In this document: piece by piece, positions 1-64,000 of the stretch
How positions within the stretch are numbered: position 1 is the first letter of the stretch
Layout: each line of letters starts with the position of its first letter
NCBI RefSeq assembly: GCF_001874525.1
Contig: NZ_LKAQ01000004.1
Coordinates: 248,001-312,000 of the forward strand
Length of the DNA stretch: 64,000 nucleotides
From: Pseudodesulfovibrio hydrargyri
Lineage (GTDB): Bacteria > Desulfobacterota > Desulfovibrionia > Desulfovibrionales > Desulfovibrionaceae
Reading direction: 5' to 3'
Position numbers and translations under genes: made by a program
The notes under the pieces: model-generated
Database searches by the model: none
Seen by the model: only the letters and a program-made list of their open reading frames with translations
What the model was told of the DNA's origin: nothing

Positions 1-1
1 C

Positions 2-1138
2 CAGTGCATGACCATCGCGGCCAACGGCCGGAACATCTTCGTCATCGAGGGCGCGCTCCGGGCCGCCCAAAAGGCCAGCGCCGCCATTATCATCGAGATC
101 GCACGCTCCGAGGCCACCTATTGCCCGACCACTCTGTGGAACGTGGCACGCCGCGTGGACTACCTGTGCAACAAGCTCGGCATCACCGTGCCGGTGGCCG
201 TGCACGCGGACCACTACTTCATGAAGAAATGGGAAGACGTGGCCGAGGCCAAGGCCGAAATCCCCTCCGTGTTCGACTCGGGCGTGACCTCCATCGCCAT
301 CGACGCCTCGCACATGACCGACGATCTCAACCTGCTCGGCAACCTGGCCGTGTCTCCGGTCATCCCGGCCTGGGCAGGCTACGAGACCGAGATCGGCGAG
401 ATCAAGGGCGAGTTCGGCCTGTCCAGCCCGGTGGAGGCCAAGTATCTCATCCAGGGCCTCAACGCCCACTCCCTGTGCCCGGACTGGATCGCCCTGAACA
501 ACGGCACCACCCACGGCATCGAGGCCTCGGGCGAAGGCATCCAGGTGGAACTGACCGCCGAAATCCACGAGGCCCTCAAGCCCTACGGCACCTCCGGCGC
601 CCAGCACGGCACCTCGGGCAACGACTCCGCCCGGCTGCGCGAAATCGCCGCCAAGACCGCCACCACCAAGGCCAACGTGGCCACCGCCCTGCAGATGATC
701 TCCTGGGGCGTCAAGGTCAACGACTTCGGCAACGCCATCATGGACGGCGACAAGTTCGCCAAGGTCCCCGGCCAGGGCGTGGAAGACGCCCTGTGGGACG
801 AGATGGTCGCCTACGCCGACGCCAACGGCATCAAGGGCGGCAACTACAAGAAACTCAACCTCGTCTTCGAACGCCGCTGGCTCGGGCAGAGCGAATCCGT
901 GCGCGACCGCATGGCCGGGGCCGTCCAGGACTTCGTCTACGACCTGCTGGTCAACGTGTTCAACGCCAAGGACACCGCGCCCATCGCCCGCGACCTCATC
1001 CTCGAGGCCGGCTCCTACGATCTCGGCCTCAAGGCAGAACGGATCGAAGATCCCGCCGAATGGACCGAAGAAAAAATCAAGGCCCAGGCGGCCGCCATCG
1101 ACACCGACAAGGGCCCCCACGGCAACTTCGACGACTAG
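2..1138 (+). CDS. Class II fructose-bisphosphate aldolase, 5' end cut by window
   Basis: The reading frame is open to the left edge (base 2), so the N-terminus is missing; the ATG at base 8 is probably internal. The product resembles zinc-dependent class II fructose-bisphosphate aldolases of glycolysis/gluconeogenesis, in the longer form of more than 370 residues. The sequence shows the histidine-rich metal and phosphate sites expected of the fold: VHADHYF near residue 68, NNGTTHG near 165 and SGAQHGTSGND near 200 (numbered from base 8). It ends with TAG and is followed by a clear terminator. A related ketose-bisphosphate aldolase such as tagatose-bisphosphate aldolase cannot be excluded without the N-terminus. 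No partner gene is visible. Confidence 0.85.
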   Translation, partial: QCMTIAANGRNIFVIEGALRAAQKASAAIIIEIARSEATYCPTTLWNVARRVDYLCNKLGITVPVAVHADHYFMKKWEDVAEAKAEIPSVFDSGVTSIAIDASHMTDDLNLLGNLAVSPVIPAWAGYETEIGEIKGEFGLSSPVEAKYLIQGLNAHSLCPDWIALNNGTTHGIEASGEGIQVELTAEIHEALKPYGTSGAQHGTSGNDSARLREIAAKTATTKANVATALQMISWGVKVNDFGNAIMDGDKFAKVPGQGVEDALWDEMVAYADANGIKGGNYKKLNLVFERRWLGQSESVRDRMAGAVQDFVYDLLVNVFNAKDTAPIARDLILEAGSYDLGLKAERIEDPAEWTEEKIKAQAAAIDTDKGPHGNFDD

Positions 1139-1158
1139 CCCGTACGAACGACAATAAG

Positions 1159-1195
1159 AAAGAGGGCGCTCCTGACGGGGCGCCCTCTTTTTTGC
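1159..1195 (+). terminator. Rho-independent terminator after aldolase
   Basis: The arms AAGAGGGCG and CGCCCTCTT close a short loop and are followed by a T run (1188-1193). It sits 20 bases after the aldolase stop codon. Confidence 0.85.
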
Positions 1196-1248
1196 CTCCG
1201 GCCCCCATCCCCTCATCCTTCCAAAACTTTTTATGCCGCTTCGCGGAT
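1194..1248 (+). repeat. Dispersed intergenic element, hairpin-less copy
   Basis: This has the flanks of the repeat family found at 5131, 12630, 45341, 45540 and 52077: GCCTCCGG at the start, a CCCCCATCCCCTC pyrimidine tract, CTTCCAAAACTTTTT, then GCCGCTTCGCGG. The long hairpin found between GCCTCCGGC and CCCCCATCC in other copies is absent here and the flanks are joined cleanly. It begins directly after the T run of the preceding terminator. Confidence 0.65.
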
Positions 1249-1397
1249 GGTGGGAGCGCGGGGTCAAATGCGCCGCCTTGAAGGCGTGGGCAACCGCCCC
1301 GAAGGGGCCCCCCCAATGTGTATCCCTCACGTTTTAGAAAAAATGGTCCCCGCTTTGGGAATGAACTCGCTTCTCAACTTCGCGGATAATATAATAA

Positions 1398-1427
1398 TTG
1401 TATCAGACGGTTGCATTCGGCTAATAT
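1398..1427 (+). promoter_or_regulatory. Candidate promoter of chemoreceptor gene
   Basis: TTGTAT (1398-1403), an 18-base spacer and TAATAT (1422-1427) lie in an AT-rich pocket (about 1378-1435) within high-GC DNA, 36 bases before the receptor's start. A perfect TATAAT also occurs just upstream (1389-1394) but lacks a good -35 box. This is a motif match only. Confidence 0.35.
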
Positions 1428-1462
1428 TTTTTATCCGCACTCGACTTTTGGAGGAGAATCAC

Positions 1463-3370
1463 ATGCGCTCGCTTTCAGCTAAATTTCTTGTTCCGGCCTT
1501 GCTCTTGATCTTGTTGTGCATGACTATATTGGCATCAATCATCTATTTTAAAACTGCAGGCTCAGCCAGAGCGAATGCAGAAGCCTTGAATGACGCGAAA
1601 TTGACGTCCGTCGTTTCTCTGATTGAAACGTGGTGCGACGGCGTGGACAAGGCCCTAACCATGGTCGTCGATTCCGAATATGTCAAAATGGCGACCGACA
1701 ACCAGCTGGCATCCAAGGAAGTATTGGAAAAGGCTACTTCGATATTGGAAGAAGCTCTTCAGACGGACAATATTCTGATCAGGATGCACATCCTGAACAA
1801 GGATGGCTTGGTCGTCGCCAGTGCAGACCCAGCCACCGTTGGCGTCGACTTGTCCAACAGAAAATATTTCAAGGAAGCGATTGTCTCCACAGGCACCTAT
1901 TTTTCCTATCCGCTGATAAGCAGCGTCACCGGCCGGGCCGTGGTGCTGGCCCTGCATACCATTCGGGTCAATGGTCAAGTTACCGGCGTCATATTGACCG
2001 ACATCAATATAGACACCTTTGCCGATCGCTTTATTAAGAACATATCCGTCGGAAAATCCGGTTACATCTATATCACCGACAGTGACGGACTGGTCTTGTC
2101 GCACAAAGATAATTCTCTTGTTGGCAAGGCGAATGTCATCAAGGATTTCCCGTGGGGCAAAGAGGTCATGGGCCAGGAGTCGGGAAGCGTCGACTATGAG
2201 TTCGGAGGGCAACGCCGGCTGACTTACTTCAAAAAGTCCGACGAGTTGGGGTGGATGGTATTCTCGACCGCCCTCTATGACGATTTCTTTAGGGAATCAA
2301 TCACCCTGACCAAAATCATCGTCATTTCATGCATCACCATTATCATTCTGATGGGGATTGGCATATTCTTCATACTCCGGCGCAATGTCATCAAGCCGAT
2401 CAAGTTAATCCAGAAGACCACTGCCGAAATCGCTGAAGGCGATCTCAGTGTCGAGTTGAATGTCAATCAGAAAGATGAAATCGGCGCCTTGGCATCGGCC
2501 CTCAATTCCATGATCGAGAGATTGGGAGATGTCATAGGCAAATCAAAGACTATCGCCGAGAATGTCTCGGCCGGCAGCAGTGCGCTGAGCAACGCCTCCA
2601 CGTCTCTTTCCGAGGGCGCCGCGAAGCAGGCCGCATCCATAGAAGAGATGTCCGCCTCTCTGGAACAGATTACCGCCAGCATCAGCCAGAACTCCGAGAA
2701 TGCCCACCGGACGGACTCCATTGCATCGAAATCCGCTTCGGTCGCGGAACAAGGGGGCGCGGCCGTCAATAAGACCGTGACGGCCATGCGCGACATTGCT
2801 GAAAAAATATCCATTGTGGAGGAAATCGCCAGGCAGACCAACCTGCTCGCCTTGAACGCGGCCATAGAGGCGGCACGCGCCGGAGAGCACGGCAAAGGCT
2901 TTGCGGTGGTGGCGGCTGAAGTCCGCAAGTTGGCAGAGCGCAGCGGTGCCGCGGCATCGGAAATCAGTGAGCTGTCCGCATCAAGCGTGGCTGTAGCCGA
3001 AAATGCCGGGAAGATGCTGGCCGAGATGCTGCCTGACATCCAGCAAACGGCCGAGCTGGTGCAGTCCATCTCCGTCACCAGCGGCGAACAGAACGCAGGA
3101 GCCCAACAGGTCAATACGGCTGTACAGGGACTCAATGACGTAACCCAGCAGAACGCCTCCGCCTCCGAGGAAGTGGCCTCGACCGCCGATGAACTGGCGT
3201 CGCAGGCGACCTCTCTGGAGCAGGCGATTTCCTTCTTCCGTATCGATAGTAAGCACACTGGAGCCACAACCTCCGTTGTGCCGGCAACGCGCGGAGCTTC
3301 CCGGGCGAAGCCTGCCGCCATCGGTCATGACGGAATCCGGAATAATGAAGACAGCTTTGAACGTTTCTAG
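1463..3370 (+). CDS. Methyl-accepting chemotaxis protein with periplasmic Cache domain
   Basis: A 635-residue transmembrane chemoreceptor that would sense a ligand in the periplasm and control CheA. The order is: TM1 at about residues 8-30, a periplasmic dCache-like domain (about 40-278, with [13 protein letters not shown] and [13 protein letters not shown] segments), TM2 at about 279-306, HAMP, then a cytoplasmic coiled coil. The conserved hairpin tip lies at about 452-495 and contains [20 protein letters not shown] and [16 protein letters not shown]. The ATG at 1463 was chosen because GGAGGAG lies just upstream; longer in-frame starts back to 1247 run through intergenic repeat. There is no C-terminal NWETF-type CheR tether. 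No che genes are adjacent, so this is an orphan receptor. The ligand is unknown; Cache receptors of this kind often bind amino or organic acids. Confidence 0.93.
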
Positions 3371-3394
3371 CCGCAGACGATAACCATGCGACAA

Positions 3395-3430
3395 AAACAG
3401 GGCCCCGTTATATTCGGGGCCTTGTTTCGT
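3395..3430 (+). terminator. Rho-independent terminator after chemoreceptor
   Basis: Arms AAACAGGGCCCC and GGGGCCTTGTTT close a short AT-rich loop 24 bases after the receptor stop codon. The A and T ends of the stem let it work in either direction. Confidence 0.8.
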
Positions 3431-3530
3431 TACCCTACAAAATAATCAGACTCGGCTCGGCAAGACCTTCCACCGGGTCGCCTCAAATTGAGATCAAGCT
3501 CCCGTGGAACAAATTCACAGGAGCTTTTCC

Positions 3531-3620
3531 ATGTTTGATTTCGGACAAACCCCAGGTAACCAGAACGCTGTCGTTGGCGCAATTCTCCAGCGGCCACCGC
3601 TTCATGCGCAGGACGAATGA
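3531..3620 (+). CDS. Possible 29-residue small protein
   Basis: A short open frame starting MFDFGQTPGNQNAV and ending HAQDE-stop. An AGGAG ribosome binding site lies 8 bases before the ATG. That site is the right arm of a small hairpin, AGCTCC (3498-3503) pairing with GGAGCT (3520-3525), which would hide it. I do not recognise the peptide. It may be a leader peptide, a small protein or the stump of a decayed gene. It stands alone in a 569-base intergenic gap. Confidence 0.25.
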   Translation: MFDFGQTPGNQNAVVGAILQRPPLHAQDE

Positions 3621-3939
3621 GCCTGCGTGGCGGCCCCCCTTATTCAATGGATTCCTGATTGTTCCTTCAGTGGGAAAGAGACGTTCATTTGTTCCGTGTC
3701 GGTTGTTGTGTGGCGCGTTCGCGCCATAGGCAGATCATTCCCCGGCGGACGGGGGAGGCCGTGGCTATTTCCCTAAGAGGGCCCGCCACACTGGCCGTCG
3801 GCAACTCCGCAGGACAGCGGAGGACGCAGGGCTTCCCGGCGCCCCGAAGGGGTGCCCCCCAGAACGGGGCGAATCAAGGCGAAATCAGCCTACATCGCCG
3901 CCAACAGCGGCTTTCTCTCTGATCTATCTCCCGTCCAAC
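3621..3939. other. Non-coding stretch, no assignable feature
   Basis: GC-rich sequence with several short GC-rich hairpin-forming words (for example GCGCCCCGAAGGGGTGC near 3838). I see no convincing reading frame on either strand and no recognisable RNA. It separates the chemoreceptor from the 3' end of ychF. Confidence 0.3.
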
Positions 3940-5037
3940 TTATACGTTGAACAGGAAGTGGACCACGTCGCCGTCCTTCATGACGTACTCCTTGCCCTCG
4001 ACGCGGAGCACGCCTTCGCTGCGGCATTTGGCTTCGGAGCCGTGCTTGACGAAGTTGTCGTAGGAGATGACCTCGGCGCGGATGAAGCCGCGTTCGAAGT
4101 CGGTGTGGATGACGCCCGCCGCGCGCGGGGCCTTGTCGCCGTCGTGGATGGTCCAGGCGCGGACCTCCTTTTCGCCGGCGGTGAAGTAGCTGATCAGCCC
4201 GAGGGTGTGGAACCCGGTGCGGATGATCTGGTCCAGGCCGGACTCGGTGATGCCGTAGGATTCCAGGAATTCACGGTAATCCTCGTCTTCCAGACCCACG
4301 AGCTCCTCTTCCATGCGCGCGGAGATCTTGACGAACTCGGCACCCCGCTCCTGGGCCAGGCCGCGCACGGACTCGACGTAGCCGTTGTCCTCGGTCAGCC
4401 CGTCCTCGTCCACGTTGGCGCAGTAGATGACGTTCTTGGCGGTGATCAGCCGGAGCTCCCTGAGCAGCTCGGGCAGGGCCTTGGCGTCGCTTTCGAAGGT
4501 GGCGGCGGGCAGCCCCTGGTCTAGATGGGCCATGAGTTGTTTGCCTGCCTCGATCTTCGGGGCCAGGGTCTTGTCGCCCTTGAGCATCTTTTCCATGCGC
4601 TCGATGCGGTTCTCGAGCACCTGCACGTCGGCCAGGATCAGCTCGGTCTCGATGATCTCGATGTCCCGCAGCGGGTCCACGGAGTTGGCCACGTGGACGA
4701 CGTCGTCATCGTCGAAGCAACGGACCACGTGCAGGATGGCCTGGGTCTCGCGGATATTGGCCAGAAACTTGTTGCCCAATCCCTCGCCCTTGCTCGCGCC
4801 CGCCACCAGGCCCGCGATGTCCACGAAATCCACGGTGGAATTCTGCACCCGCTGCGGCTTGACCAGACCGGCCAGGACGTCCAGCCGGACATCCGGCACC
4901 GGCACCACCGCCTTGTTCGGCTCGATGGTGCAAAACGCATAGTTCGCGCTCTCGGCGTTCTGGGCCTTGGTCAGCGCGTTGAACAGCGTGGACTTGCCCA
5001 CGTTGGGCAGACCGACAATACCTATACTCAGCGACAT
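3940..5037 (-). CDS. ychF: Redox-regulated GTPase/ATPase YchF
   Basis: A 365-residue member of the Obg-like YchF family, a nucleotide hydrolase that binds ribosomes and is linked to stress control. The P-loop GLPNVGKS is at residues 9-16, followed by the G3-region DIAGLVAGASKGEGLGNKF and a C-terminal TGS domain ending with GKEYVMKDGDVVHFLFNV. The length matches the family. The start at 5037 is supported by GGGAG upstream and by the family's usual N-terminus MxLxIGIVGLPNVGKST; a longer frame to 5274 only translates a non-coding repeat. It is a single gene. Confidence 0.97.
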   Translation of the reverse strand: MSLSIGIVGLPNVGKSTLFNALTKAQNAESANYAFCTIEPNKAVVPVPDVRLDVLAGLVKPQRVQNSTVDFVDIAGLVAGASKGEGLGNKFLANIRETQAILHVVRCFDDDDVVHVANSVDPLRDIEIIETELILADVQVLENRIERMEKMLKGDKTLAPKIEAGKQLMAHLDQGLPAATFESDAKALPELLRELRLITAKNVIYCANVDEDGLTEDNGYVESVRGLAQERGAEFVKISARMEEELVGLEDEDYREFLESYGITESGLDQIIRTGFHTLGLISYFTAGEKEVRAWTIHDGDKAPRAAGVIHTDFERGFIRAEVISYDNFVKHGSEAKCRSEGVLRVEGKEYVMKDGDVVHFLFNV

Positions 5038-5130
5038 GGAAACTCCCGAAAAAAAGATTGCCGGAACACACCCCCGGCGTGGCCCTCTCCTTACCCGTCT
5101 TCCCGCCTTGAGGCAAGGGAGGGGGAGGGT

Positions 5131-5248
5131 GCCTCCGGCGGCCGGGGGAAGGGGAGAGGGAAACCTTTTGAAAAGGGTTGTCCCTCTCCCCTTCCCCCGG
5201 GCCCCCATCCCCTCTCCCTTCCTAAACTTTTTTGGTGCCGCTTCGCAG
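5131..5248 (+). repeat. Dispersed hairpin element, copy 1
   Basis: It starts GCCTCCGGCGGCC, then has a perfect 20-base inverted repeat (5142-5161 with 5181-5200) of CCGGGGGAAGGGG type, extended inward by a second imperfect stem. A pyrimidine tract CCCCCATCCCCTCTCCCTTCC and the tail TAAACTTTTTTGGTGCCGCTTCGC follow. It lies between the ychF start and the 3' end of the GH65 gene. Confidence 0.8.
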
Positions 5249-5561
5249 GATGGGAGCACATGCGGAAGGTGCATTGGATGTAAGGAAGACTCGTTACGGC
5301 ATGGCGAAAAAAGAATTCTGTATGAAATCCGCCTTCCCCAAAAACAAACCCCGCGATTCGGACACCCGGCACGGCGGGACGCGTCCGCACGTCCCCGAGC
5401 GCAGCGAGGCGATGGGGATCCAAGGGGCCTTGCTCCCTGGCGGGGGCGCGTCGGGTCTTAGGCCGAGCTCGCTCGGCCTTAGAGCCGTCGACAGCAGCGA
5501 TAGGGCAGCGCCTGCCCGTCGGAGACGCCCGCCCGGCGAGGGCCCGCCGGAGGCATCTCCA
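5249..5561. other. Intergenic stretch between ychF and GH65 genes
   Basis: No supported gene. A GC-rich hairpin AGGCCGAG/CTCGGCCT is present at 5460-5479 with no T run on either side, so it is at best a weak terminator for the minus-strand GH65 gene. The rest is GC-rich without clear coding bias. Confidence 0.3.
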
Positions 5562-8500
5562 CTACTCTCCGGGCCGTCTGGCCTCGACGGTCTTGCCGGG
5601 CTTGAGTTCGTAGGTCTTGCCGAAGATTTCCACGGGCACGACCTTGTCGCCCTGGTGGAAGGCGGTCATGTTCACGCGGTCCTGTTCGATGACCAGGTCG
5701 AACCAGATGGACCGCCACAGGAAGGACAGGCGCATCTCGCCCCAGTGCGCGGGCGGGTCCGGGTCCACCTTCATGGGCGAGGCGGACAGGTTGAGCCCGG
5801 CGAAGTCCTGTTTGATGACCTCCAGGGTTCCGGCCATGACGCCGGTGTGGATGCCTTCCACGGTGGTCCCGCCCTGGGTGTCGTGGATGTCGGAATCCAT
5901 GGCCTCCATGAACCAGTCCCAGGCGATGTTGCTCGGGTAGATGTACTTGGCGATGACCGCGTGGACCACCTTGGACAGGGTGGAGCCGTGGCTGGTCCGC
6001 CTCTCGTAGAAGTCGTAGTTGTCCTTGAGCAGCTTGACCGGATCCGGGACCTTGTGGCCGAGCTTGCGCAGGATACGGGCCACCTCGTCGGGTTCGAGGA
6101 TGTACCAGGTCATCAGCGTGTCGGCCTGCTTGGCGACCTTGTAGTTGTCCGGGGAATCGCCCTCGGCCTTGAGGATGCGGTCCATGCGGTGGATGGAGTA
6201 GAACCGCTGCCGGTAGGAATCCCAGTCCAGCTCGGGCAGGTCCATGTAGCCGTCGAACTGGCTGATGATGCCGTCGTCGGTCATGATGACGTTGAGCTTG
6301 GTGGTCATGTCGCGCCACTTTTCGATCTCCCGGTCGGTCAGGCCGATGTGCGCGGTGACCTGCTTTGCGAGCTTGGGCGGCAGGGCGTCGAGGATGAACA
6401 GGGCCTTTTCGAGCAGCCAGACGACCATGATGTTGGTGTAGGCGTTGTCGCGCAGGCCGGGCTCGTCCGAGCCGGGCAGCTTTTCGTGGAACTCGTCCGG
6501 GCCCATGACCCCGTCGATGTGGTACTTGCCGGTGGCCTCGTCGAAGGTGGCGATGTTGCCCCAGAACCGGGCGATGTCGAGCATCAGTTCCGCGCCGTGC
6601 TCGCGCAGAAAGGTCTGGTCGCCGGTCCAGGACACGTAGCGCCAGGCGTTGACGAAGACCGCGATGGACACGTGCCGCTGGCGGCGGGACAGGTCCGGCC
6701 CCCAGGACTTGGCCTCGGGATTGTAGTGGACCTCCTGGGTCTCCTCGCTGCCGTCGTCCGCTGTCTGCCAGGGGAACATGGCCCCCTGGTAGCCGTTTTC
6801 GCGGGCGTATTCGCGAGCCGCGTCCAACCGGTTGCAGCGGTACATCAACAACGCCCTGGAGATGTCCGGGAAGTTGGCGTCGAAAAACGGCAGGATGTAG
6901 ACCTCGTCCCAGAAGATGTGGCCCCGGTAGGCCTCGCCGGACAGGCCGCGTGCGGGCATGCCCGCGTCGCGGAATGCATTGTGCGGGCTGGCCGTGACCA
7001 GCAGGTGGTAGACGTGCAGCCGAAGCACCCGCTGGACGAAGCGGTCGCCCTTGACCCGGATGTCGGCCTTCTGCCACAGCCCCTTCCAGGACTTGGCGTG
7101 CGGGCCGTACACGCCCTTGAAGGTCTTCACGGTCTTGAGCCCGTCCTGGCACATCTCGCGCAGGTCGCCCGGCTCGCGGTCGAGGGAGGTGCGCACGTAG
7201 ACGAATTTCTCCAGGCCGTAGGAGTGGTTCTCGCGGACCTGGACGCAGATTTCCTCGGACACCCTGGACCGGCTCTGGACCACCTCCTTGCGCACCTCGA
7301 TGGGCTTGCCGTCCTCGAGCATGCGGGTCTTGGCGGCCATGACGATCTGGTAGCGCGAGTGAGAGGTCTCCATGTGCAGGTAGATGCCCTCCCCGCCCTT
7401 GCCGCCGCCCACCCGGTTCAGGTGGCGGGTGTTCAGGCTGGAGTAGCGGGCCACGCCCTCGTTGCTGACGTTGCCGTCCAGCGACGAGCGGAAGGTCAGC
7501 TTGGCGGCGTAGTTGAGCGGGGTGAAGTCGAACTGCAGGGCCAGCAGGTGCGGGTCGGCCATGGAGGCCACGCGCCTGGAGGAGATGCGGGTGATGCGGC
7601 CCACCTGGTCGCGGACCACCAAGTGGCGTTCCATGACCGCCTCGCGCATGTTCAGCCGGTGGGAGTAGCCGAGTATCTCCATGGACAGGGGCGAGACGAA
7701 CTCGCCGTTGCCGATCTTGAACGACACGGGCAGCCAGTTGGGGCAGTTGACGAGGTCGTTGTTCCAGATCTCGCGCCCCTCCACATCGCTGGGGGTCTTG
7801 TTGAAGATGCCGGAGATGTAGGTGCCGGGATAGAAGTAATAGGACGAGCACTCGCACTCGTAGGCCCCGCGCGTGCCCAGGTAGCCGTTGCCCACGCAGG
7901 TCAGGGTCTCGCGCAGCTTCTCGTCGCCCGGCTCGAAGCCGTGGTAGGTCAGGTACCATTCGTCCGTGGCCATGCCGGACTCGAACCACTCCATGAGGTC
8001 GTCCACGGTGATCTCGCCCAGGTCGGACACGACCATGTCGGCCCCGAACCGCTTGAGCATCTCGCCGCCGATGTTCCGGGCCACGCCGAGCGTCAGGCCA
8101 AAGTTGCCCGCGCAACCGGCCTGGACGCCGGACAGGGCGTCCTCCACCACCACGCACTCGCCGGGCACCAACCCCATCTTGTCGGCGGCGGTGACGAAGA
8201 TGTCCGGTTCGGGCTTGCCCTTGAGGTCCAGCTCGGCCGAGACCACGCCGTCCACGTGGGCGTCGAACAGATCGGTCAGCCCGGCCAGTTCCAGGACGAG
8301 CATGCCGTTGCGGCTGGAGGTGGCCAGGGCCACAAGCACGCCGTTGCGCTTGAGGTCCTTGACCAGGGCCACGGAGGTATCGAAGACCTCGGGCCCCTGT
8401 TCTTTGAGGATCTCCTGGAAGAGCGCGTTCTTCTTGTTGCCGATGGCGCAGACCGTGTCGAAGCCGGGTTCGTCCTCGGGCGTGCCGGGGTCGAGCCGGA

Positions 8501-8732
8501 TGTTCCGGGACTTGAGAAAGCTGAGCACGCCCTCGAAACGCGGCTTGCCGTCCACGTAGTTCTGGTAGTCGCTGGTACGGTCGAACGGCTCGAACGGGGT
8601 GTTCGTCTCCTCCGCGTGATGCTTGAGGAATTCGTTGAAGGAGGATTCCCACGCCTGGGCGTGCACCTTTGCGGTCCGGGTGATGACGCCGTCCAGATCG
8701 AAGACGACGCCCTTGAGTGTGATTGCTGCCAC
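5562..8732 (-). CDS. HAD phosphatase/mutase fused to GH65 sugar phosphorylase
   Basis: A 1056-residue two-enzyme fusion. Residues 1-250 are a beta-phosphoglucomutase-like HAD domain: nucleophile motif FDLDGVIT (11-18), KGKPEPD (171-177) and VEDALSGVQAG (196-206). Residues 255-1050 match glycoside hydrolase family 65, the maltose/trehalose/kojibiose phosphorylase type, with RGHIFWDEVYILPFF (603-617) and the general-acid motif GPDEFHE, where Glu747 is the likely catalytic acid. Such an enzyme would phosphorolyse an alpha-glucoside to beta-glucose 1-phosphate and the HAD domain would turn that into glucose 6-phosphate. The substrate is not certain; trehalose is a reasonable guess and hydrolysis instead of phosphorolysis is possible. 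It is the last gene of a minus-strand run, 38 bases after the separate HAD gene. Confidence 0.9.
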   Translation of the reverse strand: MAAITLKGVVFDLDGVITRTAKVHAQAWESSFNEFLKHHAEETNTPFEPFDRTSDYQNYVDGKPRFEGVLSFLKSRNIRLDPGTPEDEPGFDTVCAIGNKKNALFQEILKEQGPEVFDTSVALVKDLKRNGVLVALATSSRNGMLVLELAGLTDLFDAHVDGVVSAELDLKGKPEPDIFVTAADKMGLVPGECVVVEDALSGVQAGCAGNFGLTLGVARNIGGEMLKRFGADMVVSDLGEITVDDLMEWFESGMATDEWYLTYHGFEPGDEKLRETLTCVGNGYLGTRGAYECECSSYYFYPGTYISGIFNKTPSDVEGREIWNNDLVNCPNWLPVSFKIGNGEFVSPLSMEILGYSHRLNMREAVMERHLVVRDQVGRITRISSRRVASMADPHLLALQFDFTPLNYAAKLTFRSSLDGNVSNEGVARYSSLNTRHLNRVGGGKGGEGIYLHMETSHSRYQIVMAAKTRMLEDGKPIEVRKEVVQSRSRVSEEICVQVRENHSYGLEKFVYVRTSLDREPGDLREMCQDGLKTVKTFKGVYGPHAKSWKGLWQKADIRVKGDRFVQRVLRLHVYHLLVTASPHNAFRDAGMPARGLSGEAYRGHIFWDEVYILPFFDANFPDISRALLMYRCNRLDAAREYARENGYQGAMFPWQTADDGSEETQEVHYNPEAKSWGPDLSRRQRHVSIAVFVNAWRYVSWTGDQTFLREHGAELMLDIARFWGNIATFDEATGKYHIDGVMGPDEFHEKLPGSDEPGLRDNAYTNIMVVWLLEKALFILDALPPKLAKQVTAHIGLTDREIEKWRDMTTKLNVIMTDDGIISQFDGYMDLPELDWDSYRQRFYSIHRMDRILKAEGDSPDNYKVAKQADTLMTWYILEPDEVARILRKLGHKVPDPVKLLKDNYDFYERRTSHGSTLSKVVHAVIAKYIYPSNIAWDWFMEAMDSDIHDTQGGTTVEGIHTGVMAGTLEVIKQDFAGLNLSASPMKVDPDPPAHWGEMRLSFLWRSIWFDLVIEQDRVNMTAFHQGDKVVPVEIFGKTYELKPGKTVEARRPGE

Positions 8733-8770
8733 GGATCACTCCTTTGAATGTTTATTCTCCGGTGTCCGGG

Positions 8771-9967
8771 TCACAGGGTACCCAGAATGGTCACGAGCAT
8801 GTCCGGCTCGGGAACGATGAGCGCCGCGCCGGTCAGCCCGGTGACCCGCTGCGCCAACTCCTGCTTGCGGGTCACGAAAATCGCGCGCGTTTGCGGCGAC
8901 AGGCTCAGGGCCGCCTCGAGCATGGGCACGTCCGAGCCGGTGTCGCCGCAGATCAGCCCGACCCCGTCCGCCATGCCCAGACCGAGCTCCTGGTCGAGAA
9001 ACTTCACGCCGTCGCCCTTGTCGAAATCCTTGAGCCCCTCGCCCTCGGTCTCCACGGTGAGGATGATCTCCACGTCCAGGCCGGTGTCCTCGATGCGGAA
9101 GTTGCGCCCGTCCGGGTCCAGCTCGGCGGCCAGGGCTTCCAGGGTGGCCAGGAACGCCTCGGACTCGGCCTTGTCGATGGACCCGCCGATGTCCTGCCGG
9201 GCCACTGTGGACTGCCCGAACTTGAACTGCAGGCCCGAGCCGATGAGGGTGAACTTCTCGTATGCGGGCCGCGAGGTCAGTTCGCTCAGCCGCGCATTGA
9301 GGGCGTTTATGGCCGCCTGCTTGTCCGGGGTGATCTCCAGGCGCCGGATCCGGCCGTCGCGGTCCAGGCACTCGCGGCCCTTGGACGCGGCGTAGTAGAA
9401 TTCGCCGTCCGGGTTGACCGAAATCTCGATCAGCCCGTCCAGGGGGGCCGAGGTCAGGATGACCGGCCTGTCCACGTGGGTCCGGGCGAAGCGGGTCAGG
9501 AAGACCGCGTTGTAGATGGACTGGATGGAGGTCAGGTAGCGGGCGCAGTAGTTGTTGACCGTGCCGTCGCGGTCCGTGACCAGACTGTCCAGGTCGGCCC
9601 CGCGCAGCAGTTCCCGGCCGTTTTCCACGTATTCGCCGAAGCCCGGATGGAAATCGGCCAACATCTCGAGGAAGGTTTCCTCGCCCTCCTCCAGGTAGAA
9701 GAGGTCCTTGCGGGTCTCGTCGATCTCGTAGCCCATGTCCAGGGTGATGGTCCGGCCGCCGCCCAGGCCGAGGCGCTTGCCGCCCTCTTCCTCGGGCACG
9801 GCTTCCAGGGATTCCAGGAGGTTGGACAGGGATTTCGGGATGTCGCCGTCGACCGTTTCCCCGTCAAGGATCGCGGCCGCGGCCCGCTTCCGGATATCCC
9901 GGGAAGCGGCCATGAGCGCGTAGAAATCCTTCAGCGTCTTCAGTTCAACCTGGTCGATGCCGGCCAT
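8771..9967 (-). CDS. HAD-superfamily phosphatase, trehalose-phosphatase-like
   Basis: A 398-residue cytoplasmic protein with a HAD nucleophile motif, LVTDRDGTVNNY, in the middle of the chain and a late acidic motif GDTGSDVPMLEA typical of Cof/TPP-type phosphatases. The N-terminal 130 residues are helical and unassigned. The ATG at 9967 has an excellent AAGGAGG site upstream. It ends 38 bases before the HAD-GH65 fusion and starts 14 bases after the DUF4139 gene, so the three are probably co-transcribed. The context suggests dephosphorylation of a sugar phosphate in the same disaccharide pathway. The substrate is unproven; sucrose-, mannosylglycerate- or trehalose-phosphate are all possible. 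Confidence 0.7.
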   Translation of the reverse strand: MAGIDQVELKTLKDFYALMAASRDIRKRAAAAILDGETVDGDIPKSLSNLLESLEAVPEEEGGKRLGLGGGRTITLDMGYEIDETRKDLFYLEEGEETFLEMLADFHPGFGEYVENGRELLRGADLDSLVTDRDGTVNNYCARYLTSIQSIYNAVFLTRFARTHVDRPVILTSAPLDGLIEISVNPDGEFYYAASKGRECLDRDGRIRRLEITPDKQAAINALNARLSELTSRPAYEKFTLIGSGLQFKFGQSTVARQDIGGSIDKAESEAFLATLEALAAELDPDGRNFRIEDTGLDVEIILTVETEGEGLKDFDKGDGVKFLDQELGLGMADGVGLICGDTGSDVPMLEAALSLSPQTRAIFVTRKQELAQRVTGLTGAALIVPEPDMLVTILGTL

Positions 9968-9981
9968 CCGCCCTCCTTTTA

Positions 9982-11397
9982 TTAGTATTCGAAACGCACG
10001 GTGTAGTTGATCACCTTCCCCTCCTTGCCGGCGGAGGGAGCCACGCCCTTCAGGTCGAATTCGATGGTGCCCGAATCCTTGGCCGTGTACGGGGTGTCCG
10101 CGTTGAGCACGGTCCACTGCCCGGACAGAGCCTCCTCGAGCCGGATGTCCCTGGGCTCGGCCGAGCCGTTGCGCACCGTGATTTTCCAGCCGACCTCGGC
10201 CGCGTTCTTGCCGATGCGCTGGAAGCTTGTCTGCACGCGCTTGACGTTCACGTCGAAGGAGCGGCCGACAGACAGCCGGACTTCTCCCCCGTTGGCCACG
10301 TGCCCGATTCCGGCCTCGCCAGCCAGCAGCTTGGTCCCGTCGGATGTGGGCATGAAAACGTGCACAACGCCCCCGGGCATGGGCTTGCCGAGGTTGTTGC
10401 CCTCGCTGTTGGTGAAAATCAGGGTCGCATCGACGTTTTGGCCGATTTCGCCGGAACGCTGATTCGACGTATTGTGAAAACGGCTCGACAGCTCGGTCTT
10501 CACCGGGATGTTCACGGCCGAGAACAGCCCCACCTGCTTGGTCCCGGAAGCCGGAACCGACACGTACCGGCCCGGATCATAGACGTGGTATTCGAACAGG
10601 GATTCTTCTGTGGCCGCCGGAGCCCGGGATGCATCCATCGACATCTCCATCATGTTCTCAAACACTTCATGTCGGCCGGACCTCTTGAGTGCCGCCACAC
10701 GCTGCACGTCACCGGCCACGAGACGCAGGTCAGCGCCGGGAAAGGCCTGGCCCGATTCGTTCGATATCGTGGCCCAGGCGTCCAGATCGGCTGTCTCGCG
10801 GGACTGGCTCACGGTCAGGTTGTAGTCCGCATGCCAGTCCAGTCCGCCCATGAGGTAACTCAGGGCCACGTTTTTGCGCCCGGCGACCGAACTGCGCGTG
10901 GTCAGGGTCAGGGTGGGTTTGGTGTCGAGCCCCTGGGGCATCTCGGGCAGGAGTAGGGCCTCGTACGAACCCACGTAGACCTCCTTGCCTATGGCGAAGA
11001 TGGGCTTGCCCTCGTTGGACAACAGCTTGGCTTTCTTCAGGATTCGGGCATTAGCGTCCGCCGGGTCGGGTAGGATCACGGACAGTTCCTTTCCCACATA
11101 GGCGTCGAGAAGGTTGGACGGAGTGATGGGCCGGTAGGCGTATTGCACCTCCTCCACGGTCATGTCCGGGGCCGTGGCCCGTATGGAGGCGGGATTGATG
11201 GTCGAGGGTATGTCGGTGAAGACCACGGCGGCGGCCCCCTCGGGCAGGGTCACCACGCGGGATTCGGTCACCTGGGCCTGGCCGGAATTGTACACGGCCA
11301 GCACCGATCCGGCGGCATGAACGCCACCGGCAAGGGGAGCAAGAAGAAAAAGCACTGCGGCGAGCAGTTGGGCGGCGGGGAAACATGGCCGATTCAT
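9982..11397 (-). CDS. Exported DUF4139-domain protein
   Basis: A 471-residue protein with a signal peptide (hydrophobic residues 9-28, AxA site near 27-29). The rest matches the DUF4139 family: a beta-rich exported protein with a characteristic ALSYLMGGLDWHADYNL segment and an AxNxSGQxFPGADLRLVAGDV-like segment in mid-chain. Function is not established for the family. It is the first gene of a minus-strand run leading into the HAD and GH65 genes; GGAGG precedes its ATG. Whether it shares a function with the sugar enzymes or only their transcript cannot be told. Confidence 0.8.
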   Translation of the reverse strand: MNRPCFPAAQLLAAVLFLLAPLAGGVHAAGSVLAVYNSGQAQVTESRVVTLPEGAAAVVFTDIPSTINPASIRATAPDMTVEEVQYAYRPITPSNLLDAYVGKELSVILPDPADANARILKKAKLLSNEGKPIFAIGKEVYVGSYEALLLPEMPQGLDTKPTLTLTTRSSVAGRKNVALSYLMGGLDWHADYNLTVSQSRETADLDAWATISNESGQAFPGADLRLVAGDVQRVAALKRSGRHEVFENMMEMSMDASRAPAATEESLFEYHVYDPGRYVSVPASGTKQVGLFSAVNIPVKTELSSRFHNTSNQRSGEIGQNVDATLIFTNSEGNNLGKPMPGGVVHVFMPTSDGTKLLAGEAGIGHVANGGEVRLSVGRSFDVNVKRVQTSFQRIGKNAAEVGWKITVRNGSAEPRDIRLEEALSGQWTVLNADTPYTAKDSGTIEFDLKGVAPSAGKEGKVINYTVRFEY

Positions 11398-11645
11398 CGG
11401 TCCTCCGGGGTTGAGTCGAGATTGCGCAGGGACAAAGTATCAGTGCCTAGCCTTCAAGATACACGGCCCCGACCTATTTTGCAAAAATATAACAAAGAAT
11501 ATCACTGCGGCCATTCATGGCGTAAAACCCGCGCACCAGCCCGCTCTCAGGTCGCCAAAAGCGCCGTCTCCCGCCGGTCCGGAGAAACCGGACACCCGTT
11601 TCCCATCTCGCAATCAGGAACGGTTTCTGTTATTAATCATCCCGC
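11398..11645. promoter_or_regulatory. Divergent promoter region
   Basis: A 248-base gap between divergent genes. An AT-rich core (about 11478-11508, including TTTTGCAAAAATATAAC) offers a -10-like TATAAC on the plus strand but no good -35. It must hold promoters for both the DUF4139 run and the diguanylate cyclase. Confidence 0.35.
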
Positions 11646-12659
11646 ATGAAAATCCTCATCATCGATGATTCCAAGGCCACCGCCACCCAGCTGACCGAGA
11701 TGCTGCTGAGCGCCGGCCACACCGACGTGTCGAACGTGGATTCCCTGGAACGGGCCATGCGGACCCTGCAGCGCTCCGTGGCCGGGGACGCGCCCGTGGA
11801 CCTGGTGCTCATCGATCTCGACAACCACGACACCGACGGCATCGCCGCCATCCTGACCCTCAAGTCCCACCGCGAGTTCGAGGACATCCCGATCATCGCC
11901 GTGGCCCCGAACGACGGGTCCGACGACCTGGACCGCGCCTTTGCGGCCGGGGCCTCCGACTACATCGTCAAGCCCGTGGGCCGCACCGAACTGCGCGCCC
12001 GCGTCCGGTCCGCCCTGCAGTTGCGCCGCGAGATGCTCAAGCGCATGTTGCGCGAGCGCGAACTGGAACGGCTGGCCCGCAAGCTGGAACGGATGTCCAA
12101 CCAGGACGGGCTGACCGGCCTGGCCAACCGCCGCTGCTTCGACGACACGCTCATCCGCGAATGGGTGCGCAACGGCCGCGAGGACAACTCCCTGGGACTG
12201 CTGATGATCGACATCGACCACTTCAAGGCCTACAACGACGCCCTGGGCCATGTGGACGGCGACGTCTGCCTGCGCGGGGTGGCCGACGCCATCCGCGACG
12301 CCACCAACCGGCCCGGCGACCTGGTGGCCCGCTACGGCGGCGAGGAGTTCGCCATCATCCTGCCCGGCACCGACTTCGACGGCGCGCGCGTGGTGGCCGA
12401 GAACATCCACGCCAACCTGGCCAAATCCTGCATCAGCCACCCCGACTCCCGGGTGGCCTGCAACGTGACCGTGTCCATCGGCGTGGCCGCCACCGTACCC
12501 ACCTGCGAGACCACCCCGGAACACCTCATCCAGGCCGCGGACCGCGCCCTCTACCAAGCCAAACAGTCCGGCCGGAACCGCACCGAAGCCATCTGCCTCC
12601 CCGATCCGGACCGGGTGCGGCAGCAGGAATCGGGGGAAGGGGAGAGGGGAACCCTTTGA
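11646..12659 (+). CDS. Response regulator diguanylate cyclase
   Basis: A 337-residue soluble protein: receiver domain (1-122) with acidic pocket D7-D8, likely phosphoacceptor D57 in LVLIDLDN and K109 in YIVKP; a short coiled coil (124-152); then a GGDEF domain with the active-site variant GGEEF at 231-235, which normally keeps activity. An inhibitory-site RPGD (222-225) precedes it, so product feedback by c-di-GMP is expected. No sensor kinase is adjacent. The last 12 or so codons and the stop codon lie inside a dispersed hairpin element (copy 2), which has therefore supplied the C-terminus. The start has no strong ribosome binding site but fits the canonical MKILIIDDS receiver N-terminus. 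Confidence 0.93.
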
Positions 12660-12738
12660 GGAAAGGGTTCCCCTCTCCCCTTCCCCCGAACCCCCATCCC
12701 CTCTCCCTTCCTAAACTTCTTGCCGCCGCTTCGCGGAG
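12630..12738 (+). repeat. Dispersed hairpin element, copy 2 (overlaps gene end)
   Basis: A perfect 27-base inverted repeat (12630-12656 with 12663-12689) built on CGGGGGAAGGGGAGAGGGG, followed by the pyrimidine tract CCCCCATCCCCTCTCCCTTCC, TAAACTTCTT and GCCGCTTCGCGG. The left arm is translated as the tail of the diguanylate cyclase, whose TGA is at 12657-12659 in the loop. Confidence 0.85.
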
Positions 12739-12906
12739 GTTCGTCTAGACCCTATGATTGGTGCCCGCGCCCCAATAAAACCGCTTACATCATGGAGCGA
12801 CTCGGGTGCGCAGCACACGACAGCGGCTCTTGCTCCCTCCTCCTACCTGGAGCACCTCGGTTGGCCTCACCAACCGACAGCGGCTCTTCGTGCACGCACA
12901 ATGTGA

Positions 12907-13028
12907 GGCTTTCGAGAGTGGGTCAGCTGTGCATTTTCTCCAGGCGGGCTTTCGCCGCAGCGTAGTGGCCCTACGTGAGGACGAAAGCCCGCCTGGAAAA
13001 ATGTGCAGATGGCCCGCTATCGAAAGCC
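12907..13028. repeat. 122-bp inverted repeat, copy A
   Basis: An almost perfect inverted repeat centred at 12967.5. The outer arms are GGCTTTCGA and TCGAAAGCC, the inner arms TCCAGGCGGGCTTTCG and CGAAAGCCCGCCTGGA. The centre is CGTAG-loop-CTACG flanked by GCCGCAG on the left and TGAGGA on the right. The same architecture occurs at 53405-53525 and, more diverged, at 48430-48552. The rest of the 12739-13148 gap holds no supported gene. Confidence 0.8.
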
Positions 13029-13148
13029 GCGCGCCACCCACAAAAGAGGGGCCATGCGCTCCGGGGAGGAAAGCGCATGGCCACAGGGATGTGGGCGGCC
13101 GGTTGCAAGGATCAACCGACCGCGAGGAACTATGAGGCTTGTCGAAAA

Positions 13149-13313
13149 CTAGCGAAGGAAATGAATGGACAGGTAGCTGCCGCAACAGGGGCAAACCTTG
13201 ACCGGGGTGGGCCTCCCCTCGTCGTCGCGGATGACCGCTTCCCAGGGAATGAATCCGTCAAGGGTGTACTGCACCATCAGCCTGTGACCACACTTGCAAA
13301 AACGTTCCTGCAT
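13149..13313 (-). CDS. 54-residue zinc-ribbon protein
   Basis: A short gene with a good AAGGAGAG site 6-7 bases before its ATG. The product begins MQERFCKCGHRLMVQYT and ends VCPCCGSYLSIHFLR. Two cysteine knuckles, CKCGH (residues 6-10) and CPCCG (41-45), are about 35 residues apart, as in a small treble-clef or zinc-ribbon fold that binds one zinc. Function is unknown; candidates are a small nucleic-acid-binding protein or a domain-like adaptor. It lies upstream (in its own direction) of the 122-bp inverted repeat and next to, but reading in the same direction as, the repressor gene that starts at 14209. Confidence 0.65.
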   Translation of the reverse strand: MQERFCKCGHRLMVQYTLDGFIPWEAVIRDDEGRPTPVKVCPCCGSYLSIHFLR

Positions 13314-13493
13314 GACTCTCTCCTTGCCTTGTATCGCACCGAGGTGCGTGTGTCATATTCGTTGACTGAACGTGACTCTTTAATAAACAAGCATTGAACT
13401 TTATGTCAACTAATATTTTACACTTTGTTGTGTTTTCCCCTACAAAATGTCTACTTCACAAAACAATCTTTAATTCCTGCTGGATACGAGAAA

Positions 13494-13522
13494 GCCCCCG
13501 CAACGCGGCGCGTTGCGGGGGC
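13494..13522 (-). terminator. Terminator of the S24 repressor gene
   Basis: Arms GCCCCCGCAACGC and GCGTTGCGGGGGC with a three-base loop; on the minus strand it is followed by TTTCTCG. It lies 24 bases after the repressor stop codon. Confidence 0.8.
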
Positions 13523-13546
13523 CTGATTCGGCGATGGAAAAAGAGA

Positions 13547-14209
13547 CTAGCGGTATTCCCGCGATGCCCACAGGATCTGGCCGATGACGCGCACGTTGTC
13601 GAGCTCGTCGCCGGACAGGTGGATGGGGGAATAGTCCACGTTGTCGCTTCTGAGCACCAAGGTGCCGGGGAGGCGTTCCACGCGCTTGACCATGACCGTG
13701 TCCTCCACGCCCACGGCGTAGATGCCGCCGGACAGAACGTCGGTACGCGACTGGTCGATGAGGACCATGTCCCCTTCCTTGATCTCCGGCTCCATGGAAT
13801 TGCCGATGACCTCCATGAGAACCATGTTGGCCGGGTTGCCCCGGTGGGTCAGCCAGTCGGAGCGGAAGGAATAGTACCCCTCCACCTGGCCTTCGGTTTC
13901 GAACGAGCCGCCGCCCGCACAGAGCCGGGCGCGCACCTTGGGGATTTCCGCGTAGCTCGCCCCGTCCTCGGCGGCGGCCGCCAGGGCGGCCTCGGGCCGG
14001 GGAAACCCCTTGCCCTGCTCCAGCCACAGCGGGTTCAGCCCGAACCGGGCGGACAGATCCAGAATCCAGCGGGCGGGCACCGTGCCCTTGCGCTTGGCCA
14101 GGGACACTGCGGCCCGCCCCACGTCCAGCTCGCGGGCCAGCTGGGACTGGTTCTTGATCTCCGTTTCCGAACAGAGTCGTTTGAAAAAGGCTTCAAATCC
14201 GTTGCTCAT
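13547..14209 (-). CDS. LexA/CI-like S24 transcriptional repressor
   Basis: A 220-residue repressor with an N-terminal helix-turn-helix (about 20-48, NQSQLARELDVGRAAVSLAK) and a C-terminal S24 self-cleaving peptidase domain. The catalytic pair is Ser138 in GNSMEPEI and Lys175 in VMVKRVER; Ala98-Gly99 (LCAGGG) is a plausible self-cleavage site. The architecture is that of phage CI repressors and of stress-controlled S24 regulators that are inactivated by RecA filaments. No phage structural genes are near, so it may be a domesticated or host-encoded regulator. A promoter and an inverted repeat lie just upstream, consistent with autoregulation. Its targets are not evident from the window. Confidence 0.88.
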   Translation of the reverse strand: MSNGFEAFFKRLCSETEIKNQSQLARELDVGRAAVSLAKRKGTVPARWILDLSARFGLNPLWLEQGKGFPRPEAALAAAAEDGASYAEIPKVRARLCAGGGSFETEGQVEGYYSFRSDWLTHRGNPANMVLMEVIGNSMEPEIKEGDMVLIDQSRTDVLSGGIYAVGVEDTVMVKRVERLPGTLVLRSDNVDYSPIHLSGDELDNVRVIGQILWASREYR

Positions 14210-14220
14210 CGTTGCGCCTT

Positions 14221-14273
14221 GGTTAATGAATGTTGCTGAGAAATTGTTTACTATTGATTAACCGAGTTGTCAA
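14221..14273 (-). promoter_or_regulatory. Promoter and candidate operator of S24 repressor
   Basis: Reading on the minus strand, TTGACA (14268-14273) and TAAACA (14245-14250) are separated by 17 bases. An inverted repeat GGTTAAT (14221-14227) and ATTAACC (14257-14263) overlaps the promoter: one half-site is in the spacer between the two boxes, the other lies just before the ATG at 14209. The layout fits negative autoregulation. It is a pattern match, not proof. Confidence 0.5.
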
Positions 14274-14314
14274 TCATGAAAGCAATTTTTGTCGTCTGAT
14301 GCCGGACAAAAACA

Positions 14315-14347
14315 AAGCATGCGGAGGGCAGGGCCTTCCGCATGCTT
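14315..14347 (-). terminator. Terminator of RNase R gene
   Basis: Arms AAGCATGCGGA and CCGCATGCTT around a short GC-rich loop, 39 bases after the rnr stop codon on the minus strand, followed by TTGTTTTTG. Confidence 0.75.
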
Positions 14348-14385
14348 ATTGTTGCTAAAACGGCGCGGGCGGGGCCGGGGCCAGC

Positions 14386-16573
<2,188 letters not shown>

Positions 16574-16581
<8 letters not shown>

Positions 16582-17731
16582 GGTTGCCTCCCTTGGCGGG
16601 CGGCAGCCCCGCCTCGTGCCGGGCTCTGTATTCCGCCGCGTGTTGGGCGCGGTCCGCGCGGCGCAGCCTGAATGAATTGTAGCGCCGCTCCCACCAGGTG
16701 GAAAATTTCGCCCTCTCGCCCAGGGTGGACGGCCCGAACTCCAGGCTCAGGTCGAAATGCCAGAACACCTCGGTGCACATGGAACCGAGCTTGACCGCGT
16801 CCTTGGGCGTGCACAGCACCGCGATGCAGCCCAGCCGGGCGGCCTCCTGGGCCAGGTCGAGGGCGTCCTGCTTGGTGTAGGAATGATGGTCCCGAAAGAC
16901 CCGGTGCCGTTTGGGCGGATACCCGAAGTACGCCTCGGCCGTGGCGCTGACCTGGGCCGGATCGCCCACGCCCGTGACCAGCAGGTACGGCGCGCCCTCG
17001 AAGTCCCGGACCGTCTGCCCGCCGATGACGTTGCGCAGCCCGGTGGGGGCCAGCCTGAAGCTGAACACCGGCCTGCCGAACCGCGCCAGCCGCTCGTCGA
17101 TGCGCGGCCGAAGCTGACCGAATCCCCTGGGCCCGACCTTGATCAGGAACGCGTCGGCCCGCCCGAGCGCGGACTCGGGTTCGCGCCAGGAGCCCGCCGG
17201 GATGACCCGGTTCCACTCCTCGCGCAGGTCATCGGGCCGAAGCAGCACCAGATTCACGTGCCGTTGCACGGCCATGTGCTGGAACCCGTCGTCCAGGATG
17301 ATCAGCTCGGGATGCGTCTTCTGCACGGCCGCCTTGCCCGCCCGGGTGCGGTTCGGGTCGACCATGACCAGCGCCTTCTCGTGGGCCCGGGCGAGCATCA
17401 GCGGCTCGTCCCCGGCCTCCTCGGCCAACGCGCCCGGCTTGACCTCATAGGGCAGGTGCCTGGGCCTGGCCCTGTACCCGCGCGTCAGCAGGGCCACCGG
17501 GATGGCCTTGGACTCGGCCCAGCCGAGCAGCCAGTCGGCCACCGGCGTCTTGCCCGAGCCGCCCCAGCCGATGTTGCCCACGGACACGGTCAGCGCGGGC
17601 GCTTCCCAACGGGGCAGCAGCCCGCGGCGGTAGAGCCCGGCGCGAAAACGCATGGCCCCGGCGTAGACCCAGGAAAAAGGACGCAGCAGCGGAGACAGCA
17701 TGCGTTGCAGATGGGTCACGGTTTCGGGCAT
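16574..17731 (-). CDS. lpxK: Tetraacyldisaccharide 4'-kinase LpxK
   Basis: A 385-residue inner-membrane kinase that phosphorylates the 4' position of the lipid A precursor, evidence that the organism makes LPS. The Walker A region GGSGKTP is at 57-63, followed by LLTRGYRAR, the catalytic-region segment LIILDDGFQHMAVQR and an N-terminal amphipathic or membrane-associated helix. The length is normal. The stop overlaps the rnr start by 8 bases (translational coupling likely). The other lipid A genes are not in the window. Confidence 0.95.
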
Positions 17732-18013
17732 GTGGCTCCAGGGAAAAGATTCGTCATTGAAGAAGCATACGTCCCCCGCAGCGGACTGGCAAGAGGGAGA
17801 TGGACGCCACCGGGCCTCCAGCCGTTGGCGGGTCTTCGGGCCTTCCCCCGCCCCCCCATACCCTCAACCTTCCTAGACTTTTTGCATACGCATGCGCGAG
17901 GGCGGGAAGCAGCCGAATGACGTGCGGCTTCTCCGGAGGACGTGCGGACTTGAAAAGGAGGCTGGAAGAGGTCGGGATTGGGCGTGGTTGTTGAGGTTGG
18001 CTGCCGGGATTCG
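17732..18013. other. Intergenic stretch with tail-only repeat copy
   Basis: From about 17841 to 17884 it carries CCTTCCCCCGCCCCCCCATACC, then CTTCCTAGACTTTTT, a degenerate tail of the dispersed hairpin family with no long inverted repeat. No supported gene is seen on either strand. Confidence 0.4.
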
Positions 18014-18048
18014 ACAAAAAAAGGCCGTACTCGGGAGAGTACGGCCTT
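18014..18048 (-). terminator. Terminator of Bax-inhibitor gene
   Basis: Arms AAGGCCGTAC and GTACGGCCTT (18021-18030 with 18039-18048); on the minus strand it runs straight into a T7 run. It is 23 bases past the stop codon of the gene at 18071. Confidence 0.88.
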
Positions 18049-18070
18049 CGGCGTGGCTGGGTTGCCGGGA

Positions 18071-18805
18071 TTACCGCCGGTCGCCCATGAGGCGGAGCAG
18101 CATGAGGAACAGGTTGTAGAAGTCCAGGTACAGGGTCAGGGCGCCCAGGATGGTGCCGCGGCGGACGGCGGCGGTGTCGCCCATGGGCACGTTCTCGCCC
18201 ATGGTCTTGAGCTTCTGGGTGTCGTAGGCGGTCAGGCCCACGAAGATGATCACGCCCAGGACCGAGATGGCGAAGGACATGCCCGGGCTCTGCAGGAACA
18301 TGTTCACCACCATGGCGATGATGATGCCGATCAACCCCATGAAGAGCAGGCTGCCCCACCCGGTCAGGTCTTTTTTGGTGACCAGGCCGTAGATGGACAT
18401 GGCCCCGAACATACCGGCGGTGGTGATGAAGGTCGAGACCACCGAGGCCGTGGTGTAGGCGTAGAGGATCGGCGCCAGGGAAAAACCGTTCAGCGCGCTG
18501 AAGGCCATGAACAGGGTGGTGGCCGTGCTCGGGTTCATGGTGGATATCTTGAAGCTCATGAAAAAGACCATGCCGAAGGCCAGAAGCAGGGCGATCATGG
18601 GCAGCATGGTCGGCGCGAGCATGCCGGTCTGGGGGTTGTAGACGAACGCCAGTTGGGTCAGGGCGGGGACGGTCAGGGTGGCGAACGCGATCAGGGCGGT
18701 CAGGCCCAGGCCCGCGCTCATCCAGCCGTAGACGCCGCGCATGAAGGCGTTCAGGACTTCGGCCCGGGAAGTCTCCGTGCGTTGCATGCTGGGATACTGA
18801 GTCAT
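18071..18805 (-). CDS. Bax inhibitor-1/YccA family membrane protein
   Basis: A 244-residue integral membrane protein with about seven hydrophobic segments. It fits the BI-1/YbhL family (TMBIM), whose bacterial members act as pH-sensitive calcium leak channels or modulate FtsH. The family signature near the end, GLTAYDTQKLK, is followed by LYLDFYNLFLMLLRLMG. Single gene with its own terminator; a GGAGGAAT site precedes the ATG. Confidence 0.93.
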   Translation of the reverse strand: MTQYPSMQRTETSRAEVLNAFMRGVYGWMSAGLGLTALIAFATLTVPALTQLAFVYNPQTGMLAPTMLPMIALLLAFGMVFFMSFKISTMNPSTATTLFMAFSALNGFSLAPILYAYTTASVVSTFITTAGMFGAMSIYGLVTKKDLTGWGSLLFMGLIGIIIAMVVNMFLQSPGMSFAISVLGVIIFVGLTAYDTQKLKTMGENVPMGDTAAVRRGTILGALTLYLDFYNLFLMLLRLMGDRR

Positions 18806-18939
18806 TGATATTCCTCCGAATTGATTACGTGCTTATGGCCGGGAATCCCCCGGCATTGCTTTTATCTAATCAGCTTTTGGGGTCGTGGCAAGGGAATGCA
18901 GCAAATTGCACAATTCGCGCGGGCCAACGATCCGCCGGG

Positions 18940-19377
18940 TCAGCGGCCCGTGCGCACGCCGTGCAGCCGCTCGGCCTGGTCCACCGTGACCACGGTCATG
19001 CCGATGGGGGCCAGGGTGGCCGCGGCCAGCTTGAGGTGCTGCCAGCCCCAGGGGATGCCGATGATGGTGATGAAGCAGCCCAGGGCCGACAGGATGTGGC
19101 CCAGGGCCAGCCACCAGCCCGCGAACACGAACCAGATGACGTTGCCCACCAATCCCCAGCCCGAGGTGCCGATGTCCGGCCGCCCGGTGACCATGTCGCG
19201 CCGAACCAGGGTCCGGCCGAAGGGCAGCAGCGAGAAACCGGCGATGACAAAGGCGGACCGGGCCCAGGGCAGGCCGACGATGGAGATGGCGAAGATGCAG
19301 CCGGCAAAGAGCCAGCCCAGGGCCATGAACGCCCCGCCGATGAGCCACCAGATCACGTTGCCGAGAAACGAAAGCAT
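18940..19377 (-). CDS. YccF-domain inner membrane protein
   Basis: A 145-residue membrane protein with duplicated YccF motifs: FLGNVIWWLIGGAFMALGW (4-22) and LVGNVIWFVFAGWWLALGH in the second half, each followed by a GLPWARSAF or GIPWGWQHLK segment. The role of the family is unknown. The neighbours on the same strand are the YibE/F gene upstream and the BI-1 gene downstream. Confidence 0.88.
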   Translation of the reverse strand: MLSFLGNVIWWLIGGAFMALGWLFAGCIFAISIVGLPWARSAFVIAGFSLLPFGRTLVRRDMVTGRPDIGTSGWGLVGNVIWFVFAGWWLALGHILSALGCFITIIGIPWGWQHLKLAAATLAPIGMTVVTVDQAERLHGVRTGR

Positions 19378-19434
19378 GAAAACTCCTTGGGCTTGATTTT
19401 CCAGCTATCGTATTGGCCCATCCCGTCGCGTTCG

Positions 19435-20586
19435 TCAATGGCGCAACGAACTCTGCACAGGTTTGGCCGAGGTCATGAGCAGGCCGCCCACCAGGGCCGT
19501 GAACGGGGCCACGGTGACCAGCCCGAAGCTGCCCACCAGGGTCTTGAGGACCTCGGCGGCCACGTAGATGAAGTTGAAGGTGGTATCCAGCGGGATGCCC
19601 TGGGCCATGAAGGCCATGAGCAGGGTCACGAACCCGCCCGAGTAGGCCAGCAGCAAGGTGGTCGTCATGGTCCCGACCACGGCCCTGCCCACGCGGATGC
19701 CCGACCAGACCGCCTCCACGCGCGAGATGCCCGGCTTCTTGTCGACCACCTCGGCCATGGCCGAGGCCACGTCCATGGCCAGGTCCATGACCGCGCCGCA
19801 GGACGACAGGAACACCCCGGCCATGAACACGCGGGTCAGGTTCAGGTGACCGTAGCCCGCGTAGAGCAGGGTCTCGGCGAACGGCATGACCGCGCCGTGG
19901 ACGTGGAACCGCCCGGTGAAGTGGATGCCCAGCGCGCAGCTGGCGACCACCCCGAGAAAGGCCCCGAGAAACGCGGTCAGGCCGGTGCGGTTGATCCCGG
20001 CCACCAGGAAGATGATCACGGCGCTCAAGGCCGCCACCACGCACAGAGTCAGCCAGACCGGGTCCGCGCCCTTGAGCAGCATGGGCACCAGGACCTTCCA
20101 CAGCAGCAGGCCGGTGAACACGAACGAGAGCAGCGCCTTGAATCCGGTCAGCCCGCCGAAGATGAGCAGCAGCGCGGCGAACAGCCCGAGCAGGAACAGT
20201 TCAAGCCCGAGGCGGTAATGATCCTGGGGGTTGACGTAGGCCACCTCGCCCGCGCCGTCCACGGTCAGGATGACGTAGGCCGTGTCCCCGGCCTTGAACA
20301 GCTTGTCGCGGTCGAGCTGGCCCAAAAGCTGGTTGTTGGCGGTATAGGTCTTGCCCTTGAACGGGCCGTCCAGGATGTCCAGGGTGACCTCCTGCTCGCC
20401 CGCGCGGATCATGCCCAGGTTCTGGATGTGGCCGTCGTCCACGGCCGTGACCCGGGCCGTGCAGTGGACCGCGTCCCGGTCCTTGGTCGATTCGAACCCG
20501 GTGGGCAGGTAGTAGAGCCCGACGGAGATGAGGATGAAGATGAGGACCAGAAGCCAGTCGCGGGTCGTCTTGCTGGGTGCGTACAT
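19435..20586 (-). CDS. YibE/F-like multi-pass membrane protein
   Basis: A 383-residue protein with one N-terminal membrane segment (residues 11-27), an extracytoplasmic domain (about 30-125), then about seven membrane segments. It matches the YibE/F-like family, including LTAFLGAFLGVVASCALG and SCGAVMDLAMDVASAMAEV. Proposed as a transporter or permease; the substrate is unknown. It lies 57 bases upstream of yccF and 72 bases downstream of the alkaline phosphatase gene, all on the minus strand, so partial co-transcription is possible. Confidence 0.88.
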   Translation of the reverse strand: MYAPSKTTRDWLLVLIFILISVGLYYLPTGFESTKDRDAVHCTARVTAVDDGHIQNLGMIRAGEQEVTLDILDGPFKGKTYTANNQLLGQLDRDKLFKAGDTAYVILTVDGAGEVAYVNPQDHYRLGLELFLLGLFAALLLIFGGLTGFKALLSFVFTGLLLWKVLVPMLLKGADPVWLTLCVVAALSAVIIFLVAGINRTGLTAFLGAFLGVVASCALGIHFTGRFHVHGAVMPFAETLLYAGYGHLNLTRVFMAGVFLSSCGAVMDLAMDVASAMAEVVDKKPGISRVEAVWSGIRVGRAVVGTMTTTLLLAYSGGFVTLLMAFMAQGIPLDTTFNFIYVAAEVLKTLVGSFGLVTVAPFTALVGGLLMTSAKPVQSSLRH

Positions 20587-20658
20587 GGAATTCCCGAAAA
20601 GAGGGGCGGGCGGACCGCTGCCGGACCGCCCGCCGAAGGTTTGCTTGGTTGCCTGCTT

Positions 20659-22128
20659 CTAGTTGGCGGCCACGCGCACGTTGGCGGCGTCCGCGTACAC
20701 GGCCTTGGCGGGCATGCCCATGGAGGCCATGATCTTGGTGGCCACGTCCTTGTTGTCGTAGCTGCCGTTGAAGGCCTGGGAACCCACGCCGATGGCCGAG
20801 GTCGAGACCGGCACGCCGGTGTGCTTGTAGGAGGTCCAGCCCAGGCCGGCCTTCTGGTTGAGCACGTGGGTCAGGGTCACGGACAGCGGGTCGTACTCGC
20901 CGTACAGCAGGTAGTCCCCGCCCTGAATCTTCTCGTCCGCCATGGAGCGCTTGAAGGCCTGCTCGATGTCGGCCTGCTGGTAGTCGGCCAGGACCATGGG
21001 ATCGGTCTTGGCGTCGCCCTCGAACTTCAGGCCGAAGTCGGCGGTGATGATCGGCTTCATGGCGTTGAAGTCGCCGCCCTTCTTCTTGAAGTCGGCCAGG
21101 GTCTCGTCGGTGAACTTCTGGAAGGAGACCTTCTGGTGGCTCAGGATATCATAGTGGGAGCCGTACTTGGTGCCCGCGAAACCGAGCGTCAGGCCGCCAC
21201 ACTCGTGGTCGCCGGTGACCACGATCAGGGTCTCGTCCGGGTGCTTGTCGTAAAAGGCCATGGCCTTCTGCACGGCCTTGTCGAAGGAAACGGTGTTGTC
21301 GATGGAGGCGGCCGCGTCGTTGGCGTGGCAGGCCCAGTCGATCTTGCCGCCCTCGACCATCAGGAAGAAGCCCTTGTCGTTGTCGAGCATCTCGATGGCC
21401 TTGGCCGTGAACTCGGGCAGGGTGATGTCCTTGTCGGTCATGTCCATGACGTAGGGCAGCGCCTTGCCGTCCTGGAGCCAGGCGTTCCAGGCGATGATCT
21501 TGCCGTCGCCGGGCTTCAGCGCCATGAAGTCCTTCTTGTCGGTGACGACCTTGTAACCGTTGGCCTTGGCCTTTTCCAGGGCGTCTCCCATGGGGGCCTT
21601 GGACTTCTTGCCCTGCGGATCCTTGAGCCCGCCGCCCGCGAAGAAGTCGAAGCCGGAATCGGCCAGGGCGTGGTCGATCTCGTGGTACATGGAGCGGGTC
21701 TTGACGTGGGCGTAGAACGCGGCCGGGGTGGCGTGGTCAACGGACACGGACGAGACGATGCCGACCTTCATGCCCTTGTCCCTGGCCATCTCGGCGATGG
21801 TCTTGACCGGCCTGAAGGACGGGTCCACGCCGATGTAGTTGATGTTGGTCTTCACGCCGGTGGCGAGCGCCGTGGCCGAAGCCGCGGAACCGGTGATGAA
21901 CCGGTCGTTGGCAAAGGTGGTGGTGATGCCCTGGGCGGGCATGGCGTCGATGGCCATCTTCTTGCCCAGGTACGCGGAGCTGGCCGCGCGCTGGGGCAGG
22001 CCCATGCCGTCGCCGATGAAGAAAAATACGTATTTCGCGTCCTTGGCCCAGGCGGAACCGGCCATGAACACCACGGCCAGCGCCAGCGCCAGGGCGCACC
22101 TGACAATCAGTTTCCGAGCTTTCAACAT
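20659..22128 (-). CDS. phoA: Exported alkaline phosphatase
   Basis: A 489-residue periplasmic phosphomonoesterase. The signal peptide is residues 1-28 (AWA cleavage). The metal site FFFIGDGMG (35-43) is followed by the nucleophile region TGSAASATALATG, in which Ser81 is the probable nucleophile; the position equivalent to E. coli Asp101 is Gly here. Later ligand motifs are EGGKIDWACHANDA and TGDHECGGLTLG. AGGAGG is near its start. Expected to release phosphate from organic esters, usually under the Pho system. The symbol is by family resemblance. Confidence 0.92.
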   Translation of the reverse strand: MLKARKLIVRCALALALAVVFMAGSAWAKDAKYVFFFIGDGMGLPQRAASSAYLGKKMAIDAMPAQGITTTFANDRFITGSAASATALATGVKTNINYIGVDPSFRPVKTIAEMARDKGMKVGIVSSVSVDHATPAAFYAHVKTRSMYHEIDHALADSGFDFFAGGGLKDPQGKKSKAPMGDALEKAKANGYKVVTDKKDFMALKPGDGKIIAWNAWLQDGKALPYVMDMTDKDITLPEFTAKAIEMLDNDKGFFLMVEGGKIDWACHANDAAASIDNTVSFDKAVQKAMAFYDKHPDETLIVVTGDHECGGLTLGFAGTKYGSHYDILSHQKVSFQKFTDETLADFKKKGGDFNAMKPIITADFGLKFEGDAKTDPMVLADYQQADIEQAFKRSMADEKIQGGDYLLYGEYDPLSVTLTHVLNQKAGLGWTSYKHTGVPVSTSAIGVGSQAFNGSYDNKDVATKIMASMGMPAKAVYADAANVRVAAN

Positions 22129-22458
22129 GTCAAACCTCCTCGGTCCGTTGGGTGTTGGTTAAGTACCCATTGTCTACGCCCGGAAGGTTACAGAAACATG
22201 AGACAAGACGGAAAACAGGTCACGGCCCGGTGACAAGTATGTCACGGGCGCATCGATCGGATTTTCCGGGCTAAACGGCGATTCCTCAGCCCCCCTGTCT
22301 CCCGTCGCGGCCCGGTCCCGCCGGGAAGCGCTTGTAAACCGGCCGCGATTGGTGAATACTGATTTCATATTTAAACATATTGCGTGCCATCATTTTCTAT
22401 TAGTTATCCAACACCAGCCGCGCGGACCGCGGCGGCAACCCCTCTGGAGCGAACAGAC
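22129..22458. promoter_or_regulatory. Divergent control region with palindrome GTGACA-N4-TGTCAC
   Basis: A 330-base gap between phoA and a divergent methyltransferase. It contains a perfect palindrome GTGACA-AGTA-TGTCAC (22230-22245). On the minus strand CCGTGAC is repeated directly with a 22-base step (two helical turns) in the same place, a possible regulator site for phoA. It does not match the CRP/HcpR spacing. An AT-rich pocket at 22345-22405 probably holds the methyltransferase promoter. Confidence 0.45.
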
Positions 22459-23229
22459 ATGGAATCGAACCCGCAGACTCCTCCCCGGAGCAAGGAATAC
22501 TGGAACAACCACGCCCGCAGCTTTCCCCGGTTCGAGGAGGGAGAGGACAACTACGAGGCGGGCGTGATGCGGATGATCAAGGAGCACGGCGTGGACTTTC
22601 GCGGCGCGACGGTCCTGGACGTGGGCTGCGGCAGCGGCATGTACACGATCCGCATCGCCCGCGAGGCCGCCCGCGTCACGGCCCTGGACGTCTCGGACGT
22701 GATGCTGGACATCCTGCGCCAGGACGCCGGCACGCTGGGGCTCGCCAACATCGACTACGTGCGCTCGGACTGGATGGACTACGCCGACGATACGACCTTC
22801 GACATCGTCTTCTGCTCCATGACCCCGGCCATCCAGAGCGAGGAATCCCGGCTCAAGCTGCTTCGCCACGCGCACGGCAAGACCGTGTTCATGGGCTTTG
22901 CCGGGCTGATGCGATCCGACGTCATGACCGGCCTGTACGCCCGCTACGGGGTGACCCCCAGGATGTTCGTCAACGGCACGGAGATGCGCGACTGGCTGGA
23001 CGAAAAGGGAGTCCCCTACTCCGCCCACCCGGTGGAGGGCACCTGGACGGTGAAAAGTCCCCTGGAAAAGCTGACCGACTCCTGCAACACCTTCCTGTCC
23101 CAATACGGCGTGACCGCCGACCAGGACCACCTGCGCCGCCACCTCGCGCGATTCGAGGAGGGGCCCGGCGTGTTCGTGGAGCGGACGCAGTACAAGATCG
23201 ACCTGCTCATCTGGAACAAGGCGGCGTAG
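22459..23229 (+). CDS. Class I SAM-dependent methyltransferase
   Basis: A 256-residue cytoplasmic methyltransferase with SAM motif I VLDVGCGSGMYTIRIA, motif II ALDVSDVML and motif IV region FDIVFCSMTPA. The start at 22459 has GGAG upstream and gives a normal N-terminus (MESNPQTPPRS). The substrate is unknown. It stands alone between the phoA control region and convergent genes. Confidence 0.85.
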   Translation: MESNPQTPPRSKEYWNNHARSFPRFEEGEDNYEAGVMRMIKEHGVDFRGATVLDVGCGSGMYTIRIAREAARVTALDVSDVMLDILRQDAGTLGLANIDYVRSDWMDYADDTTFDIVFCSMTPAIQSEESRLKLLRHAHGKTVFMGFAGLMRSDVMTGLYARYGVTPRMFVNGTEMRDWLDEKGVPYSAHPVEGTWTVKSPLEKLTDSCNTFLSQYGVTADQDHLRRHLARFEEGPGVFVERTQYKIDLLIWNKAA

Positions 23230-23265
23230 GCGGAAAGCGGCCCGGGCAGACGCCCGGCCCCGGGG

Positions 23266-24195
23266 CTATTGCATGAAGTCGTGGGCCCAGCGGACCAGAT
23301 TGACGGCGATGAGCAGGGCCCCTTCCCAGCGGCGGACCTTCCAGCCCGTGCGCAGGATCACCAGGACCAGGGCGACCATGCCCACCAGGACGATCAGACC
23401 GGACAAGGCCTCGGGGGAGACCGGCAGCGGCTTGAGCAGGCAGGTCAGGCCGAGTACGCCCGCGAAGTTGAAGAAATCCGAGCCGATGAGGTTGCCGAGC
23501 AGCATCTCGTTCTTGCCCCGGATGGAGGCCGCCAGGCAGGTGACCAGTTCGGGCAGCGAGGTGCCCGCGGCCACGATGGTCACGCCGATGACCCAGGAGG
23601 ACACGCCGAGCTTGGAGGCGATGGACGTGGCCGCCGTGACCATCAGGTCCCCGCCCGCGGCGATGGCCACGAATCCGGCGACAAGCCATATCCCGTCGCG
23701 CCAGGTGGCCGTCTTGCCCCGGGTCTCCTCCAGTTCCTCCCCGCCCACGGGTTCGCGCTTCATGCCCAGGTAGGCCAGGTAGCCGATGAGCAGGGCCACG
23801 AGGCACGCCCCGAAGACCCGCCCAAGCACGCCGGTGAAGGACACGGCCAGGATGCCCGCCGTGGTCAGGAACAGGAGCAGCCCGTCGCGGTAGACGATGG
23901 TTCTGTTGGAGACCAGCGGTTTGATCACGGCCATGAGCCCGAGGATGAAGCCGAGGTTGAAGATGTTGGACCCGACCACGTTGGACAGGGAGATGTCGTT
24001 CTGCCCCCTGAATGCCGCGTTGACGGTCACCAGGAACTCCGGAGCCGAGGTGCCCAGGGCCACGATGGTCAGCCCGATGACCAGCTCGGACACGTTGTAC
24101 TTGCGGGCGATGAGCGCCGCCGAGGTGACTATCCAGTTGGCCCCGAACCAGAGCAGCAGCGCGGACACGCTGAAGGTGACGATGTCGATGAACAT
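23266..24195 (-). CDS. Calcium/sodium antiporter, CaCA family
   Basis: A 309-residue integral membrane exchanger of the YrbG type with two inverted alpha repeats. The signature motifs are GLTIVALGTSAPEFLVT plus NVVGSNIFN in the first half and GVTIVAAGTSLPELVTC plus NLIGSDFFN in the second; these form the ion site. About ten membrane segments. It probably exports calcium at the expense of sodium or protons. It follows the PP-loop gene by 36 bases on the same strand. Confidence 0.95.
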   Translation of the reverse strand: MFIDIVTFSVSALLLWFGANWIVTSAALIARKYNVSELVIGLTIVALGTSAPEFLVTVNAAFRGQNDISLSNVVGSNIFNLGFILGLMAVIKPLVSNRTIVYRDGLLLFLTTAGILAVSFTGVLGRVFGACLVALLIGYLAYLGMKREPVGGEELEETRGKTATWRDGIWLVAGFVAIAAGGDLMVTAATSIASKLGVSSWVIGVTIVAAGTSLPELVTCLAASIRGKNEMLLGNLIGSDFFNFAGVLGLTCLLKPLPVSPEALSGLIVLVGMVALVLVILRTGWKVRRWEGALLIAVNLVRWAHDFMQ

Positions 24196-24231
24196 TGGCG
24201 GACTGTACGGGATGGGGCGAACAGGCGCAAG

Positions 24232-25296
24232 CTACCCCTGCGCGCGTTCCTTCTTCCACTCGCGGACGATCCCGGGCTGGGGCTCGGCCCATTCGAACGC
24301 GGTCTCGCGGGCCGGGGCCACGGCCACGGTCCCGGTCTTTCCCTGGCGGCTGACCGACACCCGGACGGGCTCGCCCGTGGACTCGAACCGTTTGCGCGCC
24401 TTGCCCGAATAGGAACTGATCAACGCGGCGGCGTCCCGGACGACCTCGGGGTCCCAGTCGCCCGAAAGCGGCCTGCCCACGGCCAGGGGGCCGGGAAAGT
24501 CGGCCAGCTTGAACACGTAGTCGCCCGCTTCGGCGCAGGCCGCGAGCGCGTCGTTGTCCTCGGCGGTCCGGCCGAAGGCCAGCCAGTGTCCGCCGGCCCA
24601 GACCTGGCGCCCGGTACGGGCCAGGGTGAAATCATTGGGTGCCGGGCGGTCGCGGTGGCTCAGGAGCTTGACGAACCGGGCCGCGCCCTGGGCCTCGGTC
24701 AGGCAGCAGCCGCCCGCCGGGGTGGGAATCTCGGTGAACCCGTAGTGCTCGGCCAGGGCGTACTGCGGCTTGCGGCCCCGGCCGTGCCAGTCGTGCAGCC
24801 GTTCGCGGTCCACCAGCCCGGATTCCTCCATGGGCGTGGGCGGGAGATTTTGGGCGCACAGGGGACGCAGGAGCACGTCGCGCACCTCGGCCCGCTTGGT
24901 GATCAGGTTGAGCGCGTCCTCGCGCTGGCTCATGGGCCGCTGGCCCACGACCTCGCCCGAGATCAGGAACTTCGCGCCGTACCCGGCCATGAGGGCGTGG
25001 GCGTGCTCGAGCATGATGATCTTGCAGTCCACGCACGGGTTGAGCCACTTGCCGAACCCCTGGGACGGGCCGTCCAGGACCATGTCCACGTACTCCTGCC
25101 GGATGTCGACCTCCACGGCCTCGATGCCGTAGTGGTCCCGCCAGAACGGGATGAGGTGGGGTTTGCCGAAGAAGGGCGTGACAAAGTGCAGCCCCAGGAC
25201 CGTCAGTCCCTGGTCCATGACCGTGCGCACGGCCAGGATGGAATCCAGGCCGCCGGACAGCAGCGCCAGTGCGTCGTATGAGTTTCGTTCCGCCAT
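24232..25296 (-). CDS. PP-loop ATPase, tRNA thiolation-like
   Basis: A 354-residue protein with an N-terminal PP-loop LLSGGLDSILAV (13-24), a CVDC pair (near 89-92) and a later GGCCL motif. These resemble MnmA/ThiI-type enzymes that adenylate a tRNA base and insert sulfur, but the C-terminal domain looks like the NFACT-R or unassigned region found in deltaproteobacterial homologues, and the THUMP and rhodanese domains of ThiI are missing. A role in tRNA 2- or 4-thiouridine formation is inferred. It is 54 bases downstream of the binding-protein gene on the same strand. Confidence 0.75.
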   Translation of the reverse strand: MAERNSYDALALLSGGLDSILAVRTVMDQGLTVLGLHFVTPFFGKPHLIPFWRDHYGIEAVEVDIRQEYVDMVLDGPSQGFGKWLNPCVDCKIIMLEHAHALMAGYGAKFLISGEVVGQRPMSQREDALNLITKRAEVRDVLLRPLCAQNLPPTPMEESGLVDRERLHDWHGRGRKPQYALAEHYGFTEIPTPAGGCCLTEAQGAARFVKLLSHRDRPAPNDFTLARTGRQVWAGGHWLAFGRTAEDNDALAACAEAGDYVFKLADFPGPLAVGRPLSGDWDPEVVRDAAALISSYSGKARKRFESTGEPVRVSVSRQGKTGTVAVAPARETAFEWAEPQPGIVREWKKERAQG

Positions 25297-25350
25297 GGGA
25301 GGGTCACTTATGTGAGATCGGGGCCGAGGGCAACCCCGCAGTGAGGAGGG

Positions 25351-26118
25351 CTAGAATCCGCTCCGGTTCCTGAGCAGTGCGTTGAAGCGGCTCAGAAACT
25401 CGTCGGGCGAAAGGCCGTGGTCCTTGAAATACTTGAGGGAGACCGGGGCGCACAGGGGCGTGCTCTCGCCGATCTCGCCCGGGCAGGGAATCATGTCGTC
25501 GAACAGGGGAGCGTCCTGCCGCTGCAGGAACCGCCCCAGACTGCGGTCGCAGACGACCATGTCCACGCGGCCTTCCCTGAGCATCCGGAAATTGGCCCGG
25601 TTCGGGTCGCGGCCGATGCTGCCCTCCACCCGGAACGTCCCGGCGGCGAGGGCTTCCTGCCACTTGGACCCGTAGTAATACCCCTCGATGACCCCGATGC
25701 GCAGGCCCGCCAGGTCGTCCAGGGTCTCCCAGCACCCGGCCGGGTCCCTGCCCTTTTTCCAGAGCACGGTGTGCATGTACTCCACGGGATCGGAAAAGCG
25801 CATGAAGGCCTGCCGCTCGATGCTGACCACGCACGGGAGCATCATGGGCACGGCCCCGTCCCGCATGGCCTCCAGGCAGCGCCGGAAAGGCAGGACGCGG
25901 AACTTGGGGGTATAGCCCATGTCGGCCAGGAGCCGCCCCATCCATTCCACGGTCTCGCCGCGCAGGACGCCGTTTTCGTCCAGGTGGGACGCGGGCGGCA
26001 GCAGGTACGCCGCCACCTCGAGGACAGGCCCCCGGGCGCGGGCGGTCCCGGCCGCCAGGCTGATGACCAGCGCCGCCGCGAGCAGCGCGCCGCCGAATCG
26101 TGCGCATCCGTTTTCCAT
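25351..26118 (-). CDS. Periplasmic substrate-binding protein (family 3-like)
   Basis: A 255-residue exported protein with a signal peptide (1-29, ARA site) and the bilobal fold of amino-acid-type solute-binding proteins (SBP_bac_3): [20 protein letters not shown], then [12 protein letters not shown] and [12 protein letters not shown]. The start at 26118 has GGGAGG upstream. No ABC permease or ATPase is adjacent, so it may deliver to a distant transporter or act as a sensor. The ligand is unknown. Confidence 0.8.
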
Positions 26119-26255
26119 CGTGCCTCCCTGAGTGTGCCTATTGGCGAACATACCCGGGGCCATACCGGCCCGCAAGACCGTTATAGCCGCCCCGGTCAAG
26201 GGCCGGGGGATGCGGTCGAGAGGGTGCAACCGCCTGCGCGTCCAGCTTTTTTTAT

Positions 26256-26298
26256 CCATATATATGGGTGTTGCCCGCGAAGGGCGTATCTGGTATCT
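26256..26298 (+). promoter_or_regulatory. recA promoter region with palindrome CCATATATATGG
   Basis: A perfect 12-base palindrome CCATATATATGG (26256-26267) is followed by TTGCCC (26271-26276), a 17-base spacer and TATCTG (26294-26299), a weak sigma-70-like pair about 50 bases before the recA start. I find no canonical LexA box of the CTGT-N8-ACAG or GAAC-N4-GTTC type here. Confidence 0.35.
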
Positions 26299-26346
26299 GA
26301 ACGTGTTGCTCGTTTGTTGCCGCCCGTAAATTCCGGAGGAGATCCC

Positions 26347-27405
26347 ATGGCCCGTAAAGCCGTTGACCCCGAAGCCCTGCGCAAAGAGGCGCTGGGCACC
26401 GCCCTGACCACCATTGAACGCAAGTTCGGCAAAGGCTCGATCATGCGCCTGGACGGCGAGGCGTCCCATACCATTCCCTTCATCCCCACCGGTTCCATCG
26501 GCCTGGACATCGCCCTGGGCATCGGCGGCGTGCCGCGCGGCCGGGTCATCGAGATCTTCGGCCCCGAATCCTCGGGCAAGACCACCCTGGCCCTGCACAT
26601 CATCGCCCAGGCCCAGAAGGCGGGCGGCTCGGCGGCCTTTGTCGACGCCGAACACGCGCTCGACCCGGGCTACGCCAAGCGGCTGGGCGTGCATACCGAC
26701 GACCTGCTCATCTCCCAGCCCGACTACGGCGAGCAGGCGCTCGAAATCGCCGACCTGCTGGTCCGCTCCGGCGCGCTGGACGTCATCGTCATCGACTCGG
26801 TGGCCGCGCTCATCCCGCAGTCCGAGCTCGAAGGCCAGATGGGCGAGACCCAGGTGGGCGGCCAGGCCCGGCTCATGTCCCACGCCCTGCGCAAGCTGAC
26901 CGGCACCATCCACAAGTCCAACTGCGTGGTCATCTTCATCAACCAGATCCGCATGAAGATCGGCATGACCGGCTACGGCAACCCCGAGACCACCTCGGGC
27001 GGCAACGCGCTCAAGTTCTACGCCTCCTGCCGCCTGGACATCCGCCGCATCCAGACCCTCAAGGACAAGGACGAGGCCTACGGCATCCGCGCCCGCATCA
27101 AGGTGGTCAAGAACAAGGTCGCCCCGCCCTTTAGGCAGGCCGAGGTGGACGTGCTCTACGGCGAGGGCATCTCCCGCATGGGCGAGCTCATCGACATGGG
27201 CGTGGAGAACGGCATCATCGAGAAGTCCGGCTCCTGGTTCGCCTACGGCTCCGAAAAGCTCGGCCAGGGCAAGGAGAACGTCCGCGCCCTGCTCTCGGAC
27301 AATCCGGACCTGGCCCATTCCATCGAAGAGGCCCTGATGACCCACCTCGGATACCGCGAAGCGCCCGAGGATACGGCCGCGCCCGCGCCGGACGCCGGCG
27401 AATAA
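26347..27405 (+). CDS. recA: Recombinase RecA
   Basis: A 352-residue RecA: Walker A GPESSGKT at 72-79, [18 protein letters not shown] (Walker B, with the following L1 loop start), the L2 region around [24 protein letters not shown], and an acidic-tending C-terminus. It forms DNA filaments for homologous recombination and stimulates self-cleavage of LexA-type proteins such as the S24 repressor at 13547. GGAGGAG precedes the ATG. Followed by a terminator, then alaS. Confidence 0.99.
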
Positions 27406-27426
27406 ACCGTCTTTCAGCCCGAACCG

Positions 27427-27459
27427 AGCGCCCCGGGCCGCAAGCCCCGGGGCGCTTTT
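27427..27459 (+). terminator. Terminator after recA
   Basis: Arms AGCGCCCC and GGGGCGCT with further internal GC pairing, followed by TTTTA. Confidence 0.85.
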
Positions 27460-27496
27460 ATATCGGTAATACCTTTCCCTGGAGAACAACAACACG

Positions 27497-30136
27497 ATGA
27501 AAGCCAATGAAATCCGCCAACGCTTCCTTGAGTACTTCGAGAGAAACGGACACACCGTTGTCGAGTCCTCTCCGCTGACGCCCAAGGACGACCCGACCCT
27601 GCTCTTCACCAACGCGGGCATGGTCCAGTTCAAGAAGCTCTTCCTGGGCCAGGAGAAGCGCGACTACATCCGCGCCACCACGGCCCAGAAGTGCCTGCGC
27701 GTGGGCGGCAAGCACAACGACCTGGAAAACGTGGGCCGCACCGCCCGCCACCACACCTTTTTCGAGATGCTCGGCAACTTCTCCTTCGGCGACTATTTCA
27801 AGGAAGACGCCATCAAGTTCTGCTGGGAGTTTCTGACCGAGGAGCTCAAGCTGGACAAGGACCGCCTGTACATCACCATCTACAAGGACGACGACGAGGC
27901 GGGCGAGCTGTGGCGGAAGGTGGCCGGGGTACCGGCCGAACGCATCTACCGGCTCGGCGAAAAGGACAACTTCTGGTCCATGGGCGACACCGGCCCGTGC
28001 GGCCCCTGCTCCGAGGTCCACTACGACCAGGGCGAGGAAGTGGGCTGCGGCCCGGACTGCGGCATCGGCAAGTGCGACTGCGACCGCTACCTGGAAATCT
28101 GGAACCTGGTCTTCATGCAGTACGACCAGGCCGAGGACGGCACCCGCACCGACCTCCCCCGGCCGTCCATCGACACCGGCATGGGGCTGGAGCGCATCGC
28201 GGCCGTGGCCCAGGGCGTGCACTCCAACTACGAGACCGACCTGTTCCAATCCATCATCAAGTACACCGCCGAACTGGCGGGCGTGAAGTACCGCGAGAGC
28301 GAGGAGGTCGACACCGCCCTCCAGGTCATCGCCGACCACTCGCGGGCCATCGCCTTTCTCATCCCGGACCAGGTCCTGCCGTCCAACGAGGGACGCGGCT
28401 ACATTTTGCGCCGCTTGATCCGCCGCGCCTACCGCTTCGGCAAGCTCATGGGGCTTGAGGGCTCCTTCCTGTGGAAGACCGCCTCCAAGGTCATCGACGA
28501 CATGGGCGGCCACTACAAGGAACTGGAAGAGACCCGCGACTTCATGGTCGAGGTGGTCAGGGGCGAGGAGGAATCCTTTGCCAAGACCCTGGACAAGGGA
28601 TTGGAGATGCTCGAGGAGGAACTGGCCGGACTGAAGAAGGCGGGTTCCGCCGTCGTGCCCGGCGAGACCACCTTCAAGCTCTACGACACCTACGGATTTC
28701 CCATCGACATCGTCCGCGACATCGCCGAACAGCAGGGCATGGGCGTGGACGAGGCCGAGTTCGACAAGTTTATGCAGGAGCAGAAACAGCGTTCCAAGGC
28801 CGCCTGGAAGGGCTCCGGCGAGAAGGACGTGGCCTCCATCTTCCAGACCCTGCTCGAACAGGACGTGACCAGCGAATTCTCCGGCTACGAGACCATGGCC
28901 GACCAGTCCGGGGTCGCCTATGTGCTCACCCCCGAGGGCGAGGTCGTGGACGAGCTCAAGCAGGGCGAGTCCGGCTGGCTGGTGGCCGAGGTCACCCCGT
29001 TCTACGGCGAGTCCGGCGGCCAGGTGGGCGACACCGGGGCCATCGCGGCCTCGGGCGGCAAGGCGGACGTGCTCGACACGGTCAAGCCGTCCCAGAAGCT
29101 GACCGCGCATAAGATTGTTGTCACCGAGGGCGCGCTCAAGCCCGGCGACCAGGCGTTCTTCAACGTGGACCGCACCCAGCGGCTGGCGACCATGCGCAAC
29201 CACACCACCACCCACCTGCTCCACGCCGCCCTGCAGAAGGTGCTCGGCGACCACGCCAAGCAGGCGGGCTCGCTGGTCGGCCCGGACCGGCTGCGCTTCG
29301 ATTTCACGCATATCAAGGGCCTCTCTCATGAGGAGATCGCCGAGGTCGAAAAGCTGGTCAACCAGGCCATCTTCGACGCCATCCCCGTGACCCGCGAGGT
29401 CATGTCCATCGAGGCCGCCCAGGCCAAGGGCGCCACCGCCCTGTTCGGCGAGAAGTACGGCGACACGGTCTCGGTCATCGAGGTGCCCGGCGTGTCCATG
29501 GAATTCTGCGGCGGCACCCACCTGGACAACACCGGCATCGCCGGGTCCTTCGTCATCACCTCCGAGTCCGGCGTGGCCGCGGGCATCCGGCGCATCGAGG
29601 CCGCCACCGGCCACAACGCCGTGGCCTGGCTGAACGAGCGCCGCGAGGCGGCGGCCGAGGCCGGGGCCATGCTCAAGGCCCAGCCCGCCGACCTGCCCGG
29701 CAAGGTCAGGGACCTCCAGCAGCAGGTCAAGGACATGCACAAGGAGATGAAGTCGCTCCAGGCCAAGCTCGCCTCGGGCGCTGGCCGCGACATGATGGGC
29801 GAGGTCGAGGAGATCAACGGCGTCAAGGTCCTGGCCGTGGAACTTGAAGCCCCGAACATGGGCGTCATGCTCGAGCAGATGGACGCCCTGCGCTCCAAGC
29901 TGCCGTCCGGGATCATCTGTCTCGTCGCCCCGCACGAGGACGGCAAGGTCTCGGTGGCCCTGTCCGTGACCAAGGACCTGCACGGCAAATTCAAGGCCGG
30001 CGACCTGATCAAGCCCGTGGCCGGCGAAGTCGGCGGCGGAGGCGGCGGCCGCCCGGACCTGGCCCGCGCCGGCGGCTCCAACCCGGCGGGCGTCAAGAAC
30101 GCGCTGGCCAAGCTCAAGGAGTTGGTCGCCGCGTAA
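27497..30136 (+). CDS. alaS: Alanyl-tRNA synthetase
   Basis: An 879-residue class II synthetase of usual length. The catalytic core carries [20 protein letters not shown] and [20 protein letters not shown]. The editing domain has [11 protein letters not shown] and [10 protein letters not shown], which bind zinc and clear mischarged tRNA. A coiled coil and a C-Ala domain with a glycine-rich linker, [18 protein letters not shown], close the protein. The ATG at 27497 gives the canonical start [14 protein letters not shown]. Ends before a strong terminator. Confidence 0.99.
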
Positions 30137-30209
30137 AGGCAGCCTCCGGCGGGGCATCGAGAACACTCGCGTTCCGTGTATGTCTGTCCGGTCTTCCCTT
30201 TGGTTTTCG

Positions 30210-30244
30210 ACGGCTTGCAGGCTCGATGCCTGCAAGCCGTTTTG
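30210..30244 (+). terminator. Terminator after alaS
   Basis: Perfect 13-base arms ACGGCTTGCAGGC and GCCTGCAAGCCGT around TCGAT, followed by TTTT. Confidence 0.9.
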
Positions 30245-30429
30245 TCATCGTGTGTAAACCGCACACGCGAAAGGGGCGGGCAAGGCCATGTCGCCAGGGC
30301 TGGGACATGGATCATCGACCGCCGTATGCAATTACTACAGCAGCGTTATCACCTGTTGAGACGAATCGCCCAGGTCCGACAACAAGGGAAAGCCGCATTT
30401 CCTCCGCAGGGCAAAGGCGTACGCCCTTC

Positions 30430-30458
30430 TTGAAAAGAGAACATTTTCAACGTATATT
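30430..30458 (+). promoter_or_regulatory. Promoter of the surface-carbohydrate cluster
   Basis: TTGAAA (30430-30435), exactly 17 bases, then TATATT (30453-30458): a strong sigma-70-like promoter in an AT-rich pocket. It lies 60 bases before the first gene of the cluster. The rest of 30245-30429 shows no gene or recognisable RNA element. Confidence 0.65.
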
Positions 30459-30518
30459 TACTTCAGTTTTTGGTGAGCCTCCCCCTTTTTAATCCTCCAT
30501 TACGAATTCAGGTATGAA

Positions 30519-31433
30519 ATGCATGCGCTTATTGTCGGATATGGGTCTATCGGGGCCCGTCATGCCAGGCTGCTTGCCGCAACCGGCGCGGACGTTGTTT
30601 GCGTGACAGGCAATCGCGACTGCCCTTTCCCCCAATCCGCCTCCATAGCGCAGGCTGTCGCGTCCCACGCCTTTGACCTGGTCATCATCTCCAACGCCAC
30701 GACATACCACAAGAACACTCTGGCAGAGGTCTTGGCTACAGGGTACACAGGGAAAATCCTTGTGGAAAAGCCCTTATTCGAGACGGCTCACAAAGTGTCC
30801 GTCGAGGGAGCCGGGCCAATTTTTGTGGCCTACAACCTCCGGTTCCACCCCTTGGTGCAGCGGACCTTTGCCCTTTTAAAGGGCAGAAAGGCCATTTGCG
30901 CCGAATTTTTCGTTGGTCAATTCCTTCCCGACTGGCGGCCCGGGACCGATTACCGCAAGGGATATTCCGCCATCAAGGAGCAGGGAGGCGGAGTGCTGCG
31001 GGATCTGTCCCACGAGTTGGACCTCGTGCTGTGGATGCTCGGCTCATGGACCGACGTTACCGCGGTGGGCGGGCATTTCAGCCGGCTGGAAATTTCCTCG
31101 GACGACTCCTACTCGCTGCTGATGAAGACCGAGCGTTGCCGCGCCGTGTCCGTCCACCTGGACTACCTGAACTTCGGGGTGCGGCGGGGGTTCAACATCA
31201 TTGCGGAGGAGCTTACCCTCACCGGTGATTTTATTGCCAATACCCTCCTCGTCAACGGAGAGAAGGAATCTTTTGCCACGGACCGGGATACGACTTACAA
31301 AGCCCAGCTGGAGGCGCTGCTCGGCTCAGGCCCGGGCGATCCATGCACCTTTGCGCAGGGCGCGGAGGTCGTCGCCCTTGTGGACGGCGCCGAAGCCGCC
31401 GCACAGCGGCGCGAGTGGGTGACCGCTTCCTGA
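30519..31433 (+). CDS. Gfo/Idh/MocA-family oxidoreductase
   Basis: A 304-residue NAD(P)-dependent sugar dehydrogenase-like protein. The Rossmann motif is GYGSIGARHARLL (8-20) and the diagnostic EKP lysine lies in GKILVEKPLF. A C-terminal substrate domain contains GGGVLRDLSHELDLVLWMLG, with the His of the family. In legionaminic acid clusters a related protein (PtmF-like) is paired with an SDR, as here. First gene of the cluster; the ribosome binding site is weak (CAGG). The exact sugar is unknown. Confidence 0.85.
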   Translation: MHALIVGYGSIGARHARLLAATGADVVCVTGNRDCPFPQSASIAQAVASHAFDLVIISNATTYHKNTLAEVLATGYTGKILVEKPLFETAHKVSVEGAGPIFVAYNLRFHPLVQRTFALLKGRKAICAEFFVGQFLPDWRPGTDYRKGYSAIKEQGGGVLRDLSHELDLVLWMLGSWTDVTAVGGHFSRLEISSDDSYSLLMKTERCRAVSVHLDYLNFGVRRGFNIIAEELTLTGDFIANTLLVNGEKESFATDRDTTYKAQLEALLGSGPGDPCTFAQGAEVVALVDGAEAAAQRREWVTAS

Positions 31434-31538
31434 GGGCCTGTTGTATTCGTTGGATTTAACGCGAACAACCATTCCACCTGTTTCGACTAGGTGCAAACCC
31501 ATAAACGAGCTGAAATTTTGAAGAGCAACATAGAACTC

Positions 31539-32321
31539 ATGGATCTCACCGGCCGAGTGGCGCTGGTGACCGGCGGTGCTGGCTACATAGGACGTACTTT
31601 TTGTGAGACTCTGGCCGAAGCCGGAGCGAACGTCGTGGTGCTGGACATCGACCCCGAAAGGGTCGACGAGGTGGCGGGCTATATTGCCGACCGCTTCGGG
31701 GTTTCCACCCTGGGGCTGGCCGTCGACCTCGCCGTGCAGGATGACGTTCTCGCCGTGCCTGGACGCGTTGAGGAGGCCCTTGGCGGCATGGATATTCTGG
31801 TCAACTGCGCGGGTTTCGTAGGCACCTCCAAGCTGCCGGGCTGGGGATGCGGTTTCGAAGAACAGAGCGTGGACACCTGGCGGCTCGTGGCCGAGGTGAA
31901 CCTGACCGCGCCGTTCGAACTGATCCAGGCGTCCACCGACCTGCTGCGCCGGTCCGGACACGGGACGGTGATCAACATCGGCTCCATTTATGGCGTGTCC
32001 GGTCCGGACATGTCCCTTTACGAGGGGACGAGCATGGGCAACGACGCTGCCTACGCGGCCACCAAGGGCGGCCTCCTGCAACTCACCCGCTGGCTGTCCA
32101 CCGTGCTCGCCCCCGAAGTCCGCGTGAACTCCATCTGCCCCGGTGGTGTTTTCCGAAACCAGGACCCGAAATTCGTGAAGCGCTATGAGAAGAATACTCC
32201 ACTCGGGCGCATGGGGACTGAAGAGGACATGAAGGGCGCCCTCCTCTTTCTGGCCAGCGACCTGTCCGCCTACGTCACCGGGCAGAATATCATGGTCGAC
32301 GGCGGGTGGACCGCCTGGTAG
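31539..32321 (+). CDS. Short-chain dehydrogenase/reductase (PtmA-like)
   Basis: A classical SDR of about 260 residues: TGGAGYIGRTF cofactor motif at 11-21, NCAG in mid-chain, catalytic Ser in INIGSIYG and the YAATK Tyr-Lys pair, and PGGVF near the end. Start choice is uncertain: ATG 31539 gives the usual SDR N-terminus, but TTG 31518 or GTG 31491 would add 7 or 16 residues and none has a good ribosome binding site. It most resembles the dehydrogenases of flagellin and LPS nonulosonate pathways. Likely to act on a nucleotide sugar or sugar intermediate. Confidence 0.85.
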   Translation: MDLTGRVALVTGGAGYIGRTFCETLAEAGANVVVLDIDPERVDEVAGYIADRFGVSTLGLAVDLAVQDDVLAVPGRVEEALGGMDILVNCAGFVGTSKLPGWGCGFEEQSVDTWRLVAEVNLTAPFELIQASTDLLRRSGHGTVINIGSIYGVSGPDMSLYEGTSMGNDAAYAATKGGLLQLTRWLSTVLAPEVRVNSICPGGVFRNQDPKFVKRYEKNTPLGRMGTEEDMKGALLFLASDLSAYVTGQNIMVDGGWTAW

Positions 32322-32369
32322 CAGGGCGGAACCGCCTCTTTCTTTGGGCACTTCTTACGCGGAGCACGC

Positions 32370-33488
32370 ATGATTCACCTCCTTCGGCAGTTCGATCCGA
32401 CAACCCCGCCGCCCGAAACGGGCGGCGGCGTGGAGCAGTGGACGCCCCGGTGCTCCAGTTCGTGCTTCGCCTCCACGGGCCGCTCCCTGGTGGCGTTTCT
32501 GGTGGACACGCTCGGGCTCTCGTCCGACCACACCTGTCTCATACCGGCCTATGTGCCCGAGGGGGTGGTCCAGCCGCTCAGGATGAGCGGAATCCGCGTC
32601 GATTTTTACCGCGTGGACCACAGGCTCTTCGCCGATCCGGAAAGGCTGAGCCGACAGGTGGAGAAAGACCCCTCCGTCCGGTTGGTTGTCCTCATTCATC
32701 CCTTCGGCTTCGAACAACCCGTACGTCCGATCCGCGACATGCTGTCGGGGCGGGGGATCGCCATTCTCGAAGACTGCGCCCAAGCCCTCTTGAGCCGCAC
32801 CGAGGACGGAACGACGCTCGGACAGGAAGGAGATTTTTCCCTGTTCTCCCTCAACAAGTTCCTCCCGGTCCCGGACGGCGCCGTGTTGCAAAGCCACTGC
32901 CGGGGGACCTCGGTGGATTGCGGACAGCTTGCCCGCGGGCCCGAGGGATGGCGGGAATCGATCCTGGCCTACGAGGAGCATCTGCGGCTGAACCATGCCT
33001 TGCTGACCTCCACCTCGCCGGATCGAAGATTGTTGGAAGAGACCGGTGAGGCGTATGAGCGGTATTACTCCTTCGTCAACAGGGAGTTGGGACTTTCCGC
33101 GCCTTCGGACGTAACGCTGGACCGGTTGCGCCGTCTCGCCCCCGGGGCAATGGCGGAAGCCCGACGCCGGAACTGCGCCCTGCTGTACGCCGGGTTGAAG
33201 CAGACGACGTTTCGGTTCGTGTACCCCCAATGGGACGACCGCACCGTTCCCATGGCCGTGCCCGTGCGTGTGCGGCCGGAGGAACGGGAGAGGATCGCGG
33301 ACCGGCTTTTCGAGAGGAATATCCTGCTGTCCACCCTGGTGGACAAATGGAATTTCATCCCGCCGGGCAGGGAATCGGCATTCCCCGCCGAATCCGAATT
33401 CATGGCTTCCCATCTGCTTGTTCCGGTCAACGAGTTCCTTTCCTCCGAAGAGATGGAATACATGGTCGCAACCATGAACCAAATTTAA
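32370..33488 (+). CDS. DegT/DnrJ/EryC1-type PLP aminotransferase
   Basis: A 372-residue protein of the sugar aminotransferase family. The motif EDCAQALLS is followed by FSLNKFLPVPDGAVLQ, in which Lys163 is the probable PLP-binding lysine. The N-terminal 30 residues are less usual and the segment between FNP-type core motifs is somewhat shortened. It would put an amino group on a keto-sugar, fitting a 5,7-diamino nonulosonate or another amino sugar. Placed between the SDR and NeuB genes. Confidence 0.83.
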   Translation: MIHLLRQFDPTTPPPETGGGVEQWTPRCSSSCFASTGRSLVAFLVDTLGLSSDHTCLIPAYVPEGVVQPLRMSGIRVDFYRVDHRLFADPERLSRQVEKDPSVRLVVLIHPFGFEQPVRPIRDMLSGRGIAILEDCAQALLSRTEDGTTLGQEGDFSLFSLNKFLPVPDGAVLQSHCRGTSVDCGQLARGPEGWRESILAYEEHLRLNHALLTSTSPDRRLLEETGEAYERYYSFVNRELGLSAPSDVTLDRLRRLAPGAMAEARRRNCALLYAGLKQTTFRFVYPQWDDRTVPMAVPVRVRPEERERIADRLFERNILLSTLVDKWNFIPPGRESAFPAESEFMASHLLVPVNEFLSSEEMEYMVATMNQI

Positions 33489-33515
33489 CATCCTGGAAAC
33501 GATAAGGAATTCAAA

Positions 33516-34577
33516 ATGAATTACAACGAATTCATCAAAAAGTCGGAAACGGATCTGTTCATTATCGGCGAGGCGGGAGTCAATCACAACGGGGACTTGA
33601 ACATGGCCAGGAAACTGGTGGACGTGGCCAAGGATTGCGGCTGCGATGCCGTCAAGTTTCAGACGTGGAAAACCGAGAAGGTCTATTGCCGCGAACGCTC
33701 CGTCAAGCCGGAATACCAGCAGGCGGTCACCTGCCGGGAGGAAAGCGAATACGACACCATCAAGAAGCTGGAGCTTCCCTTTGACGCCTTTCGGGAGCTG
33801 AAGGCGTATTGCGACGATCAGGGAATCGTTTTTCTCTCAACGCCCGACGAGCAGGAAAGCGCGGACTTCCTGGTCCATGAGCTGCATGTGCCCATGATGA
33901 AGACGGCCTCGCAGGACGTGACCAACCTTCCCTTCCTGCGCCATCTCGCCCGAAAAGGCATCCCGTTGATCTTTTCCACCGGGGCCTCCACCCTGGACGA
34001 AGTCCTGGAAGGAGTCGCCGCCGTCACTGAGGAAACGCGCGAGTTGATCCTGCTCCATTGCCTTTCCTCCTATCCGGCCCCCCTGGAGGACCTCAACCTC
34101 AACGTCATCCCGGAACTGGGCCGCCTGACGGGCCTGCCCATAGGCTTTTCCGACCACACCGTCGGCGTGGAGGCGGCCTGCGCCGCCCTCGCGTTGGGGG
34201 CCAGAATCTTTGAAAAGCACTTCACCCTCTCGCACGACCAGGACGGACCGGACCACCAGGCGTCTTTGACACCGCAAGACCTGGAATGCTACGTTAAAAC
34301 ACTTCGGAATCTTCGGAAAGCCCTGGGGGACGGACACAAGAGGGTGATGCCTTCCGAAGAAAGCAACCGGGGCGCGTTCCGTCGCTATATCGTCTTCGGG
34401 CGGGACGTCGTGGAAGGGCAGGTTCTTGCCCCGGACGACTTTTTGTTCAAGAAGGTGTCCGAAGGAATCGCTCCCAAACATTTGGATGAAATAGTCGGCA
34501 GGGTCGCGGCAAGGGATATCGCCGAGGGAGAGCTTTTCGATTGGAGCCAGCTCCTGTCATCGCCCGACGGCGCATAG
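33516..34577 (+). CDS. NeuB-family nonulosonic acid synthase
   Basis: A 353-residue enzyme that condenses phosphoenolpyruvate with a 6-carbon N-acetylated sugar to give a 9-carbon sialic-type acid. The TIM-barrel motifs are IIGEAGVNHNGDLNMA near residue 20, AVKFQTWK, FLSTPDEQESADFL, IGFSDHTVG and ARIFEKHFTL with DGPDH. A C-terminal antifreeze-like SAF domain (about 290-350) completes the usual architecture. The paralogues NeuB, LegI and PseI cannot be told apart with certainty; the neighbours favour a legionaminic-type acid. Confidence 0.92.
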   Translation: MNYNEFIKKSETDLFIIGEAGVNHNGDLNMARKLVDVAKDCGCDAVKFQTWKTEKVYCRERSVKPEYQQAVTCREESEYDTIKKLELPFDAFRELKAYCDDQGIVFLSTPDEQESADFLVHELHVPMMKTASQDVTNLPFLRHLARKGIPLIFSTGASTLDEVLEGVAAVTEETRELILLHCLSSYPAPLEDLNLNVIPELGRLTGLPIGFSDHTVGVEAACAALALGARIFEKHFTLSHDQDGPDHQASLTPQDLECYVKTLRNLRKALGDGHKRVMPSEESNRGAFRRYIVFGRDVVEGQVLAPDDFLFKKVSEGIAPKHLDEIVGRVAARDIAEGELFDWSQLLSSPDGA

Positions 34578-34747
34578 TTCCGGCCGCATGTCGCGCCGGC
34601 CTGAACGCTTTGTACGCGTTGCGTCTCGAATTGATCCATTCCCGCTCCGTGCGGGACGGTCTTCCGGTCTTTGACGAGCCAGGCTGCGCAGTCTGTCCCG
34701 GCGGGTCCCGGGTGGACGTGAAGAGCTCCGGCCACAACCGGTACTGA
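34541..34747 (+). other. Possible gene remnant
   Basis: An open frame overlapping the 3' end of the NeuB gene and running into the gap. Its second half (LNALYALRLELIHSRSVRDG then CAVCPGGSRVDVKSSGHNRY) looks like real protein, reminiscent of a small phage or peptidase-like domain, but there is no ribosome binding site. It may be a fragment left by a deletion. Otherwise the 34578-34863 gap has no feature. Confidence 0.2.
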
Positions 34748-34863
34748 ATCGCCCCTTCCAGGCTCGGCTCCAGGCAGCCGCATATCGTCATTGGCGGTTC
34801 GCCGCCGTGGCATCGGGATTTATTGACGTCGGCGGAAAGAGCCCGCAGGCAAAGGAAGAGTGC

Positions 34864-35541
34864 ATGGCTTTCGACCAGCAGTGGGAAACCATTTTTTCAA
34901 GCAGAGATTGGGGCCGGTATCCCAGCGAAGAGGTGGTTCGTTTTACCGCCCGAAATTTCAGGGATAGGCAAGCCAGAAAAGATATCCGCATTCTCGACCT
35001 CGGATGCGGGGCAGGGGCCACATGCTGGTATTTGTCGCGGGAGGGGTTTGATGTCTACGGCGTGGACGGCAGCCCCTCCGCCATCCGCAAGGCGTCGGCC
35101 TATCTGGCCGAGGAAAACCTGACGGCCTCTTTTTCCGTGGGTGACATAGTCGGTCTGGAGTATGCGCCGAATTTTTTTGACGCCGTGTATGAGATCGGGG
35201 TCGCCCAACACAACAGGATGGCCGACATCCGAAAGATATACAAAGAAATCGAACGTGTCCTGAAGCCTGGCGGGCTCTTCTTTTCCATCGCCATCAACGA
35301 GGCCACTTCCGGAAGGGAACATGCGGACGAGTTGGAGAAAAATACATTTCTTCACTTGGACAGCCTGAACCAGGACGTGCTCGTGCACCTGTTTTCAAAG
35401 GCCGAACTGGAAGAGCTCACCGCCCCATTCAAGAACGTTGTCATTGAATCCCTGGTCCGCACCTCGGAGCGGGGCGCGAAAACGATTGGACACTATCTGA
35501 TTTCAGCCCAAAAGAAGGAATATGATGAGTACGACGGTTGA
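34864..35541 (+). CDS. Class I SAM-dependent methyltransferase
   Basis: A 225-residue methyltransferase with motif I ILDLGCGAGATCWYLS, motif II VYGVDGSPSAI and the post-motif FFDAVYEIGVAQHN and LKPGGLFF. The ATG at 34864 has AAAGGAAGAG upstream and is preferred to the GTG at 34807. It overlaps the following FemAB-like gene by 17-20 bases. In this setting it may O- or N-methylate the sugar or a carrier, a common modification of surface glycans. The substrate is unknown. Confidence 0.83.
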   Translation: MAFDQQWETIFSSRDWGRYPSEEVVRFTARNFRDRQARKDIRILDLGCGAGATCWYLSREGFDVYGVDGSPSAIRKASAYLAEENLTASFSVGDIVGLEYAPNFFDAVYEIGVAQHNRMADIRKIYKEIERVLKPGGLFFSIAINEATSGREHADELEKNTFLHLDSLNQDVLVHLFSKAELEELTAPFKNVVIESLVRTSERGAKTIGHYLISAQKKEYDEYDG

Positions 35542-36577
35542 ATGGCTGGGCATGGAGGAGACCAGCATTTGGAGAGACTGCCTGCGGGCCTTGCCGGACG
35601 AGTTGAACGACGTCTATCTTCTGCCGGAATATGGCGCTCTCTACGAGGACGAGAAGACGACGCCCCAATGCTTCCTGTTCAAAAAGGACGGGGAGGTTTT
35701 CCTCTATCCGTTTCTCCGGCAGGAAACGCCGTTTCTGGACGATTATTACGACATCACCACAGCCTACGGCTATGGGGGGCCGGTGTACACCACACCGGAT
35801 GGCGTCTTTCTCTCGGAGGCCCTGGCCGCGTTCGACGCCCTCGCAAAAGAACGGAATATCGTGGCCGAACTCATCAAGTTCAACCCTCTGCTCGGCATGC
35901 ACCAGGGGCTCCGGCCCGTATTCCGGGGAGAGATCATCCCGGTGTGCAACACGGTCTTCGTGGAGATCGACATCGACGAGGAATATCGCTGGACCAAGGA
36001 GTATACGGCGGCCAACCGCAAGGGAATCAAGAAATCCCTGCGCGCGGACGGGAAGGTGGAGTTCTCCGACTCTCCCGAGGCCTGGGCACGGTTTGACGAA
36101 CTCTACTCCGGCACCATGCGGCACAACAAGGCCACCGGCTTCTATTATTTCTCCGAGGCCTACTTCCAGGCCATTCGGAAGCGGCTGCCGGAGAACCACA
36201 CCCTGGCCTCCGCCATCATCGACGGCACCATCGGCGCCAGCATGATATTGCTTCACGGCAACCGGTACGCCTATTGCCACCTGATCGGGACCGATCCCCA
36301 ATACCAACGGGTCGGGATAAACAATTTCCTGCACCATCAGTGTATCTTGTGGTGCAAGGAGAACGGCATCAAAAGGCTCCTCATCGGGGGTGGGCGTACG
36401 CGCGGGGACGATGATCCCCTGCTCAAATTCAAAAAGAATTTTTCAAAGCAATTGAGCATGTTTCATGTTGGTGAACGGGTTCTCAACCGGCCTGTGTACG
36501 ACAAGCTGGTGGATATGCGCAACAACGCGAATCCGGAACCACCTGACAGCGGCAAGCTCTTCAAGTACAGATTCTGA
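35525..36577 (+). CDS. FemAB/BioF2-like acyltransferase
   Basis: A 350-residue protein of the GNAT-fold family that includes peptidoglycan-bridge aminoacyl transferases and Acetyltransf_6 (BioF2-like) proteins. It shows the two-half GNAT layout, with TAANRKGIKKSL and FDELYSGTMRHNKATGFYYF, then IGASMILLHGNRYAYCHLIG and a LLIGGGRTRGDDDPLLKFKK end. ATG 35522 is an alternative start three bases earlier. In a nonulosonate cluster it could supply the N-acyl (or aminoacyl) group. This is inference, and a role on lipid-linked substrates is equally possible. Confidence 0.78.
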   Translation: MSTTVEWLGMEETSIWRDCLRALPDELNDVYLLPEYGALYEDEKTTPQCFLFKKDGEVFLYPFLRQETPFLDDYYDITTAYGYGGPVYTTPDGVFLSEALAAFDALAKERNIVAELIKFNPLLGMHQGLRPVFRGEIIPVCNTVFVEIDIDEEYRWTKEYTAANRKGIKKSLRADGKVEFSDSPEAWARFDELYSGTMRHNKATGFYYFSEAYFQAIRKRLPENHTLASAIIDGTIGASMILLHGNRYAYCHLIGTDPQYQRVGINNFLHHQCILWCKENGIKRLLIGGGRTRGDDDPLLKFKKNFSKQLSMFHVGERVLNRPVYDKLVDMRNNANPEPPDSGKLFKYRF

Positions 36578-36578
36578 C

Positions 36579-37787
36579 ATGGCTAAAAGGAAAATTTGCA
36601 TCGTCACCGCCGCGCGTTCCGAATACAGCGCGTCCAAATGGCTCATGCTCGAGCTGTCCGGCGACCCCGATGTGGAGTTGCAGGTGGTGGTCACGGGCTC
36701 GCATCTGGAATCCCGGCACGGCCTCACGGTCGAGGAGATCGAGCGGGATGGAATCCCCATCGCGGCCAGGGTGCCCATGATGTGCGACAGCGACACCCCA
36801 CGCGCCGTGGCCGAATCAATGGGCCGTTGCGCCCTCGGCATGGCCCAAACCATGGCCAGACTCGAACCGGACCTGTTGGTCGTGCTCGGCGATCGCTACG
36901 AACTGCTGCCCATATGCAGCGCCGCGACCATGCTCAACATTCCCATCGCCCACATTTCCGGCGGAGACATCACGGAAGGCGCGGTGGACGACGCCATTCG
37001 CCACGCCGTAACCAAGCTGGCACACCTCCACTTTCCCGGCACTGAACGTTCCGCCAAGGTACTCCGCCAGTTGGGCGAGGACGAAAGCCGCATCTTTGTG
37101 GTTGGAGAACCGGGACTCGACAACTTCAACCGCCTGGACTGCCTGGATAGGGAAACCCTGGGGCGGGATCTGGGCATGGCCCCGGACAGGAAGTGGGTTC
37201 TGCTGACCTACCATCCCGAGACCCGCACCGGTGGGGACGACAGTGCCGTCCTGGCCAATATTTTCCATGTCCTGGATCAACAGGAAGGGATCCAGGTCAT
37301 GATGACCTACCCGAATGCGGATCCAGGATCCGGACGCATCGTCGACCTGATGCGGGAAAAACACGCCGAACGGCCTGACCGATACCGTTTGGAAAAGAGC
37401 CTGGGTCAACTGCGTTTCATCAGTATCCTGAAACAGGCGTGGTGCATGGTCGGCAATTCCTCCAGCATCCTTTTCGAGGCCCCCAGCGCAAAGCTCCCGG
37501 CCATACTGGTCGGCGACAGGCAGAAAGGACGTCTGTCTCCGGTTAACGTCATCCCCGCGGCCGGGAACCCAAAGTCGCTGCAAAATGCCTTCGAGTTGGC
37601 CGGGAACAACGAATTCCGGGCCGGTCTGCGCGACCTGGTCAACCCGTATGGGGACGGGCACACCGCTTGTCGGGTGGCCGCCATATTGAAAAAGACGGAA
37701 CTTGCGACCCTGCTCAAGAAACCTTTTGTCCTGCGTGATTGCAGCCTTCTTGATGAGGAGGACCGCAATGGAGGAGCGCAAGGGTAA
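36579..37787 (+). CDS. NeuC-family hydrolysing nucleotide-sugar 2-epimerase
   Basis: A 402-residue enzyme of the UDP-GlcNAc 2-epimerase (hydrolysing) family, which releases the free ManNAc-type substrate for NeuB. Motifs: ICIVTAARSEY at the start, LLVVLGDRYELLP, IPIAHISGGDITEGAVDDAIRHAV, LTYHPET and VGNSSSILFEAPS (nucleotide site). ATG 36579 follows the previous stop by one base. Its last 20 bases overlap the next gene. In legionaminic pathways the equivalent is LegG. The C-terminus is about 25 residues longer than many homologues. Confidence 0.9.
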   Translation: MAKRKICIVTAARSEYSASKWLMLELSGDPDVELQVVVTGSHLESRHGLTVEEIERDGIPIAARVPMMCDSDTPRAVAESMGRCALGMAQTMARLEPDLLVVLGDRYELLPICSAATMLNIPIAHISGGDITEGAVDDAIRHAVTKLAHLHFPGTERSAKVLRQLGEDESRIFVVGEPGLDNFNRLDCLDRETLGRDLGMAPDRKWVLLTYHPETRTGGDDSAVLANIFHVLDQQEGIQVMMTYPNADPGSGRIVDLMREKHAERPDRYRLEKSLGQLRFISILKQAWCMVGNSSSILFEAPSAKLPAILVGDRQKGRLSPVNVIPAAGNPKSLQNAFELAGNNEFRAGLRDLVNPYGDGHTACRVAAILKKTELATLLKKPFVLRDCSLLDEEDRNGGAQG

Positions 37788-39150
37788 AGGAAGAAAAATG
37801 CTGTGTGCGATTCCCATGGAGACCGCGGTCCGCGAGCTGGACGGAGTGCTGTATCTCGCGCTGCACCTCGCCAGACATTCCATTCCCTGTCTGATCGGGG
37901 AACGCATGGTCAACCGCATCGTCTCGAGTTCCCCGGAACCCGTCATCTATTTCGACACCGACCATGACCGGGAGTGCGCCCGCAAGGTTCTCGACAAAGG
38001 CGGCAAGGTCATCAATCTGCATTCCGAGGGCATCAACATGTTTGACGCCCCTTCGATTCTCTCCCCTTTTATCGACAATATCGACTCCGCCTCGGCGATG
38101 TGCGTCTGGGGGCAGGCCCAGGCCGATCTCATCGCGCAAAATGTCGAGGAGCAGTACCGCGCCAGGGTGAAGGGGACGGGCTATCCCTCATTCGATCTGG
38201 CCTCGAGCCGGTTCATCGACTACTATCGGAAGCGGGAGATCGTCGACGCCTACGGAGAGGACTACATCCTCATCAACACCAATTTCAGCTACGGCAACAA
38301 TTCCATGGGGCTGGAACGCTGGCTGGAAGTGGTTTGCCAAGCCGACAACCTTGATTATTTCCACCACGAACAACACCGGAAATTCGTGTACGATCTCGCC
38401 GAGTACCAGACCACCCTGGTCGGCGCTTTCGTGGAAATGACCAAAATCCTCTCTGAACGATTCCCGGATAAATGGATCGTCTTTCGTCCGCATCCGTCCG
38501 AGAACGTAGGCTTTTATTCCGAGGCGTTCGACCGCAACGGGAACATCGCCGTCACCAACCGATGGTCGGTCCGTTCCTGGCTCGCCACCTCCGGGCCGGT
38601 TATTCACCACGACTGCACCACCGGTGTCGAGGCCCTGCTGATGGGGAAACACGTCATCAACTACAGGCCGATTTTCGAGCCGGGCATCGCCGCTCCCATT
38701 CCGTCGCTGGTCGGCGCCAGGGCCGAAACCCCGGCCCAGGTTATGGAGTTGATCGAAGCGGGTTCACCCTCTCCCGATTTCGTCAGGGAACAACTGCAAA
38801 CCGTCGCGCCCTATTTCGCGACAGTGAACGGCAACGCCTCCCGAACTCTGGCCGGGATAGCCGCCGACCTGGGGGGCGGTGTGCCCGGGGTCCTTCCGGA
38901 TTCACCCGCGTTTCGGGTGGCATTCGGGAACTGGATGAAATACGTCGGCAGGACGATCAAGTCACGGCTCCCCGACGGATGGTGCGACGACAGGAAACGC
39001 AGGGCCAGGACCGCGCTCGAGAAATTCCCCAGGATCGAACGGAGACAGATGGTTGCCCTTTTCGACAAACTGCGCCGCGTAGAGCCGGACCTGCCGCACG
39101 TCGAGGTCCGTAAATTGTGCCTGAACACCTTTCTGATCACCAAGGCCTGA
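37768..39150 (+). CDS. Surface carbohydrate biosynthesis protein (TIGR04396-like)
   Basis: A protein of about 460 residues resembling the surface-carbohydrate biosynthesis family often placed beside NeuB-type genes. The N-terminus IPMETAVRELDGVLYLALHLA and the mid-chain segment WIVFRPHPSENVGFY support this; the fold should be GT-B-like. No activity is established for the family; a glycosyl- or glycerophospho-transferase is suspected. ATG 37768 has AGGAGG six bases upstream and overlaps NeuC by 20 bases; ATG 37798 is an alternative. It is the last plus-strand gene of the cluster. Confidence 0.75.
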   Translation: MEERKGKGRKMLCAIPMETAVRELDGVLYLALHLARHSIPCLIGERMVNRIVSSSPEPVIYFDTDHDRECARKVLDKGGKVINLHSEGINMFDAPSILSPFIDNIDSASAMCVWGQAQADLIAQNVEEQYRARVKGTGYPSFDLASSRFIDYYRKREIVDAYGEDYILINTNFSYGNNSMGLERWLEVVCQADNLDYFHHEQHRKFVYDLAEYQTTLVGAFVEMTKILSERFPDKWIVFRPHPSENVGFYSEAFDRNGNIAVTNRWSVRSWLATSGPVIHHDCTTGVEALLMGKHVINYRPIFEPGIAAPIPSLVGARAETPAQVMELIEAGSPSPDFVREQLQTVAPYFATVNGNASRTLAGIAADLGGGVPGVLPDSPAFRVAFGNWMKYVGRTIKSRLPDGWCDDRKRRARTALEKFPRIERRQMVALFDKLRRVEPDLPHVEVRKLCLNTFLITKA

Positions 39151-39339
39151 GGGCGGAGACGGACAATCCCTGGTGCCGGTTGCGCCTCCCTCATTTGGGC
39201 GATTGATCGGACGAAGAGTTTTGGTCAAAAGACGCTAAAGGTGGGATAAGAAAGCCACCAACTCCCGTTTAGCAATCCTTTTGATCGCATTGCGGACTCC
39301 GCACCGGTCGCCCGCTTTCCGGCCTCCGACTTGCCGCCC

Positions 39340-40389
39340 CTATGCCGCGCCTTTCTCAAGGAGCATCTTCCGACTCTCACTGACGAAGCGCTGGTATCGC
39401 AACAATTCGCCGACACGGAGAGGATGCCGCAGACAAAGTTTGCAAAAGCGCCCCAATTTGGCGGCCGGACTTAAGGCGTCATACTCCTTCAAGGCGGCCC
39501 TGCGTATGACGAGATTCAATTCCTCTTGGGAGAGGCAGTCGTTCACCCCCATCTCCGACAAAACATATTCCCTTTGCTCCTCGGTGATGACACCCAGGGG
39601 TTGATTGCGGAACAGCTCGTATGCGTGCTGCTCGGTTGGATGCAATCTGTCATCGTCGTTTTCCGAATAAACACCACCGTGGTCGACATACTCCGGAGGA
39701 TTGCCTGAAATGAAAAAGGGGATGCCCATCTCGACGGCATAAAAAACGTGTGTGCCTATGCCATTGGATGTGGCAAATCTATGCTTGCTCAGTATGTCGT
39801 AAAATGCCTCATGAAACAGCTTATCCGGAGTCAGTGCGGCGCAGACGACTTGAAAACCGTGACTGCGGTATACCTCATCCAAGTGATAATTGCGTATATC
39901 CTTGGGATGCAAACACACCGTTATCGGCTTAAGCTCAGACGGCAATGAGGATAATTCATCACAATACTGGGAAATATTGTACTCGGCCTTGATACTGTCG
40001 CAGGAGTGCGCGGGGAAAGCCACCGTTCCCTGAGCCTCTGGCGCAATGGTGATATTATTGTCTCTCCTGTAGTGAACAAATGGAGCGCCAACGATTTCAC
40101 AGGGGACATCACTAAAGTTGTGCCAGTTGTCTTTATACCGCTTGTTCCACACGAGCATCAACGACTTTGACCGCTCAATGTCCCCAGGGTAAATTTTGAA
40201 GGGAAACCATCCATGCTGTACGTTGATCCCCTTCGTGAAGAAAGGCACCTCGGCGTGTGATTTTACCAAATCCCATATAGCGTATGGCCCTGCATCGTTA
40301 TGCTCGATACCTAAATGATTTGTAAATTTGATATTGATACCAAAAATAGAAATAGTAATTGCACCATTTTCACGTGCAAGAAAACTCAT
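39340..40389 (-). CDS. Possible GT-B-fold glycosyltransferase
   Basis: A 349-residue protein I do not recognise with confidence. HRFATSNGIGTHVFYAVEMGIPFFISGNP looks like the nucleotide-sugar site of GT-B enzymes (shown only as adjoining motifs ATSNGIGTHVFYAVEMG and PFFISGNP), and KPITVCLHPKDIRNYH resembles an HPKD-like motif of polysaccharide transferases. ATG 40389 has GAGGAG upstream. The gene runs against the cluster and is AT-richer than its neighbours, suggesting transfer. It may add the sugar to a glycan. Confidence 0.5.
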   Translation of the reverse strand: MSFLARENGAITISIFGINIKFTNHLGIEHNDAGPYAIWDLVKSHAEVPFFTKGINVQHGWFPFKIYPGDIERSKSLMLVWNKRYKDNWHNFSDVPCEIVGAPFVHYRRDNNITIAPEAQGTVAFPAHSCDSIKAEYNISQYCDELSSLPSELKPITVCLHPKDIRNYHLDEVYRSHGFQVVCAALTPDKLFHEAFYDILSKHRFATSNGIGTHVFYAVEMGIPFFISGNPPEYVDHGGVYSENDDDRLHPTEQHAYELFRNQPLGVITEEQREYVLSEMGVNDCLSQEELNLVIRRAALKEYDALSPAAKLGRFCKLCLRHPLRVGELLRYQRFVSESRKMLLEKGAA

Positions 40390-40529
40390 GACACATTCTC
40401 CTCTGCTGGTATCCATCTACAAACACTTTTGTAGTATCTATTTTTTATCCAAAAGAGTTATTCCAAATATCCTAATTAGCTTTCCATTTTTTTTGAAATG
40501 GAACCTTATGATTGATTTTCTTATGGATT

Positions 40530-41105
40530 TTAATATAGATTCTTTTTTTCCGGTATATACAGAACAGGGGCGTTCTCTTCTTCCAAACTCATCTTACTCT
40601 CATATTCAAATGTAACAAAAGCCCCTGCCGTCAAATCGTTTGTAGGGATTTCAATTACCCTTTTATAGAACTGTTTCAACTTCGCATGCCACCATCTAGG
40701 GGGGTATACCGAGCAATGAGCATTTTCCCCATTCTTTAATAATTTCGTGGCCAATCTGCAGGAAATATTGAAATAGGCATCTTGCGAGAAGGAACTAACG
40801 GTTTGCAGAAAATCATCAATTTTTTCACCTGGAACATGCTCAATAACGTCCGTACATATAACCAAATCAACTTTGTCTTTCGGAAGTTCCCGGAAGGTTT
40901 GCATCCCAGGATCGTACCTATAAAAAACAATATCGGGAAATTCTTTTGCTAACGCATCCGACAAAAGGCCTTTCCCGCAACCATAATCCAAAACGGATGC
41001 TACTTTTTTATTCTTTATAATATCACATACTTCGTCAAAAAAAGCTAAGGAGCTTGTTCCGTAGCCTTTGCTTTCCGAATGCAACTCTTTATATTGCCTC
41101 AACAT
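40530..41105 (-). CDS. AT-rich SAM-dependent methyltransferase
   Basis: A 191-residue methyltransferase with motif I VLDYGCGKGLLSDALA and an acidic post-I motif DLVICTDVIEHVPGEKI, typical of class I sugar or lipid methyltransferases. The start at 41105 has AAGGGGTGG upstream. Its base composition is far lower in GC than the core genome, so it was probably acquired with the 39340 gene. It precedes that gene on the same strand by 140 bases of very AT-rich DNA. Confidence 0.78.
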   Translation of the reverse strand: MLRQYKELHSESKGYGTSSLAFFDEVCDIIKNKKVASVLDYGCGKGLLSDALAKEFPDIVFYRYDPGMQTFRELPKDKVDLVICTDVIEHVPGEKIDDFLQTVSSFSQDAYFNISCRLATKLLKNGENAHCSVYPPRWWHAKLKQFYKRVIEIPTNDLTAGAFVTFEYESKMSLEEENAPVLYIPEKKNLY

Positions 41106-41453
41106 ATCCACCCCTTATATTAAGTATTGTGGTCAGACCGGATCCGACAGTTCCGCCAGTTGGCGGATCATAATGTCGCTTCAGAGCAGCCCTTGGCAGT
41201 GCCGTGCCGAAGCGAACCAACGGCCTTGAGCAAATTCAATGGACTTGTAGCGATGCTCATATCCTCCAGCCGGAGTCTTGTCCAACGTCGACAACCTGCG
41301 TTCCCGCTAAGCGGTTACCGTGGTTGTTAGAACAGTTTGGCGGCGGATGCCCGGAACGGCCCCGCGCCGACGGCTCCAATCCCATAGGGATAGGCAAGGC
41401 TCCGGCCAAACTCCGTGAGTTCATCGCGGACTTGGCGCGCGTTCAATACAAAT
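41106..41453. other. Cluster boundary, possible gene debris
   Basis: No complete gene. On the plus strand 41380-41455 reads NPIGIGKAPAKLREFIADLA then RVQYK-stop, which looks like the C-terminus of a lost gene, but no start or ribosome binding site is visible. The GC content rises abruptly across this gap, marking the end of the AT-rich segment. Confidence 0.3.
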
Positions 41454-41489
41454 AAAAAGGGTCCCCGCAGTGGCGCGGGGCCCCTTTTT
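41454..41489 (-). terminator. Bidirectional terminator before MFS gene end
   Basis: AAAAGGG and TCCCCGC on the left pair with GCGCGGGG and CCCCTTTTTT on the right; T or A runs flank both sides. It lies 29 bases past the stop codon of the MFS gene on the minus strand. Confidence 0.8.
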
Positions 41490-41517
41490 TTCGCCCGGGT
41501 CCGGCGTCCGGCAACGC

Positions 41518-42723
41518 TCATTGCCCGGGCGGTCCGCAGTCCACCGGCGGGCAGTAGTTCCTGAGCAGCACGGCCACGACCACGCCGCCCACCGCGATGA
41601 GGGCGGCTCCGGCCGTGAACACCCAGGAGACGCCCAGGGCGTCGAAGATGACCCCGGACAGGATGGGCGAGACGATCATGCCGAAGCTGTAGGCCGCGTC
41701 GGTCACGCTCATGAGCGAGGCCATGCCCATGGTCCGGCCGAGGTGGCCGGTGATGACCAGGCTGCCGGGCAGGATGAAGCCGGTGGACATGCCCATGAGG
41801 ATATTCAAGGCGAGCAGCGGCCAGAAGTCCGAGCTGAAGGGCATGCAGAATACCGCCACGGCCACCCCGAACATGCCCAGGATGACCACGCGCTTGGGGT
41901 TGGTCCGGTCGGCCAGCCGCCCCACGGGCCGCTGCATCAGGGCGATGAGGAAGACGTTGGCGGACAGCAGGATGCCGAACCGGGAGCCGGACATGCCGAT
42001 CTGGTGGGCGTAGATGGGCAGGAAGGTATAGACCGAGCCCTGGCCCGAGGCGCTGAAGAAGCGCATCAGCACGATGGCGAAGGCCGTGCGGTCGGCCAGG
42101 ATCTGGCGGAAAGTGGCCGTTCCGGTCCGGCGGGTGATCGCCCCGCTCTCCCGGTCCGGGGGCACGAAGAAGACCACGAAGGCGGCCGTGCCCAGGGAGA
42201 CCGCGCACAGGGCGTAGAAGGCGGCGGGCATGCCGAAGTGTTCCTGGATGACGCCGCCCAGGGTCGGGCCCACGCCCAGCCCGATCATGGCGGCCATGTT
42301 CAGGGTGCCCATGTAGGACCCGAGCTGCCCCTGGGGGGCGATGTCGGCGGCCAGGGCCATGGCGATGGGCACCACCAGCAGGGAGGTAAAACCGTGTGCC
42401 AGGCGGACCGCGATCAGGGCCTCGGCGGAGTGGGCCGCCAGGTAGGCGCAGGACACGGCCGCGTAGAGCACCAGCCCGATGAGGATGAACGACTTGCGCC
42501 CCATGCGGTCGGAAAAACGGCCGACAAAGGGTGCGCAGGCGGTGCGGGAGACGTTGAAGCTGGCGATGATCGTGCCGACGACGAAGCCGCCGACGCCCAT
42601 CTGGGCGGCGAGAATCGGCAGGATGGGCCAGATGATGCCGAGCCCGACCATGGTCACGCCGATGGACACGGACAGGGAGAAGAGCACGGCGGCGGAGTTG
42701 GTTCGCATGTGGAATCGCATCAT
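41518..42723 (-). CDS. Major facilitator superfamily transporter
   Basis: A 12-TM secondary transporter of about 400 residues, starting MMRFHMRTNSAAV or, five residues later, MRTNSAAV (42708). The MFS loop 2-3 motif is GRFSDRMGRKSFIL, repeated in degenerate form as GRLADRTNPKRVVIL between TM8 and TM9. It resembles drug-efflux or sugar-efflux MFS of the 1.46/YfcJ sort; the substrate is unknown. The start is uncertain because no good ribosome binding site is visible. It is divergent from rplM. Confidence 0.85.
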   Translation of the reverse strand: MMRFHMRTNSAAVLFSLSVSIGVTMVGLGIIWPILPILAAQMGVGGFVVGTIIASFNVSRTACAPFVGRFSDRMGRKSFILIGLVLYAAVSCAYLAAHSAEALIAVRLAHGFTSLLVVPIAMALAADIAPQGQLGSYMGTLNMAAMIGLGVGPTLGGVIQEHFGMPAAFYALCAVSLGTAAFVVFFVPPDRESGAITRRTGTATFRQILADRTAFAIVLMRFFSASGQGSVYTFLPIYAHQIGMSGSRFGILLSANVFLIALMQRPVGRLADRTNPKRVVILGMFGVAVAVFCMPFSSDFWPLLALNILMGMSTGFILPGSLVITGHLGRTMGMASLMSVTDAAYSFGMIVSPILSGVIFDALGVSWVFTAGAALIAVGGVVVAVLLRNYCPPVDCGPPGQ

Positions 42724-43007
42724 GCCCGTGGGCATGCGGCTTGGGGCGGGACGGGATGTCCCACGGAAGGCCTGCCTTACCACGCTCCGCCCGCCAGGAA
42801 AAGCGCTAGTTGGCCGGTCCGCGCGGGCGGACCGGCCGGACCTGTCGTAGCGGGAGAGGCCAACAAAAAGCTTGTGGGCCTCTCCCTTTTCATGTAAGTA
42901 CCTCTTCCCGGTCTGTACCATCGGCTTAGGAGAACAACCCGTTACAACCCCGTTCTCCCGGGTCCGGCGGCCTGATCGCGCGACTACTATTATATAGTTG
43001 AATTGGG

Positions 43008-43036
43008 TTGACAGGCGGGCGCAATGCCCGTAAAGG
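43008..43036 (+). promoter_or_regulatory. Candidate promoter of rplM-rpsI
   Basis: TTGACA (43008-43013), 17-base spacer, TAAAGG (43031-43036), with the rplM ATG at 43070 behind an AAGGAG site. Confidence 0.45.
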
Positions 43037-43069
43037 TCCCCTTCTTGAGAATTTGTAAGGAGCATTTTT

Positions 43070-43498
43070 ATGAAGACATATAGCCCGAAGCCGGAAGACG
43101 CGAACCGCGAGTGGTACGTCGTCGACGCCACGGACAAGATCCTGGGCCGCCTGGCCACCGAGATCACCACCCGTCTGCGCGGCAAGCACAAGCCTGAGTT
43201 CGCCCCCCACATGGACATGGGCGACTTCGTGGTGGTCATCAACGCCGAGAAGATCAAGGTCACCGGCCAGAAGATGGACGCCAAGATGTACTACAAGCAC
43301 ACCAACCATCCCGGCGGCCTGAAGGAAAAGACCCTCCGCCAGATGCTGGACATCAAGCCCGAAAACGTCATCACCGCCGCTGTCAAGGGCATGCTGCCCA
43401 AGAACAAGCTGGCCGCCCAGCAGCTGAAGAAGCTGAAGGTCTACGCCGGTCCCGAGCACCCGCACGCGGCCCAGGCTCCCAAAACTCTGGATTTCTAA
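43070..43498 (+). CDS. rplM: 50S ribosomal protein L13
   Basis: A 142-residue L13, normal length: [19 protein letters not shown] at the start, [20 protein letters not shown], and [20 protein letters not shown] then [10 protein letters not shown] at the end. First gene of the universal rplM-rpsI pair, 12 bases before rpsI. Confidence 0.99.
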
Positions 43499-43510
43499 TC
43501 GGGGATTATC

Positions 43511-43900
43511 ATGAGCGATTTCACCTACGCCACTGGCAAACGTAAGAATGCGATCTCCCGTACCCGCCTGTACGCCGGTACCGGTCAGATCACCGTCAAC
43601 GGCCGTCCCTTCGAGGACTACTTCCCCCGCAAGACCCTGCAGATGGTTGTCCAGCAGCCCCTGAAGCTGGTCAAGATGCTCGACCGCTTCGACATCAAGG
43701 CCAACTGCTCCGGCGGCGGCGTGTCCGGACAGGCCGAGGCCCTGCGCCACGGCATCACCCGCGCACTCTGCGCCCTGGACCCGGAACTGCGTTCCGTGCT
43801 CAAGCCCGCTGGTCTCCTGACCCGCGACGCCCGCAAGAAAGAGCGCAAGAAGTACGGTCTCCGCGGCGCCCGCGCCTCCTTCCAGTTCTCCAAGCGTTAA
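43511..43900 (+). CDS. rpsI: 30S ribosomal protein S9
   Basis: A 129-residue S9: YATGKRKNAISRTRLYAGTG at the start, GGGVSGQAEALRHGITRAL and the diagnostic basic tail RKKYGLRGARASFQFSKR that reaches the ribosomal P site. Follows rplM and precedes a terminator. Confidence 0.99.
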   Translation: MSDFTYATGKRKNAISRTRLYAGTGQITVNGRPFEDYFPRKTLQMVVQQPLKLVKMLDRFDIKANCSGGGVSGQAEALRHGITRALCALDPELRSVLKPAGLLTRDARKKERKKYGLRGARASFQFSKR

Positions 43901-43926
43901 GCCGAGACTGGGACACCAGACCACAC

Positions 43927-43955
43927 AGGCCGGCACCGCAAGGTGTCGGCCTTTT
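43927..43955 (+). terminator. Terminator after rpsI
   Basis: Arms AGGCCGGCACC and GGTGTCGGCCT with a GCAA loop, then TTTTC. Confidence 0.88.
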
Positions 43956-44067
43956 CTCGTTGGAGCGCGGCGTTTCACGCGCAAAAGGCCCTGTCTTGCG
44001 TCGAACAGGGGAAAACTCCCATTCAATTCTTGCCCGGGCTCGCATTTGCCCCTAGGATACCTTCACT

Positions 44068-45330
44068 ATGCCATCCAAGAAAAAACCGCAGCCGCGCATG
44101 CTCTTCGCCTCCCCTGACGGGGAAATCTTCGATCACCCCGATCTTCTGCTGATGGTCCGGCGCGGCGACGAGTTCGGCCTGCCCAGGCCGGACGAGATCA
44201 TGCCCCTGCCCGACGAGTCCGAGTTCTTCATGCTGCCTGGACGCCACGCCATGGGATACAGCCAGGAGGATGGCCGGGCCGAGGTCATGGAGGAGCTGGC
44301 CGTGGCCGCCTTCGCCTGCCCGGCCCACACGGTCACCGGCGTGGCCGCCTATGAATCCGACGACGACGCCCCGGTCCTGCCCCTGCTCTCCTACGCGGCC
44401 ATCGGCTACGCCAACGGCAAGTTCTGGGTCTGCGCCAAGAAAGTGGACGAGGACAAGCGCCAGGTCTTCACCCACGTCCCGCCCGACCGCATCGAGGCGG
44501 GCGCGCATGAACTGCTCTCCGAAATGCCCGAAAACCGGCTGGTCAACCATTTGGCCGGCTGCGCCCTGACCAGCGGCTGCCCGGCGGCCAAGAACCTGGC
44601 GCTGGGCCGGTTCGAATGCCCGCTGCCCACCTCCCAGGCGTGCAACGCCGAGTGCGTGGGCTGCATCTCCTACCAGCCCGAGGAATCCGGCTTCCCCTCC
44701 CCACAGTGCCGCATCTCGTTTCGGCCCACCGCGGACGAGATCGTCCAGATCATGCGCCGCCACGAGTCGCGCGAACGCCGCCCCATCTTCTCCTTCGGCC
44801 AGGGCTGCGAGGGCGAGCCCCTGCTCGAGGCCGAGCTGATCTGCGAGGCGATCACCCAGTACCGCCGCGAGGGCGGCCTGGGCACGGTCAACGTCAACAC
44901 CAACGGCTCGCGCCACCAGGCCATGCCCGCGCTCAAGATCGCCGGGGTCAACTCCATCCGGGTCAGCCTGAACTCCGCGCGCAAGGCCCCCTACGAGGCC
45001 TACTACCGGCCCAAGGCCTACTCCTTCGAGGATGTGCGCGAGACCATCTGCAAGGCCCACGACGTCGGCCTGTTCGTGTCCCTCAACCTGCTCTTCTTCC
45101 CGGGCATCACCGACACCGAAGAGGAGTTCGACGCCCTGGTCGAACTGGGCGAGACCTGCCGCTACGACTTCATCCAGCTGCGCAACCTCAACCTCGACCC
45201 CGAACTCTACCTCAAACTCATGGAACCCTTCGGCCACTCCCCGTCCATGGGCTTCAACAACTTCAAAAAACGCCTCAAAAAAGCCCTCCCCTGGATCGAA
45301 TACGGCTACTTTAACCCGTACCTGGGCTAG
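44068..45330 (+). CDS. Radical SAM protein of unknown role
   Basis: A 420-residue enzyme with a central radical SAM CX3CX2C motif CNAECVGC (C192, C196, C199) that binds a 4Fe-4S cluster. The usual barrel elements follow, including FSFGQGCEGEPLLEAEL and IRVSLNSARKAPYEAYYRP. The first 180 residues form an unassigned N-terminal domain, and a run of extra cysteines (CALTSGC and FECP) precedes the radical SAM motif. The family is widespread in Desulfovibrionales but I know of no assigned reaction. Single gene, ending 10 bases before a repeat element. Confidence 0.82.
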   Translation: MPSKKKPQPRMLFASPDGEIFDHPDLLLMVRRGDEFGLPRPDEIMPLPDESEFFMLPGRHAMGYSQEDGRAEVMEELAVAAFACPAHTVTGVAAYESDDDAPVLPLLSYAAIGYANGKFWVCAKKVDEDKRQVFTHVPPDRIEAGAHELLSEMPENRLVNHLAGCALTSGCPAAKNLALGRFECPLPTSQACNAECVGCISYQPEESGFPSPQCRISFRPTADEIVQIMRRHESRERRPIFSFGQGCEGEPLLEAELICEAITQYRREGGLGTVNVNTNGSRHQAMPALKIAGVNSIRVSLNSARKAPYEAYYRPKAYSFEDVRETICKAHDVGLFVSLNLLFFPGITDTEEEFDALVELGETCRYDFIQLRNLNLDPELYLKLMEPFGHSPSMGFNNFKKRLKKALPWIEYGYFNPYLG

Positions 45331-45340
45331 GAGGAAGAAT

Positions 45341-45430
45341 GCCTCCGGCGGCCAGAGGGGGAACCTCTTGGAAAAGGTTCCCCCTCTGGACTCCCCCTCC
45401 AGAACTTTTTGTGTGCCTTCGGCAGAGCCG
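45341..45430 (+). repeat. Dispersed hairpin element, copy 3 (diverged)
   Basis: GCCTCCGGCGGCC is followed by an inverted repeat of AGAGGGGGAACCT with AGGTTCCCCCTCT, then CTCCCCCTCCAGAACTTTTT and GTGTGCCTTCGGC. It begins 10 bases after the radical SAM stop codon and faces copy 4. Confidence 0.65.
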
Positions 45431-45539
45431 TGTGTCCGCACATTCCGGCCTTTCCCTCTTAGATTTTTCCAAGCCCCTCCCTTTGCTATTTGAACGCACA
45501 ACATTCCGCGCACCCTCGCCCGCGCGAATGCGCATACAC

Positions 45540-45637
45540 AAAGTTTAGGAAGGAAAGGGGGATGGGGGTCCGGGGGAAGGGGAAAAGGAAAGCCCTTTTC
45601 AAAGGGTTTCCTTTCCCCTTTCCCCCGGCCGCCGGAG
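45540..45637 (-). repeat. Dispersed hairpin element, copy 4 (inverted)
   Basis: Read on the minus strand: GCCTCCGGCGGCCGGGGGAAA, hairpin arms of GGGGGAAAGGGGAAAGG type with a second inner stem, the tract CCCCCATCCCCCTTTCCTTCC and TAAACTTTGTG. It starts just after the purM terminator. The 45431-45539 stretch between copies 3 and 4 has no supported gene. Confidence 0.78.
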
Positions 45638-45642
45638 GCGCG

Positions 45643-45680
45643 AAAAAAAGGGCCGCTCCTTGAGGAGCGGCCCTTTTTTT
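45643..45680 (-). terminator. Terminator of purM
   Basis: Perfect arms AAAAAAAGGGCCGCTCCT and AGGAGCGGCCCTTTTTTT with a TG loop; on the minus strand it ends in T7. Confidence 0.9.
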
Positions 45681-45700
45681 CGTGAACTATACAATCCCGG

Positions 45701-46762
45701 CTACGGGAAGACGACCTCGACCTGTTCGGCGGCTTCCTGGCGTGTGATGATTTCGCCGATGCGGTAGGCTTCGACGTCGTCGCGGGCGTCGAGGCGTTCA
45801 AAGGCCTCGTCGGCGTGTTCCGGGTCGACGATAAGGATGTAGCCGATGGAGCAATTGAAGATCTGGAGCATCTCGGGCCAGGACAGGTCGCCCTGGGCCT
45901 TGATCCATTCGAAGACCGGAAGCATGGGCCAGGAACCGAACTGAACCGAGGCGGCCACGTTTTCGGGCAGGACGCGGGGCACGTTGTCGTAGAACCCGCC
46001 GCCGGTAACGTGGACCATACCCTTGACGGGCAGGGCGTTGAGCAATTCGAGGACCGGCTTGACGTAGATCTTGGTCGGCTCGATGAGCACCTCGGCCACG
46101 GTCCTGTCCGTGCCGGGGAAGGTTTCGTCGTGGTCCAGTCCGGACTCGGCCAGGAGCTTGCGCACCAGGGACCAGCCGTTGGAGTGCACGCCCGAGGAGG
46201 CCAGACCGATGAGCACGTCGCCCGGGGCGATCTCCTTGCCGGTGACCAGCTTGGGGGTGTCGACCATGCCCACGGCAAAGCCGGACAGGTCGTATTCGCC
46301 GTCCGGGTAGAAGCCGGGCATCTCGGCAGTCTCGCCGCCGAGCAGGGCGCAGGCGGACTGGCGGCAGCCCTCGCACACACCGGAGACCACCTGGGCGGCC
46401 ACGCCGGGTTCGAGCTTGCCGGTGGCGAAATAGTCGAGGAAGAAGAGCGGGGCCGCGCCCTGGACGAGCACGTCGTTGACCGACATGGCCACCAGGTCGA
46501 TGCCCACGGTGTCGTGGCGGTCGAACAGGAAGGCGAGCTTGAGCTTAGTGCCCACGCCGTCGGTCCCGGCCACCAGCATGGGGGCCTCCATGCCCGCGAT
46601 TTCGGGCTTGAACAGGCCGCCGAAGCCGCCGATGTCCGTGGCCACGCCGGGCGTGAAGGTGGACTTGACCATGTCCTTGATGCGGCGGACGAATTCGTTG
46701 CCCGCCTCAATGTCCACACCGGCTTCGGTGTATGCCTGGGATCGCTTGGCGCTCTCGCTCAT
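45701..46762 (-). CDS. purM: Phosphoribosylformylglycinamidine cyclo-ligase (AIR synthetase)
   Basis: A 353-residue PurM that closes the imidazole ring in purine synthesis using ATP. Motifs: GGFGGLFKPEIAGM, LVAGTDGVGTKLKLAFL, GIDLVAMSVNDVLVQGAAPL, LLGGETAEMPGFY and a late VHVTGGGFYDNVPRVLP. Length and start (MSESAKRSQAYTEAGVDIEA) are usual; AGGAG precedes the ATG. Monocistronic with its own terminator. Confidence 0.98.
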   Translation of the reverse strand: MSESAKRSQAYTEAGVDIEAGNEFVRRIKDMVKSTFTPGVATDIGGFGGLFKPEIAGMEAPMLVAGTDGVGTKLKLAFLFDRHDTVGIDLVAMSVNDVLVQGAAPLFFLDYFATGKLEPGVAAQVVSGVCEGCRQSACALLGGETAEMPGFYPDGEYDLSGFAVGMVDTPKLVTGKEIAPGDVLIGLASSGVHSNGWSLVRKLLAESGLDHDETFPGTDRTVAEVLIEPTKIYVKPVLELLNALPVKGMVHVTGGGFYDNVPRVLPENVAASVQFGSWPMLPVFEWIKAQGDLSWPEMLQIFNCSIGYILIVDPEHADEAFERLDARDDVEAYRIGEIITRQEAAEQVEVVFP

Positions 46763-46913
46763 GGGTCTCTCCTGGTTGGCTTTGGTCGCTTATAGATGGA
46801 AGGCGGGCCAAGTTCAAGCAACAAGTGAGCGGCCCGCCATTTGCATTGCCAAGGGAGTATCCGGTACCTATAGTATAGGAATGTGGCGGTATCGTAATGC
46901 CAAGGAGGAAACC

Positions 46914-47282
46914 ATGCGCCATTTCAGCGTCCTAGCCGTCCTGATGCTGGCCGTTGTCCTTTTGACGCCGACCATGGGCCCGGCCCAGAACAAGTTCAAG
47001 AACGAGGACACGGCCAAGGACCGGCAGACCAACACCTTCGGCACCCGGCCCGTGGAGGGCGAGGAGCCGGTGACCACCTTCGGCACCAACCAGCGGGGCG
47101 ACACGACCATCGACTCGCACCAGCCCAAGCAGGAAGAGGTGGACTGGTACGACAAGGTGATCATCGCCGTGGACCCGGACGTGTCCTGGCCGAACAAGAA
47201 GTCCAGCTCCTCCACGACCACGACCACGGACGGCGTGAACACCTCCACATCCACGACGACCACCACGACCACGCAGGAATGA
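46914..47282 (+). CDS. Small exported protein with Thr/Ser-rich tail
   Basis: A 122-residue protein behind a strong AAGGAGGAA site. The signal peptide is residues 1-24 (MRHFSVLAVLMLAVVLLTP, cleavage near GPA-Q). The mature part is short and hydrophilic, with two near-repeats, NTFGTRP and TTFGTNQ, and ends in about 30 residues almost entirely Thr and Ser (SSSSTTTTTDGVNTSTSTT). I do not recognise it. The tail could be a site for O-glycosylation or a flexible linker. It lies 55 bases upstream of the AmrS gene and may share its transcript. Confidence 0.7.
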   Translation: MRHFSVLAVLMLAVVLLTPTMGPAQNKFKNEDTAKDRQTNTFGTRPVEGEEPVTTFGTNQRGDTTIDSHQPKQEEVDWYDKVIIAVDPDVSWPNKKSSSSTTTTTDGVNTSTSTTTTTTTQE

Positions 47283-47337
47283 CCGGGGCCGCCCGGCGGT
47301 CCGGCCCTTTGCAGCAAATCTTCCGGGAGGTTCGATC

Positions 47338-48357
47338 ATGATCGAGGCGAGACTCTGGAAACCGCTCAGGGACGGGGTGGTGCAATGCCGCCTGTGCAGC
47401 CACTACTGCACGGTCAAGCCGGGCGAGCGCGGCCAGTGCGGCGTGCGCGAGAACCGCGGCGGCGCGCTGTTTTCCCTGAACTACGGCAAGGTGGCGGCCG
47501 TCAACCTCGACCCGGTGGAGAAGAAGCCGCTCTACCACTTCCAGCCGGGGACCATGACCTTTTCCCTTGCCACCATGGGCTGCAACCTGGCCTGCACCTT
47601 CTGCCAGAACTGGTCCCTGTCCCAACCGCCGCGCGACGGCGCGCCCATCCGGGGGCAGGAAGCCACGCCCGGGGAGCTGGCGGCCGAGGCCGTGCGCCTG
47701 GGGGCCGCGTCCATCTCCTACACCTATTCGGAGCCGACCATCTTCTTCGAGCTGATGCAGGACACGGCCCGGCTGGCCCACGAGGCCGGGCTGAAGAACA
47801 TCATGGTCTCCAACGGGTTCATGAGCGGCGAGTGCCTGGACGCGCTCGGGGCCGACATCGACGCCATCAACGTGGACCTCAAGTGTTTCACCGAGGAGTT
47901 CTACAAGGACGTCTCGGGCGCGCGGCTTCAGCCCGTGCTGGAAAACCTGAAAAGAATCAAGCACGAGCTGAAGTGGTGGCTCGAGGTGACCACCCTGCTC
48001 ATCCCGGGCAGGAACGACTCGCCCGGGGAGCTGGACCGGCTGACCGACTTTTTGGCCAACGAGATCGGCACGGACACGCCGTGGCACATCTCCCGGTTCC
48101 ATCCCGACTACCGGATGACCGACGCCCCGCCCACGCCCGGCGGCTCGCTGGACACGGCCTACGCCATGGGCAAGGCCAAGGGGCTTGAGTACGTGTACAT
48201 CGGCAACATGCCCGGCTCCAACAGGCAGGATACGATCTGCCCTGGTTGCGGCAAGGAGCTGATCACCCGCTCCGGCTTCTCGGCCCGGGTGCGGGGCATC
48301 GAGAACGGCAAATGCCGGGCCTGCGGCCGGACCATCCACGGGGTCGACCTCGGTTGA
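47338..48357 (+). CDS. amrS: AmmeMemoRadiSam-system radical SAM enzyme AmrS
   Basis: A 339-residue radical SAM protein with CNLACTFC (C82, C86, C89) as the cluster motif and the family elements LCSHYCTVKPGERGQCGVR near residue 19, SYTYSEPTIFFE and GRNDSPGELDRLTDF. A C-terminal zinc-ribbon pair, CPGCG and CRACG, is present. It belongs to the PflA-like AmrS family, normally linked with AMMECR1 and MEMO1 genes; neither is in the window. The reaction is not established here. Confidence 0.88.
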   Translation: MIEARLWKPLRDGVVQCRLCSHYCTVKPGERGQCGVRENRGGALFSLNYGKVAAVNLDPVEKKPLYHFQPGTMTFSLATMGCNLACTFCQNWSLSQPPRDGAPIRGQEATPGELAAEAVRLGAASISYTYSEPTIFFELMQDTARLAHEAGLKNIMVSNGFMSGECLDALGADIDAINVDLKCFTEEFYKDVSGARLQPVLENLKRIKHELKWWLEVTTLLIPGRNDSPGELDRLTDFLANEIGTDTPWHISRFHPDYRMTDAPPTPGGSLDTAYAMGKAKGLEYVYIGNMPGSNRQDTICPGCGKELITRSGFSARVRGIENGKCRACGRTIHGVDLG

Positions 48358-48429
48358 CGGCTTGCAAACGGACCGCTTTTTCAGTAGGTATGCACACCTT
48401 GCGCAAGCAGCCACTGGCAGCGAGCCTGG

Positions 48430-48552
48430 TCAGGTGATCGAGGATTTCTCCTGGCAAGGCGCAAGAATGATTCAGGACCGCCGCGTATCTTAATACGCAA
48501 GGGTCTGAATCTTTCGCGGCAACGCGGCCAGGGGGAATCCTCGATCACCTGA
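48430..48552. repeat. 123-bp inverted repeat, copy C, abutting tRNA-Pro
   Basis: Perfect 17-base outer arms TCAGGTGATCGAGGATT (48430-48446) and AATCCTCGATCACCTGA (48536-48552), then CCTGG/CCAGG, a GATTCAG/CTGAATC stem and a central hairpin GCGTAT-CTTA-ATACGC. The right arm ends at the base before tRNA-Pro. It shares size, symmetry and core with the copies at 12907 and 53405. Confidence 0.8.
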
Positions 48553-48629
48553 CGGAGTGTGGCGCAGACTGGTAGCGCGCCTGCTTTGGGAGCAGGATGC
48601 CGGGGGTTCAAATCCCTCCACTCCGACCA
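48553..48629 (+). tRNA. tRNA-Pro (anticodon UGG)
   Basis: A 77-base cloverleaf: acceptor arm CGGAGTG/CACTCCG, D arm GCGC-AGACTGGTA-GCGC, anticodon stem CCTGC/GCAGG with loop TTTGGGA (anticodon TGG at 48587-48589), T arm with GGTTCAAATCC, discriminator A and an encoded CCA. The start CGG with a C1-G72 pair fits bacterial tRNA-Pro. Confidence 0.97.
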
Positions 48630-48637
48630 GCCGACAC

Positions 48638-48668
48638 AGGCCCCGGACTTCGGTCCGGGGCCTTTTTT
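48638..48668 (+). terminator. Terminator after tRNA-Pro
   Basis: Arms AGGCCCCGGA and TCCGGGGCCT with a CTTCGG loop, followed by T5-6. Confidence 0.92.
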
Positions 48669-48711
48669 CCCATCTTGCCATTCACCCCCATTCAGCATTA
48701 TCGTGTAATGT

Positions 48712-49158
48712 ATGAAGTACCTTCTCATCCTCGCCGTGGCGGTCCTGGCGGCCCTGTTCGGGCTGGCGCGCATGTCCGCAAGGACACCGGACCGGATCGG
48801 GCCGGTGGACGGAAGGCTCATGAGCTGCCCGGGCCCGGACAACTGCGTGTCGTCCGAGGCCGAAAACCCGGACCGGCGGATCGCGCCCCTGGCCGCAAGC
48901 GGGCCGGTGGACGATGTCATGAACCGGCTGGCCGAGGCCGTCGGGTACATGGACGGAGAGGTGGTCCAGGTGCGCGGCAACTACCTGCGCGCCGTGTTCA
49001 CCAGCCGGTTGTGGCGGTTCCGGGATGACCTGGAGTGTCTGTACGACCAGGCGGCGGGGCGCATCGAGGTGCGTTCCGCGTCCCGGGTCGGCTACTCGGA
49101 TTTCGGGGTCAACCGCAAGCGGGTGGAACGGCTGCGGGAGATGCTGGCCGGACGGTAG
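48712..49158 (+). CDS. DUF1499-domain protein
   Basis: A 148-residue protein with an N-terminal membrane anchor or signal (residues 3-20) and the DUF1499 core: LMSCPGPDNCVSSEA near residue 37, YLRAVFTSRLWRFRDDLE and RSASRVGYSDFGVNRKRVE. Family function is unknown. It precedes the hemerythrin gene by 41 bases. No clear ribosome binding site is visible at the ATG. Confidence 0.85.
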   Translation: MKYLLILAVAVLAALFGLARMSARTPDRIGPVDGRLMSCPGPDNCVSSEAENPDRRIAPLAASGPVDDVMNRLAEAVGYMDGEVVQVRGNYLRAVFTSRLWRFRDDLECLYDQAAGRIEVRSASRVGYSDFGVNRKRVERLREMLAGR

Positions 49159-49199
49159 ACAGCTTTTCCGGACGCGAAAAACCGGCTATGGAGGCGCAT

Positions 49200-49610
49200 A
49201 TGCAGATTGAATGGCACGAATCCCACTCGGTGGGCGTTCCCTCCATCGACGAGCAGCACAAGCGGCTCATGGCCCTGACCAACCGGCTCTTCCAGGCCAT
49301 CATGGACGAGGCCGGCGAAACGGCCCTGGAAGGCATCCTCAACGAACTGGCCGACTACGCCGCCTACCATTTCACCCACGAGGAGGAGCTGCTGCGCATG
49401 CACGGCTATCCCGAGGACCTCCTCGAAGAACACCGGGCCGAGCACAAGGCCCTGACCGACGAGGTCTACCGGTACATTGCCCGGTACCGGGAAGATTCCG
49501 CCAACCTGGACCTGTCGGTCTACGTCTTCCTGCGCGACTGGACCACAGAGCACATGAGCCGGTCCGATTCCAGGTACTCGGACTTTCTTATGGCCCACAA
49601 CGCCAAATAG
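49200..49610 (+). CDS. Bacteriohemerythrin
   Basis: A 136-residue non-heme di-iron oxygen-binding protein. Its iron ligands fall in the standard pattern: HSVGVPSIDEQHKRLM at the start, HFTHEEELLRMHGYP, then EEHRAEHKAL and a C-terminal WTTEHMSRSDSRY. ATG 49200 has GGAGG five bases upstream, preferred to ATG 49188. In anaerobes of this group such proteins carry or buffer oxygen. Follows the DUF1499 gene closely. Confidence 0.93.
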   Translation: MQIEWHESHSVGVPSIDEQHKRLMALTNRLFQAIMDEAGETALEGILNELADYAAYHFTHEEELLRMHGYPEDLLEEHRAEHKALTDEVYRYIARYREDSANLDLSVYVFLRDWTTEHMSRSDSRYSDFLMAHNAK

Positions 49611-49660
49611 CCTTTTCCCCGATTCACCGCGCGCGGCCCGCGCCTTGGGCCGGTCCCGAA

Positions 49661-49690
49661 TTGACGTCGTCACACCCCTCCGGCTACGGT
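49661..49690 (+). promoter_or_regulatory. Candidate promoter of DsrE-like gene
   Basis: TTGACG (49661-49666), 18-base spacer, TACGGT (49685-49690), 44 bases before the next start codon. Confidence 0.4.
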
Positions 49691-49734
49691 CGAGGGGCCT
49701 GTCTTTGGGGATCCGCGAATACCAAGGAGCGACC

Positions 49735-50076
49735 ATGTACTGTCTCTACGCATTCAACGGCGAACTGATGTGTTTCGTGCACGTCCTGCTCAACGCGCTG
49801 GACATGAAGGAAAAGGGCAAGGAGGCGATCATCGTCTTCGAGGGCATGGCCGTGAAGCTCGTGCCCGAACTGGAGAAACCCGACAACCCCTTCCACGTCC
49901 TCTACCAAAAGGCCAAGGATGCAGGGCTGATCGCGGGCGCGTGCAAGGCGTGCTCGTCCAAGCTCGGCGTGCTCGACGCGGTCAAGTCGGCAAACCTGCC
50001 CCTGCTCGACGACATGTCCGGCCATCCGTCCATGGCCGCTTACATGGACAAGGGATACACCATCCTGACCTTCTAG
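49735..50076 (+). CDS. DsrE-like small cytoplasmic protein
   Basis: A 113-residue soluble protein with an AAGGAG site. It resembles the DsrE/DsrF-like fold of sulfur-relay and related proteins: KEAIIVFEGMAVKLVPEL (beta-alpha core) and AGACKACSSKLGVLDAVK, which holds the cysteines at the usual active-site position, and a closing GYTILTF. Annotated in relatives simply as cytoplasmic protein. A role in sulfur transfer is possible but not shown. A GC-rich hairpin follows the stop codon. Confidence 0.68.
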   Translation: MYCLYAFNGELMCFVHVLLNALDMKEKGKEAIIVFEGMAVKLVPELEKPDNPFHVLYQKAKDAGLIAGACKACSSKLGVLDAVKSANLPLLDDMSGHPSMAAYMDKGYTILTF

Positions 50077-50084
50077 CCGACCGG

Positions 50085-50122
50085 TCCGCGCGTGCGGCGG
50101 GAGGGCCTGCCGCACGCGCGGA
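50085..50122 (+). terminator. Terminator-like hairpin after DsrE-like gene
   Basis: Perfect 14-base arms TCCGCGCGTGCGGC and GCCGCACGCGCGGA; a T6 run comes only 12 bases later, so it is not a classical intrinsic terminator. Confidence 0.5.
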
Positions 50123-50421
50123 ATCCCAAACGTTGTTTTTTCGGCGATTTTTCAAAAAAACAGGTAAAAACTTCACCAATTTCCCCGAAAAATCGAATTT
50201 TACCCGGCAAAATGCGGCCTCAAATGTGGACAGACCGGGGAATTTGGCTTACAGACAACTCGCTTTTGTACAGTTATCCGTTCGCGGACTAAGGGAAGGG
50301 GCGCCCGAAAGGGGTCCCGTTCTCTTTTTCCGCTCCAGGGCACAGGGGCGCGCCGCCCCTCCGGCCCGAACGGCAGCCGCGCCGCGTCCGCGCGGCCCAC
50401 GCTAAAAAACGCAGGTGAAAT
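50123..50421. other. Leader region of NSS transporter
   Basis: An AT-rich stretch (about 50128-50215) and TTGGCT...TGTACA (17-base spacer, near 50243-50271) are the only promoter-like signals. No gene is supported here. A GC-rich run follows to the transporter start. Confidence 0.35.
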
Positions 50422-51906
50422 ATGGCTCAACGTGAACAATGGGGCTCCCGCACAGGCTTTGTCCTGGCCGCGGTCGGATCCGCCATCGGTCTGGGGAACA
50501 TCTGGCGCTTCCCCTACATGGCCTACGAGAACGGCGGCGGCGCCTTTCTCATCCCGTACATCTTCGCCCTGCTGACCGCAGGCATCCCCTTCATGATCCT
50601 CGAATTCGGCATGGGCCAGAAGTTCCGGGGCTCCGCGCCCAAGGTCTTCCGCGCCCTCGGCGGGAAATGGGAGTGGCTCGGCTGGATGCAGGTCGTCGTC
50701 GCCCTGGTCATCTCCATCTACTACGTGGCCGTCATCGGCTGGACCATCAACTACACCGGGTTCGCCCTGAACCAGACCTGGGGGGCCGATCCCAAGGCGT
50801 TCTTCTTCGGCGACTACCTCGGTCTGAGCTCGTCGCCGCTGGCCCTGGGCGGCATCCGCTGGCCCATCCTGGCCGCGTGCACCCTGGCCTGGGCCGTCAC
50901 CTGGCTGGCCATCACCTCGGGCGTGCGCAAGGGCATCGAGCGGGCCTGCAAGATCCTCATCCCCCTGCTCTTCGTCCTGGTTCTGGTGCTCATCGCCCGC
51001 GTGGTCAACCTGCCCGGGGCCATGACCGGCCTGAACTACCTGTTCCACCCCGACTTCTCCAAGCTGGCCGACTTCACGGTCTGGGCCGACGCCTACGGCC
51101 AGATATTCTTCTCCCTGTCCATCGGCTTCTCCATCATGCTGGCCTACTCCAGCTACCTGCCCAAGGACTCGGACATCAACAACAACGCGGCCATGACCGT
51201 GTTCATCAACTGCGGCTTCTCCCTGCTCGCGGGCATCATGATCTTCTCCGTGCTCGGCAACATGGCCCACGCCACCGGGCAGGAAGTGTCCGACGTGGCC
51301 GGCGCGGGCGTGGGGCTGGCCTTCATCACCATCCCGGCGGCCATCAACACCATGCCCGCCCCCGCGTTCGTGGGCACCCTGTTCTTCCTCTGCCTGACCA
51401 TGGCCGGGGTCAGCTCGCACATCTCCATCGTCGAGGCCGTCAGCTCGTCCTTCATCGACAAATTCGGCCTGAGCCGCAAGCGGACCGCCACCATGGTCTG
51501 CGGCTTCGGCTTCCTCATGACCCTGGTCTTCACCACCGGCGGCGGGCTGCTCATCCTCGACATCGTCGACCACTTCGTCAACAACCTGTGCATCCTCGGC
51601 CTGGCCCTGGCCGAAATCCTGCTCATGAGCTACATAGTCGGCCTCGACGATCTGAACGCGCACGTCAACGCGGTCTCGGACTTCAAGGTCGGCCTCGCCT
51701 GGCGGCTCTGCCTCAAGCTCGTCACCGTGGCCGTGCTCGGCTACACCTTCGTCATGAACATCGTCACCGACCTGGGCACCCCCTACGGCGGCTACGCCCA
51801 GTCCGACCTCGCCCTGCTCGGCTGGTCCCTGCTGCCCGTGGCCTTTGTCCTCGCCCTGGTCGTGAGCCGCCGCCAGGCCAGCTACGGCTTCGTCCGCCAA
51901 AACTAA
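50422..51906 (+). CDS. Sodium-dependent transporter, NSS (SNF) family
   Basis: A 494-residue neurotransmitter:sodium-symporter homologue with about 12 membrane segments. The TM1 signature GFVLAAVGSAIGLGNIWRFPY (split here as FVLAAVGSAIGLGNIW and RFPYMAYENGGGAFLIPY) forms the Na1/Na2 and substrate site; a typical TM6 unwound segment lies in FFSLSIGFSIMLAYSSYLP. Family members import amino acids with sodium. It is followed 9 bases later by a MetS-like small subunit, as in methionine/alanine importers of the MetPS type. Confidence 0.95.
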   Translation: MAQREQWGSRTGFVLAAVGSAIGLGNIWRFPYMAYENGGGAFLIPYIFALLTAGIPFMILEFGMGQKFRGSAPKVFRALGGKWEWLGWMQVVVALVISIYYVAVIGWTINYTGFALNQTWGADPKAFFFGDYLGLSSSPLALGGIRWPILAACTLAWAVTWLAITSGVRKGIERACKILIPLLFVLVLVLIARVVNLPGAMTGLNYLFHPDFSKLADFTVWADAYGQIFFSLSIGFSIMLAYSSYLPKDSDINNNAAMTVFINCGFSLLAGIMIFSVLGNMAHATGQEVSDVAGAGVGLAFITIPAAINTMPAPAFVGTLFFLCLTMAGVSSHISIVEAVSSSFIDKFGLSRKRTATMVCGFGFLMTLVFTTGGGLLILDIVDHFVNNLCILGLALAEILLMSYIVGLDDLNAHVNAVSDFKVGLAWRLCLKLVTVAVLGYTFVMNIVTDLGTPYGGYAQSDLALLGWSLLPVAFVLALVVSRRQASYGFVRQN

Positions 51907-51915
51907 GGAGACACC

Positions 51916-52017
51916 ATGACCACTTCCGCCATCATCATGCTCTGCGTCGGCCTCGGCGTCACCTGGGGCGGCGCGATCTACTGCATCCGCCTGGCCATCA
52001 ACAGCAAACGCCACTAG
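51916..52017 (+). CDS. MetS-like small subunit of NSS transporter
   Basis: A 33-residue protein (MTTSAIIMLCVGLGVTWGGA then IYCIRLAINSKRH) with one membrane helix and a short basic C-terminus. AAGGAG sits 6 bases upstream and the gene starts 9 bases after the transporter stop codon. Size, single helix and position match the MetS-type small subunit required by some NSS amino acid importers. The function is inferred from position and shape. Confidence 0.8.
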   Translation: MTTSAIIMLCVGLGVTWGGAIYCIRLAINSKRH

Positions 52018-52040
52018 ACGGCGTTACGTTCGCACTGAAA

Positions 52041-52075
52041 AGAGGGCGGCATCTGCGATGCCGCCCTCTTTTTTA
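52041..52075 (+). terminator. Terminator of NSS transporter operon
   Basis: Arms AGAGGGCGGCATC and GATGCCGCCCTCT with a TGC loop, followed by T6. Confidence 0.92.
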
Positions 52076-52076
52076 C

Positions 52077-52190
52077 CTCCGACGGCCGGGGGAAGGGGGA
52101 AAGGGAACTCTTTGAAAAGGGCTTCCCTTTCCCCCTTCCCCCGGCCCCCCATCCCCCTTTCCCTCCTAAACTTTTTGGTGCCGCTTCGCG
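52077..52190 (+). repeat. Dispersed hairpin element, copy 5
   Basis: CCTCCGACGGCC leads into a perfect 23-base inverted repeat (52084-52106 with 52124-52146) of GGCCGGGGGAAGGGGGAAAGG type. The tract CCCCCCATCCCCCTTTCCCTCC, TAAACTTTTTGGTGCCGCTT and CGCGG follow. It begins directly after the T run of the preceding terminator. Confidence 0.85.
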
Positions 52191-52369
52191 GGGGTGTGCA
52201 CCCTCGTATCCTCCTGGGTACAGGGCGAGCGGCATATTGACAATCGGGGGGCGGCGCGGGTAGATAATGCTTCTGCTCTGGCGTAAAAGGGTCCTTTTGT
52301 GCGTATCACTGCATTCCCTTCGGCTTCCGGCCCTCTGTCCGGCGTTTTGCGCCGTCCGTGGAGCTGTCC

Positions 52370-53212
52370 ATGTACCTGAAGCGATATCTTTTCACCCTGG
52401 TCATCTACTACCTGCCCTACGCCCTGCTGGTGCGCTGGGTGGACGGCAACGGCGCGCAGCCGGGCGAGGCCCACGCCGTGGCCCATACCATCATGGGTCT
52501 GCTCTACGCCGTCATGAGCCTGAACCTGGTGGTCTTCAGGCCCCAGGCGCGGTTCGCCTTCGAGTCCTGGACGCACCGGACCCTGCGCTGGCTCATGTAC
52601 CTGACCCTGTACATCGGGCTGGTCCTGCTGCCCGCCTTGCTCCTGCTGTCCCATGATTCCGGGATGTTCCGCATAATTCTGCCGGTGCCTGCCCTGCTCT
52701 TCCTGGGCATGCTCTTTTCGCCCGTGGAAAAGGAGGACCCGGACGAACGGGAAGTGAAAAAAGTCCTGGCCGACGACGGCCCCAGGCGGTGGCTGACCTA
52801 TTACGGGTTATATCTGGCCGTGCCCTTTGCCGGAGGGCTGCTCATCGCCATGCTGGTCCCCGAGCCGTTCACCCTGCGGGCGCTGACCCTGTTCTCCCTG
52901 TCCGTGGTGGGTATGGCCCTGTGGATGCTCTACCGGCTGACCGTGGCCCGGCCCAACATCCGGTTCGCCTCCCTGACGCGCGGCCAGCGCTGGAAGCGGT
53001 TCTGGATCCACGCAGCCCTGTACCTGGCCCTAATCTTCGTCCTGCCCCGCGCGCTCGAAATCCTGTTCGGCCACGGCCCGGCCATGGACACATGGCTCAT
53101 GCTCCCGCTCCTGGCCTCGGCCGCCTACGGCCCGGACATGCTCAACGCCGCGCTCCGCATCCGCCCCAAAAAACCAAAACTCCGCCCGGAAACAGAAGAC
53201 GAACGCCTGTAA
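52370..53212 (+). CDS. Multi-pass membrane protein, unrecognised
   Basis: A 280-residue integral membrane protein with about eight hydrophobic segments (for example LFTLVIYYLPYALLVRW, WLMYLTLYIGLVLLPALLLL, IHAALYLALIFVLPRALEI) and a short charged loop EKEDPDEREVKKVLADD in the middle, ending in a basic-acidic tail. ATG 52370 has GGAG upstream; a GTG at 52358 is the alternative. I do not recognise a family. It stands alone between repeats. Confidence 0.65.
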   Translation: MYLKRYLFTLVIYYLPYALLVRWVDGNGAQPGEAHAVAHTIMGLLYAVMSLNLVVFRPQARFAFESWTHRTLRWLMYLTLYIGLVLLPALLLLSHDSGMFRIILPVPALLFLGMLFSPVEKEDPDEREVKKVLADDGPRRWLTYYGLYLAVPFAGGLLIAMLVPEPFTLRALTLFSLSVVGMALWMLYRLTVARPNIRFASLTRGQRWKRFWIHAALYLALIFVLPRALEILFGHGPAMDTWLMLPLLASAAYGPDMLNAALRIRPKKPKLRPETEDERL

Positions 53213-53274
53213 CGCCGCATGCGGGAATTCCGCGCCCAACACCCCCTCACCCCGGACCGCTAGACACAAAAAAA

Positions 53275-53293
53275 GCGTCGGGGATTCCGACGC
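53275..53293 (-). terminator. Terminator on minus strand, first of three GCGTC hairpins
   Basis: GCGTCGG (53275-53281) pairs with CCGACGC (53287-53293); on the minus strand T7 follows. It could end transcription from the hemolysin III gene, 240 bases away. Confidence 0.6.
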
Positions 53294-53318
53294 CATCCGA
53301 CTCCCACAACGCCCAAAA

Positions 53319-53387
53319 GCGTCAGCAGCGTAGCGCCCTGACGCCCCCCTCGCCCCCCAAAGCGTCGGCAGCGCAGCGCCCCGACGC
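53319..53387. repeat. Tandem pair of covarying 26-base hairpins
   Basis: GCGTCAG...CTGACGC (53319-53344) and GCGTCGG...CCGACGC (53362-53387) share the inner sequence CAGCG(T/C)AGCGCC and are 43 bases apart. The single arm difference (A to G) is matched by T to C in the other arm. Confidence 0.65.
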
Positions 53388-53404
53388 TCTTCCCCCCGCA
53401 CAGA

Positions 53405-53525
53405 GGCTTTCGAGAGTGGTGTGGCAGTGCATTTTTCGAGGGCGTGGCTGACCGCAGCGTAGTCCCCCTACGTGAGGATCAGCCGCGCCCTCGGAAAATG
53501 TGCTGACACGCCGCTATCGGAAGCC
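53405..53525. repeat. 121-bp inverted repeat, copy B
   Basis: Centred at 53465: outer arms GGCTTTCGA and TCGGAAGCC, inner arms TCGAGGGCGTGGCTGA and TCAGCCGCGCCCTCGG, centre CGTAG-loop-CTACG with CCGCAG to the left and TGAGGA to the right. It ends 10 bases after the hemolysin III stop codon. Inner arms differ from copy A but still pair. Confidence 0.8.
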
Positions 53526-53535
53526 GCCGCGCCAA

Positions 53536-54177
53536 CTACACGTAGCAGTACATGACCACGTAGTGACAGGCGCTGCCGCCGATGACGAAGAGGTGGAATA
53601 TCTCGTGGAAGCCGAAACGCCTGGGGAGCGGGTCGGGCCACTTCACGGCGTAGATGACCGCGCCCAGGGAATAGGCCAGCCCCCCGGCCACGAGCCAGGC
53701 CAGTGAGGCGGCGGACATGGCCTGGACCAGCGGGTAGATGCCCACCAGGACGAGCCAGCCCATGGCCAGGTAGATGCCCGTGGACAGCCAGCGCGGGGCC
53801 GTGATCCAGAAGACCTTCATGACGATGCCGCCGATGGCGATTCCCCAGACCACCCCGAACAGGGACCAGCCCCAGGGGCCGCGCAGAGGGATGAGGCAGA
53901 TGGGCGTGTAGGTGGCCGCGATATAGAAGAAGATCATGGAATGGTCCACCCGGCGCAGGAGGCTGACGCCCCGCTCGCTCACGGGCAGCCAGTGATACAG
54001 GGTGGAGGCGGTGTAGAGCAGGATCATGCCCCCGCCGAAGACGGAGAAGGCGACGATGTGCCACGGCAGGGCCGGGCTGGCCGCGCGGACGATGAGCAGG
54101 ACCGTGCCGAGCACGGCCAGGGCCGCCGCGATGCAATGGGTCAATCCGCTGACCGGGTCACGAAGCGATAGGATCAT
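53536..54177 (-). CDS. Hemolysin III/PAQR-family membrane protein
   Basis: A 213-residue seven-TM protein of the HlyIII/YqfA family. Conserved residues: YTASTLYHWLP (Ser and His of the zinc-type site), RRVDHSMIFFYIAATYTPIC and the late EIFHLFVIGGSACHYV. These residues resemble those used by PAQR hydrolases. The start at 54177 has GGGAG upstream; a longer frame to 54231 has none. True hemolytic action is not implied. Confidence 0.92.
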   Translation of the reverse strand: MILSLRDPVSGLTHCIAAALAVLGTVLLIVRAASPALPWHIVAFSVFGGGMILLYTASTLYHWLPVSERGVSLLRRVDHSMIFFYIAATYTPICLIPLRGPWGWSLFGVVWGIAIGGIVMKVFWITAPRWLSTGIYLAMGWLVLVGIYPLVQAMSAASLAWLVAGGLAYSLGAVIYAVKWPDPLPRRFGFHEIFHLFVIGGSACHYVVMYCYV

Positions 54178-54303
54178 GAGAGCTCCCTGGCATTGATGCC
54201 GACTCAACTGTCGCACAGTTGCCGGAAGCAAACAAGCGTTTGACGGCGGACTTTCCGTGACGGCCGGGCGGGCGAAGGGACACCGGGCATGGGTCGCGCC
54301 GGA

Positions 54304-54756
54304 TCAGAATCCGCCCCGGCTCCACGGTTCGATGTCCGAACTCGAACACTGCTCGGCGTCGTCGATCAGGTCGGCCAGGGTAAAGGTGTTCAGCCGGGCG
54401 TACATGGCGTCGGCGGCCTCCTGCCACAACCGGCGGGTCAGGCACTCCCTGATGCGGGCGCACCCCTTGTCGCCGGACCGGCACTCCACCAGGGAGCCGT
54501 CGCCCTCAAGCGCGTGGACCACCTCGCCGATGGGGATCTCGGCCGCGGGCTTGGCCAGGGAATGGCCGCCCCGGGGGCCGCGCTTGGACTTGACGAAACC
54601 CACGTCCTTGAGCTTGCGGATCAGCTTTTCCAGGTACTTGGCCGAGACGCCCTGGCGGTCGGCGATGTCCTGGATGCGCACCGGCCCCTCCTTCCCATGC
54701 TGGGCGATGTCGAGCATCATGCGCGTGCCGTAGCGGCTGCGTGTGGTCAGTTTCAT
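54304..54756 (-). CDS. Rrf2-family regulator, probable Fe-S sensor
   Basis: A 150-residue Rrf2 protein (IscR/NsrR relatives): helix-turn-helix SAKYLEKLIRKLKDVGFVKS, wing PRGGHSLAKP, and three cysteines C92, C99 and C105 (ECRSGDKGC, then ECLTRRLW) in the position where IscR-type proteins hold a 2Fe-2S cluster. It probably senses iron-sulfur status, NO or oxidation. AAAGGAG precedes the ATG. Targets are unknown; no isc or nif genes are in the window. Confidence 0.9.
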   Translation of the reverse strand: MKLTTRSRYGTRMMLDIAQHGKEGPVRIQDIADRQGVSAKYLEKLIRKLKDVGFVKSKRGPRGGHSLAKPAAEIPIGEVVHALEGDGSLVECRSGDKGCARIRECLTRRLWQEAADAMYARLNTFTLADLIDDAEQCSSSDIEPWSRGGF

Positions 54757-54801
54757 GAACGACTCCTTTCTGATTACTATCTAGATACCCGAGCCCTGGT
54801 C

Positions 54802-55104
54802 TCAGACTCCCCTTCCCAGGGACAGAAAAGCATTGAGATACCCCAAGATTACCATTATCTTTGCAAGATAGGCCCAGCCCTGACTTCCTGTATAGCGGCT
54901 GGCGCTGCGCCAGATTCCCACGGAAATGAACACCATGTAGACGAGCCGGAACAAAAAGACAGCCACAAATCCCCAGATTGATATGTTCAGCGTAAGGACC
55001 AAGAGCATTATCATCGTAAACAGGATATTGGCACCGAAACCGTATCCCCAGAAGGTGAGGGCAAGGCCCTCTTCGCCTCTCCAGATTCTCCCAATCAAAC
55101 TCAT
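54802..55104 (-). CDS. 100-residue membrane protein, unrecognised
   Basis: Two or three hydrophobic segments (WGYGFGANILFTMIMLLVLT, WGFVAVFLFRLVYMVFISVG, LAKIMVILGYLNAFLSLG). It is lower in GC than the neighbours and ends 45 bases before the Rrf2 start. Similar small proteins with a WGYG-type N-terminus are scattered in bacteria, but I can assign no function. Confidence 0.6.
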   Translation of the reverse strand: MSLIGRIWRGEEGLALTFWGYGFGANILFTMIMLLVLTLNISIWGFVAVFLFRLVYMVFISVGIWRSASRYTGSQGWAYLAKIMVILGYLNAFLSLGRGV

Positions 55105-55167
55105 TCTCCATCTCCCCGCAAATTGTACATCCGGATAATTCCGAATCTTCCCGTAGGGGAATTATCA

Positions 55168-55200
55168 CAAAAAAAAGGCCGCGACAACAATCGCGACCTT
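55168..55200 (-). terminator. Terminator of CbiL-like gene
   Basis: AAGG-C-CGCGA pairs with TCGCG-A-CCTT; on the minus strand T8 follows. It lies between the CbiL-like gene and the small membrane protein. Confidence 0.75.
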
Positions 55201-55231
55201 TGAGGTCTGATTTTTTGCAGAATCGTGCGGC

Positions 55232-55861
55232 TTACGGCCTGCGGCGGCTCCGCATGTAGGCCGCCACGCCGAACAGGCCGAAGATCCAGCCGATGCCGCC
55301 GAAGATATCGGTCATGGACGGGCCGGAATCGTGCAGCTCGGCAAGCATGCGCTTGATGGGCTCCACCTCGCGCCTGACGATGGCGTCCACCTGGGCGGCG
55401 GTCAGCCCGCCCGTTGCGGGCGCGGCAGTGGCCGCGGACTGAGCCGGGCCGACGGAATCGGTTGCCGCCTCGGCCGGGTTCTCCTCCACGACCATATCGG
55501 AGGCGGGCCGGGGAGCGTCGGCGAACTCGGCGTAGGCCACTGTCCATTCGGCCTGATGGCCCTGCCCGGCCTTGAGCAGCAGACGCAGGTCCATCTTCTT
55601 TTCCCGGGCCGCCTCGGGGATGACAAAGGCGAACTTGCCGTCGGTGTCGGTCTTGCCGCTCAGCAGCTTCTTCCCGGTGGCGGCGTCGTAGACTTCCACC
55701 TCGCCGTCGTGGACCCGTTTGGTCCGGCTGTAGCCGCTGTCGGTGACGATCCGGTCGCCGTCGACATAGGCGAAGATGTTCACCTTGTGGGCCTCGGACA
55801 CGATGGCCATGCACAGGGTCGCCGCCAGGGCCAGACAGACGGCGATGATCAGACGATTCAT
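55232..55861 (-). CDS. CbiL/NikL-like exported accessory protein of metal uptake
   Basis: A 209-residue protein with a signal peptide (1-24, SEA-HKVNIFAY), a periplasmic beta-sandwich (about 25-110, including VEVYDAATGKKLLSGKTDTD), a Pro/Ala-rich linker (about 120-155), and a C-terminal membrane segment (IFGGIGWIFGLFGVAAYMR) with a basic end. The mature N-terminus beginning with His is typical of the CbiL/NikL additional component of Ni/Co ECF transporters. It follows cbiM by 42 bases. An amicyanin-like or DUF4198-type metal-binding role is possible. Confidence 0.72.
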   Translation of the reverse strand: MNRLIIAVCLALAATLCMAIVSEAHKVNIFAYVDGDRIVTDSGYSRTKRVHDGEVEVYDAATGKKLLSGKTDTDGKFAFVIPEAAREKKMDLRLLLKAGQGHQAEWTVAYAEFADAPRPASDMVVEENPAEAATDSVGPAQSAATAAPATGGLTAAQVDAIVRREVEPIKRMLAELHDSGPSMTDIFGGIGWIFGLFGVAAYMRSRRRP

Positions 55862-55903
55862 GACAACTCCTCGGGTTGGTCGGGTGAAAAATTGCGGGCC
55901 GGT

Positions 55904-56500
55904 TCAGCAGCCCAGGACCTCGGGCTTGACCTTGGACAGGAACGAATAGGCGAAACCGGTGATGACGCCCTCGACGGCCATGATCGGCAGGTGGGCGATG
56001 AACAGCACCTGGGCCGCCTCCACGAACTCGTCCCCGGACAGGGCCAGGGCCGCAGCGGTCAGGGTGGCGCTGAGCAGCATGGCCAGGAACCCGCAGGCGA
56101 AGGCCCCGGCGAACCGGCTGCCCGCGCCCCGCCGGAGCATGGGCCGGAACAGGTAATGACAGAGCACGGCGGGCGCGGCCATGTCGAAACAGTTGACCCC
56201 GAGCACGGTCAGGCCGCCGTATTGGAAGAGCACGGCCTGGAGGGCCAGCCCCACGAGAATGGCCGGAAAGGCCGCCCAGCCCAGGATCACGCCGAGCAGG
56301 CCGCCCAGGATGAGGTGGGCGCTGGACGGGCCGATGGGCACGTGGATCAGCGAGGCGATGAAAAAGGTGGCGGCCAGGATGGCCACGGACATGATCCGGT
56401 CATAGTCGATCTTTTTCAGGCCGATGGCCGTTCCGGCCACGGCGAGAACCGCCCCGCCCGCCAGGACAGGCCAGGATAGAACCCCTTCCGAAATGTGCAT
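55904..56500 (-). CDS. cbiM: Nickel/cobalt ECF transporter substrate-binding protein CbiM
   Basis: A 198-residue S component of a CbiMNQO/NikMN-type transporter. The invariant N-terminus MHISEGVLSWP places His2 as a metal ligand; HVPIGPSSAHLILGGLLG and LLFQYGGLTVLGVNCFDMA-type segments (here LFQYGGLTVLGVNCFDMAAP) follow. About six membrane segments. The CbiQ and ATPase CbiO components are not adjacent. A candidate NikR site lies upstream, favouring nickel as the substrate. Confidence 0.92.
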   Translation of the reverse strand: MHISEGVLSWPVLAGGAVLAVAGTAIGLKKIDYDRIMSVAILAATFFIASLIHVPIGPSSAHLILGGLLGVILGWAAFPAILVGLALQAVLFQYGGLTVLGVNCFDMAAPAVLCHYLFRPMLRRGAGSRFAGAFACGFLAMLLSATLTAAALALSGDEFVEAAQVLFIAHLPIMAVEGVITGFAYSFLSKVKPEVLGC

Positions 56501-56563
56501 AGGACCCGCTCTTGGTCATAGCCAGCCAAGCAACCACCCGGATTTCGGGAAGATTTCGCCAGC

Positions 56564-56591
56564 GTGTTAACAATCGAAAATTTGTATACAC
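56564..56591 (-). promoter_or_regulatory. Candidate NikR operator upstream of cbiM
   Basis: GTGTTAA, 14 bases, TATACAC: an imperfect inverted repeat with the 7-14-7 spacing of deltaproteobacterial NikR sites (consensus type GTGTTAC-N13/14-GTAACAC). It is 64 bases upstream of the cbiM ATG and inside the gap shared with the divergent HD-domain gene. Confidence 0.5.
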
Positions 56592-56702
56592 CTGCGGGAT
56601 GGTTTTTACAAGCGGTGTTTGGGCCGTGGCGGCGAGCGGCGTATTGCCTTCCCCTGCCCTTTCCGGCACTGTTGGGGCGCACCGCAAGCCAAGGGAGCCT
56701 CC

Positions 56703-57950
56703 ATGTCGGTCATCATTCGAAAAAGCCTGCTCGAACTCATCTTTTCCGGCGCGTTCATGAAGCGCTGGAACGACAAGCTGCGGCCCATGGAGCTGGTGGA
56801 GGTGGACAAGCAGGGGCACAAGCTGATCGTCGCCTGGCTGCTCTTCCTGCTCAACTCCCGGGACATGGACGTGGCCCGCAAGCGGGCGCTGGGCGAATCG
56901 ATCATCGAGGGCGGCATCTTCGACTACCTCTACCGCCTGGTCATCACGGACATCAAGCCGCCGGTCTTCTACCGCATCAAGGAGAATGCCGAGGACTACG
57001 CCACCCTGACCAACTGGGTGCTCAAGGAGCTGACCCCGCGCATCATGCCGCTGGGCGCGGACTTCATGCGGCGCATGAACGAGTACCTGATGCACCCCGA
57101 GGACAAGGGCCTGGCCCGGCGCATCCTGCACGCCGCCCACCTGTACGCCAGCTACTCGGAGTTCAAGCTGCTCAAGTCCATCAACCGCATGGACCACGAG
57201 CTGACCGAGATAGAACAGAGCTTCATCGACCGGCTGGAGGCCATGCGCGACCTGAACGGCGTGTCCGAGCTGCTCGACGAGGACGGCTCGGTGCTCGGAG
57301 GGTTCGCGCGCATGTGCGGGCGGCTGCGCTTCCAGAAGCGCTGGTCCCAGACCCCGCGCGTGCCCGAGACCTCGGTGCTCGGCCACATGTTCATCGTGGC
57401 CGCCTATTCCTGGTTCTTCTCCATGGAGGTGGGCGCGTGCCGGGCCCGCAGCCAGAACAACTTCTTCTCCGGCCTGTTCCACGACCTGCCCGAGCTGCTG
57501 ACCCGGGACATCATCTCCCCGGTCAAGGGCGCGTCGCGCGACATCAGCGAGCTGATCCACGAGTACGAGATCCTGGAGCTGCACCGGGTGGTCCTCAACC
57601 CGCTCAAACAGGGCGGGTACACGGACATCACCGAACGGCTGGAGTATTTCCTGGGCCTGGAGGTGGGCAGCGAGTTCAAGGCCACCGTGGTCCTGGACGG
57701 CGTGGTCACCGAGGCCCCGGAGGCCGATCTGGCCGGGAAGTACAACCACGACACCCTGGACCCCAAGGACGGCCCCCTGCTCAAGGTCTCGGACTCCATC
57801 GCGGCCTATATCGAGGCCCACACCGCGCTCAAGAACGGCATTTCCTCGGACCAGCTGCACCACGCCCTGTACCGCATCCAGCAGACCTACAAGGAGCGCC
57901 CGGTCGTGGCCGGGGTCCAGGTCAGCGCCCTGCTGGCGGATTTCGACTAG
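56703..57950 (+). CDS. HD-domain phosphohydrolase-like protein
   Basis: A 415-residue soluble protein. The HD domain (about 220-400) has the metal residues in SVLGHMFIVAAYSWFFS and FFSGLFHDLPELLTRDIISP, close to the HD_3/YfbR-type 5'-nucleotidase pattern. The N-terminal 200 residues are helical and unassigned. The start at 56703 has AGGGAG upstream. A nucleotide phosphatase role is likely, the substrate unknown. It is single and divergent from cbiM. Confidence 0.82.
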   Translation: MSVIIRKSLLELIFSGAFMKRWNDKLRPMELVEVDKQGHKLIVAWLLFLLNSRDMDVARKRALGESIIEGGIFDYLYRLVITDIKPPVFYRIKENAEDYATLTNWVLKELTPRIMPLGADFMRRMNEYLMHPEDKGLARRILHAAHLYASYSEFKLLKSINRMDHELTEIEQSFIDRLEAMRDLNGVSELLDEDGSVLGGFARMCGRLRFQKRWSQTPRVPETSVLGHMFIVAAYSWFFSMEVGACRARSQNNFFSGLFHDLPELLTRDIISPVKGASRDISELIHEYEILELHRVVLNPLKQGGYTDITERLEYFLGLEVGSEFKATVVLDGVVTEAPEADLAGKYNHDTLDPKDGPLLKVSDSIAAYIEAHTALKNGISSDQLHHALYRIQQTYKERPVVAGVQVSALLADFD

Positions 57951-57963
57951 GGCCGCTCCCGGC

Positions 57964-59325
57964 CTAGAAGGCGACACCGCCGGCGACGAAACGGCGGCAG
58001 TAATCCATGCCCACGTCGCCGAGCCCCATGGACTTGGCGTTTTCCCGGCGGCTGCGCAGGGCCATGTCCTGCATGTAGTCCGGCATTTCCGAAAGCAGGC
58101 CCAGGCAGTGGGCCAGGGTCTCCCCCCTGGACGGGCCGCCGCTCAGGTGGCTTTCCATGTTGTCCTCCACGTGCCGCGAATGGAGCAGCAACGCATGGGT
58201 GGTGCACGGCAGGTACTCCGCCACGTCCTCCTCCTGATAGCGCAGGCTGCACCGTTCCAGGGCCCGCATGGTTCCCTGGGACATGGGGTGCATGAAGCTC
58301 CAGGGGGTCAGGCGGCGGCTCAGCTGCGGCGGCAGCATCCGGGTATTGAGCCCGCGCTCACTGGCGGCCCCGGCCCAGGTCTCGGGATATATCTGGAAGA
58401 TCAGGGGCCAGACCAGGCTGTAGGGGAACTCCCAGAAATCGTGGGAATAGCCGATCCGGCTGTGGTTGAAGAAGATGCCGTCGGGCGAAAGCTTGGCGAA
58501 GATGTCGTCCGCGCTCCGTTTCTGGTCACGGGCGTAGGCCAGGGCGTTGACGCTGACCAGGAGGTCGATGGCTCCTTCGCCGAAATCCAACGGTTCGGAA
58601 ATATCGTGTTTGAGGAAGGTCAGGTTCGGCTCGTCAAAGGAGGCACGGGCCACCTCCAGGGCCGAGTCCGACAGTTCGAGCCCGAAGACCCGCGCCTCGG
58701 GATGGAGCCGGGCCAGTTCGGCGGTGGTGTAGCCCAGGCCGCTGCCGAGGTCGACGATGACCCGGGGCGGCCGGGGCAGGTGCGGCACGGCCAGGCGCTC
58801 GATCAGACGCGCGTAGCTGCCGGTGTTGTTGGCCGTTTTCCGGCCCCACGACTCAGGTGGGACGCCGGACAGGACATCCTTGTTCTTAACCCAGCTGTTC
58901 TCGTTGTAGTTGACCGTATTGCGCGGGATGGTCACGTGGAACTCACCCTCGCGCGGCTGCTGCGGGACGGCCCCGGACAACTCCCGGAACGGAATCAGTT
59001 CGGCCTCCTCGCCCGTGGCCCTGGCGTGCTCGGCCAGGGCCGAGACAAAGCCCGCCTTATCCCCCCCGAGATACAGCCAGTCCACCTCCTCCAGGCGGTG
59101 CATGGGCTGGCGGAACTCCCCGCGCAGCACCGAAATGACGAAGGGGAAGGCGAACGGGGTCCGAACGTAGGCGTCCACCCCCTCGAAGGTAAGGAACATG
59201 CAGCGCAGGCCACAGAGATCGAGCACGGGCCGGGGCCTGGCCTTATGATTGGGGATGCCGGCTTCCAGGATGGCGGGGAGCAGGTCAACATACTCATCCA
59301 TCGGGATGTAGACTCTGGTAATCAT
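57964..59325 (-). CDS. SAM methyltransferase with unassigned N-terminal domain
   Basis: A 453-residue protein. Residues 1-160 form an unassigned domain (MITRVYIPMDEYVDLLPAIL, then a WLYLGGDKAGFVSAL segment). The middle (about 180-300) is a class I methyltransferase: VIVDLGSGLGYTTAELARLH, VFGLELSDSALEVA and IDLLVSVNALAYAR. The C-terminal part is helical. It is convergent with the HD gene (13 bases apart). The substrate is unknown. Confidence 0.8.
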   Translation of the reverse strand: MITRVYIPMDEYVDLLPAILEAGIPNHKARPRPVLDLCGLRCMFLTFEGVDAYVRTPFAFPFVISVLRGEFRQPMHRLEEVDWLYLGGDKAGFVSALAEHARATGEEAELIPFRELSGAVPQQPREGEFHVTIPRNTVNYNENSWVKNKDVLSGVPPESWGRKTANNTGSYARLIERLAVPHLPRPPRVIVDLGSGLGYTTAELARLHPEARVFGLELSDSALEVARASFDEPNLTFLKHDISEPLDFGEGAIDLLVSVNALAYARDQKRSADDIFAKLSPDGIFFNHSRIGYSHDFWEFPYSLVWPLIFQIYPETWAGAASERGLNTRMLPPQLSRRLTPWSFMHPMSQGTMRALERCSLRYQEEDVAEYLPCTTHALLLHSRHVEDNMESHLSGGPSRGETLAHCLGLLSEMPDYMQDMALRSRRENAKSMGLGDVGMDYCRRFVAGGVAF

Positions 59326-59453
59326 GATTCACCACGTGCGCAAAGGTTACTCGAGGTTCAGCGTGAGCGTGCAAAATTTTCCCACCAGAAGGGATTTCCG
59401 CAAAATGCTAATTGTGTGCCAAACAGGCCGGGCCCGGAGTGGGCTTCAGAAGG

Positions 59454-60431
59454 CTACTCGGTCTCTGGCCGCAACGCCCCGGCGTCGGTCACGAGCTTCA
59501 CCCTGGTGACGACGCGTTCCGGGACCGGCTTGCCCTTCAGGGCGTCGCAGGCGGTGCTCACCCCGAGGTAGCCCATGCGGTAGGGTTGCTGGATCATGAA
59601 GGCGTCGATGAGCTTGTCCCGCAGGGCCTCGCGGACTTCCGGGGTCTCGTCGAAGACCAGGACCCGCACCCTGCGCCCCAGGTTCAGCTCGCGCAACGCC
59701 TGGATGCAGCCGATGGATATCTTTTCCGACGAGGCGAAGACCGCCCTGACGTCCGGGTGCTCCTGGAGCAGGGTCAGGGTGCGATGGTAGGCGTTGCCGA
59801 TGCTCACGCCGACGAACCCGGCGTCGATCAGCTTCATGCCCGGTGCCCGGGCCGCCAGGGTTTCGGCAAAGCCCCGTTCGCGGTCCAGGGTGGACCCGTT
59901 GTCGTCCGCGTGACGCAGGAGCAGCGCGGCCCCGTTGCCGTGGGTGAGCCCGAGCAGGTACTCCGCGGCCTCGCGCCCGGCGGCCTCGTTGTCCGTGGCG
60001 ATGTAGCTGGTCAGCTCCACCCCTTCCATGGACGAGTCGATGCCCAGCACCAGGGTGCCCCGTTGCCGGGCCTCGTTCAGGGCGTCCGCCAGCAGCGTGG
60101 TGTGGGTAGGCGCGATGACGATGGCGTCGGGCCTATCCTGCATGGCCTCGGCGAGGATGGCCTGCTGCGCCTTGACCTCCTCCTGGAGCAGTGCCCCCCG
60201 GAAGACGACCTCCGCGCCGCACTCCCTGCCCGCGTCCAGTGCGCCCTGCTTGACCGCCTGCCAGTAGCGGGTCGATTCGGCCTTGGGAACGACCAGTATC
60301 CTGAACTCCCCGGCCAGGGCGGCCAGGGGCAGGGAAAGCCAGAAGGCGCAACACAACAACAGCTTCAGCAGGGGCAATCCCCCGGCGTGGACGCCGCTTC
60401 CGGCGCGGGATTGTCTCGGGCTATCCATCAT
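59454..60431 (-). CDS. RbsB-like periplasmic sugar-binding protein, orphan
   Basis: A 325-residue exported protein of the Peripla_BP_4 (RbsB/LsrB) family: signal segment around 20-40 (LLKLLLCCAFWLSLPLAALA), then LVVPKAESTRYWQAVKQGAL, PDAIVIAPTHTTLL, ATDNEAAGREAAEYLLGL and FDETPEVREALRDKLIDAFM. The N-terminal region before the hydrophobic stretch is unusually long (about 20 residues), so the true start could be later. No permease or ATPase is adjacent; it may feed a distant ABC system or a two-component sensor. Confidence 0.83.
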   Translation of the reverse strand: MMDSPRQSRAGSGVHAGGLPLLKLLLCCAFWLSLPLAALAGEFRILVVPKAESTRYWQAVKQGALDAGRECGAEVVFRGALLQEEVKAQQAILAEAMQDRPDAIVIAPTHTTLLADALNEARQRGTLVLGIDSSMEGVELTSYIATDNEAAGREAAEYLLGLTHGNGAALLLRHADDNGSTLDRERGFAETLAARAPGMKLIDAGFVGVSIGNAYHRTLTLLQEHPDVRAVFASSEKISIGCIQALRELNLGRRVRVLVFDETPEVREALRDKLIDAFMIQQPYRMGYLGVSTACDALKGKPVPERVVTRVKLVTDAGALRPETE

Positions 60432-60514
60432 ACAAGAGAACTGTCACCTTTTGGCCGCTTGGGCCATTATATTCGCTCTCCCGCCGCCCTCCAGACAGAA
60501 GACCTTTTCCCGTC

Positions 60515-61897
60515 CTATTTCAATTCCAGCAGGGCCACCGTCTCGATGTGGTGGGTGTGCGGGAACATGTCCACGGCGCGGGCGCGCTTGAGCTCGTACC
60601 TCTCCGAAAGCCGCTTCACGTCGCGGGCCAGAGTGGCGGGATCGCAGGACACGGCGATGATCTTCGGGGGGGCCAGTTCGAGGATGGCCCGGGCCGTATT
60701 CTCGTGCATGCCCGCCCGCGGCGGGTCGATGACCAGCACGTCGTTCTCGGGCAAGGCCTTGAGGTTGGCGTCGGTATCCAGGGTGCCCACCGCGAACTCG
60801 CAGTTGTCCAGGCCGTTGAGCTTGGCGCTGGACCACGCCTTGGCCACGGCCTCCTCGCTGATCTCGAAGCCGATGACCCGCGCCGCCTTGTCCGCCAGGA
60901 AGATGCCGATGGCCCCGATGCCGCAGTAGAGGTCGAGCACGGTCTCGGTCCCGGTGAACCCGCCGAACTCGCGGACCGTGCCGAACAGCTCGCCCGCTCC
61001 CGCCGTGTTGGTCTGGAAAAAGGCGTTGGGCCCGATATGGTAGCGCGCTTGGCGGCCGTCGTGCTCGACCATTTCCTCCACCGCGCGGGCGCCCAGGCGG
61101 AAGACCGTCTTCTCGCCCGAGGCGGCCAGGGAGCGGCGGGCGCGCGAGGAATGGACGAACGAGGTCAGGTCCGGGAAACGGTCCACCAGGGCCTTGCCCA
61201 GTTCTTCGGCCCGGGCGTAGTGGCGCGTCTCCTCGCCGGTGATCACATGGACCATGATTTCGTTGAGGGAGGTGTGGCGGACGACCAGGTGCCGCCAGAA
61301 GCCGCTGTTCTCCGAGGGATCGAAGGCGGGCAGCCCCGAGGCACGGGCGAACTCGCGGGCCGCGCGCAGGATTTCCACGTCCCGCCGGGCGCAAAGGTGG
61401 CACTCCTCGATGTCCAGGACCGGGGCCAGCCCCTTTTCCCCGGCCGGGAGGTTGGCGCGCAGCCCCAGATGCAGGCCGTCGGCCCGCTGCTCGAAGACGA
61501 ACTCCATCTTGTTGCGGTAGTTCCAGACCACGGGCGACGGCGCGGGCGCGTCCATGGCGAACCCTTCCACCCCGCCGATGCGCCTTAGGGCGTTCTCCAC
61601 CTGGGCCGCCTTCTGGGCCACCTGCTCGCCGTATTCCAGATCCTGCGCGGCGCAGCCGCCGCACTGCCCGAAGTGGGGACACTTAGGCTTCACGCGGCGG
61701 TCCGAAGGGGTGACCACTGATTCGAGCGCGGCCTCGGCGAACCGCTTCTTGGCCTTGACCACGCGGGCCGTGACCGTGTCGCCGGGCAATCCGCCCGCCA
61801 CGAACACGGCCATGCCGTCCACGTGGGCCACGCCCCGGCCGCCAAAAGCCAGGGACTCGATGGAACATTCTATGACTTCGTCTTTCTGCAAGGGCAT
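60515..61897 (-). CDS. rlmD: 23S rRNA (uracil-C5) methyltransferase, RlmD type
   Basis: A 460-residue RNA methyltransferase. The N-terminal TRAM domain (about 5-60) is followed by the iron-sulfur cysteines C73, C79 and C82 in CPHFGQCGGC and a fourth in the CHLCARRD segment. The SAM site is VLDLYCGIGAIGIFLA and the catalytic Cys lies in VSCDPATLARD near the end. RlmD, RlmC and RlmCD cannot be separated with certainty, hence the cautious symbol. AGGAGG precedes the ATG at 61897; a longer frame to 61957 is unlikely. Confidence 0.9.
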   Translation of the reverse strand: MPLQKDEVIECSIESLAFGGRGVAHVDGMAVFVAGGLPGDTVTARVVKAKKRFAEAALESVVTPSDRRVKPKCPHFGQCGGCAAQDLEYGEQVAQKAAQVENALRRIGGVEGFAMDAPAPSPVVWNYRNKMEFVFEQRADGLHLGLRANLPAGEKGLAPVLDIEECHLCARRDVEILRAAREFARASGLPAFDPSENSGFWRHLVVRHTSLNEIMVHVITGEETRHYARAEELGKALVDRFPDLTSFVHSSRARRSLAASGEKTVFRLGARAVEEMVEHDGRQARYHIGPNAFFQTNTAGAGELFGTVREFGGFTGTETVLDLYCGIGAIGIFLADKAARVIGFEISEEAVAKAWSSAKLNGLDNCEFAVGTLDTDANLKALPENDVLVIDPPRAGMHENTARAILELAPPKIIAVSCDPATLARDVKRLSERYELKRARAVDMFPHTHHIETVALLELK

Positions 61898-62015
61898 GGA
61901 GCGCCTCCTGTGTTTCCGTTCGTCCCATACTGTGGCACGCCGGAACACCGTATACAATGATTGGTCGCGGAAAGCGGGTTTGACATGGTTTCGCCCCCCT
62001 GTCTATGTTTTACCC

Positions 62016-62324
62016 ATGCTCGACAAGGCCACCGCCCTGCCCGCCCTGCTGCGCAAACTCGAAAAGCTGCCCCAAGGCCATGCCCTGGACCTGCGCACGT
62101 ACAAGCGCAACCGCTCGGTGCTCATCCGGCGCACGGGCACGGACGCCTTTGCCGTGACCGAGGACGGATTCCACCAGGAGGACTTCAGCGTCCCTCTCTC
62201 CGGCCTGAAAAAACTGCTCAGGACCCTGCTGAAAAGGGAATTCCCCCGTTCGACGAAAATCCGGGTCTACGACCTGGGCGCGGCCGACGGCCAGGACCTG
62301 CCCGCCGGGCGCAAGGTCATATGA
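62016..62324 (+). CDS. Small tandem paralogue 1, unknown function
   Basis: A 102-residue soluble, basic protein starting MLDKATALPALLRKLEKLPQ. It is homologous to the next gene: both have a short helix ending in KLP, a YKRNRS/FKRDRG segment and a shared core GLKK-LL-T-LKREFPRS. Its ATG has no strong ribosome binding site. Its stop codon overlaps the next start by four bases (ATGA), so the two are translationally coupled. I recognise no family. Confidence 0.75.
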   Translation: MLDKATALPALLRKLEKLPQGHALDLRTYKRNRSVLIRRTGTDAFAVTEDGFHQEDFSVPLSGLKKLLRTLLKREFPRSTKIRVYDLGAADGQDLPAGRKVI

Positions 62325-62596
62325 TCGACCTTGGCGCGGCCCTGCCCACGGCCCTCTCCCGGCTGGACAAGCTGCCCGACGGCGCGGTGCTGGAGCTTTT
62401 GACCTTCAAGCGCGACCGGGGCGTGGCCGTGCGCAAGGTCGGCGCGGGTTTCGAGGTCCGCGAGTTCGGCTACCGGGACGAGACGGCCACCGAGGACCGG
62501 CCCGGGCTCAAGAAACGGCTCAAGACCATTCTCAAACGGGAGTTCCCCCGGTCCAACAAGGTCCATCTCCGGGAACGCCGGACGGAAGGACGCTAG
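62321..62596 (+). CDS. Small tandem paralogue 2, unknown function
   Basis: A 91-residue basic protein starting MIDLGAALPTALSRLDKLPD, aligned throughout with the preceding gene (shared PGLKKRLKTILKREFPRSNK near the C-terminus). Its ATG overlaps the previous TGA. The two may form a heterodimer. The last bases overlap the 3' end of the convergent DUF3108 gene by four bases. Confidence 0.75.
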   Translation: MIDLGAALPTALSRLDKLPDGAVLELLTFKRDRGVAVRKVGAGFEVREFGYRDETATEDRPGLKKRLKTILKREFPRSNKVHLRERRTEGR

Positions 62597-63357
62597 CCCC
62601 TGGCTGGCGGGTAATACTCGCGCAGGGTCATGGAGAAGTGGCCCACCGCCACCTTGGACCTGACCTTGACCGGGATGCGCCGCTCGTCGGCGGAGAACCA
62701 GACGTACAGCTCGGCCTTTTTGGACTTCTTGAACACGCCGGACAGGTGTTTGATGTCCAGGCGCACGCGATAGGCCTCCACGTCGCCGATGCCGGTCTCC
62801 ACGGTCTCCCTGTCCTCCACGAACGCCTTGCCCACCACCGAGACCTTGCCGTCCGATACGTTGGCGTCGAACTCCATGCCTTTGTACAGAGCCTCCTTGC
62901 GGAAGGCGAACAGGATGGACATGGGGTCAAAGACGTTTTCCGGCTGGTCGAGGGTGTGCTGCAGCTTGCCCCGGGCATAGCGGTACGACTGGTTGGCCTG
63001 CTTGTCGAAGACGAGCTCCACCTTCTTGTGATAGGACCCTTCGTTCTGGTCCTTTTTGTAGCGCAGGGCGTAATTCACATCCATGTCGGTCCAGGCCTCC
63101 ATGGTGTCCCGGACCTTGTAGAAGTTGTCCACCCAGCCCTGGGTCCTGGCCTTGGCGAGGAAATAGCGCGCGGGCCGGCCGTCCATCTCCGTGTCGTCCA
63201 TGCAAGTCAGCTCGGCCCGGCCCGCGTGGATCACGGTCCAGTAGATGTCGTAGTAGAGCCTTTCGCCCGGCCCGAAGGGCGGGGCCGGGTCCTCGGCCGA
63301 CCGGGCCGGGACGGCCAGGAACAGCAGCAAAACGGCGGTCAGGAAAATCTTACGCAT
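62593..63357 (-). CDS. Exported DUF3108-domain protein
   Basis: A 254-residue protein with a signal peptide (1-20, ARSA) and a DUF3108 beta-rich domain: GERLYYDIYWTVIHAGRAEL near the start, YFLAKARTQGWVDNFYKVRD, and VWFSADERRIPVKVRSKVAV near the end. Function is not known for the family; an outer-membrane or envelope role is likely. It is divergent from the CBS gene. Confidence 0.88.
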   Translation of the reverse strand: MRKIFLTAVLLLFLAVPARSAEDPAPPFGPGERLYYDIYWTVIHAGRAELTCMDDTEMDGRPARYFLAKARTQGWVDNFYKVRDTMEAWTDMDVNYALRYKKDQNEGSYHKKVELVFDKQANQSYRYARGKLQHTLDQPENVFDPMSILFAFRKEALYKGMEFDANVSDGKVSVVGKAFVEDRETVETGIGDVEAYRVRLDIKHLSGVFKKSKKAELYVWFSADERRIPVKVRSKVAVGHFSMTLREYYPPARG

Positions 63358-63497
63358 ACTTCATATTCGTCATGAACCGCGCCCGAGTCAAGGAGACCCC
63401 CGTAACCACGCCGTTGTCATGGACAAATATCCCCACACGCGTTACGAGGATGAGAGGAGAGGCCCTGACTCAAGCTTGTTATCGGAGGAATGCCCCT

Positions 63498-63989
63498 ATG
63501 ATGCTCAGAAAACGCGCCTGGGACATGATGCGCGACGAATACCCGACCGTACAGGAAGACGCCAGCCTGGCCGAGGCCATCCGCGTCATGCGCGAGGCCA
63601 TGGTCGAGGCCCCGGACTCGCAGGTGGTGGTGGTCCAGACCAAGGGCGGCAAGCTCAAGGGGACCATCAACCTCTGGCAGCTCTTCAAGGCGGTCAAGCA
63701 ATCCGTGCTCAAGGACGAGAACCTGACCCTGGACGGCGAGGTCGACTGGGACCAGCAGTTCGCCAACGCCTGCCTGATCTGCACCCAGCTGCGGCTCGAC
63801 GAATACATCATCCCCAACCCGCCGCTGCTCAAGCCCAACGATCCCATCCTGGTGGTCCTGGACGTGTTCCTCAAGTCCCGCCGCGACTGGGCCCTGGTGG
63901 TCGAGGCCGACAAGGTCATGGGCGTGGTCTACGTGACCGACGTGTACCGCGACATGACCCGCGACATGGTCCAGATCTTCAAGAAGTAG
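63498..63989 (+). CDS. Two-CBS-domain protein
   Basis: A 163-residue protein made of a CBS pair (residues about 10-60 and 105-158), the type of module that binds adenosine nucleotides. Segments DEYPTVQEDASLAEAIRVMR and GTINLWQLFKAVK belong to the first repeat, NDPILVVLDVFLKSRRDWAL and VMGVVYVTDVYRDM to the second. ATG 63498 has GGAGGA nine bases upstream. No effector domain or partner is visible before the window ends 11 bases later. Confidence 0.88.
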   Translation: MMLRKRAWDMMRDEYPTVQEDASLAEAIRVMREAMVEAPDSQVVVVQTKGGKLKGTINLWQLFKAVKQSVLKDENLTLDGEVDWDQQFANACLICTQLRLDEYIIPNPPLLKPNDPILVVLDVFLKSRRDWALVVEADKVMGVVYVTDVYRDMTRDMVQIFKK

Positions 63990-64000
63990 TTTCCGCGATC

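Follow-up and report, generated by a model that had tools for sequence, protein, structure and literature searches.

REPs are described, in the available portions of PMC3733652 and PMC12306157, as sequences of 20–40 bp that carry a tag, GTAG or CGTC, at one end; the GTAG REPs are linked to RAYT, and a significant share of the E. coli REPs lies 1–20 nt behind the end of an ORF. ERIC (IRU, RU-1) is given in the accessible text of PMC2229807 as a 127-bp intergenic repeat that forms a long stem-loop, carries target duplications and a terminal TA, and has an effect on mRNA that depends on its orientation. Similarly, Correia/NEMIS, RUP and other MITE-like repeats are intergenic, about 100–200 bp long, and have terminal inverted repeats together with target duplications or TA ends (PMC2229807, same portion). 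Further, a 24-copy predicted short-RNA family with a central GRCGTAGCGCTGCTACGCC has been reported in Geobacter metallireducens, with 5' regions of genes named as its location in the part of PMC2700814 that was available.

The window analysed here is a stretch of 64,000 nucleotides from Pseudodesulfovibrio hydrargyri, in which a sequence-only reading had reported two inverted repeats of nearly 120 bp. Both are present where reported (copies A and B, Table 1). They belong to a palindromic repeat family that is new, is of the same kind as REP and ERIC and is conserved in structure; its placement at gene 3' ends is strongly preferred and its stems are exchangeable. A literature search did not find a family of such kind described in Desulfovibrio or Pseudodesulfovibrio; the repeat literature compared, as far as its text was available, comprised PMC3733652, PMC12306157, PMC1590033, PMC2700814, PMC2996986, PMC3543383 and PMC2229807.

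Like REPs and BIMEs, the elements are extragenic palindromes downstream of genes, in a mosaic with other hairpins. Unlike REPs, they are 117–124 nt long (91 copies) instead of 20–40 bp, with the ends GGCTT..AAGCC, and they have no GTAG or CGTC end tag, GTAG occurring only in the apical stem. REP/RAYT was ruled out because Y1 transposases do not follow copy number: a search for PF01797 found none in the high-copy genomes G002 and G006 and a 78-aa fragment in the P. hydrargyri genome. The elements resemble ERIC in being intergenic, in forming a long stem-loop and in length, and differ from it in the absence of target duplications and of a terminal TA; the ERIC sequence is presumably also different. 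With MITEs they share terminal inverted repeats, namely the 31-nt outer arms (95.7% standard pairs over 29 counted pairs). Unlike Correia/NEMIS, RUP and MITE-like repeats, they show neither target duplication (direct flank match 0.85, shuffled 0.84) nor TA ends (left 32/140, right 0/140), and a MITE with target duplication was ruled out on the absence of the duplication. Integron attC sites were considered and dropped because the attC end motifs appear to be missing. Scans with Rfam 15 matched no known RNA family: only a tRNA exceeded the gathering score in the window, and the copy A region gave one chance-level match (E 1.1). In G006 copies such as L155, 17 of the 19 letters (CGTAGCGCTGCTACGCC) of the Geobacter central sequence are found in the apical core, and the Geobacter family is likewise intergenic and multicopy; this comparison was made with the legend description of that family and is a lead.

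Members and distribution of the family

Copy A, used as query against the P. hydrargyri genome, has 42 matches there; a few of these are one palindrome found on both strands. The copies are dispersed over the chromosome. From this genome, four congeners and loci retrieved by BLAST and pattern searches, 140 full copies were collected, mostly from Pseudodesulfovibrio (40 in P. hydrargyri, 39 in G002, 29 in G006 and 32 in others), beside 20 further partial copies, several of them doubtful. By BLAST, the element occurs in 10 of 31 genomes, P. hydrargyri included, all of one genus. The covariance model that the sequence-only reading had suggested was built from 49 copies, copy A among them, and scores copy A at 129 bits and copy B at 122 bits in the window, each on the opposite strand too. 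It matches Pseudodesulfovibrio widely and other genera weakly. Among 36 genomes of the genus, for which match counts include both strands, 31 have matches at E ≤ 0.001, and in 21 the E of the top match is under 1e-15. Stricter filters were used for 297 sampled genomes of the order; 35 of these match, 26 of them in the genus and nine in six other genera, where the best E is 1.5e-11.

A degenerate right-arm pattern recovered 21 stretches from a collection of named genomes that may omit near records; these carry the names Pseudodesulfovibrio or Desulfovibrionaceae, plus one Rhodobacteraceae MAG. Copy A had no match in plasmids, the sister-type element discussed below had none in plasmids or phages, and neither the right-arm pattern nor one sister-core pattern matched viral contigs; one sister-arm pattern had a single viral-contig match. 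Inspection by eye of the G002 coordinates, taking the origin to be near base 1, showed no clear replication-strand bias.

Table 1. Features of the window, with positions counted from its first nucleotide
Feature	Position	Strand	Evidence
Left mosaic hairpin GGGAAGGGGAG..CTCCCCTTCCC	12634..12685	+	
Left mosaic hairpin CCGCTTCGCGG	12725..12736	+	
Left mosaic hairpin TGGAGCGA..CAGCGGCTC, first copy	12793..12829	+	
Left mosaic hairpin TGGAGCA..CAGCGGCTC, second copy	12848..12886	+	
Copy A, full palindromic element, 122 nt	12907..13028	+	arm search, covariance model, RNA fold
Copy A, left outer arm	12907..12937	+	
Copy A, left inner arm (variable, exchangeable stem)	12938..12954	+	
Copy A, conserved apical core: CCGCAG-CGTAG, loop, CTACG-TGAGGA	12955..12981	+	
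Copy A, right inner arm	12982..12997	+	
Copy A, right outer arm (end facing gene 3' ends)	12998..13028	+	
Minus-strand terminator-like hairpin, then minus-strand T-run; copy A lies behind	13050..13082	-	by eye
Probable distant relative with other outer arms, directly before tRNA-Pro, in its sense strand	48429..48553	+	covariance model 29.4 bits, E 2.9e-5
Copy B, full palindromic element, 121 nt; outer arms 53405–53435 and 53495–53525	53405..53525	+	
Haemolysin-III-related gene; stop codon 10 nt from copy B	53536..54231	-	

A hairpin conserved in structure

Every full copy forms a hairpin of about 120 nt whose structure is conserved. An inverted-repeat search reported two nested 31-nt arm pairs in copy A, each 81% complementary, and no arm pair in copy B, the RNA fold of which nevertheless spans the full length. 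Copy A folds at −90.6 kcal/mol (shuffle mean −41.8, z −14.0) and copy B at −92.9 kcal/mol (shuffle mean −42.8, z −14.1), and none of 200 dinucleotide shuffles of either copy folded as well, which bears out the earlier view that they are too structured for chance. The description of both as almost perfect inverted repeats is subject to one proviso: the outer arms contain two G.A mismatches and several G.T pairs, and these occupy sites where other family members have them too.

The conservation of the folded form, also proposed from copies A and B, is seen family-wide. In the outer arms of 49 diverse copies, 95.7% of the cells are standard pairs, and pairing falls to 36–50% when the arms are slid by one to three columns. 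Site-by-site covariation is seen here: 12 of the 29 counted pairs have changed on both sides (shuffled mean 6.1), a number reached in none of 500 shuffles. The 97 distinct inner stems pair at 12.0 of 14 positions, against 7.2 when the arms are shuffled (maximum of 500 shuffles, 8.06), and 72 of them pair at 12 or more; this test covers the 119 of 138 distinct sequences with a parsable core, and the 19 left out include the inverted ones. Across the 119 sequences the core CC(G/A)NAG ... (U/C)GAGGA is nearly invariant, and the held stem varies in compensated form. The internal loop CCGCAG/TGAGGA, rightly singled out from the two copies, is identical in A and B and unpaired apart from CC/GG. It is oriented one way in 135 of 140 copies, inverted in three and ambiguous in two.

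The strands are not equivalent. In the outer arms of the 138 distinct sequences, G.T cells number 634 against 39 A.C cells, with a few fixed positions contributing much; among cells that depart from the Watson-Crick consensus the counts are 98 and 38, and in the inner stems 83 and 54. The plus strand gives the better fold in all 140 copies by RNA and by DNA parameters, with means of −81 against −63 kcal/mol as RNA and −45 against −33 kcal/mol as DNA. The single-stranded structure of the plus strand thus seems to matter, although the independent events are few.

The inner arms of A and B differ, and each pairs with its own partner, as had been noted; the difference, however, reflects inner stems exchanged whole between copies. 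P. hydrargyri and G002 have 16 loci in common, with outer arms 94% identical (88–89% between paralogues); the divergence at four-fold sites of the adjoining genes is about 14%, estimated in part from crude ungapped alignments. At six of these 16 loci the stems are swapped: both inner arms are under 70% identical and both versions fold well. Shared loci are thus kept between the two species while inner stems swap between copies. In addition, L011 is a mispaired chimera in which the left half of one stem type is joined at the core to the right half of another; it folds poorly, and its orthologue is regular. The swapped stems and the chimera indicate that inner stems are exchanged whole. Because A and B differ by stem type, their comparison is no evidence of site-by-site compensation, which the outer arms do show. 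More generally, apparent covariation between two copies of a repeat can come from whole-stem exchange. A recent duplication that gave rise to both A and B, which the sequence-only reading had raised as a caveat, is ruled out by their different stem types, their different neighbours and the presence of A's locus in G002. Its other caveat, that the repeats are the ends of one known transposon, was checked in part, and no known transposon was identified.

Location behind genes, with possible explanations

Most copies lie directly behind the stop codon or the intrinsic terminator of the right-hand gene. Where a right neighbour was called (88 copies), it is oriented toward the element in 81; of 91 copies, 58 are flanked by convergent genes and three have no gene on either side, although individual gene calls, made with a home-made codon-usage score, may be wrong. 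The right end is 1–38 nt behind a stop codon in 71 of 139 copies, none of the 71 having a terminator in between, and 4–29 nt behind a terminator T-run in 45; the remaining 23 have neither. The left end, used as a control, gave one stop and 17 terminator placements among 138. Copy A is not among the 23: it follows a terminator-like hairpin, and 518 nt separate it from the next gene called on the minus strand, which encodes a peptidase S24 domain. In 90 of 137 copies (26 in shuffled flanks), the first 300 nt past the palindrome hold a terminator of the same gene, and a terminator lies to the left of the element in 70 of 137 (15 shuffled); the shuffled flanks are single mononucleotide shuffles, and the terminator finder is home-made and misses some that are visible by eye, e.g. 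at L178, L250 and L251. The element itself is not a bidirectional terminator, since the T-run before and the A-run after the inner stem are in the wrong order on either strand. According to the part of PMC4824070 that was available, a terminator placed several base pairs after a gene undergoes almost complete repression, a point of relevance for hairpins this near a stop codon. The sequence-only reading was sound on family, fold and loop, and it missed this placement, the left mosaic and the hairpins of other genera.

At two loci the element occupies the position where many element-free relatives have a terminator. The GAPDH gene was matched in all 36 genus genomes and 30 loci were examined. 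Four carry the element 2–3 nt after the stop codon with no terminator in between, and 23 of the 26 element-free loci have a terminator; among the other three, L171 resembles a decayed element and L178 has a hairpin that the finder missed. The ABC-permease result (matched in 32 of 36 genomes, 30 loci examined) is weaker. No terminator precedes the element in the seven loci that carry it, and 12 of 23 element-free loci have one; of the 11 that score none, L234 resembles a decayed element and L250 and L251 resemble misses of the finder. For glnA (matched in 33 of 36 genomes, 3' end located in all 30 loci examined), the element is present in 12 loci, each time behind a retained terminator, and 16 of the 18 element-free loci have a terminator. 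Taken together, the three genes indicate that the element can replace a terminator or sit just behind one. This is a testable case of a repeat becoming part of gene architecture: because, within one genus, some orthologues have an intrinsic terminator at their end and others the hairpin, the effect on 3' ends and mRNA lifetime is directly measurable.

Separately, the post-stop terminators at the glnA 3' ends L199, L201, L218 and L227 and at L246, which has no copy of the element, are by eye near-perfect palindromes of about 70 nt; their outer arms differ between genomes and match within each.

We tentatively favour the view that a dispersed extragenic palindrome of the REP/ERIC type, which arose as a mobile element, has come to act as a hairpin at mRNA 3' ends. 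An enzyme would once have spread the copies, and recombination between copies would exchange the inner stems. The mRNA of the adjoining gene would run past the stop codon and fold into the hairpin, which would block 3'-to-5' decay, and transcription would end further on, at terminators in the same intergenic region. The one-sided placement (71 + 45 of 139 right ends, 1 + 17 of 138 left ends), the missing terminator at all 71 stop-adjacent copies with one beyond the palindrome in 90 of 137, and its absence from the element-bearing GAPDH (4/4) and ABC-permease (7/7) loci support this reading. The minus-strand RNA still folds (mean −63 kcal/mol), loci are kept though stems are swapped, and the patchy occurrence (10/31 by BLAST, 21/36 by model) is consistent with a mobile origin. 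Against it, the plus strand, which is antisense to the adjoining gene, gives the better fold in 140/140 copies; with G.T pairs recurring in it as well, the structure seems to be shaped for that strand and not for the mRNA. Further, the element would be absent from the mRNA of the gene in the 45/139 copies beyond a terminator, 23/139 copies have neither neighbour, and 11/23 element-free ABC-permease loci score no terminator, some perhaps missed.

The strand asymmetry (140/140, by both parameter sets) is what a selfish, non-autonomous element would lead one to expect, if its plus strand folded as single-stranded DNA to be seen by a transposase or recombinase, with gene 3' ends as safe or preferred targets and no gain to the host. 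This possible explanation ranks close behind the 3'-end hairpin. Copy number is patchy among congeners, orientation beside gene ends is fixed, and a sister-type element is found on a viral contig. It is opposed by the lack of target duplication, by the lack of a Y1 transposase, the one enzyme searched for, in the high-copy G002 and G006, and by the retention of loci across two species with outer arms 94% identical against about 14% four-fold divergence. The near-invariant core, the conserved and unequal outer arms and the dispersal over the chromosome could also fit a double-stranded DNA site, bound by protein or extruded as a cruciform, that organises the chromosome at gene ends. We consider this improbable, as pairing kept through two-sided changes is needless for a plain binding site, and G.T cells exceed A.C cells. 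The chance is a little smaller still that the plus strand acts as RNA in transcripts toward the neighbour gene, as an antisense roadblock or a small RNA: the plus strand folds best and the probable relative before tRNA-Pro lies in the sense strand, but left terminators (70/137, shuffled 15) would stop such transcripts and the hairpin has no U-tract behind it. Equally small is the likelihood that replication slippage between the inverted arms corrects them, so that the palindromes would be mutational by-products with no selection on the fold. Stem types are exchanged whole, the core of L137 is nearly symmetric, and several terminators in these genomes are by eye also long near-perfect palindromes; however, the same mismatches, G.T pairs and internal loop recur family-wide, and correction would tend to erase them.

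Flanking modules and related hairpins

To the left of most P. hydrargyri copies, modules follow in a fixed order: GGGGAAGGGG..CCCCTTCCCC, CCGCTTCGCGG, often a terminator, and the TGGAGCGA..CAGCGGCTC hairpin. The latter has 27 occurrences in this genome by exact pattern and is absent at copy B. The copies inspected from G006, G001 and G018 are mostly without these modules, so the palindrome is the common unit. The GGGGAAGGGG/CCCCTTCCCC hairpin, seen at 12634–12685 and in many left flanks, is reminiscent of a multicopy sequence of Geobacter metallireducens, the CCYTC repeat of 'class 4', which is said in the available part of PMC2700814 to be similar to sequences in many genomes.

In the partial copies L132, L134, L139, L145, L149, L153, L085 and L088, the left arm is replaced by a repeat, GGCGAGTCTTCGAGCCGTACAAGATCT.., and a similar repeat lies inside or instead of the hairpin tips in L021 and L148, as if targeting hairpins. 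The right outer arm also occurs with no other part of the element, at L049 1490–1535 and L057 295–330; in L049 (G016) this lone arm is directly behind a stop codon.

The palindrome at 48429–48553, 125 nt long with arms AAGGCGC..GCAACGCGG and core CCGCCGCGTA..TACGCAAGGG, is probably a sister-type element. From the best 30 model matches in four genomes of other genera together with G004 and G042, 27 were inspected. All are hairpins of 113–122 nt, mostly with different outer arms and with a related core such as CCGAAGCGTA..TACGCGAGG; the G042 copies combine outer arms of this family with a middle part of the sister type. Five of the 27 right ends, and no left end, are found at most 4 nt past the stop codon of an open frame of 100 codons or more; the 3'-end placement therefore holds only partly among these relatives. 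In G131, three model matches (L285, L290, L296) are identical, and the sequence ahead of them is presumably the 3' end of 23S rRNA.

The finding points to an undescribed structured-repeat superfamily in sulfate-reducing bacteria. It is a bolder and rather doubtful proposition that structured elements of about 120 nt form a wide superfamily in Desulfovibrionaceae, and perhaps beyond, with the present family as one branch; a single dedicated 3'-end-making factor would bind its invariant apical loop (CC..G ... GAGG), such that a set of genes in these bacteria would have exchanged intrinsic terminators for a movable, factor-dependent 3'-end hairpin. The sister-type element on a viral contig lies at 400–700 of the short contig L313 and ends shortly before a sequence like a ribosome-binding site and a start codon.
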